From Stephanodiscus triporus (taxonomy: Eukaryota; Bacillariophyta; Thalassiosirophyceae; Thalassiosirales; Thalassiosiraceae), in NCBI GenBank assembly GCA_036939755.1, contig JALLAZ010000166.1:1-38326 (forward strand): a stretch of DNA of 38,326 nt, in the 5' to 3' direction. Numbering within the stretch: the first letter of the stretch is position 1; every line of letters starts with the position of its first letter. The notes beneath the pieces were generated by a model, which saw only the letters and a list, made by a program, of their open reading frames with translations, made no database searches and had not been told where the DNA came from. The position numbers and the translations under genes are program-made. Shown piece by piece: positions 1 to 38,326 of the stretch.

Positions 1-1540
1 GATGCCCGTTTATCATCCTTCCTACCCATGTGCTCACTTTCTCCTGAATATAAGTTAGATGCACATCGTTCCCACCAGACGGAGAATCGTGTATGCCAAG
101 CGTTTTCTTGGACTGGGTGACATTTTCCTGTGCGATTGGGCTAGTTGATCCATCGGGATTAGTTATCCTCATTTCGTAGGGTACTGATTCTGTGTAATGC
201 CATTCACCGTCCGTACATTCATATCCGACGTAATACCAGAAACATTTCTCCGGTTTTAGTGCTCCCCCTGTGGCGTTGAGCAGGCAGCTCCAGGTTTCCA
301 ACTCGACCTGTGCCTGGGTCCACACTGCGCCTGGATCAAGGACTCCCTCTTTCCATGTATAAAGATCCGTATCGTCGACGAAGAGGGCCCCCATAGTGTG
401 GATCATCTCACCAGTAATCGGGTCCTGTACCATCGAGCCCATATTAAGCTGTTTAAAGACATTGACCAGGACCGCGCTGAGTTGAATCCATGACGGAGGA
501 GCTGCTCGGCTGCCTTGGCCCAAACCCATTATGTAAGGGATGCAAAAGGGGCCGCCAAAGAAGGTCTTGGATTCTCCGTAACCTGTCCGCTGGAAGAATT
601 TCATTGTCTGCAAACATATTAGCGCAGCAACAATGGCAGGAGCATTGCCATTAAGCAGGACCAGCCAAACGAGCGACATGATCACATGATTGACCCGATC
701 GTAGCAATAAGCCGCATCCGCCGAGGTCACAATCATTGGTTGTCTTGACTGACGTGAGAGATCAGCCATCAGAGTCTTATCGAATTTCGCATCCTCTGCT
801 GTGACATCCTCTGCTGTGCTTCCTTTTTGACTGAACAATTCTTCGGGAATGTAGCCGCATTCAGTCAGTGTCCTCATCGCATCCCGGCCGAAAACAAATT
901 GGTTGTAGCAGTTGAAGTCGGCCTCGTACAGTTGAATGGCACGCAGTTTCTCAACCAGACATACCCCGGCAATCTTTTCCAGCATCACCTGAAGTCCTAC
1001 ACTCCAGTGCTCAGGTGGTATTCCGCTCCTCGCAACCACTGTGAGTTGTAGGGAAAGTGCTGCCGTGAGAGTGTCATCCAGGATCGCTGCTTTGTAGTGT
1101 CCGTAGTGGACACCGGACATTGACGAAGAAGTAAACTCGTTAACCCTTCTCCAGAACCGTCTGAAGTCCTCCGGAGAAATAACGATTTCACTGCCTTCTC
1201 CGTTCACCAATTTCATGCCCAGGTTGCCGATTTCTTCCAGAATAAGCTTAGTGGCCGGATCCAACTCCGTAGGAATATCGTACGTGCCCATGATGATCGA
1301 TCGTGCCAGTGTCTCGTCCGACAGGTACCGAAGCCGCTCGCCGAGAGATGTCTTCATAATGGGAGCACTGTGAGCTAGGGTGAATCGTATCTCGCATTCC
1401 TGCTGTATCGCCCGCTCTACGTCTTCCTGCACTACGTATTCCTGAACCTCTCCGTTGACAACGCGTTGCACCCTAAGCACACTTGGGTTCGCCGGATCCT
1501 TCACCGTTCTCTTGATAAGGTACCACATCCGTTTACTATC
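1..1540 (-). mobile_element. Retrotransposon reverse transcriptase segment (partial)
   Basis: The part of the long open frame that resembles a retroelement starts near KRMWYLIKRTVKDP (about 1498-1540) and runs to the left edge. RT motifs A, B, C, D and E occur in the right order and spacing. I see no integrase, protease or RNase H within the window, and the 3' end of the element is not included, so class and boundaries are open. A non-LTR (LINE-like) origin is the simplest reading. Confidence 0.7.
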
Positions 1541-4427
1541 CTCCCGGTTGCACCTCTGCCGTATTGCAGCAACCCGTTTATGTTGTCGCTTGGTTTGGGC
1601 CTCGATCAGTTCGGACTTCAATGAACTGATCTCCTCCTCCCTGGCACGCAGCGTCGTCTCCATCTTGTGATTATGAAGTGTCTCATTTGCCGCGAATTGC
1701 TCCTTTAAGTCCATGAGTTCTTTATCTTTTCCATCATTTGAACGCTTGCTCTCCTCCAAATTGCTCTCTAGACGGGTGATATCCGCATGGAGCAACATGT
1801 GCAACCCTCGCGCCTCCTCATCCGCCAGCAAGCGTTCTCTCTCTGCTGAATGTAGCATCGACTCCAATCTATTTTTCAGATCAACCACGTTACCAGAGAG
1901 CCTCTCGTTCTCCAACCTCATCTCCTTCTTGCAAATTGACTGTGTCGCAATTTCCTTGCTGCTTTCTGTCACGGCCTGCTCAGCCGCTGTCTTCCATTCT
2001 AATACCTCTTTCTTAAAACGACTCTTCAGCGACTCAACTTCCAATCGCCGCTCCTCGCCTTCGGATCTCAGTCTGATAACTTCCTCTGAGGCCTCCGCCA
2101 TTGACGCGCGCAATACATCGACCTCCTTCAAACCCTTGTGGGCCTCCAGCGACTCGGCCGCGCGAACCTTCCACGCTCGCAATTCCGTTAATTCGTCCAT
2201 CAACGCCCTCAAATCAACGAGATCCCTGGCGCTGCAACTCTTCACCATGCCGTGACTATGATGACCATTCATACCGCCGCCACCTCCACTGTTCACGACC
2301 AAGGCCGAGCTAACGTGATTCAAAGGCACGATCGTGATTGGCTCGGATGGAATTGATCGATGGCGGGCAAATCGATGATGATGACTCAAGCCTTGCTGTT
2401 CGAGGATCATAGTCCGGGGAGTGGAAGCCCTATTGACGTTGGGATGAGAGTATAGCCGGCCGTGCTCGCTGTCCATCAGCACGTCATGGATCGAACCCAT
2501 TATCTTCTTCTTATTCTTTTCATCAACAGTGCTGATCGTCATCGAATTCTTCCCAGGTAGGCTGTCGTCATCCTTACTGCCGTCCTTGCTAGACAGCAGC
2601 TCGACGTCCTCATCGCTCGAAACTGTTTCTGCGCATGTTTCGCTATTTTTACAATCATGCCATTCCTCTCCCTCATCTGCTGTGATATCGTTGCACAAAC
2701 TGCGATCAACTTCCGGACTTGAGACATCATTTGGGCCGTTGTTTATGGGGCTCGATGGACTTGCAGCGGACTTCGGGGCACTACTATTTTGACTCTCGAC
2801 CTTCGTTTTTAACACATCGTCTGCGCTGATCAAATTGGCATTGCTGATAGGAACGTTTCTTATAGAATAGTAAAGAAGGCTCGGCATATGACACAGCCCC
2901 GACGGAGTATTATCCGGCGAAGCAGTTGCAGTGCGCCACAATTTAGTATCGACGGGCGAGTCAGCCACGGTTCCGAGCAGCTCCTGCTCGGAAGTGGGAC
3001 CAGACAACGATTGTTGAGACGTGGGTGAGCTCGATTGGGAATGCTCCGGGGACTGGCGGAGCTCGCTGGTCTCCTCATCCAGGTCAACAGTGCCCATGGG
3101 GTACAGCACGTCGGACCGGTAATCGGTGGGCGTGGAGATATCCACGGTGGTGGCGTCATTACTTGCATTGATGCCTGTTATTGCAGGGCACGGCTGACCC
3201 AGTTGGGCCTGGGCGTCGCTGGGGGCGGTGGAGTTAGGTGAATCCAGCAACAACTTGTCAGCCTTTCTTTCACGTTGCTTTGCATTGTGGTTTACTATTA
3301 CACTGCCATCTTCTTCGCTCAATTCAGCGACGGTCACCGATGAGATGCAAGTATCGTTATCATGCGATTTGATCTTGTTGTCCTTGAAAGCTCGCTCTGC
3401 TGTCAACGTGGCCTTTTTCTCTTTGGAAGATAGGAATTCCGATAGAGACTGGACGGGGCGTTGGCCCGGCTTTTCAAACGAGGTCGGGCCGAATGAGGAC
3501 GTACGGGGCTGTGGAGGCAACGATGCAGATCTCTGAGTCATGCATCCCGACGAAGGACCTTCGATGCCCGACGACTCGGCCGTTCCTCTATGGGACGGAC
3601 CCCTGGCCAACGACATTGCCAGAAGCTGACGGCGACAACGTCCCGGCGCCGACATTGCCTCCAACAATGCCGCCTCCTGGAGCTTACGTCTCATCCTCAA
3701 ATTCTCGGCATCGAACTGCCTCTCCTGCTCATCAATCATAGTTTGATTTGTTGGCGCAATGCTCTGTGACTTTTGTTCTCCTAGTGTGGTAGGGGTAGGT
3801 GCCTTAGCGAGATAGAGTTCGGAAGGAGGAGAAAGATGAAAATGAGTCAAGATGAAGGAGAAGAAGAAGGAGAAGGAGAAGGAGATGCCAACGAAGACAC
3901 GCCACGACTATCAACACTCGACAACATAATCAACCAATGCAATGAAGCGAATGATAAATAAAAGCTAATGCAATAGGACTGACCTCTCCAAACGCGAGCT
4001 CATTTAAGATGTCCTTCAATGTCCCCTCCACCTTGGACCGACGTTTGGCGCCGTCACTCACGTCGTTGATTCCGTCGTCGTCGCTGAAGATGCTGTCGCG
4101 CCCCCCCTGGCTACCGTCCTCGTCCGTCGCGATCGCGCCTTGGCCGTCGCCAACGTCGACGACGTCGGGTAGCAACTCGATCTTATCGATGATGTCCGCG
4201 AGGGGAAACAGCTGGCGCGACTGACAGCTCTGCTCCGCGGATTGCTGTTGCCTCTGTGACTGCTCCTGGGTAATCCGATCGTTGTACACCCATGACCGAT
4301 TGACTGCGGCGTCCCCGTCGCCGCCATTTTCGCTATCAGCGGTGAAGTTGGAGAAATGACTGATGCGAGGGAGGAGCCGACGCGTGTGGGAGAGGACGGG
4401 GGGCAGGCTCCGCTCGCGGCGGTTCAT
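1..4427 (-). CDS. Coiled-coil protein fused to a non-LTR-like reverse transcriptase, two exons, 3' end outside the window
   Basis: Exon 1 is 4427-3984 (148 codons from ATG). Exon 2 opens at 3763 and stays open for 1254 codons to the window edge; the intron is phase 0. The N-terminal ~660 residues are Ser/Asp/Pro-rich and look disordered. Residues ~660-900 are a heptad-like coiled coil rich in Glu, Lys and Leu. A reverse transcriptase follows: a GVHYGHYKAA motif near 1110-1135, motif A DAAYCYDR (695-722), motif B GLGQGS (488-530), motif C FVDDTD (365-382), then GGALKPEKC and KKTLGI. The two motif C aspartates and the motif A aspartate are present and no stop interrupts the frame, so the enzyme may be functional up to the edge. 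Related RTs also have a coiled coil before the RT, but the spliced disordered N-terminus could be a captured host exon. RT identity is solid from motifs; the exon 1 junction is inferred from splice sites and phase. Confidence 0.75.
3764..3983 (-). other. Intron of the coiled-coil/RT gene (220 nt)
   Basis: Donor GAG|GTCAGT and acceptor CACAG|AGC, both phase 0. A CT-rich tract on the minus strand lies at about 3835-3890. Without splicing, exon 1 would end at a stop near 3930 and the downstream frame would lack this N-terminus. Confidence 0.6.
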
Positions 4428-4709
4428 GATCACGACGACGACAGTTGATGATGATGAGGATGATGGTGGTGATTTGTATCCTACCCCTCTCTACAACTGC
4501 TTTTGCTTTCCTTCTCCTCGATCAAAGTGATCGAACGTGCGCGGGGATTGGTTCTTGGGAGCTTTCAAGGACACGCATGGAAAGTAAGAGGACAATCTTT
4601 GGGTGGGAACAACTCGCACCAAAGGTTTGTGTGAATACTACACGCTGCGATGAGCTAGGATTCAGCTCAGTTGAGTAGTTTGAGGCGAACTTGGAGTGTT
4701 GCTTCCTGA

Positions 4710-4958
4710 CGATGCTTCCTACTCCCTTCGTTACATTTCCTCGACTATTTTCTTCCCACGAGACTATCATCAAACTTTGTGTGCATCCGCTTCATCGCAG
4801 GAATCGAAGCTATTGTAACAGCCGAACGCAGAAAATTGTCACGGGCTCAACGGTAGAGCTACTTGGTTTCGCGATGGTTGTTAAATAGTCGAACTTACTC
4901 GCGATGCTTCCACTTCGCATTTCCTCGACTACTTAGGTACTTCCATTCCACGAGACTA
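4710..4958. repeat. Diverged direct duplication, two units of about 57 nt
   Basis: Units at 4710-4766 and 4902-4958 share, in the same order, CGATGCTTCC, CATTTCCTCGACTA and CACGAGACTA with different bases between them. This suggests an old local duplication in a promoter region. No function is apparent. Confidence 0.55.
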
Positions 4959-5127
4959 CTATGTAGGAGTATTGTACTATCTTCTAGTCGAACCTTTGAA
5001 AGTAAAGTATCGGGCTTCGGCGGGCAATCGGAACTGGGAAACTCAGCCGAAGGAGGCTCAAAAAAAATGAGAGAAGAAGAGCAGACAGGAAAGACACAGT
5101 CACCAAAATTATTTCATTGGGGCAAGT

Positions 5128-5218
5128 AGGAATTGGTATGGAAATCACCGTAGGAAATGAACAACTCTCTTATTTGATTCCCACGTAGATTTATTGAATT
5201 ATTACCATACTAATTCCT
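5128..5218. repeat. Small inverted repeat, MITE-like
   Basis: Arms AGGAATTGGTATGG (5128-5141) and CCATACTAATTCCT (5205-5218) are inverse complements at 13 of 14 positions and enclose 63 nt of AT-rich sequence. Size and arm length fit a tiny miniature inverted-repeat element. No target-site duplication is visible. Confidence 0.5.
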
Positions 5219-5378
5219 GCGTTCACACTCCCCGGTCAAAACGAGCCCAAGATAATATCATGTCGGCCAGCCGCCAAACATTCCGCCCGGCCCAGCGAGA
5301 GCATACGATAATATGGTAAATAGAATATATCATCACATCAAAAGAAAGCATGATGATGCCTAAACACCATTAATTTTA

Positions 5379-6737
5379 ATGATTATAGTGGAGCAGTCCC
5401 ACGCCGTGGCCATCATCCCCTCAGACTGCGACGCCGAAGCAAGCGACAAGACTCCCGAAATAAATCGACGTCGATGGCGCTTTATGTTCAACACGTGCAA
5501 CGCCCCTCTCGTCGGGGCGGCTCTTTTCGTTTATATGTTTCTATCCAAGGCAATATTGATAGGAACGATTATTGCTGAAGCAGATGTTGGCACGTCCTAC
5601 GTCATCCCGCAGGGTTATTTGCGAGCCAATAATGAAACGCAAGGACTTGCTACGAGTACCCCCACTCGTCGACTAACTGACAGCCCAGAGACCTCCGGTG
5701 AAATTAGTATATATCCAGAAGACGCAAACACATTCTCATCCAGGTTTTGGCGCTCTCTGGATTTGAGCGGTGACATAAAATGTGGCAAATACAAATGCTT
5801 GTTCCGCCAGATGATAGATCACAATGGACGAGGGAATGTGGCGGGTGATGATAACATAGCATTCTTGGTTGGGAGCAACTGCCGGAGGTATCAGTTCGAG
5901 ACGGAAATGGAATTGTCATGGAAGATGGCGCAATATCTTCAATCCACACATCAAATCAAGCACCTCTTCCTCGAAGCACCTCGGAGGGTGATGAGATTAC
6001 CCCCAGCTGTTGATGAAATATTCAATACAAAACGGCTATTTAAGAAAAGTCGACGGTTATGCAAAACTGATGCATCGTATATCAAATGGAATTTCACGAT
6101 TGTTCAGAAGGTTCGCCTTGTTTCCGCTCCCATGTTCACTATAAAGAAGAATACTTGGACGCAATTCGAAGATTTTGTCGACGAAGAGATTGCCGATAAA
6201 CAATTATTTTTTAATACGTTCGCTGAGGATATCGGCCCTGCTCTGAGTACAATAGAAACCGTTCCTCTCCTTGTGCATGACTTTCAGATCCTTGTCGACG
6301 GCAAGGGGGATATCTTTCACTTCGACCTTGATAGGTCGTTTCACGCTTGGCTGAGTGGACAGCTTAACGATGGAAGGAGCTATTCTAGTCCCGGAGACTT
6401 CCACAAGACTTTTGCACAAGATTTCGACGAAAGCATCGAAATTCTGAACTTTCTCGCTGTATTGTCGGCCAACCAAACGCAGAAAAAAAAAATTCGTTCT
6501 GGTCTTAATGAAAGACAAAGTGGAGAGTCGCTGTTGATGGGGAATATACGGAAATTCAGCACTCTATTGTGCAAGGCTGTGGGTATAGTGAGAGAAATGA
6601 CAGGGCGGGATGAGGTGACCAGAGATGCCGCGCTGATGATGGTTCATTTGGTCGAAACTGCATTGCTGTTTGACAGGCTACAACATGATGATATGCCCGA
6701 CGAGAGCGAAGATCAGATGAGAAATTGTAGCTTGTAA
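5379..6737 (+). CDS. Putative membrane-anchored protein of unknown function (452 aa)
   Basis: Single-exon frame starting at ATG. An N-terminal cytosolic segment with a basic cluster (NRRRWRF, residues 29-35) precedes one hydrophobic segment at about 42-66, so a type II signal-anchor with the bulk of the protein lumenal or outside fits best. The ectodomain has Cys pairs (CGKYKC near 133) and an ordered alpha/beta-looking body. Near residues 297-320 the string LVHDFQILVDGKGDIFHFDL, followed by DRSF, recalls the catalytic and metal-binding loops of kinase-like folds, but the match is loose and I do not assign kinase activity. It resembles a group of diatom proteins of unknown function that I cannot name. 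A real gene is likely because the frame is long, balanced in composition and not low-complexity. Confidence 0.7.
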   Translation: MIIVEQSHAVAIIPSDCDAEASDKTPEINRRRWRFMFNTCNAPLVGAALFVYMFLSKAILIGTIIAEADVGTSYVIPQGYLRANNETQGLATSTPTRRLTDSPETSGEISIYPEDANTFSSRFWRSLDLSGDIKCGKYKCLFRQMIDHNGRGNVAGDDNIAFLVGSNCRRYQFETEMELSWKMAQYLQSTHQIKHLFLEAPRRVMRLPPAVDEIFNTKRLFKKSRRLCKTDASYIKWNFTIVQKVRLVSAPMFTIKKNTWTQFEDFVDEEIADKQLFFNTFAEDIGPALSTIETVPLLVHDFQILVDGKGDIFHFDLDRSFHAWLSGQLNDGRSYSSPGDFHKTFAQDFDESIEILNFLAVLSANQTQKKKIRSGLNERQSGESLLMGNIRKFSTLLCKAVGIVREMTGRDEVTRDAALMMVHLVETALLFDRLQHDDMPDESEDQMRNCSL

Positions 6738-7232
6738 ACAAGGTCTTCTAATCATTATTTTTCCTCCCGTACAATTCTCTCACATTGGGTGAATAATTTA
6801 TACCAATACCTCTTTATTTGCGATATTTTAGTTAGTCCAATTATTTGTGGAGATGGCGCCAAACAATGCTTGTTCGTCAAACCCCAGCAGCCACAACAAT
6901 AGAAGCTGGTTTTTCGCCAGCAGTTTTTCACAAGGGGCCAAAAGTTCCCCTGAGTCCACGCCACAAGCAAGCCGTCAAGCCTCACCGAAGGCAACTGCAC
7001 GTCAGGTGATAAGGTTATTTCGATCGCTTAGGGTTTCATTATCATCATTTCTACTACTTCATCGCTGCAGCCTCGAAATAAGTTTACTTTTTAGTCTGAA
7101 AATGTCGATCTGTCCTCAAATCAGGTGCGAAGCATCTTCTGCATTCCAGTCTAAAATGTGGGTCAAGATGTGGTGTTAAGATACGACGAAATGAAGAAAA
7201 AAAACTTGGTGGAAAAGAGGGAAGATTTTTCC
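6738..7232. other. Intergenic region between convergent genes
   Basis: AT-rich sequence between the stop of the 5379 gene and the stop of the rhamnosidase gene. It is long enough for both 3' UTRs. A 110-codon ORF at 6847-7179 has no recognisable features and is probably chance. Confidence 0.5.
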
Positions 7233-7247
7233 TTAAGATTTTTCCTT
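7222..7247. repeat. Perfect tandem duplication of 13 nt over the rhamnosidase stop codon
   Basis: AAGATTTTTCCTT occurs twice back to back (7222-7234 and 7235-7247). The minus-strand TAA stop of the GH78 gene lies at the junction, so the last codons and the stop were formed or shifted by the duplication. Confidence 0.8.
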
Positions 7248-10200
7248 ACCATATGTGTCGGAATCAGAACAGTACGGGCCAATATCCTTGACCGTTGGGT
7301 AGAAATCTTCAATGGATGCAATACGCCAGTCTTGCTTTCCCTTGACCTCAGGCTTGAGCTGCCAGTTGTCTACCATGACATCATATAAACCATGTGCCAA
7401 ATCGACCTCTAACCCATTTTCTGAACTTCCATGTATTTTTTCAGGCGAGCTCCATGCAACGTCAAGTGACGAGTGGAATAGAAAGCTACTGCATGGGGTT
7501 CCGATCGCTTTCTTTCGGTATACTTTCACAAACAATTGCTCTTTCTTATCATATTCCCAGTTGTAGTTGAAGCCCTTTTTAGCTTTTCGATCTTTGTTGC
7601 ATTCTTCCGAGGACAAGGCCTTGATCTGTTCGATGTCAGGGAGATGTATTGCATATTTCATTACCGAGTCAACCCCTTCTCCGTTGCTATATTCCGGCAG
7701 ACGGAAAATTGCATTGCCATCTGGAGGGACGTATAGGCGGATGTGAATTTTCACGACGGCTGAATCATACAAATCTTCTTTATTTGGAAGATCTTCGAAT
7801 TTCCAAGCAATGGAAAAATCTCCTCTTGTTGTGCCCTGAGTAGCACCGGCATAAACGATTGCGCTTGCGGAATTGGGGAACCTCGGCCAGAATAAAACTT
7901 TTTTGCCAGCCGTTGTCGTGGGATGGAGTGCCACGCCCGCTACAGCTGACGCCATCCACTCCGCTGACGCCCCCAACATTGGGTGATTTTTGGAGTATAA
8001 GTCTTCTGATCTCCACCAACTTTCCCAGTGCGTAGTAGCATTATGACTCAGCTGGTACTCAAATGTCCCAACGCCAAAGCCAGTGGCTTTGGCAAGCGCA
8101 ATGTTATGAAGTCCGTTTTCGCTCAATGTTTTCAGGGCATACCTCACAGCAAGAATGCCTTCGCTGAACCCATACCATTGCGACCAGCCCATGCTCCATA
8201 TGGATCCCCGTTTTGTCACTTCGCCAGATTCGATCATTTCATTTAGCGTATTATCGGAAATATTTCTGAGGAATGCCGCCTCTTCCGATCCAGGCCAAGT
8301 ATGTCCTTGCCGAAATAAGTAACGATGCAACACTGTGCATCGTTTATTACCAGGAACAACACGAGAGTACAAACTTATCTCCGGCCCAGGGCTTAATCGT
8401 GAAGCTTCAATCTCTGGAGGACGAAATGAACCATCCTTGCGAAGATAGAGTCTGGCTATGCGATGTTTCACGGAGTTGGCCACCTCCAGTGCCGTTGTGG
8501 CCTGCTCCACTTTGTCAAGTTTCGACGCCATGTAGGCGATGCTTCGTGCGGTAGCCATATAAAAGCTTTGATGCGCCAACCAGGTATCACGTCCGCGCAT
8601 GGAAAGCCAGTCCCCGAGGCCACTCCCTTCTTTTAGATAACCTTTCAAGTTGTCATCGTAGTTCTTGGCACGGATCCCTTCGTCAAAATATTTTTGAAGG
8701 AAGGTAAACCATCGCAGGTGATTATTATATGAGTCCTCGAGAAAATTCAAATCTCCGTAGTGTTGCATGTGCCGGGCTGTAATCACGGCAGGTGCACTTC
8801 AAAGTCAAGAAGTTGTCACAAGTATTGTGAGGCGTGAATGAATGAGACCAAGGGGTACGCAGTCATTAAAAATTAAAACTCACCTAGCCCAGACTGTCTC
8901 CCCTGCCCCGTGACCAACACCGGCATAATCGTTCAAGTTGAGCCAGTGGCTGGTGCCAGCATATGCACCATTATCCCACTGCTGGTCCCTCCAATCAAAA
9001 ATGACCTTGCGATAAAACGAACTCAAATCATACAGATGAAGACTCGCAGGTGAATCCGCAATGACTGGCATTAATAAAAGGAACAATTGAAGATAGTGCG
9101 TTGAGTAAGTTTTGAAGAACTGATCCTCTGTAATTGAATGATAAGAGGTAGACTCACTATCTCCTCCGTACTGAATCTTTTCTCTGTGTGGGCAATCCGA
9201 CTGCACACCCAGCATGTTGCTATTCATGGCATTCTTGACAAGCTCGTACCCTCCATTGATCCGTACATTGCTCGAGCTAAAGTCGCCCCATTCTTTGAAT
9301 GCTGTTCGATATACCAGCGCATGCATGCCAAGAGGAGGCTCGGCAGTGCAGCAGATTTCAGCAAAGCGAAAAGAATGCGTGGTGAAATGTGACTGGCGAG
9401 CGTCAGCGAAACTGCCCTTGATCGACGAATCACCATCCGAATTCCGAGGGAGGATGTAAACGTCCCGTTGCAACAATGATCCTGGCTCGAAATGATCCTT
9501 GGGGTAACATGGCCCACCCTTGACTTGTGCTGAGCCGGCTGGCTTTGATTTATGCCTCGGTCCTCCATCGTGAAGTCCCATTCCAGCGACGGCTAGTGTT
9601 TTCGGGTGTCATGAAGTCAATGTGAGTTGGAAATTGAATGAAATTACATCATGACGGGGTGAAAAGATGTTCATGGCACAGAAAAAGGAACGACATTCAT
9701 CCTCTCTCACCAGCAATATTGATGTCCCCCGTCGACAGCTCGATCGAATCTCCATACACAACAGTTATGAAAGATTCATTGGGACCTAAAGTGCTCATGC
9801 CATGTCCACGGGGATAAAGACCATCGACCGGCACGATAGGATCAGGTAAGCCATTCTGGAACCGCACCATGCCGGAAAATCCTTTCCCGAAATCTAGCAT
9901 CCACCGTCCCTGGCCCAAGGAATACATTTCATCAGGATCGACGCGCTCCACCGGCATAACGGGAGGGATTTCAATCGGTATCAACCGTCCAATGGGAGAT
10001 AGCTTGTGCTCTGGTATGTTCAAGTGCCTGCCATTCGTTGTCCTTGCATTAGATTTCAGGTGGAGGGCGGTCCTCCATGATTCCAACGTGGTGTCACTCT
10101 TATACAACAATGGTTTCACCCAGGAATGTATTGAGGAAGTAGATGTATCGGAAACCTCATCACTCCATCCCTCCCTAGTATCCCAACCACGAAAGTTTGC

Positions 10201-12728
10201 CATGGATGCCAAGTCAATATATTCTCCGGAGAACAGGCTTGATTCCCGCAAATGACCCTTAGCAACCTGCCACCCCGACGATGAATGTCCGGTGGAGAGG
10301 AGTACTTTGGTCGTCCCAGATTTTTTGTACGTCACGTACAGTTGAGCAATGCAAGTGACAGCACCGTGGGGCATGAGGTACAATCGTATGAAACCGCCGG
10401 TGATGGGTCGATGATCCCACCATCCTTGGAGGTTGAGGAATGGGGGAGAGAGAAATGGGAGAGTGAAAAGAGCGACGTAGGAAAGCAAAACAGGGCGGTG
10501 AGAAAAGGATGCATTTTACATCTATCCTCCACGCGTGTTTTGAACTCTGAGAACAACGTACAACGCTCGACTCGGTTGTGCGCAGTGTTGATCATATTCA
10601 AGCAACGCAAAACAAACAAAACGAAATGAATTAAACAAATAAGGACAATGATTATCTCCCGTCTCTCGCTTCTTCTTCTTCTTCATCGTCACTCACCCGA
10701 TCCCATGGATATACCCACAACGTGTTCATCCTCCTCGCTCCTGTTCTCCTCCCTCACCTCCCTCTCCTCCTTCTGCTTCTTCATCGCCTTCTTCTTCGTT
10801 GTCGTCTTCTTCTTGGACAAGAATTTCGTGACGTCATATCCCCGGTACGAAACACGCTGCGCGAAGTCCGTCAACGGCGGATCCAACGGCCCCGACGACG
10901 ACAGCGGCACCCCGTCGAAACTCACCCGGAAAGATCCCAGTCCCGACACCACTAGCAACGCCGATGCGATCTCATCGTCCACCTCCTCCCCCCCCTCCAC
11001 CGCATCGCTGATATCGTTCATGTCCAACCTGGCGCGGAAGACGGGAAGCTGACTCCTCCTCTCCCAGTTGCGACACGCGGTCTCTCTGTGTTCGGGGAAT
11101 TTGCCCCAGAACGCGCCGGCGTCGGTAACGCTCCACGATTGGACATCGATGGGATGGGATATCCATCTCGCCGTCCATTCGTCCTCGTAGTCGTCGCCGT
11201 CTTCTCCACGCTCGTCGCTCCCCTTCTCGTGAACTCTCGTCTGACTCGGGCCGATGGCAAACTTGGTCCATTCTGACGTCGACGACGATGATAGCTTGTG
11301 GGAGGAGGAGTCCCAGACCGTCACCCTCCAGTCGACGATGGTCCCCACGTTTGACTTGGACATTAGCAGCCTCGCGCAATCGCCTGTGCAAAGCACCACG
11401 TCGGGGAGTCCGTCCGGGACGTTCACCTTGCCCGAATCCCACAGCGGGGGGGGTCCCTCCTCCTCCTCCTCGTCGTCATCGTCCCCATCATCGCTATGAC
11501 GATGCCGGGCACGGCGCGCCTCGATGCGATATGCCGTCGTGCGCGTTCCTTCCCCGCTCCTAGAGTCGGGACGCACGCGCGACCTCCAACGGAAGCCGAG
11601 GACGCTCGACGACGACACCACCGGCAGGAATTCCTCGTCGACGTATTCGTTCGGGGTGTCGTTCGGCGAGCCGGACGCGCGTACCACGCGTTGGAGGTGG
11701 TTGACGCTGAGATCGAACGGGATGATCGCGCCCTTCCTGCCGTCGGCGACGTCACCGTCGTCCGGGCGAGTCTCGTGGCGGGATCCGTCCACCTCGGCCG
11801 TCGCCGCCGCCGACGACGACGACGTGAACGCCTCCGCCTTGATCCAGTACTTCCTCGGTGGAGACGCGGCGGCGGCGCCGCCGTCATCAATCACGTTCGG
11901 GTCGTCCTCCAACGCGTCATCGTCGGCGGCGGTGAGGAGAGGCGGCGGCTTCAGGGGTGACAATAATCCCGCCTTGGTCCGTTTCCGCTTTCGTTTAGCA
12001 TCAGACTCTTCCTCCTCCTCTTTGGAATCCTCCTCTTCCTCTTCCTCTTCCTCCTCCTCTTTGGAATCCTCCTCTTCCTCTTCCTCTTCCTCTTCCTCTA
12101 CCTCTTCCTCTTCCTCTTCCTCTTCCTCTTCCTCGTCATCGTCATCATTTTCATCCTCCTTCTCCTTCTCCTTCTCCTTCTCTTCCCATTCTTCTTCCTC
12201 CACCTTCTCCTTGTCGCCGTCCTCCTCCGCTTCTATATTGTCATCCTCCTCGCCTTCTTCGCCTTCCTCCCCAGCAGTCCCCCTCTGGGGGACTGCGACC
12301 GCCCCGCCGATCCTTTTAATCTCCCTGGCGATCCCTTCATGCTCCTTGACAAGCGCCCTCAATTCATTCTCCAGGGCCTCGATCTCGTCGGCGACTTCTT
12401 TTTCCCCACCCGCCCCCTCCCCTCTCCACTCTCCCGACCCTCGTCGTCTGCCACCGGCGACGCCGCCCTTGCGTCCGAAATCGTCGCCATTGACACCATC
12501 GTCGTCAACGGAGGCGGAGAGACGACGGAGGACGTTGGTCGAGACGGCGACGAGCGTCGTCACCGCGACCATCGCCGCGACCAGCACGACTAAAACGAGG
12601 GTGCGGGCGCTCGGACGACAGCGTTTGACGTTGCCGCCATTGTCGCTGATGCTGTTCCTCCGGGCTGCGATCGGCGGAGGGGGGGCGGCGCCCGCGCGGC
12701 GGCGAGATTGCGGGATGGACGACGACAT
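7233..12728 (-). CDS. Membrane-anchored alpha-L-rhamnosidase, GH78 family (four exons, about 1672 aa)
   Basis: Hydrolyses terminal alpha-L-rhamnose from glycans, by family. Exons: 12728-10697, 10424-9711, 9592-8884, 8796-7233; phases 1, 1, 2 join into 1673 codons. Order of parts: basic N-terminus, signal-anchor at residues ~43-64, an acidic Glu/Asp-rich stalk, an Ig-like N-domain with a YRI..LWDSGKV..DWRVTVWD pattern, the first beta-sandwich (residues ~520-680, ARWISHPI to GISMGSGWW, with a Lys-rich insert at ~637-668), the Bac_rhamnosid_N domain (ESSLFSGEYID), then the (alpha/alpha)6 catalytic domain. DCPHREK contains the probable general acid E1053; further signatures are HMQHYGDLNFLEDSY and TTHWESWW. 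The topology puts the enzyme in the secretory pathway or at the cell surface, where rhamnose-containing extracellular polysaccharide is a plausible substrate (inference). A GGTAAG donor-like site precedes the stop, so a short extra exon is possible. Confidence 0.9.
8797..8883 (-). other. GH78 gene intron 3 (87 nt)
   Basis: Donor GCTAG|GTGAGT, acceptor TTGAAG|TGCACC, phase 2. Joining restores a continuous ETVWASAPAVITARHMQHYG stretch that fits GH78 proteins. Another AG nearer the exon (TTACAG) would break the frame. Confidence 0.8.
9593..9710 (-). other. GH78 gene intron 2 (118 nt)
   Basis: Donor GCTG|GTGAGA, acceptor CACTAG|CCGTCG, phase 1. The joined product reads INIAAVAGMGLHDGG. Confidence 0.8.
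10425..10696 (-). other. GH78 gene intron 1 (272 nt)
   Basis: Donor GGATCGG|GTGAGT, acceptor CTCCAAG|GATGG, phase 1. The joined product reads VVGISMGSGWWDHRPITGG, matching the family pattern in which a short strand ends in G-x-GW. An AT-rich stretch lies in the middle of the intron. Confidence 0.85.
12009..12140 (-). repeat. Acidic tandem repeat in the rhamnosidase stalk
   Basis: The plus strand is an almost pure TCC/TCT tract, read on the coding strand as runs of Glu. A 39-nt unit repeats (TTTGGAATCC at 12021 and 12060), giving DSKEEEE-type 13-residue repeats. It probably forms an extended, negatively charged stalk and may vary in length between alleles. Confidence 0.8.
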
Positions 12729-13262
12729 GCCACTGCGACCATGGAGAGAGGTCTGCGATGACTAGAATGGTTCCGTATGGTATGCCGGGGCATAAACAAA
12801 AATATTTATGGGAGTTGGCCTCGCTCGGTGCAAGTGTAGTGTTGTACCATAGAGTATCGTAGGTATCGTAGTGGATGGAGGGAAAACACAAAAAATGAAA
12901 AAAAATGACAATGTGTGTATTTACTATACGATATATCGTGTATGATATGGTGTGTATGATAAAACTAAACGAACGTCTTGCTTGGTCGGTTAGGGTTACC
13001 ATACACTTACTACTCCTAATAGTACGATACTCTCTGTTTTTTCATGTGCGTGAGCTGTCCGTCGCCGTGGCATCGCAAAGTTTTTTCTCACATTTTGGGG
13101 GTCTCGCCGCTCCGCTTTTCACCACCAGAAGACAATGATGTGTCACGATCACGATTTACGTCTGTCTCTCTAGAGAGATCAAGCCACATTCCCTCGACCA
13201 CGCGCCGACCCCGCACCGCCTCTCCCGATTACGCGACCTACTTACGCCGGCATCGGGCACGA
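12729..13262. other. Divergent intergenic region, likely shared promoter
   Basis: AT-rich sequence between the head-to-head starts of the GH78 gene (-) and the oxygenase gene (+). It contains GTATCGTA repeats and a TATCGTGTATGATATGG-type stretch around 12925-12950. The oxygenase frame is open upstream to an ATG at 13044, which would shorten the region. Confidence 0.5.
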
Positions 13263-14405
13263 ATGATGTCCATGATTGCCCTCGCTGCGACGCGCTGCGC
13301 GGCCCGGCTGCGACCGGACGCCCCCTCCGCCGCCTCCTCGGCTCGCCGGCTGGCATTCGCCCAGGAGCACTACCTCTCGCCTGTCCTGTCCCGCGAGAAC
13401 GATTCTCCCTCCGTCGACGGGGGCGCCACTACCGGACTGATCCGCAACCCCCGCGCGAGCGCGCCCGTCGTGCGGCTGCACGCCATCGGCGATCCCCTCA
13501 TCTCCATATCCTCCCTCCTCGACCTGCAGGACATCGTCCAGGTCGACATGCTGACGGACTACGTCCGCCTGCACCATCCGGGACAGTGCTCGCGATCGCG
13601 CAGCTTCGACGCGAGTCCGGTGGACTACCTTGACGGGGAGGCGGTGTTCCCGGACGACGACGTCGCCGATGCTCACGGTGGCGGCGCGGCGAGGCGAAAA
13701 GCGGCGGCGGGCGGCGGCGGCGGCGGCGGCGATCCGCACGGCGGAGGGAACGACGTCGTCTTCCTCGAAGGCATCCTGCAGTCCACGATGCCCAACCTCG
13801 TCCGACACCTCCTCCGATCGGTCGGGGACGCCGCCGACGCTGCCGGCTGGTCCCCCCATCCCCGCCAGCTGGGCGTGCGATGCGTCGAGAGCCTCCTGTA
13901 TCGACCCCACGGCGAGCTTCGCCTGCACACGGACGGCGAGAGCGTCTACACCGTCGTGGTGATGCTCTCGGACCCGGCCGGCGGGGGCGGGGGCGGGGGC
14001 GGGGGCGACGACGACGACGACGACGACGCGGTCGCGGGGGTAGGGGGGGACGAGGACCGCTTCGCCGGCGGCGATTTCGTCATCGAGCGTCGCCGTCGTC
14101 GTCGTCCTCGTCGGTCGGATGCGGACGGCGGCGGCGCGGCCGGGGTCTATCCCGAGCCGGCGCCGGGACGGCTGCTGCGGGCCTCGCCGCGACGGGGGGA
14201 CGCCATCGTCTTCGACTCGAACGCGTACCACGGGGTCGATACGATTCTGTCGGGACGACGACGGGTCCTCGTGTTGGAGTTGTGGCCGTTCGAGGACACG
14301 GCCGAGGGCGATCGAAGGCCGTCGCGGGATAGCTACCTCCATCGTCGGAAGCTTCCCGAGATACACATTCCCGGGGTCGAGCGGTCGGGTGGGCGGCGTG
14401 AGTAA
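13263..14405 (+). CDS. Prolyl-4-hydroxylase-like 2-oxoglutarate/Fe(II) oxygenase (380 aa)
   Basis: A dioxygenase of the 2OG-Fe(II) superfamily that, by family, couples 2-oxoglutarate decarboxylation to hydroxylation of a protein or small-molecule substrate. The double-stranded beta-helix core is recognisable: LLYRPHGELRLHTDGESVYT gives the HxD iron ligands (H222, D224), FAGGDFVIE is the next strand pair, PRRGDAIVFDSNAYHGVDTI gives the distal histidine H323, and SGRRRVLVLELW supplies the basic residue expected to bind 2-oxoglutarate. Poly-Gly and poly-Asp inserts interrupt surface loops. I chose the ATG at 13263 because it begins MMSMIALAATRCAARLRP, a basic, acid-free segment like a mitochondrial presequence; an in-frame ATG at 13044 would add 73 residues. 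Its substrate cannot be told from sequence. Confidence 0.85.
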   Translation: MMSMIALAATRCAARLRPDAPSAASSARRLAFAQEHYLSPVLSRENDSPSVDGGATTGLIRNPRASAPVVRLHAIGDPLISISSLLDLQDIVQVDMLTDYVRLHHPGQCSRSRSFDASPVDYLDGEAVFPDDDVADAHGGGAARRKAAAGGGGGGGDPHGGGNDVVFLEGILQSTMPNLVRHLLRSVGDAADAAGWSPHPRQLGVRCVESLLYRPHGELRLHTDGESVYTVVVMLSDPAGGGGGGGGGDDDDDDDAVAGVGGDEDRFAGGDFVIERRRRRRPRRSDADGGGAAGVYPEPAPGRLLRASPRRGDAIVFDSNAYHGVDTILSGRRRVLVLELWPFEDTAEGDRRPSRDSYLHRRKLPEIHIPGVERSGGRRE

Positions 14406-15101
14406 CGGCGTAGAAGTGGGAGATTCGTGATATTATGTTTCAGAGTATGCGTCGCCCCTGCTCTCTCCGTGGCGGATGACGCGAAATCGCCGCAGCTGCA
14501 CGACGAATGTGCAAGCCGATGAACGCCTCGAAGGGGTGAAGTTTGCATCTGACATGGATGCGACGCGTAACCCACCCACCCCCCCCACTGCGTGCAACGG
14601 CAAGTCTATTGACGAAGGATGAAAATGATGGATCTCGGGTTGTCGACAATTTTAGCTGCCTAGCCCAATGATCGGAAAGAACAGGGGAACAAAATACGGA
14701 AGGCGCAATACAAAGACAAAAGCAATCTACCCTATCTTTACCTGCTCATGCTTCCTCTAGAGAGTAACTCATTTAACGCTCAACGCATCCATTTTTTGTT
14801 GAACTCTCAGTATGGGTGCGATACTACTTTCCATAGTACATGCATACCCCATCATGGAGGGTTCCAACTCTCCGCCTCCTCCCTCGCCTCCTCTCTTCCT
14901 ACCTCGCCTCCTCCCTCCACCATCACACTTCCGTCATCAAGCACCCTGCCTCCTGCTTTCATTTTTTGCGGGCATAGCTCGCTCGCCCCCCTTTTCGAAA
15001 AATGGGGGGCTGCGGGGCTCACCCGCATTTGGTCATAACTGGGAGTACGTTGGTAGACGAATGGTATTGTAGTGCGAAGTGCGAAGTGAATGATGTAACG
15101 C
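14406..15101. other. Intergenic region upstream of TERT
   Basis: Contains the 3' end of the oxygenase gene and the TERT promoter. CT-rich stretches occur at about 14875-14945. Short ORFs on both strands lack any recognisable feature. I see nothing else here. Confidence 0.5.
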
Positions 15102-15242
15102 ATGGATCATCCGACATCGAGTGCCCGGGTGTTCTCTCCATCCCGCCGCATCGACCGCCGCCGCGACCGAGAGGATGACTTCGGGATCATCCCCGCCGTC
15201 GTTCTTCGGGCGCTTGGCCGCGATCCGAAGAAAGGCCGACGA

Positions 15243-15273
<31 letters not shown>

Positions 15274-18200
15274 TCATTCGCGGCCTCGATGGATATTACC
15301 TCCCTCGCTACCTATCGCTTCGAACGGGGAGGAGGGCCACGAATCAAGACGACGACGACGGAGGAGGGGATGAAAAAGAAGAAGGCCCGCCGCCTCCGCC
15401 GCCGCTCCCTGAGGCGCTGATGCTCGCCTGGGAGGAGGTCCGACGTCCGCCGCCAAAGGTCCGACTGCGAACGACGGCCGCGACGGCGGCTAGCAACGGC
15501 GGCATGACGAGGACATCGAGGAAGAGGAAGCGAGGATCCCGCCGCTCCGGCGACGGCGACGCGAACGCGGGGGGTGATGATGGCGCGATGGACATCGACG
15601 GCGGCATCAATGCCTTAGTCGTCGAGAATGACGGAGACGACGACTACGACGGCGAGGGCGATTTCGATGGGAGGACCGTCGCCGACGACGAGCGGGTCGG
15701 CCGCGATGGAGAAAGGACGGCGGTGGGGTCCGGTGGCGGCAGGAAGAGGAGGCGCGGCGGCAGGAAACGAAAGAGCCGCCAAGGACGCGAGATGGGCGGC
15801 GATAGAGGAACTGCGACGGCGACGACGACGGCGATGACGAAGATCACTGAGCACGATTGGATGCACTATCGGATGATGGCGCGGGTCATAGTCGCTCCAT
15901 TCACATTGCCGCTGATAAAGTGTGTCAAACGTCAAATTATCATCGAGGAGGAGGAGAAATTTAAGTCGACAGAAACACAAAATGACTCCGTCGAGCGGAG
16001 AAGTTCGACACCGATCGAGGAGGAGGAAAGGAAGAAGAAGAAGAAGATATGCACAGTGATATCGTCAACCGGGGCACCATTGCCGCAAGCTGCCGCTGCA
16101 CCAGACGCTCACGCTACATCTGTGGCAGTGACGACAATGGCAAAGTCATCCGTCGAGGTTTCGTCATCATCGAAAGCAATGCCCCAAAACGTCTACCAAA
16201 AGTTTACCCGCGGTAGTTCCTTCCCTCGAAAAGATGGCGAATGTTCTTTCGTTCGTTCGGTAACGGCGGCATCGTCGTCCCCTTCGTCACGTGAATCCCT
16301 TGAAACCATCGTGGACGGGGCGGTGTGCACGTTGGCTCGACGGTCGCATCGTTTTCGACAGTGCAATCGTCATTCATCGTCGTCGTTGTCGTCATCAAGG
16401 CAGAAGGATGCGGTCATCGTCAATCATCGTCGCCGACGGAGACGAAAAGCAAAAGCGACAGCAGGGGCAAACCGAGATTTTATTGCCAGCAACTACTCCG
16501 CCAATGCAGCGATTGGACGAGATAATCACAGCGAAAAGCCTCATCCCTCCTCGTTCTCCTCCACGAGGGGCGATAATCATTGGCTCCTGGAAGAAAATTT
16601 GCTCTCCGCCGGTTACTCCCTGGGCAGCGGAGGCGATCATCGTACGACGCATCCGCAAAGGATCAACGATGACGATGACGGGAACGACGATAACCAACGG
16701 CAGCGGCCACGCCAATGGTTACGCGGCTGCCCCAACATGGCGCCTGGCATCCACTGCCTCCATCCCAATAGGCTGACGTCATACGCGCGTTCGTCTCCAT
16801 TCATGAGGTGAGCATTGACTTTATTGTTAGGTGGAGTCATCTTGCCTCATCTCATTTTGGGATCATTCATAGGTTCTTACATGCCACGATACGCGACGAT
16901 GCCTTGTTGAGGGAGATGCTGGTCAATGCCATCCTGCTTGTGCCGGTCGTGTCGACGTCGACGACAGAGTTGTCCGATCGAACGTCATCGTCATCAGATT
17001 TCCATCGCGGGAACTACTTCCAATTGTGCGGTCCTCCGCTCACGATGGTTTCAAAGAAATTCGACTGGATGGCGAATAGCACGAGGAAGGGCGGAAAGTC
17101 GTCAGCATCGGCTGCCGCGACCAACGGGGCGAAAGATAACGTCCATCGCGATGAATCGAGCAGGAGGGATACTGAGTCAGACCGATGGGATCCCAACAAG
17201 CCGATTCCTCGAGGCAATCTGTTTTACTGTGAATTTTATACTAAACACGTTGGCCTGTCGCCTCGACATTTGCTTAACCAGGAAGAGAACAATCATTGCG
17301 GTGACAAAGAATTAGAAGGACCTGCTCACCAACCTCAAAGTCTTTCAGGACGGCAACGAACGAGTTATTCGAATAGTATCAACGACGTGAATGTCAAGCT
17401 TCTGGATGCCATGGTAGGGATATGGCAAACTGGCAGACCCAAATGTGACGGGAGCAGCAGTGACGGCAGAACTGGAGTCATCGTTATCAATAGCAATAAC
17501 AAGCGCAGAGGTCGATGGAGGCGCCTTCGAGAAAGTGGCATTGCCATTTGCCGAGAAATGAGGCGATGTCATCGACGATGTGATTACGCGCGACTACTCG
17601 AACGTCATTGCCCACTGCCGATCATCGTCAAAGAAGGAACAGCACCACCAAACACGCATGGTGCTGCTACCGATGCCGATATTGGGGCAGCCCTATCTCG
17701 TCTCGTGACTTCGCATCATACACCCGTTGAAAATGTCGGCTCGTTCATCGAGGCTGTGCTGAAGAACGCGTTCCCGCACTCATTTTGGGGGTCGCGTCAC
17801 AACTTTCGTCAGGTTGTTCGTACTATGAAAGTATTCACGAGGCTTGGCCGGACAGAACAACTTCCCCAAAAGGCCGTTGTGGATGGAATACGCGTCCTTG
17901 ACATGGCCTGGCTGGTTCGTCGTCGTCATCATCATCATCAAAAACATGCCAATAATGCGAATGCAAAAAATAATAATGATGAGGATCGATGTCACTGCCT
18001 TCGTCGTCCAGACAAGCTCTCTTTATCTGACCATGAGTCCGCTACCACACTCGCGTCTAACGTCATGCGCTGGTTGTATTGCCAATTCATAATGCCTCTC
18101 CTGCGCTCTACCTTCTACATCACCGAGACAGAGTTCACTGGCTCGAACGTTCTTTATTACCGACGGCCTGTATGGACACGAATAAAGTGTCTGTTCTTGC

Positions 18201-20065
18201 TCAAACAGCGGCAATACCGAGAGATGAGCAGGGAAAAAGTTCTTAAAGTCCTGTCAAACCACAATGTGGGGTGTCCTCCAGCACCCCTGCGCCTTCTACC
18301 CAAAAAGACGGGCATACGTGCAATTGCCATGTTGTCCAAGTCGTGTGAAGTTGAGACTACAACAATGAGGAGTGACAATGTGAAAGAAATTGGATCTGAA
18401 AATGCAGTCAAGGTACAAAGCAAGACGAGTATTATCCCTTCGCCGAACAAGACACTGCAGCCCATCTTCAACGCACTAAAATACGAATATGAGAAAAAAC
18501 CATCGTTGTTCGGGGCCGGTATCCTCGGGTTGACGGAGTGCTTCCCCTCGTTTTGTCTGTTCGTGAAGGCTCTCAAACATCATCGGTCCAATGGCTTGGG
18601 ATTTCCTCCACCCACAACTGCACGACAGCTCAACGTAGGTGGTAGCAGTGTGGATGGGGGTGGTCGAAACACTCTATATTTTGCCAGCGCAGACATTAAG
18701 CATTGTTACGACACTATTAATCAAGAGCGCTTGTACGAACTGATGCGATCTGCCGTCAAAGAAGACGTTTACTTGACGAAGAACAGTTTCGTACTTCACT
18801 CTAAGGACAACGATAGCTCCATGCGCTGCCGATGGAAGAAGAGCACATTTCCCCCTGAACAATTTTCCCATACCTCCGACAGTTTTGCGGAGAAGTACTT
18901 CAATTCAATTTTTGTCGATGGAGTGTATTGCTCGACGGAGAGAAAGGAGACCATTGTCGGTCTGCTGCGTGATCATATTTTTGGGCAGGTGGTGGTAGCC
19001 AACGGTAATGGTGGTCAACGATGTCTGCTCCAAACGGAAGGGATACCACAAGGGTCGATTCTATCTTCCATGCTATGCAATTTTTACTTTGGAGACATTG
19101 AAGGTATTCTATTGGATGGTGTCTTTGAAAAACGATCCTCACACGTCATCAGGGGGGGTACCTCTCGTGATTGCGATTCCTTGCTCGTCCAAATCAATCA
19201 TGAACTTCATCTTCTTGTCCGACTTGTCGATGACTTCCTGCTAATCTCTACTAGCAAATCGGCATCCATTCGCTTTTTGAAGAAACTCAATGAAGGCATC
19301 CCTAAGCTTGGAGTGAAAATCAACAGCGATAAGTCACTAGTGAATTACCCCATCTCAGTGGAAAATACTTCTACGGGGGAAATGGAAGCAGTGAAAGTCT
19401 GTCAAAACTTTTTCCCATGGTGTGGATTACTAATTGACACAAGAACGTGCGAAATAAGTTTGGATTGTAACCGCTTTCATGGATCGCATGCAACTGACAC
19501 AGTCGTGATTCACCGAGCGGGAAACGAAGGGTTGAATATCAAGAAAAAAATGAAAGATTTTGTCCGACCACGGTGCTGTCAGAAATTACTTTTCAGCAGC
19601 TTCATCAATGGAATCGACATGGTCCGGTTAAACTTTCATCAAACATTTCTGCTTTGTGCCATCAAACTTTTCCATTACGTGAATGAAAGCAATAGTGGAA
19701 CGGCTTCGTTGACTCATCAAAACTTCATTTACACTTCAGCTGTTGAAACGATTCGTTTTGCATACCTCTTGATCTCGTCTAAAATTAAACACGGAAATGG
19801 AAGTGCTGCAAAGTCTTTCGACGTGGACGGCACGACTTTCCGGCTAGCGTGGAAAGATGCTTTGTGGCTTGGAAGGCATGCATTTTTACGTGTCTTCCAA
19901 GGATCAAGAGAACGTTATGCACACCTGTGTTGTCTATTCTCTGAGTCCTCAAAGCCATCAAATGTGAAAAAGCTCCTTGAAGTGACGAAACGGGCAAGGA
20001 GGATATTTCCACTAGAATTGCTTCAACCTAAGCCTGAGGGGACGCGGCGAGTGCGGGGACGATAG
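15102..20065 (+). CDS. TERT: Telomerase reverse transcriptase, TERT (two exons, about 1632 aa)
   Basis: Catalytic protein of telomerase; copies the telomerase RNA template onto chromosome ends in the nucleus. Exons 15102-16807 and 16873-20065 join in phase 2 to 1633 codons. The N-terminal region carries a TEN-like start (PAVVLRALGR), a long disordered stretch with poly-Asp and basic clusters that may act in nuclear import, then GCPNMAPGIHCLHPN and NYFQLCGPPL (~616-625). The RNA-binding domain has FWGSRHNF (F873) and motif T FYITETEF..YYRRPVW (~983). RT motifs follow: RLLPKKTGIRAI (~1042), motif A ADIKHCYDTI (D1176), motif B' GIPQGSILSSMLCN (G1292), motif C LVRLVDDFLLIS (D1355, D1356), KSLVNYP, and primer-grip FPWCGLLIDT. 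The C-terminal extension ends normally. All three catalytic aspartates are present. The length exceeds the usual 1000-1250 because of the disordered N-terminal half. Confidence 0.95.
15243..15272 (+). repeat. (GAC)10 microsatellite in TERT exon 1
   Basis: Ten uninterrupted GAC codons give a poly-Asp run early in TERT. Such a run is likely to vary in length between strains. Confidence 0.9.
16808..16872 (+). other. TERT intron (65 nt) with two in-frame acceptors
   Basis: Donor CATGAG|GTGAGC, acceptor TTCATAG|GTTCTT at 16871-16872, phase 2. The joined product ARSSPFMRFLHATIRDDALL aligns well with the W..LL..RIGDD pattern of TERT N-domains. An upstream AG at 16829-16830 keeps the same frame and would add 14 residues, but would leave an intron of only 23 nt. 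Confidence 0.8.
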
Positions 20066-20639
20066 GCGGACCAATCGGTCGTTGACGAAGGACGGGAAGG
20101 TCTAGACGACGAACGAAAATGTCCACACGGCCTGGGCAAGGACGAAGCTCGGGGGAAGATCGATGCCCCGGCGACGATGATCCACGGCCGGGCCATTCTT
20201 CTCTCTCAATAGTGGATTCCAAGATTGTGAGTGGAGTTTGTCCGTTTGACGCCTGGGCAGATTGGGAGGGATTCAAGGCGATGCATGGCATTTTCTACGC
20301 TGAGCCGCTGGGAGTATTTTTTGATAATAGAAGAGTTATTCCACTACACTAGCCTTCTTCTTGGGCCGTGTGATGAACTAGATACTAGCATCACTTTTCA
20401 CAGCTCTAAGGCACCACTCTATGTCGTTCCCAATCAAATAACGATCATTATTGTCCCTGAGCCTGTGTACGCCGTCGATGTCCTTGCGGGACGAGGTATA
20501 CGAGCGATCGTACGCGAGCGCGCGCGCCTCATCCATCGTCGTCGATGTCGTGGCGCGATCGTCAGATGCGCGCGACCCTCCTCAATCCGGTCGTGGCCTA
20601 TCGTCATCATCCCGGTGGCATAACGACGAGTGCTGTTAC
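20066..20639. other. Region downstream of TERT with no assignable gene
   Basis: A 77-codon ORF (20119-20352) and a 130-codon ORF (20231-20623) overlap in different frames without recognisable features. The first half is likely TERT 3' UTR. The last part is GC-rich, Arg-coding in most frames, and may be the eroded N-terminal (transit-peptide) part of the aminopeptidase pseudogene that follows. Confidence 0.4.
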
Positions 20640-21060
20640 GCCGATGAGGAGGAAGGTCATGCCCCCCTCCCGCGACCGTCCATCGTCGTTCTATCCTCCG
20701 TACGCGTCGTCCGGGATAATCGCCAACCGACAGCCGCCCGACGTCGTGCTCCTGCACGATGAGACGTCGATAGCTCGGATGAGGAATGCAGGACGTCTCG
20801 CTCGTCGACTGCTCGATGGGATCGCGAATCACGACGTGGCGTGTCCGGGACAAACGACGTGCGAGGTTGACGAAAGCTGCATGAACGCGCCCTGGGAGCG
20901 AATGCATATCCCAGTCCGTTGAATTACGCCGGCTTCCCGAGGAGCGTGTGCACGAGCGTCAACGAGGTGGTATGTCACGGCATACCGGACGTCCTCTGTC
21001 CCGGCAGCACGACGTCCACGAACGTTCCTCCGCGGCGAGCGTCTTTGGTGGTTGCTGGGT
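20640..21060 (+). pseudogene. Broken fragment of an organelle-type methionine aminopeptidase (type I)
   Basis: The intact family removes the initiator methionine. In frame with 20545 the sequence reads KVMPPSRDRP, PDVVLLHDETSIARMRNAGR and LARRLLDGI to TTCEVD, a clear MAP1 N-terminal pattern. At about 20871-20873 the frame shifts by one base: the downstream frame gives [20 protein letters not shown] and [19 protein letters not shown], the most conserved MAP1 block, but meets a stop just upstream. A second shift occurs after GIPD, where [10 protein letters not shown] lies in another frame. Similarity fades by about 21050, before the metal ligands (two Asp, His, two Glu) of the pita-bread fold, so no active enzyme can be made. 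A sequencing or assembly error could explain one shift but not the missing C-terminal half. The break lies beside the piggyBac-type element, which may have caused the truncation (inference). Confidence 0.8.
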
Positions 21061-21271
21061 TAGAAATTAATGGAGGCGTTTTGTCGAAATTAGACCGTAT
21101 CTCCTCTAATAATGGTCTGATTGACATGATTGCAAGTGGAAAAGTGTTTACTGATGTGTTGGCAATGCATTTCAACACTTGAATCATGTTCATCGGACAG
21201 TTATTGGCTGAGATATAGTATCACAAAGTATTGGTGTGGTGCGTCGGTTTTTGAATATTTTTCCTAAATAT

Positions 21272-24200
21272 TTAACTATGCATGTTTATCATACCCCTCT
21301 CCCCAGCACTCTTTGCAAATTGGCTCCTTGCAGATGGGACAACCCATTCTTGATGCTCTGCACATTCTTTTCCTTACCGCTGCCCTTTGCTCCGATGCTG
21401 TAGTACCTAGCAATTTGCGGTAACACATCCGACAATAATGTCCACCAATGCCGAGATCCACTCGCTCGCCCGTACATTGGTTCGTCTTCACCCGTGTTCC
21501 GCACTTATACTGCACCACAACTTTCTCTGTTTTTGATGGGCGATGTGTGATGCCACTAGTGATATTGTTCAAGCAAAAGAAGCATTTGTCACAGTCACAG
21601 GGTACAAATGCCCCCTGACGCATGAAGTTTGGTCTCGTTGCAGACTTTCCGTCCCAGTGAAGACCAACCCCGTAGTTCATGATAGAAAGTGCAAGATCGA
21701 TCTGAAAATCATGACGTCCAGAATGGGTATCCTCATACCGCTTCCACTGTTTTTGACCAACGTTACCCTTGACAAGGAAGCTCACCACAACATACACTGC
21801 ATGGATCACTCTGTCCAATGCCCAGCAGAAAATTCTCAAGTAATATCGGTTGGTGCGGATTGTGGTCGAGTAGTCGGCGCTATCCCGATCGTTCCTGTCG
21901 ACAGCATTGTAATTTGCAACATAATCAGCTTGTGCTCGTGGAGCCGAAATAGTATCACGTGTACGTTTGCCTCGTATGCGCCTCTGGACAGTCATGTAAT
22001 CACTCCGTCCCACATTGTTGGTAGAAAGAAATGATACCTGTTTTTTGTCTTTCCAGGTCGTACATTGGACGTAGTATGGTGTCCGGCCTGCACGTAATTT
22101 CAGACACGCCTCACGAAACCAACCTCTCTCCAATCCATTACGCGCTCCATTGGACAACTTCAAAAAGGGAATGTCATGATCATCACGTGTCTTCTTATCG
22201 GTGAGAACGATCGTGCCAACCATTGTCCATTTATATTTCTCAAATAGGTGCTTTGCAAGCTTCATCGATGTGTAGTAATTGTCTGTGTACAGTGTGCGCC
22301 CACGTGGTCCTGTGAGCTCTGCCTCATTCACCAGTCTATCACAAACATCCACTGTGGTTCCATCCGTCTTCTTGTCCTTGTTACCGCAATAGACCTCGTA
22401 CGCAAGCATAATCCCCGAGATAGCACAACACACACAGAAAACCTTGATGCCGTGCTTGATTGGTTTGGCTGGCATGTACTGTATGAAGGCCACCGCACGT
22501 CCACAGTACTTGATCATTGATTCGTCTATTGCGATGTCTTTGCCGGCGGTCCATACCTTTCGTAATCCCTTCCCGATTGCGTCCAAGGCATCTCTGACTT
22601 TGAATAAAGGATCATATCCATCGCTACCCTCTGGTTGCTGCAGTGAGTTGTCAGCAAAGTGTATGTTGCGCCGCAAGAACTCATATGCATCGCGCGTCAT
22701 TGAATTCCTAACGTATGGTATCGATAGTCCATATGGCTGATTATGCCACATCTTACGTGCTGTCCTCTTCTCGGAACCAAAATGTGCCCCTTGAAGTATA
22801 AGGATCCCGATCCACGTGATGATGTACCCTGCCGAGATTTGATATTGTACTCGTTCGTTGTCCGCCCGATGACGTCGATTGGGGGTTGGAACACCATCAG
22901 TTAGAGCAGGCACCGAAACATAATAGAATGCCTTCATTTCATTTCCATCAGAATCCTTTTTCTTCCGAGCAACTACCCAATCATTATAGCAGTATTTTTC
23001 CGTCATTCGTGCAACTTGCTCGAAGAATACCAACGGTAGAATTGCAAGAAAAATTTCACACAGCCCTGTCGATGACCGTACTACATTTGTAATGAACTGC
23101 GTCGGACCGGCCTTTGGACCCCCGTGTGGGCCTGCATATGTGTCTTGCCATTGAGGCTGCCACGTGATGTTATGGTCATGTGTGAGCTCGACCCACGGAG
23201 CGTGGACAGGACGAATCGGCTCCATGTCCTTCTTCCACTCATTTTGAAGTGTCCTTGAAAATATTTCATCAATCGGCTGGATAGACGAGGACCGATCGAT
23301 GAATGGCACAAAAGAACGATGGATGAGAATATCTGTCTGTGCCTTCACGTCGACAAGACTATCATGTGCACCACTCAGATTGGTGCCATCGTTGGCATAC
23401 TTCCACACAACTCCAAGTTCATACGCTTCGATCTTGGACTTTGCCTTGTTGAAATGGCAACTCTTATACTTCTCGATCACACGATATGGGTCGATGAAGT
23501 ATTTGATATTTGCTGGCAAAGAATACCTCGAGTTTGGGGCTTGTGTGAGTCGCCATAGCCACTTCAGGTCGCATGCCTCACCATTCCATGCCACAAGTAT
23601 AGCAGTCTCTGACGGCCGCACGATACTGTGGAACCAACGCTGGAACTCGGGCCAGACGGTTCTCATGTTCCCGGCATTCACGATCCTTTCATCGTCAGGG
23701 AGGATGCCATGCACGGTGATGCTCCTCTGATCCCAATACTCTGGACGAACTTCAGGGTTAACGTATCTGTTGAACGTCTCTCTTACCCGATCGATGCCAT
23801 CAGCATGGTCAGACCCCACCTTCCTCCCGTCCATCTTCATTCGTACGATCTCAGCAGAGATCTGAACGATTCCCGCAATCTCCCCAGCTGTCTCAATATC
23901 AAACGACATAAAAACAGACAGCTGATTGCGAAGTATATGATGGGCAATGGATCTGCCTTTGGGGACATAATCCCCCCCACCAACCTCCCCAATATCAGCA
24001 GTATATTCGTTTGTCTCCCCACCCCCCAATTCCACCTCCATTCCTATCGTTTCATCGGCCAAATCGACACCCTCGTCACCAACATCCTGCTGGAGTTGAT
24101 CCCCAAACGGGTAGTTGGGAGTGTCCTCAATACTATCAGGATCGAGGGATTGAACTGAAATGGAGCCAAAATGGCTCTGATCGGACGCCAGGAGCCCTTC

Positions 24201-24475
24201 CTCGCAGGAACCCACAGAATCCTCATCTGTGGGGCTCTCGAGGAGGCCAGCCCTGGTCTCCCCCAAATTTGTGGTCTCGCGCAGTCCAGAATCCATCGTG
24301 CGCAAGCCAGAATGTGGCCGATATGCTGTCGCAAGCGTCCCTTAATTTTGGGCGGTCGCGCGCCGCTGGAATATAAGAATGAGGTGCTCCGGTGTGGGAG
24401 GTGCGCGCTATGGTTTCGTGTTTTTTTCGGAAATCGCCGAAATATTTTTCTGTTGTGGCGGCGGGAAAGGGTTAA
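21272..24475 (-). mobile_element. piggyBac-superfamily DNA transposon, boundaries uncertain
   Basis: The transposase gene lies between two TTAA tetranucleotides, the piggyBac target site: 24472-24475 on its 5' side, followed inward by CCCTTTCCCGCCGCC, and 21272-21275 immediately after its stop codon. Another TTAA at 21067-21070 coincides with the point where aminopeptidase similarity disappears and may be the true end. I could not find matching terminal inverted repeats, so the limits given are only a guide. Confidence 0.55.
21276..24296 (-). CDS. DEDDh exonuclease-piggyBac transposase fusion with cysteine-rich tail (1006 aa)
   Basis: A single uninterrupted frame from ATG at 24296. Residues ~1-115 are acidic and disordered. 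Residues ~120-335 form a DEDDh (DnaQ/RNase T-like) 3'-5' exonuclease: FMSFDIET (D133, E135), LVAWNGEACDLKWL (D243) and SGAHDSLVD (H311, D316, the His-x4-Asp ExoIII motif). Residues ~400-845 are a DDE_Tnp_1_7 piggyBac core: KDIAIDESM (D591), LYTDNYYTS (D672) and YNAVDRND (D800), the expected catalytic triad. Residues ~900-998 carry CxCxxCxxC, CxxC, CxxC and CxxCxxxxCxxC-type clusters, the zinc-binding tail that in piggyBac proteins recognises element ends. Every catalytic residue of both enzymes is present and there are no stops, so the gene looks recently active or conserved. The exonuclease-transposase junction lies inside the single frame, not at a splice site. Confidence 0.9.
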   Translation of the reverse strand: MDSGLRETTNLGETRAGLLESPTDEDSVGSCEEGLLASDQSHFGSISVQSLDPDSIEDTPNYPFGDQLQQDVGDEGVDLADETIGMEVELGGGETNEYTADIGEVGGGDYVPKGRSIAHHILRNQLSVFMSFDIETAGEIAGIVQISAEIVRMKMDGRKVGSDHADGIDRVRETFNRYVNPEVRPEYWDQRSITVHGILPDDERIVNAGNMRTVWPEFQRWFHSIVRPSETAILVAWNGEACDLKWLWRLTQAPNSRYSLPANIKYFIDPYRVIEKYKSCHFNKAKSKIEAYELGVVWKYANDGTNLSGAHDSLVDVKAQTDILIHRSFVPFIDRSSSIQPIDEIFSRTLQNEWKKDMEPIRPVHAPWVELTHDHNITWQPQWQDTYAGPHGGPKAGPTQFITNVVRSSTGLCEIFLAILPLVFFEQVARMTEKYCYNDWVVARKKKDSDGNEMKAFYYVSVPALTDGVPTPNRRHRADNERVQYQISAGYIITWIGILILQGAHFGSEKRTARKMWHNQPYGLSIPYVRNSMTRDAYEFLRRNIHFADNSLQQPEGSDGYDPLFKVRDALDAIGKGLRKVWTAGKDIAIDESMIKYCGRAVAFIQYMPAKPIKHGIKVFCVCCAISGIMLAYEVYCGNKDKKTDGTTVDVCDRLVNEAELTGPRGRTLYTDNYYTSMKLAKHLFEKYKWTMVGTIVLTDKKTRDDHDIPFLKLSNGARNGLERGWFREACLKLRAGRTPYYVQCTTWKDKKQVSFLSTNNVGRSDYMTVQRRIRGKRTRDTISAPRAQADYVANYNAVDRNDRDSADYSTTIRTNRYYLRIFCWALDRVIHAVYVVVSFLVKGNVGQKQWKRYEDTHSGRHDFQIDLALSIMNYGVGLHWDGKSATRPNFMRQGAFVPCDCDKCFFCLNNITSGITHRPSKTEKVVVQYKCGTRVKTNQCTGERVDLGIGGHYCRMCYRKLLGTTASEQRAAVRKRMCRASRMGCPICKEPICKECWGEGYDKHA

Positions 24476-24793
24476 CCCGTTACAGTGGCGCAGCCCCTAA
24501 CGGCTTGTCTTCACAGAAAGATTTTTTTCATATCGTATTGTGTATGAGGGGTGTCGCTTGGTCAAAATCTCAGTTAATATTATGAGAGAGAGTAAAAAAA
24601 ACCAATTGAATTGGAATGTGTAATAGTTGCCATCTGGTAAAAAGAGAGAAGTGCCATCTGGTTGGTGTCAGAGAGGTTACCTAGAGTAGGTAAGGTGTCT
24701 TTCTTGCGCCGCCGAGCGACGCGGGGCGGTTCTCGTGTTATGTTGTGATGTGCGCTATTCCCTTCCCCATAAAATCGACGCAAAAAGCGAACC
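24476..24793. other. Intergenic region between the transposon and the plastid-protein gene
   Basis: No gene seen. Just outside the TTAA there is a short stem (CCGTTA and TAACGG, about 24477-24504). The sequence shows no continuation of the aminopeptidase gene. The remainder should hold the promoter of the 24794 gene. Confidence 0.45.
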
Positions 24794-25781
24794 ATGATGA
24801 TTCGGAAATTCCTCCTCCTCATGCCCTCAATAATTGTCCTACCGGCCCCGCCCGTGGACTCCTTCGCGCCGTCGTCGACGTGCGACAATCTTCGTCGCGC
24901 GGTCTCTTCCAAGGTAAGTTCATTTCTCACTTGGTAGACAGCTTAGCTGCGTGCCGATGCAGATTTGGTGGGACGCGTCCTCATTTGACTGCATTCCCCA
25001 TAACCCCCGCCCGGCCCCCCAAACGACTACGATAAAACCCAACTCGCCCGTTCGATCTGGACGTCCATCCTCCCGAAAAGCGGCCTTCTATGTCGTCGCC
25101 GCCACTAAGAGCGACCCGATCGGACCTGTCGTCGAAGGAATTCCAGCTCGAGGAGCTCGAGGACAGGGACGAATGCGAGACGTCCCTGCGCCTGAACGAC
25201 GACGGCACCGTGACGCTCGGCCAGACGAACGGCCCTCCAGTATCGTCGTGGGAGGGATCCTGGGCCGTCATCGAGACGGCCACGGAGGCGGACAAGCCGT
25301 TCAGGATGAGGCTCACTCGGACCTACGAGGCGGGGGGGTGAGTACACAGTGTTATTATTTTGTGCTTACATAAATATCTACTTGGAATCGTCTTCCTTTT
25401 TTCACCAATTTTTGGCGGTGTCGGCGGGCTCACGCATCGCGGCTTTTCCTTCGAACTACGACACCCCCTCCCCGCCGGCCCTCTACGTGCCCTCTCGCCC
25501 GATCGCGTCACCGCGCGTTTCGTTCCCCCCCCCTCCCTCGTCCTCGCGCCGCGCACAGGTCCGGAACGAACAAGCTCGGCGACGTCTCGTACAGCGTCCA
25601 ACGAGAATTCTGGGGCAACATCGAGATGGTGGGAGAGTCGGTCTCCGTGACCGGGAGGACCCACGGCAATCCCGACGCGAACGTCGACGGGAACGAGTAC
25701 GTCAACGAGCTGTCGTTGATGGAGAGCGAGATTGGGTACTTCACCATGATCGACGCCGTCGCGGGGGAGCGGCCGGTGTAG
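24794..25781 (+). CDS. Small plastid-targeted protein of unknown function (three exons, 199 aa)
   Basis: Exons 24794-24913, 25081-25337 and 25559-25781 join in phases 0 and 2 to exactly 200 codons. The start MMIRKFLLLMPSIIVLPAP is a hydrophobic signal sequence that ends in VDSFAP, the ASAFAP-type cleavage site whose phenylalanine directs proteins into diatom plastids; a Ser/Arg-rich transit segment follows. The mature part is a compact beta-rich domain: CETSLRLNDDGTVTLGQTNG, W..SWAVIE, FRMRLTRTYEAG, SYSVQREFWGNIEMVGESV, then a C-terminal EIGYFTMID. It resembles a stramenopile family of unknown function with a DDGTVT strand and a ...R.Y.G....V motif. No enzyme motif or transmembrane helix is seen in the mature part. 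Plastid stroma is the most likely place. Confidence 0.85.
24914..25080 (+). other. Intron 1 of the plastid-protein gene (167 nt)
   Basis: Donor TCCAAG|GTAAGT (consensus), acceptor CGAAAAG|CGGCCT, phase 0. It separates the targeting presequence from the mature domain. Confidence 0.75.
25338..25558 (+). other. Intron 2 of the plastid-protein gene (221 nt)
   Basis: Donor GGGGG|GTGAGT, acceptor GCGCACAG|GTCCGG, phase 2, preceded by a C/T-rich tract at about 25525-25545. Confidence 0.85.
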
Positions 25782-26120
25782 GTAGGCGGGTCGACGGACA
25801 GGGCGGGGCGGAAATGGAGAGATCCGTGAAAGATTTGTGTTGACTGCCAGGAGAACCAAATAGCTCCGACTATTTCCACCTTCAAATGATTTGGCCTTAG
25901 AAAGCACCCGCACGTTGTGCTTGGCACCACTTGCTTCGTCAATACAAATGTTCAAGACTATCTCTACCTAGGCAGCGATGACGATCTGTTAAATGACGAA
26001 TGCGACCCTAAGTCTGTACATGAGTTCAAACCATTATTCAAACCATATAATTTTCATCAGAACCACACTATCAAAAGATACAAAGATATTTTATCACAAT
26101 GATCCAAACCCGTCCTTTTT
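25782..26120. other. Intergenic region between convergent genes
   Basis: Holds the 3' ends of the plastid-protein gene (+) and the glutaredoxin-fold gene (-). A 61-codon ORF at 25917-26102 has no recognisable feature. Nothing else is seen. Confidence 0.5.
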
Positions 26121-29100
26121 CTAAGTCATATAATCACTGCCCTCGAGTGATTCAAAGACCTCCTTTTTCTTAGTCATGCCAAACAACGATAGCGCCCACG
26201 AATTATTGTTATTACTAAAGAATCCATTGGGATTCAGCTTCATCCTGTTCTTCTTCTTCTTCTTGGTACTACCACCACTGAATAAACTCGTATCGTCTCC
26301 GTACCTTGGCGAGGGCTGGGCGGCAATGAAAAACATGTCTTCTTCGGGTTTGTTAAAGTCCAGCACAGGTGCCCCTTCGATGCTTATTTTGATTTTGGGT
26401 TTCGGCCTTACAGCGACTTCACCGGTAGAGGATGATGAAATCCTCTGGTTTGGCTGCATTGACTTGCTCGTCGTATTATTGTACGGCATTGCAGGTTGAT
26501 GTTCCTCCTCCCTTATTATGTGGGTGAATCTGAGCAGGTTATCGTCCCTTTTAGAGTACATGGAGACTTCGCGCTCGTCATTCGTTGGCGTCTTGATCCA
26601 GCTTTCCCACCCTCTTTTACCAATCATTGACTCGTGGGAAGGATTCCTATCATTCGATATTACTTTCTGTTCCTGTTGCTGATGTTTCGAATCTTGACCG
26701 CCTTTGGTCGTCTTCATTGACGCTATCGTTGGGCCATCTTTGACTATTTTACAAATGCCACTAGAACCAATATTGACGTCATCGCGATTCAAGAATCTAT
26801 TCAACGACAATGCAACCCGCGTGGCAGCCAATAGCATATCGCCTTCGAAATTTTCATCATTTTCATCATAATAGTTGTTCTTGATGTGACCAATATCACA
26901 ATTCAGATCTTCACCATCGTTGACGATGAAGCCCTCTCGACAGAGCCATCCTTGGTCATGTGTTTTTAAGAATTCCATCGCCTCTTCCACAATGTCGTCG
27001 ACATTTTCGCCTATTACGGGTGTCGTCGCCGTCGTCGCCATCTTTTGCAACTGTGTTCCTTCTCCTTCTGCTTCTTCTCCTCCTCCATTGCCAACGGCAG
27101 CGCTAACGCCGTCATGCAGCCGCCCTTGAGGTGTATTTGCGAATCTGCGATTTCCATTGATGCAACTGGCTGCGGCGGCAGGCGCAGATGGCATTTTCAT
27201 TTCTGGATCATCGTCCATATTGTTGCTTTTATTGTCTTTGGCGATGTATTTCTTTTTTTCTGCTTTCTCTTTTGTTGCCAATGTCTGCTCCTCCTCCTCA
27301 TCTTCCTCCTCTTCCTCAAAATCATGACAGAAATCGTTAGTGTCAAAGCTACTAATGCTGTCTTTTCCATCTTCTTCTTCCACTATCAAAGGCGACGTGA
27401 TTGCTGTTCTCGTCAACATTGCACTTGGTGACGACAACGACGAAGAAATTGACTTCTTGTTTTTCACCAGATCATTCTGTTTGAAGTAAGAGCCACTTCG
27501 AGGGCAGGGAGTAGACTGCATCATCCATGCTCCCCCCTGGGACATCGCAATACCCCGACCTAGGAGGTTATTGCATTTATCCAAACTACTTCTGTCGCCG
27601 TGGGGAGAGGATATGTTGCCTCCTCCCAGCATGTTAGAAGTCTTGGCAGTAGCGGCAGAGTTCGATGGTGGCGGCGGAGCATTGACATCGACGATGCGCG
27701 GCGACAGTGGCGGTTTGTTCCTTGCACTGATTTTTTTATTACTTCCCGATGGCGAGAAAGCGGTTGCAACATTACTACCGAAGAAGCTACTATCATTGTT
27801 CCTCGGAGAGAGGGCCTGTCGCCTCATCGGTGAAGGAGATTGAGGGGGCGATGCCACTGCCCGCAGAGACGGCAAATGCACGCCATTGACTGTATTCTCG
27901 TGTTGTTCGAACTGCGCCAAAAAGTTGAGCGAAGGAGGATGGCGGACCGCCCGTTTGACGTCCTTTTTAGCCCTCTCCTTCAATTTTCCATTATTCTCTG
28001 ACTTCTCCTTCTCGTTGCCGTTTTCTCTTCCGTCATCTGGTCCTCCATTTTCTTTGTTCTCATTGTCCTCCTTGTCCTTGGGTGACTCCAAAAAATGAGC
28101 CAATAAAGTTGGAGGTTGTTCGTTCTTCCTATTAACTACTTTGGTGCTACCGTCGACGCCACCATGCTGTCGTGACGACAGTTCCTCGCCACTGCTGCTG
28201 CCATCAACACCACCACCACCACTGCCGTCGTCAGCATCGGAAGACGACGACGAAACACACAGCTGCCATTCCAAAGCTCTCTTATGTCCATTAATCTCAT
28301 TGGAGCTTTCCTCGTTGCACTTGTTGATTTCCCATAAAGATATGGCCAGTGCCCGCTCCTTCACGGGAGGGATGTAATCGTATTCGACGTCGCCCGTGCC
28401 CGCGGCGCCAAAGGTGTGGGGGCATCCAAACATAAGCCTTGATTGCGGATGTTGCAGTAACTGTTGCGTGATGTTGTTTTTAACGTCCTCGTGGCTGCCA
28501 TTTTCGCCTTCGTAGTTGCCCATGACGTTGCCTTCATTTCTTTGCGAGTCGTCGGCATTTTTTGCCAACATCGTGCGCTCTTGCGCATCCCCGTCCTTGA
28601 GTCGTTTCCATTCTTCCTCCCGTCCTTCCTTGTGGTCCGAATAACGACAAAAGACAGAGGGAGATTCTGATGAAGGAAAACCCGTCGCTGTGGTGGTCAT
28701 GGTCGTGGTATTTACTGCGGTCTCTGCCGCCATGCAATCATCGAAGGATGCTTGCGTCTCAGTCGAGGCGGCGGCAGTGGCGGCACCGACCGCATCGACC
28801 CCGTCACCAGCGGCGAGAGCAGCGGTGGCAGTAGTTCCGAACGTTATGTCCTTCCACGTCTCCAGCTCGGGATGCATCGCCAGGATCTCCGGCGGCAGGC
28901 TGCTCGTCTCGTTCAGCCTCTCCATCTTGTCGAAGTCACCGAAGTATTCGATCGCGCCGTCGCTCGACGCGACGAAGAACTGAGGGTAATTGCCACGTGT
29001 TCCGCTGATTCGAAATAGCTCTTCTCTGAAGTCACGCGTGTCGGGGTCCATCCCGTCAACGACGACGTGCGGAACTCCCCTCGATGCGAGCCATCCGAGA

Positions 29101-29561
29101 GCTCTGGACTGATGCGAGGTCTGCAGTCGGTCGTGACATCCCATCGACACGAGGCACAGGAAATTCTTCGCATCGTCGCTCCTAGGCATCGGGCGGCGAA
29201 GAAGATCATCGTCGTGGCGTCGAATGACGGGCGGAATACCCGCGGCCATGTCAACCTCGGTCCGCTTCTCGGACGCGGCGGCCTCCCCCGCGCTTTCCTC
29301 TCCGTCGCATAGTCGCGGTTCTGCGGCGGGAGTTTTGGCGGCGCCGCCGACCGTGACCAGTTCGTCGCCGGTAGATGCCGTGGTAGCAGCTGAGGCAGTG
29401 GCATTCTCATTCTTCGTTTCGAATAATTTGAGTTTGCTGCTCACGATGCCGGACCAGATGCCGTCGTCGTCGCCATCGTCGGCGGCGATGAGCAGTTTTG
29501 CCAATGCCTTGATCCGATTGTTGTTAGCTTCGGCGGACATAGTTTCTCTTTCGTTATGCAT
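26121..29561 (-). CDS. Glutaredoxin-fold (SH3BGR-like) domain protein with a long disordered tail (1146 aa)
   Basis: Single-exon frame from ATG. A short helical N-terminus (ALAKLLIAADDG) and a low-complexity linker precede a thioredoxin-fold domain at residues ~132-219: KNFLCLVSMGCHDRLQTSHQ, ALGWLASRGVPHVVVDG, LFRISGTRGNYPQFFV and EYFGDFDKMERLNE. NYPQ contains the expected cis-proline (P193). There is no CxxC; single cysteines at 136 and 142 make redox catalysis doubtful, and a glutathione- or protein-binding role is as likely. The remaining ~900 residues are Ser/Asn/Glu-rich and disordered, with acidic runs (EEEEDEEEEE) and basic-proline patches, ending in a short ordered-looking KKKKNRMKLNPNGFF segment. 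Domains of this type recur in diatom proteins. The function is unknown. It lies head to head with the gene at 29842. Confidence 0.8.
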   Translation of the reverse strand: MHNERETMSAEANNNRIKALAKLLIAADDGDDDGIWSGIVSSKLKLFETKNENATASAATTASTGDELVTVGGAAKTPAAEPRLCDGEESAGEAAASEKRTEVDMAAGIPPVIRRHDDDLLRRPMPRSDDAKNFLCLVSMGCHDRLQTSHQSRALGWLASRGVPHVVVDGMDPDTRDFREELFRISGTRGNYPQFFVASSDGAIEYFGDFDKMERLNETSSLPPEILAMHPELETWKDITFGTTATAALAAGDGVDAVGAATAAASTETQASFDDCMAAETAVNTTTMTTTATGFPSSESPSVFCRYSDHKEGREEEWKRLKDGDAQERTMLAKNADDSQRNEGNVMGNYEGENGSHEDVKNNITQQLLQHPQSRLMFGCPHTFGAAGTGDVEYDYIPPVKERALAISLWEINKCNEESSNEINGHKRALEWQLCVSSSSSDADDGSGGGGVDGSSSGEELSSRQHGGVDGSTKVVNRKNEQPPTLLAHFLESPKDKEDNENKENGGPDDGRENGNEKEKSENNGKLKERAKKDVKRAVRHPPSLNFLAQFEQHENTVNGVHLPSLRAVASPPQSPSPMRRQALSPRNNDSSFFGSNVATAFSPSGSNKKISARNKPPLSPRIVDVNAPPPPSNSAATAKTSNMLGGGNISSPHGDRSSLDKCNNLLGRGIAMSQGGAWMMQSTPCPRSGSYFKQNDLVKNKKSISSSLSSPSAMLTRTAITSPLIVEEEDGKDSISSFDTNDFCHDFEEEEEDEEEEQTLATKEKAEKKKYIAKDNKSNNMDDDPEMKMPSAPAAAASCINGNRRFANTPQGRLHDGVSAAVGNGGGEEAEGEGTQLQKMATTATTPVIGENVDDIVEEAMEFLKTHDQGWLCREGFIVNDGEDLNCDIGHIKNNYYDENDENFEGDMLLAATRVALSLNRFLNRDDVNIGSSGICKIVKDGPTIASMKTTKGGQDSKHQQQEQKVISNDRNPSHESMIGKRGWESWIKTPTNDEREVSMYSKRDDNLLRFTHIIREEEHQPAMPYNNTTSKSMQPNQRISSSSTGEVAVRPKPKIKISIEGAPVLDFNKPEEDMFFIAAQPSPRYGDDTSLFSGGSTKKKKKNRMKLNPNGFFSNNNNSWALSLFGMTKKKEVFESLEGSDYMT

Positions 29562-29841
29562 GGTCGTTCTGTTCTACCCCCTTCGTTCCTATCCTGGGGA
29601 GGGAGAAAAAGTCATGACAAAACAATGAATGAGGAATTATCGTATTTTGACGTGACGAAAGGGTTGGATTCGTTCGGCGGGGTGGCGGCAAGTCCTTTTC
29701 AATTTTGGCGAAACAACTTCTAAACACAGGTCGTTATTAGGAATCAATATGGACCCCGAAAGATACATATCTTCTTCCAGCCAGTTAGTAAAAAAACAAT
29801 TACTACATGCACCTATTTTTTTGTGACTCTATCAAAAAAGG
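29562..29841. promoter_or_regulatory. Short divergent promoter region (280 nt)
   Basis: The start codons of two large genes face away from each other across 280 nt, so the two promoters must overlap or be shared. No defined element can be assigned; an AT-rich stretch lies at about 29785-29840. Confidence 0.5.
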
Positions 29842-32514
29842 ATGGCGAAGAAGTCCGCAGCCGCGGACGACAGCTCCGCCTTCCGAGACGATTACCTGGC
29901 ATCTTCGTATCCGTCGTCGTCGTTGTCGTCGTCGTTGTTATCGTCGCTGCGCGATGGCAACAAGAAGTCGACCTCCTCGGTGGCGAGCGCCGCGAACAAC
30001 GCGCCGCTGCGAGGGATCCTAACGAGGATCTTGGAAAGTCGGGACAACGAGGGGTGGAATTGTACGATTTCGGAGAGTCGGGGGGAGAACGAGGATGGGA
30101 GGGGCGATGGACTCCTCCTCCCTCCTCCTGCGCCGCCGTCGTCTTCGTCGGCTACTAAAACGGCGGATGATCATGATCCACTCCGGGGGATGTTGGCAGG
30201 GTACACTCGCGTCGGCGATGACAGTAATAGCAATAATGGAGGCGTCGGTCGCGACCATCGCACCCCGCCGTCGTCGAAGGGGAAGAACAGAGATAGGAAT
30301 GAGGACGAGGGGACGAAGGAGGAGGGAGCGGAGGTCACCGTGGAGACCTACTATGCCTCGCCTCTGCTGCGGCGCTCCCACGAGCGGGCGCTGGAGCGAC
30401 GATCGTTCATGGAGGAGATGAGGAAGACGTTGCCTATGACTCCCGCCACGAAAAGCGAATACGCGAAGGGGGGGGAGGGCAGGACAATGAGAGAGGATCG
30501 GGAGCGCGTCGGAAGCAAGAAGGCTGCGACCATGTCGAGCGAACAGGACGAGCCGCCGAGGCCGACGTCGATGCGCATGAAGAAGCTGTGGGATTTCGGC
30601 GATACCGAACAACGACCTCATCGCGCGGAAACACCGAAAGACAACAACATCATCGGCGACGGCGTCGGCGCGAATGATGACTACTGCGATTTGAACTACT
30701 ACACCAGCGGCAACGACGTCGACGACGTCGTCCGAGCTGAGCACGACAAATACGACGACGACGGGGCGACGTGGTCGCTGTCGAGAATCCGTCGCGAATC
30801 GCGTCGATTACTGACCAGACAGGCGAGGGATGACCTCCTGGAGGTGGAGAGATTCGCGACTGAGATGAAGGGGAGGATGGAAAGCCTGCGGCGACTCCAG
30901 CGCGGGCGAGAGGTGCGGGAGGAAAGCGGCGAGGGACCGCGGCGGGAACGGGAACCGGAACCGGAACGGGAACGGGAACGGGAACTGGAAATGAAATCGG
31001 AGCGAATTATCGCCACTGCCACTGCTACTGCTGCTACTAATGCTAGCACTACTTCCGCGAGGAAAAGGGAGGAGGATGCGGACGACGATATAGAGTCCTT
31101 GGCGCGCAGGCTCGTAGCCGTTAAGGCTCGTTCCTCTCCTGCTATTCGAGGCGGCCGTCAATCGAAAATTACAGGCGGCGAAAGAGATGTCAGCGACGGC
31201 ACCAATGATCCCAGAGATGGAGCAGGACTGCATCGTTTTCGACAGTCGAGGAGGGGAGAGGAAGAGGAGGAGGAGGATAAGAGGGAACAAGTGCTGCAAC
31301 GTCCACCTCAGCAAAGAAGTCGCGTCATCGACGACAGGGATTATGACGGATCCTCGAAGTCGGCAATATCGAGGACAACGGAATCATCATCGAACTTATC
31401 GCCATCCGATCTAGATCTAGAGAGGCATAGGAGTGAACACACGAAGAAGGAGCACAACGGAGACTGCGGTGATACTAGTGAGGAAAAAAACGGCAGTAGT
31501 GGCGGCATGGACGAGCTACTCGACAGCTGGTGGAAGATGCAGCAGCTTCGAAGACGGCACGAAAAACAACGGTGTGCCGATACGCCTATATTTAAGGAAC
31601 TCGTGGGCGAGCCCACGGTGGCGGAGGTTGATTCTTCCGCGTCGTCGATGATTACGCGAATCGGGCAGGAGCAACATCTGCTGCATCAGAGGCGTATTAG
31701 TGACGTTGTTGGGGCGATGCCGCCACCATCGCCACCGTCGAATACTGCATCGTCATCGCCCTGGCTAAAGGGTACTATATCAGCTGATACAGTTAAAACT
31801 CCTCCTTCGGGAACAACACCGGAGATGGCAAAGTTGTCACGTCATGAACCATTTCGTTCATCGCTGAGGAGTGGCCTACAGCAATCGTCGCCTATTATAT
31901 CTGTAAGTAGCAACAGTCTTCAAACTTCGTCGGACTTATCGGCAAATGTAAAGTACGCCGCGAGGAGGAGCTCCAAATGTGCTATGATACCAGAGAGACA
32001 TGAGAACAAAGCCACTTATTTCCCAACGAAAAGAAATACTGGCAAGATCGCCTCTGATAGTATTCGCAGCAACAACGAAAATAGCAGCGATGGACAAATG
32101 CCGCCGCCATGGTTAAAGACAACAACATCAAAAACATCATCGTCATCGCCAATCACCGGATCCGTTGTTAATACCGCAAATATGAATGACATTGCTCACA
32201 TTACCAAGAGAAGGATGAGAACGAGAACGTTGACGTCTTCTCCCGCCTCTTTGCCGGCACTGGCCGATGACAATGTTAACATCAACGGTGATAACAAACA
32301 CGAGAAAGTCAACGACGGCACCAAAAATGGCGATCGCGTCGATGACGGGTCGATGTTATCGGTCTTACTCCGACGTATAGAGGAGACGAAGTCCGGCTTC
32401 ACGAGAGCATTGCTGGATGGGAACGTCGAGGAACAAACGACTATGGCAAATCTGATGACGACGCTGGGGGAAGCGGCGATGACGTTGAGAAAGTTGGAAA
32501 CGACAAACGAATGA
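29842..32514 (+). CDS. Large disordered protein of unknown function (890 aa)
   Basis: Not recognised. A single frame with no introns needed, starting MAKKSAAADDSSAF. The composition is dominated by Ser, Arg, Glu, Asp and Lys. Two parts look ordered: a charged helix or coiled coil at about residues 312-390 (RIRRESRRLLTRQARDDLLE, then an Arg-Glu alternation with repeated PERE/RERE steps) and a C-terminal amphipathic helix at about 836-890 (SMLSVLLRRIEETKSGF). PPPWLK- and SSPWLKG-like short motifs recur at about 635 and 755. There are no signal peptide or membrane segments. The frame is longer than expected by chance, codon choice resembles the neighbours, and reverse-strand frames are fragmented, so I think it is real. 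Confidence 0.65.
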   Translation: MAKKSAAADDSSAFRDDYLASSYPSSSLSSSLLSSLRDGNKKSTSSVASAANNAPLRGILTRILESRDNEGWNCTISESRGENEDGRGDGLLLPPPAPPSSSSATKTADDHDPLRGMLAGYTRVGDDSNSNNGGVGRDHRTPPSSKGKNRDRNEDEGTKEEGAEVTVETYYASPLLRRSHERALERRSFMEEMRKTLPMTPATKSEYAKGGEGRTMREDRERVGSKKAATMSSEQDEPPRPTSMRMKKLWDFGDTEQRPHRAETPKDNNIIGDGVGANDDYCDLNYYTSGNDVDDVVRAEHDKYDDDGATWSLSRIRRESRRLLTRQARDDLLEVERFATEMKGRMESLRRLQRGREVREESGEGPRREREPEPERERERELEMKSERIIATATATAATNASTTSARKREEDADDDIESLARRLVAVKARSSPAIRGGRQSKITGGERDVSDGTNDPRDGAGLHRFRQSRRGEEEEEEDKREQVLQRPPQQRSRVIDDRDYDGSSKSAISRTTESSSNLSPSDLDLERHRSEHTKKEHNGDCGDTSEEKNGSSGGMDELLDSWWKMQQLRRRHEKQRCADTPIFKELVGEPTVAEVDSSASSMITRIGQEQHLLHQRRISDVVGAMPPPSPPSNTASSSPWLKGTISADTVKTPPSGTTPEMAKLSRHEPFRSSLRSGLQQSSPIISVSSNSLQTSSDLSANVKYAARRSSKCAMIPERHENKATYFPTKRNTGKIASDSIRSNNENSSDGQMPPPWLKTTTSKTSSSSPITGSVVNTANMNDIAHITKRRMRTRTLTSSPASLPALADDNVNINGDNKHEKVNDGTKNGDRVDDGSMLSVLLRRIEETKSGFTRALLDGNVEEQTTMANLMTTLGEAAMTLRKLETTNE

Positions 32515-34851
32515 GGTGAAGGAATGGACGGAGGATGGGTGACATGTTCCAGTGTGTGTAATATGCAGTGTGATGATGGATGAACAGAGAAAGAATAATA
32601 TGAAACGTTGCCAATTTGATTTGAAAAAAGACTTGAAGGATGATGTATGTGAGAAGTTTAGAGCGATCGACGGAGGCAAAGAGTAGGATAGTGCTGATGT
32701 TGATTCTAAGCTTTAGGGACTTTTATCAGATCTCATACTCTCGCCTGGATCTGGTCACATCAACTATCAGTTCAGACATAGCACCCCTGCTTGGGTCCTG
32801 TCCCTCCACCAAAGTGTCTGATCTTTGTACAACATCCCATTTGTCCGAACTTGGAGACATTTAATCATGAGTTAGTACTATTGATCAGCTAAATGAATTT
32901 ACCTCATCCTCATTGGGAGGTAATGACAACAAGGTGATAATTGAGCCAGCGTCAATGCTGCCATGGGGATGGTGGTCATTATTAACCTCTTCTATGGAAA
33001 ATTATAAACTACAAAATAATGTAGGTGGTGCACCACATGACCCTCTCAATCATAATTCATCCCTCCCATTCTTTGTCACTCTCCTGGATGCTCTCCTCCT
33101 TATCTGAAAGCATCAAGTCTGGTGGTATCATCCAGATTCTGCACAAAACAAGCTCAAGGATTGTCTACCAAATCTCTCCAAAGCTGTGGTGCATTGTGAT
33201 CATGGCATTTGTTCCCTACACGGAAACAAACACTGAGCTTCACAAAGAAGATCATGAAGCTGCATGCTGAGCTCAAGGTGGTCCACAAGCATCTAACTAC
33301 TGAGCTTGAAGAGGCCTGTGAGAGTCTGCTCAGGTGAAAGAAGAGTGGGATCCTCTATGGGGGACAAGAACAAGAGGAGCTAATTGGATGAGTGATCATT
33401 TATCCCACCAGCTCATTATTCTAGGACTTGAATCACCACAGATTAGATAAGATAAGATAAGATTAGATTAGAAGGCATATTTGCCAGAGGGTTTAAGTTT
33501 GCCTCTGGATTTATTGGGCTTGCTTGGCCGTCTTTTGTATCCTCCCACATTTCTGTGTCCTGCTACCAGGGAGTATCCTGCTTTGCTGAGCCACCAAGAA
33601 GAACATACACCAGGAGCATCAGAGGGAAGAGGACGGGTGGTACGTGTGTATCTATGCATGTGTTTTTGGGGGCAATGGTAGTAGTGGAGTGAATCGAGTG
33701 ATCTCCACCTCCACTGAGGAGAGGAGGTTGTAGCACCAGCCAACAATTGTGTTCTCAAAGTTGGATGAAAATGAAAGAGGAGTGAGTTACTTGATGTTGG
33801 CAAAGGCAAAGGTTATATTCATGTTGCACACCCAGGGGGAGAATTGGAGGTTGTCTTCAGGGATTATAGTTCCATCATTGAAGGTGGTCTGTCCAATGAG
33901 ATGAGCTGATAGCAGGTGAGGGCAAAATCACTTTGCAATCTGCCTAGGTTGTGACAGACCACACCTATGTTCTGTCTCACCAGTCACCGTGCCGTGGGCG
34001 ATGATCGTGGGTGTGAGGGCATCTGCTCCAAGTAGGTGGAGTGAGAAATGGGCAAGGGTGCACGCAAGTGCACATCATTGACACTGGAGATATGGAAACA
34101 CAGTTGTTGAGCAGCATGTTAAGAAAGCAGCATTCACTCTGCTTAGAGTCATGCTGTTTCCCCTGGTCAAAGTCAAAGACCGAGGACCAGGATGACAAAG
34201 ATGGTGTATTCAACTTCTGTGTAGTGTAGTGTGGCCTGCCATGGCATTAAATTTAGTGCTGCCTTTTAGCGATGCACATAATTGAGTGCCAGTTATTACT
34301 TTTTCTCTCCATCCAAGTTGTTGAGGAGTGCCGCCAACACCAACAATGCCACTACTACATAATGATAATGAAGAAATGTATTGGACCTCTTCCTCCATCC
34401 TCTTTGACTTAGAAGCTGACATTGATCCTCATTACATGGACGACTCATTCTTGCATTGTAGCCAGGACAGAGTGACAGTTGTGTCATCATGTCCAAATAA
34501 CGCACTGTCAGGCAACAGCACTGTTGTCAGTATGCTGCTCACTCATTGCAAATGGCGGCCACTCTGGGCTAGTACTAGAAGTACTATCATCCGGTCTCAT
34601 CATTTTATTTCTCCATTTTTAGCAATTAACCTGTTCTCATACTGGTACTTGAAATGCTAAAGAACGGACATGAAGTGAGTGAGGCCCAAAGTTGATCAGG
34701 CAGTCTCAGTCTCCTCTGCTTGCTGGGCAGACTTTAGTCAAAAATTGACCAATTGCTGCTCATACGAAGGAGAATAAATATTGAGCTTGCAAACCTTGGC
34801 TTTGGACACTAAAAATGGTGACGTGAGTTTTTGAGTTTTGTCCTCTGGGGA
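32515..34851. other. Gene-free, decayed repeat-like region
   Basis: Base composition changes from the GC-rich genes to AT-richer sequence. Only short ORFs occur. Two stretches look like decayed coding sequence on the plus strand: 33246-33340 (a helical stretch with HAELKVVHKHLTTELEEA) and 34100-34195 (VVEQHVKKAAFTLLRVMLFP). They are too short to assign. It is probably eroded transposon DNA. Confidence 0.4.
33441..33471. repeat. GATAA/GATTA simple repeat
   Basis: Six tandem GATTA/GATAA units (GATTAGATAAGATAAGATAA and continuation) inside the decayed region. Confidence 0.85.
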
Positions 34852-35310
34852 TACTGTACGTTTGGCATGAATTTACCACCCCCAAATTGAGGGCAAATTC
34901 ACCACAACCCCTGGTGGGCTAACCAACATATTTTATGGTTGCAAGGACTAGTTTAATGTGTGAACTAGTCCTTGCAACCATAAAATTTGTCGTGGCACCA
35001 CTGGAAGTTGGCCCTGAATTTGCCTTCAATAAGAGGGTCGGATTAACGAGAGAATTACTGACATAAATTTAAAATCTAAATTAGAAAACTGCTTAAGTAT
35101 TTTGAAACTAGAAATGAGAATCTGTTTAAGCAAAGGTGCTTCCTCCTAAGTAAACTACGATCAATCATATTTCAGCCAATAGTGATCACCATACCATGCC
35201 CCAAGTGACTTCCTATTTTTTCAACCTGCCGAACAATAGTCTCAGTGGGAGGGAATCAAAATTCTTGATTTACAGGGACCAGATGGTAAATTCATGCCAA
35301 ACATACAGTA
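34852..35310. mobile_element. MITE with 27-nt terminal inverted repeats (459 bp)
   Basis: The ends 34852-34878 and 35284-35310 are inverse complements at 26 of 27 positions (TACTGTAYGTTTGGCATGAA and continuation). If the outer TA is a target duplication, the element starts CTGTA, a form typical of Tc1/mariner/pogo-moved elements. It has no coding capacity. A foldback structure (34892-35024) lies inside it. The near-perfect ends suggest fairly recent movement. Confidence 0.8.
34892..35024. repeat. Foldback structure with a perfect 24-bp hairpin
   Basis: Arms 34930-34953 and 34963-34986 are perfect inverse complements (24 of 24, beginning ATTTTATGGTTGCAAGGACT) around a 9-nt loop. The pairing continues imperfectly outward to GGCAAATTCA (34892-34901) and TGAATTTGCC (35015-35024). 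Transcribed, it would form a strong stem. Confidence 0.9.
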
Positions 35311-35615
35311 CAAGATTAACCCCTATTGTGCATCGGGTACTTTTCTAACACTTTTTTTGGAAAAAGGACAGTCCTTAGTAAATCAGTGGTAATACTTTTA
35401 AACCTTGGTCTAATACCCCCAACGAGTGTCCAGTCTTTTTAAAGAGGGATTCATTCTGATTTGATTGATATATGACACCCCTACCTTCTGATGAAGTCTT
35501 CTAACTTCAACAGGGTTTATCCGACAACCAGCCCCAGAAAAAGCAAAAAAAAATCGATCGCACGAGTGTTAGATGGTAAATCCTTGAGGCCTATTGACCA
35601 ATAGTCTTCCTTAAC
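35311..35615. other. Intergenic region before the decayed transposase
   Basis: No gene. TCTAACACTTTTTT at 35344-35357 recurs at 38103-38116 beyond the transposase, and AGTGTTAGAT at 35566-35575 is its inverse. These may be remnants of the element's ends, but the match is short. Confidence 0.35.
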
Positions 35616-38078
35616 ATGTCAGGAAAGAGTCGGTGTGTCGACAAGTGCATTGTCGCTTACCTATTGCATTGTGCTGTCCAAGGTCGAGAGTGCCGGAGGC
35701 AATGCGGGCATGCGAATTCTTTGACAATGAGAGTAGCAACAGCAATGCCGGGAAGCAGATTGCGGTCCGCCGCGCGCTTGAGAAAGCAGCCGGAGGAAAG
35801 AGTAACCCCCCCCTCCCAATGTGATAAACATGTCAACAGTTGGGATGTTGTCCATGTCCATGATAAATGGCTGCAATTCGACAAGATCACCCTCAACGCT
35901 GCTGACGCTGATGCCGACGACGCCCCGGAGTACACGCTCAATGATATCGGCAAAGATGAAGTTAATCAGGAGGACCTTGAAAGCAATGCAGAAATGTAGG
36001 TTAAATAAGCTTGCCATGTCGGACTATGAAAAGCGTGCATTGATTTGTCACTATGTCAATGCAAATCTTCAGGGAATGTCACCATTGAAGATTGGGGTGA
36101 AGGGGGACATCCCTCTATGTGCATTTAAGTCGCTGTGTGTCGCGTTTGAGAGCATTGTTTGCATCATGCAGATCAACTCCAAGTCTGGAGAGATGACTTA
36201 TAAAAAGCTTGCAGTAAGGATCAATGCAGTGCTTCATCACGATTATAAGCAGAAGATGTTGCAACCCGTCTTTCAGGCTATGGCAAAGACCTTGGATGCA
36301 TCAACAATGCACGCCAAAGATTGGTGAGTTCTCTGGACAACAGAGGAAAACATTTCCTGTTGGTTCAACAGTTGGAAATTCGACTTGGTGGATCTTGGCT
36401 TTGCAGTGAGGGGGGCCGATGGGAAGGTGACAATCCCTGACAAGCAGCTGTATTATATCATCCAACTTCAATGAAACTTGCCTTTCACTTGATGGCTCTG
36501 AAGGACAAAGGGGAGGGCGCCCTCCCAGATGATGCTGCATGATCCCCGGTTGCCCTATTATGGAAAGCAGGCCAACAAGGACTTGCTGACTGCAATGCTG
36601 GTGTGCGACAGCAATGCTGCAGGAGAGGCTCTGCCCCCGCATTTCCAGTTCCAGACCAAAGCAACAACAGACGAGGGGAACGACTTCGCAACGAGGTGTT
36701 TCATCATGTTCCCTGAGTGATAGGGAAATTTGGGCATGAAGATGTGAAAAGATTTGACGCCACCTTTGGCCTAAACACAAAGGGGGGGATGGACGACAAT
36801 GAATTCAAACAGTACATTGCGAATTCTATTTTGCCCCTGTATCCTAACACCCAAGACAAGCCCGGGCATCGCCTCATTTTGAAGTGTGACAGTGGGCCAG
36901 GGCGGTTGCAGATCAAGCTGCTGGCCCAGTTGCATTACCTGGGGATCAATCTTTATCCCTGTGTACCAAACACAACTGCGGTGATGCAGGAGACGGATCA
37001 AACCTATGGCATGTTCAAAAGCCAATACATGGCAAATATTGAGAAGCTTGTCGATGAGCTTGTGAAACAGGATAAGACTGACACCATGCCTCAACACAAG
37101 CATGGACGGAGTTGATCTTGATACTGGTTTGGAGCTCCCATCGGCATTTGAGCTGGGATTCTCTTGTAAGCGTTGCCTTGACTCATGGGCAAAGATTGGT
37201 GCAGCGCCCCTCACTTGTACATGTCTTAATGAGCCTCAGGTGAGGAAGTCCATGAACTTAAACAAGGACTATGCTGAGCTTGTCAATTCCGTTCAAGAGG
37301 CAAATGAATACGCCGTCTACGCTCTGATGGGGTCAGGTTACGATGGTTCAATGTTTCAGGCATTGGTTTTGGTTCGGCCAGCTGATACTCGAATGGTGGG
37401 GGCATCACTGAGCGGAGGAGTAAGGAGCAGATTGAGTGATTGGCTCGTGCAAACACCCACGGTAAGAAGTTCTTTGCGAGGGGTGGGAGCCATGTCAGTT
37501 TGGATGACTTTTTCAAAGCTCAAGCACTTCTGGCAAGGGAGGAAGAGTTGGCCAAAAAAGAAAAGATAAAGCAGACTGTGCAGCTGAATGCTGAGCTGGC
37601 CAAGAAGGGGATGGCAATTTTGATGGAGAAGGCGGCTTGTTTTGAATCAAATAATTATAGTAATATGTCGACAAAGGAGTTGGATGTATTGATGCAGTGG
37701 TACAGTGTCAATAAGAAGGGGATGAAGAAGGCAGAGAAAGTGGCGAAGTGGAAGGAGATTCATCTCTCTTGTACAGCACCACCAGTGCATCACATATGGA
37801 CAGATGAGGACAAGGAAGAGTTGACAAAGCTCAAGGATAAGGGGATCAACATGTCGAAGAGCTATCTTGGTAAGTATGCTGCACTTCAGAAGAGGAATGA
37901 GGTGGCTGCTATCCTTGATTTTGATTTTATTGACAAGGAATGGGCGGCATTGAAGACGATGCAGGAGGCTGATGCAGCCAAAAGGAGCAAGGCCGCGGTT
38001 GTAAATGGGATTTATAACAATACTGGGGCGTCGGGGATGGAGAATGACATGATTGATTGCGAATCTGGTGCGCTGTAG
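35616..38078 (+). pseudogene. Decayed diatom-type DDE transposase
   Basis: A transposase gene split over several frames. N-terminal pieces carry SNAGKQIAVRRALEKAAGG (frame of 35633) and SDYEKRALICHYVNANLQGM, KGDIPLCAFKSLC (frame of 35821). TGA at 36325-36327 interrupts DW-VLWTTEENISCWFNSW. Frame shifts follow near 36470, 36525 and 36680; a second TGA is at 36714-36716 (HHVP-VIGKFGHEDV). The DDE core, GGMDDNEF and LILKCDSGPGRLQ to YPCVPNTTAVMQETDQ, lies in 36717-37115. Further shifts near 37110 and 37440 lead to an intact C-terminal part with helical Lys/Glu-rich sequence (MAILMEKAACFESNNYSNMS) ending at 38078. At least seven lesions rule out activity in cis. The family is a pogo/Tigger-like DDE superfamily transposase common in diatoms. 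Confidence 0.9.
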
Positions 38079-38326
38079 TTATAAATTGTAGCAGTAGAAA
38101 AATCTAACACTTTTTTCTGTGTTGTACACGACTAAATATTGAACGCAAAACAATGGGCGACGCCTAAACCAAGCGCAAGGATGATCGCCCATTGTGTGGG
38201 GATGATGTCGATGCGCTTGGTCTGGGCGCCACAATGATATTGATGATGCTAGGGGCAATTTCTGCACCACACCATGGTTGAGCGATTTTTTTGGCCAATG
38301 GTGGATCAGACGTGGGGTACTTACCG
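38079..38326. other. Sequence downstream of the decayed transposase
   Basis: No gene. Contains the nested inverted repeats at 38151-38228, possibly part of the transposon's end or of a neighbouring element cut by the window. Confidence 0.5.
38151..38228. repeat. Interleaved inverted repeats
   Basis: Two overlapping stems: CAATGGGCGA (38151-38160) pairs with TCGCCCATTG (38185-38194), 10 of 10; CGCCTAAACCAAGCGCA (38161-38177) pairs with TGCGCTTGGTCTGGGCG (38212-38228), 15 of 17. The stems are interleaved, so both could form only as a pseudoknot-like fold or alternately. This may be a subterminal transposase-binding region. Confidence 0.75.

Follow-up and report, generated by a model that had tools for sequence, protein, structure and literature searches.

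The piggyBac superfamily, represented by Trichoplusia ni piggyBac and piggyBat, is among the closest known systems to the transposase described here, and piggyBac is widely used in genome engineering, as it moves without leaving a scar and requires only its transposase. In the excerpted account of its reaction, the transposon 3'-OH, once freed by the transposase, forms a hairpin by attack on the opposite strand at a point four bases inside the flank, and the donor is left with complementary TTAA overhangs that are re-annealed scar-free (PMC7351741). KolobokD and Dada are described parallels of the exonuclease-piggyBac lineage reported here. According to the excerpts used, KolobokD elements target TTAA and encode an exonuclease of the DEDDh type akin to Exuperantia, TREX and ERI1, for which the authors suggest 3'-end degradation of DNA intermediates; they differ from the present lineage in their transposase superfamily, their 5'-RR/YY-3' termini and their reported occurrence in animals (PMC9587614). 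In Dada elements from Laccaria and Ectocarpus, a DnaQ-like 3'-5' exonuclease likewise forms part of the transposase polypeptide, although according to the excerpted text it is a DEDDy enzyme that interrupts the DDE core, and the elements belong to another superfamily (PMC3706591). A DEDDh nuclease has been linked to piggyBac itself in one clause of Bao and Jurka (2013), credited to a talk by Kapitonov and, in the excerpted part of that article, given without sequence, host or architecture (PMC3627910); the meeting report cited there contains, in its excerpted part, neither "piggyBac" nor "DEDD" and mentions only conserved host-derived proteins in transposons (PMC3520738). The architecture is therefore not wholly undescribed, and partial priority lies elsewhere. 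An earlier note on this DNA knew of no described piggyBac lineage with such an architecture but allowed for unfamiliar cases. A search of open-licence PMC returned no description of this diatom lineage.

We analyzed a stretch of 38,326 nucleotides from Stephanodiscus triporus, referred to here as the window. Its minus strand contains an uninterrupted open reading frame that runs from an ATG at 24296 to a stop at 21276 and encodes 1006 residues. The earlier note had given this frame the same extent, to which we add the strand, and the residue numbers that it named are correct in the minus-strand frame. Its central proposal, that an exonuclease, a piggyBac DDE core and a cysteine-rich tail follow one another in a single frame, was borne out in content and in order. 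We consider this almost certainly to be a piggyBac-type transposase gene with a predicted TREX-like DEDDh exonuclease in frame. The features of the element are as follows:

21276..24296, minus strand: complete open reading frame, exonuclease-transposase, 1006 amino acids plus stop
23976..24296, minus strand: residues 1-107, acidic N-terminal region, predicted to be disordered (pLDDT < 50)
23247..23963, minus strand: residues 112-350, predicted TREX-like DEDDh 3'-5' exonuclease domain (profile and predicted fold)
23892..23900, minus strand: ExoI motif, D133-I-E135 (alignment of relatives)
23568..23570, minus strand: ExoII residue D243 (D in 40/43 and E in 3/43 fusions)
23349..23366, minus strand: ExoIII motif, H311-x4-D316 (alignment of relatives)
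21807..23057, minus strand: residues 414-830, piggyBac-type transposase, PF13843 (Pfam)
22524..22526, minus strand: catalytic D591 of the DDD triad (alignment of relatives)
22281..22283, minus strand: catalytic D672 of the DDD triad (alignment of relatives)
21897..21899, minus strand: catalytic D800 of the DDD triad (alignment of relatives)
21297..21599, minus strand: residues 900-1000, cysteine-rich C-terminal domain (C900, C902, C905 and C908 nearly invariant)
24460..24475, minus strand: 5' end of the element, TTAA (24472-24475) and then, inward, CCCTTTCCCGCC (sequence)
21095..21275, minus strand: 3' non-coding part common to other copies (86-94% to C392, C749, C317, C1162 and C1030)

The transposase half was readily identified, as the Pfam family DDE_Tnp_1_7 matched residues 414-830 with 144.3 bits against a cut-off of 22.4 (7.5e-42), and the same family was matched in all 43 of the aligned fusions described below. 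The triad of D591, D672 and D800 proposed earlier is intact and unchanged in every one of these 43 sequences. Structure prediction, which had been suggested as a check on the domain assignment, recovered both an exonuclease fold and a piggyBac-like fold, with residues 394-909 matching piggyBac. Relative to piggyBac, the protein has approximately 240 extra residues, the TREX-like DEDDh domain, which follow the disordered N-terminus and precede the position that corresponds to piggyBac residue 117. A disordered N-terminal region comparable to residues 1-107 is also present in piggyBac, according to the excerpted structural description (PMC9499001).

For the exonuclease half, a Pfam scan of the window protein gave nothing significant (best Rv2179c-like, E 0.052) and no match over the cut-off to RNase_T (PF00929), and we therefore relied on relatives, a profile and the predicted fold. 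RNase_T was matched at E<=0.01 in 9/43 fused relatives. The closest folds were TREX2 and TREX1, with Exuperantia also alike by fold, and the best profile relatives among solved chains were CRN-4 and ERI2. TREX1 and TREX2 are DEDDh 3'-5' DNA exonucleases and, unlike the domain found here, are not part of any transposase. The domain, which had previously been called DnaQ/RNase T-like, stands nearest to DEDDh enzymes of the TREX/ERI/Exuperantia type, and not to DnaQ or RNase T proper. Resemblance to TREX and Exuperantia (by fold) and to ERI2 (by profile) is also what likens it to KolobokD, as far as the excerpted description of the KolobokD enzyme goes (PMC9587614).

Relatives were collected with each half of the protein. 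Of 2048 candidates for residues 90-420, 27 proteins passed E<=0.01, and 23 of these had a precomputed transposase domain; for residues 400-1000, 76 of 6051 candidates passed E<=1e-10. Ten proteins, five of which had not been retrieved before, came from a third protein search that used an alignment of 12 of the most divergent fusions, and it added no further named host. The two query searches, these five sequences and the window protein make up the 88 sequences examined. More than 75% of the exonuclease profile was present in 61/88, and 60 of those 61 contained the transposase as well, on a profile built mostly from these same sequences, whose E-values are not independent. The earlier note would have abandoned its reading had the exonuclease failed a profile search or the two domains always lain on separate genes; the 60 sequences that hold both show otherwise. 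The domain was partial in 10/88 and absent in 17/88. Seven of the latter (P0077-P0083) are distant plain piggyBac proteins, and in the other ten the sequence opens with, or close to, the transposase part (first match at residue 1-57), which makes loss of the domain indistinguishable from truncation. Named proteins with a near-full domain came from Discostella pseudostelligera (P0007) and Thalassiosira profunda (P0024), both Thalassiosirales (Bacillariophyta) by taxonomy, and from T. exigua (P0063) and Cyclotella meneghiniana (P0017), which we take to be Thalassiosirales diatoms too. The only other named organism was the spider Parasteatoda tepidariorum (P0077), whose protein is without the exonuclease domain. 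P0065, a fusion with E at position 243, derives partly from a transcript collection, which suggests transcription across the exonuclease-transposase junction in at least one relative. A viral or prokaryotic source was considered and set aside, as scans with two peptide patterns confirmed no relative of the aligned fusions among viral contigs (26 pattern matches) or in a collection of genome contigs (45 pattern matches).

Conservation was assessed in an alignment of 43 fusions picked from 83 sequences for covering both domains; P0002, P0007, P0008 and P0062 were among those left out as fragments. D133, E135, H311 and D316 are unchanged in 43/43, and position 243 is D in 40 and E in 3. Invariant columns make up 8/228 of the exonuclease domain and include 4/5 active-site positions (P 3.1e-6). 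In an unselected count, all five DEDDh residues, which the earlier note had recognized as intact in the window protein, are present in 51/56 sequences covering more than 85% of the domain, the exceptions being E at 243 in four and H at 133 in one. The glutamate substitutions (P0049, P0065, P0072 and P0008) are scattered over the tree. Quick maximum-likelihood trees of the two halves, built from 45 fused sequences, have 18/42 splits in common, and their patristic distances correlate with r 0.92, versus a best value of 0.32 in 1000 permutations. This congruence argues that the domains were inherited together, and sequence comparison points to a single old fusion in which exonuclease and transposase have travelled together while the exonuclease domains diverged to about 30% identity. 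The fusion is thus wider-spread and better conserved than the earlier note could tell, and, given the published clause, somewhat less new.

As dozens of relatives keep both active sites, the second enzyme likely takes part in movement of the element, and its fusion to the transposase, rather than provision as a separate protein, suits action in cis. Our main reading, to which we assign a probability of roughly 55% on these sequence data, is that the predicted exonuclease acts in cis on DNA during transposition. The DDE core would cut and paste at TTAA through hairpins as in piggyBac, and the exonuclease, placed just ahead of the start of the piggyBac-equivalent ordered core, would work inside the synaptic complex. 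The likeliest substrate would be the recessed 3' end of the flank beside the 5'-TTAA overhang after excision. Because flank 3' ends would be exposed, whereas those of the transposon would be protected, initially by their hairpin form and later by the core bound to them, we infer that trimming of the donor flank is the likeliest single role, although donor flank 3' ends are a tentative choice of substrate and the weakest part of the explanation. Flank trimming, RNA degradation and action against silencing had all been raised in the earlier note as roles that the enzyme could have. Trimmed flanks would block simple TTAA re-annealing, and with it footprint-free loss. The break would then fall to other kinds of repair, including some that can restore a copy of the element, and the element would benefit in that templated repair becomes more frequent and simple reversal rarer. 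Against this, trimming offers no obvious gain, since the host comes to no harm when TTAA is repaired seamlessly, and the 5' single strands that a 3'-5' exonuclease leaves behind are ill suited to strand invasion. A role for the exonuclease activity as such is also weakened by the glutamate at 243 in 3/43 fusions and by three fragments that deviate or are gapped at catalytic positions: P0002 (H at 133), P0007 (gap at 243, and N at 591) and P0062 (gap at 133 and K at 135). It is an unlikely extension that the lineage gave up strictly seamless cut-and-paste, with the exonuclease destroying donor TTAA ends and templated repair adding copies. Equally speculative is the corollary that, if copies are gained in this way, the trick is common to KolobokD, the other TTAA-targeting lineage with a TREX/ERI/Exuperantia-type enzyme.

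Two alternatives of similar standing must be weighed against action in cis on transposition DNA. In the first, which we regard as improbable, the exonuclease would counter silencing by degrading host RNA directed against the transposon, small RNAs included, and would be fused only for co-expression or nuclear entry. ERI-type enzymes act on RNA, and CRN-4 and ERI relatives degrade RNA as well, making an RNA substrate a real rival given that CRN-4 and ERI2 are the best profile relatives among solved chains; however, the closest folds, TREX2 and TREX1, are DNA exonucleases, Pfam scans found no RNA-binding domain, and such a role would not need an unbroken fusion through the whole lineage. In the second, also improbable, the exonuclease would clean ends or joints after failed or mis-primed steps, such as abortive hairpins and unjoined 3' ends, and would thereby raise fidelity while leaving donor repair as it is. 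The same cis argument from fusion applies here, and processing of cleaved 3' ends is what the Dada authors propose in the excerpted text (PMC3706591), yet productive piggyBac intermediates hold the transposon 3'-OH as a hairpin or bound end, and trimming it would destroy the element. That the exonuclease fold is instead a non-catalytic platform for DNA binding or dimerization is very unlikely, since retention of all five DEDDh residues in 51/56 domain-covering sequences exceeds what a platform needs. Finally, an assembly branch lies close by (21095-21149), yet a junction created by assembly or gene modelling is refuted by independent relatives with both domains (60/88 sequences, a second copy in the same genome, C749, that repeats the domain order, and the fused P0065 from a transcript set), and the branch itself falls outside the frame.

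Retention of a second, predicted nuclease active site in one protein, down to about 30% exonuclease identity, shows that the minimal piggyBac reaction is not the sole workable one, and the effect of a transposase-tethered 3'-5' exonuclease on excision, hairpin processing and donor repair is now directly testable. Together with KolobokD and Dada, the lineage suggests that DNA transposons have recruited 3'-5' exonucleases more than once.

The ends and other copies of the element were examined in the same genome. TTAA followed by CCCTTTCCYGCC marks a piggyBac-type element; terminal repeats beginning CCC beside TTAA are found at the 5' end of the window element and at both ends of C392, unlike the 5'-RR termini that Kolobok has beside TTAA. 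The sequence TTAACCCTTTCCYGCC occurs 11 times in the 21.65 Mb genome, versus 0 for the reversed control. C392, a derivative of 1236 bases, has TTAACCCTTTCCTGCC at either end; C749 is a decayed copy of approximately 3.1 kb in which such ends enclose an exonuclease followed by a transposase, full of stops and with its right TTAA mutated; and C1030 joins the exonuclease start to the last part of the transposase. At its 3' side, the window copy matches other copies as far as 21095 by DNA search and as far as 21072 in a local alignment with C749. TTAA is present at 21067-21070 without a CCC repeat, in addition to the right-side TTAA at 24472-24475, and no 3' terminal repeat was recognized for this copy within the window, so the copy may not be mobile. 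The 55 bases at 21095-21149 are identical to the end of contig C1236, which runs on into a TTAACCCTTTCCCGCC end; this looks like a k-mer assembly branch, implying either truncation of the window copy or a misjoined left flank, with the reading frame unaffected, and its true 3' flank may lie on C1236. The right flank (24472-24508) is a 37-base repeat found once more in C251 (95%), which was tried as an empty site, the 37 bases running on through TTAA with no element, and rejected as only a short repeat.

Derivatives and other piggyBac elements accompany this family. Locus L046 (contig C1241, 614-1645) is an element of approximately 1 kb whose halves are inverted copies of the family's 3' end (66% over the whole length), a MITE-like fold-back derivative with relatives on C1315 and C776. 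Seven other piggyBac loci (L001-L003 and L005-L008, of 29 matching stretches) gave no match to the exonuclease profile, and thus not every piggyBac in this genome carries the exonuclease; these loci fall into several groups, and some of them have open frames of 900 residues in which the N-terminal region is long. Elsewhere in the window, consecutive minus-strand frames at 7233-12728 match parts of an alpha-L-rhamnosidase (PF08531, PF17389) and are probably one gene with introns; a 679-residue frame within them has a weak CDC45 match, below the cut-off. A silicon transporter is encoded in the same genome (PF03842, E 8.9e-228), which makes a diatom host most likely. Adjoining the transposon, a 1085-residue plus-strand frame at 16808-20065 contains telomerase RNA-binding, reverse transcriptase and TERT C-terminal domains and is, as predicted from these, the gene for the telomerase catalytic subunit.
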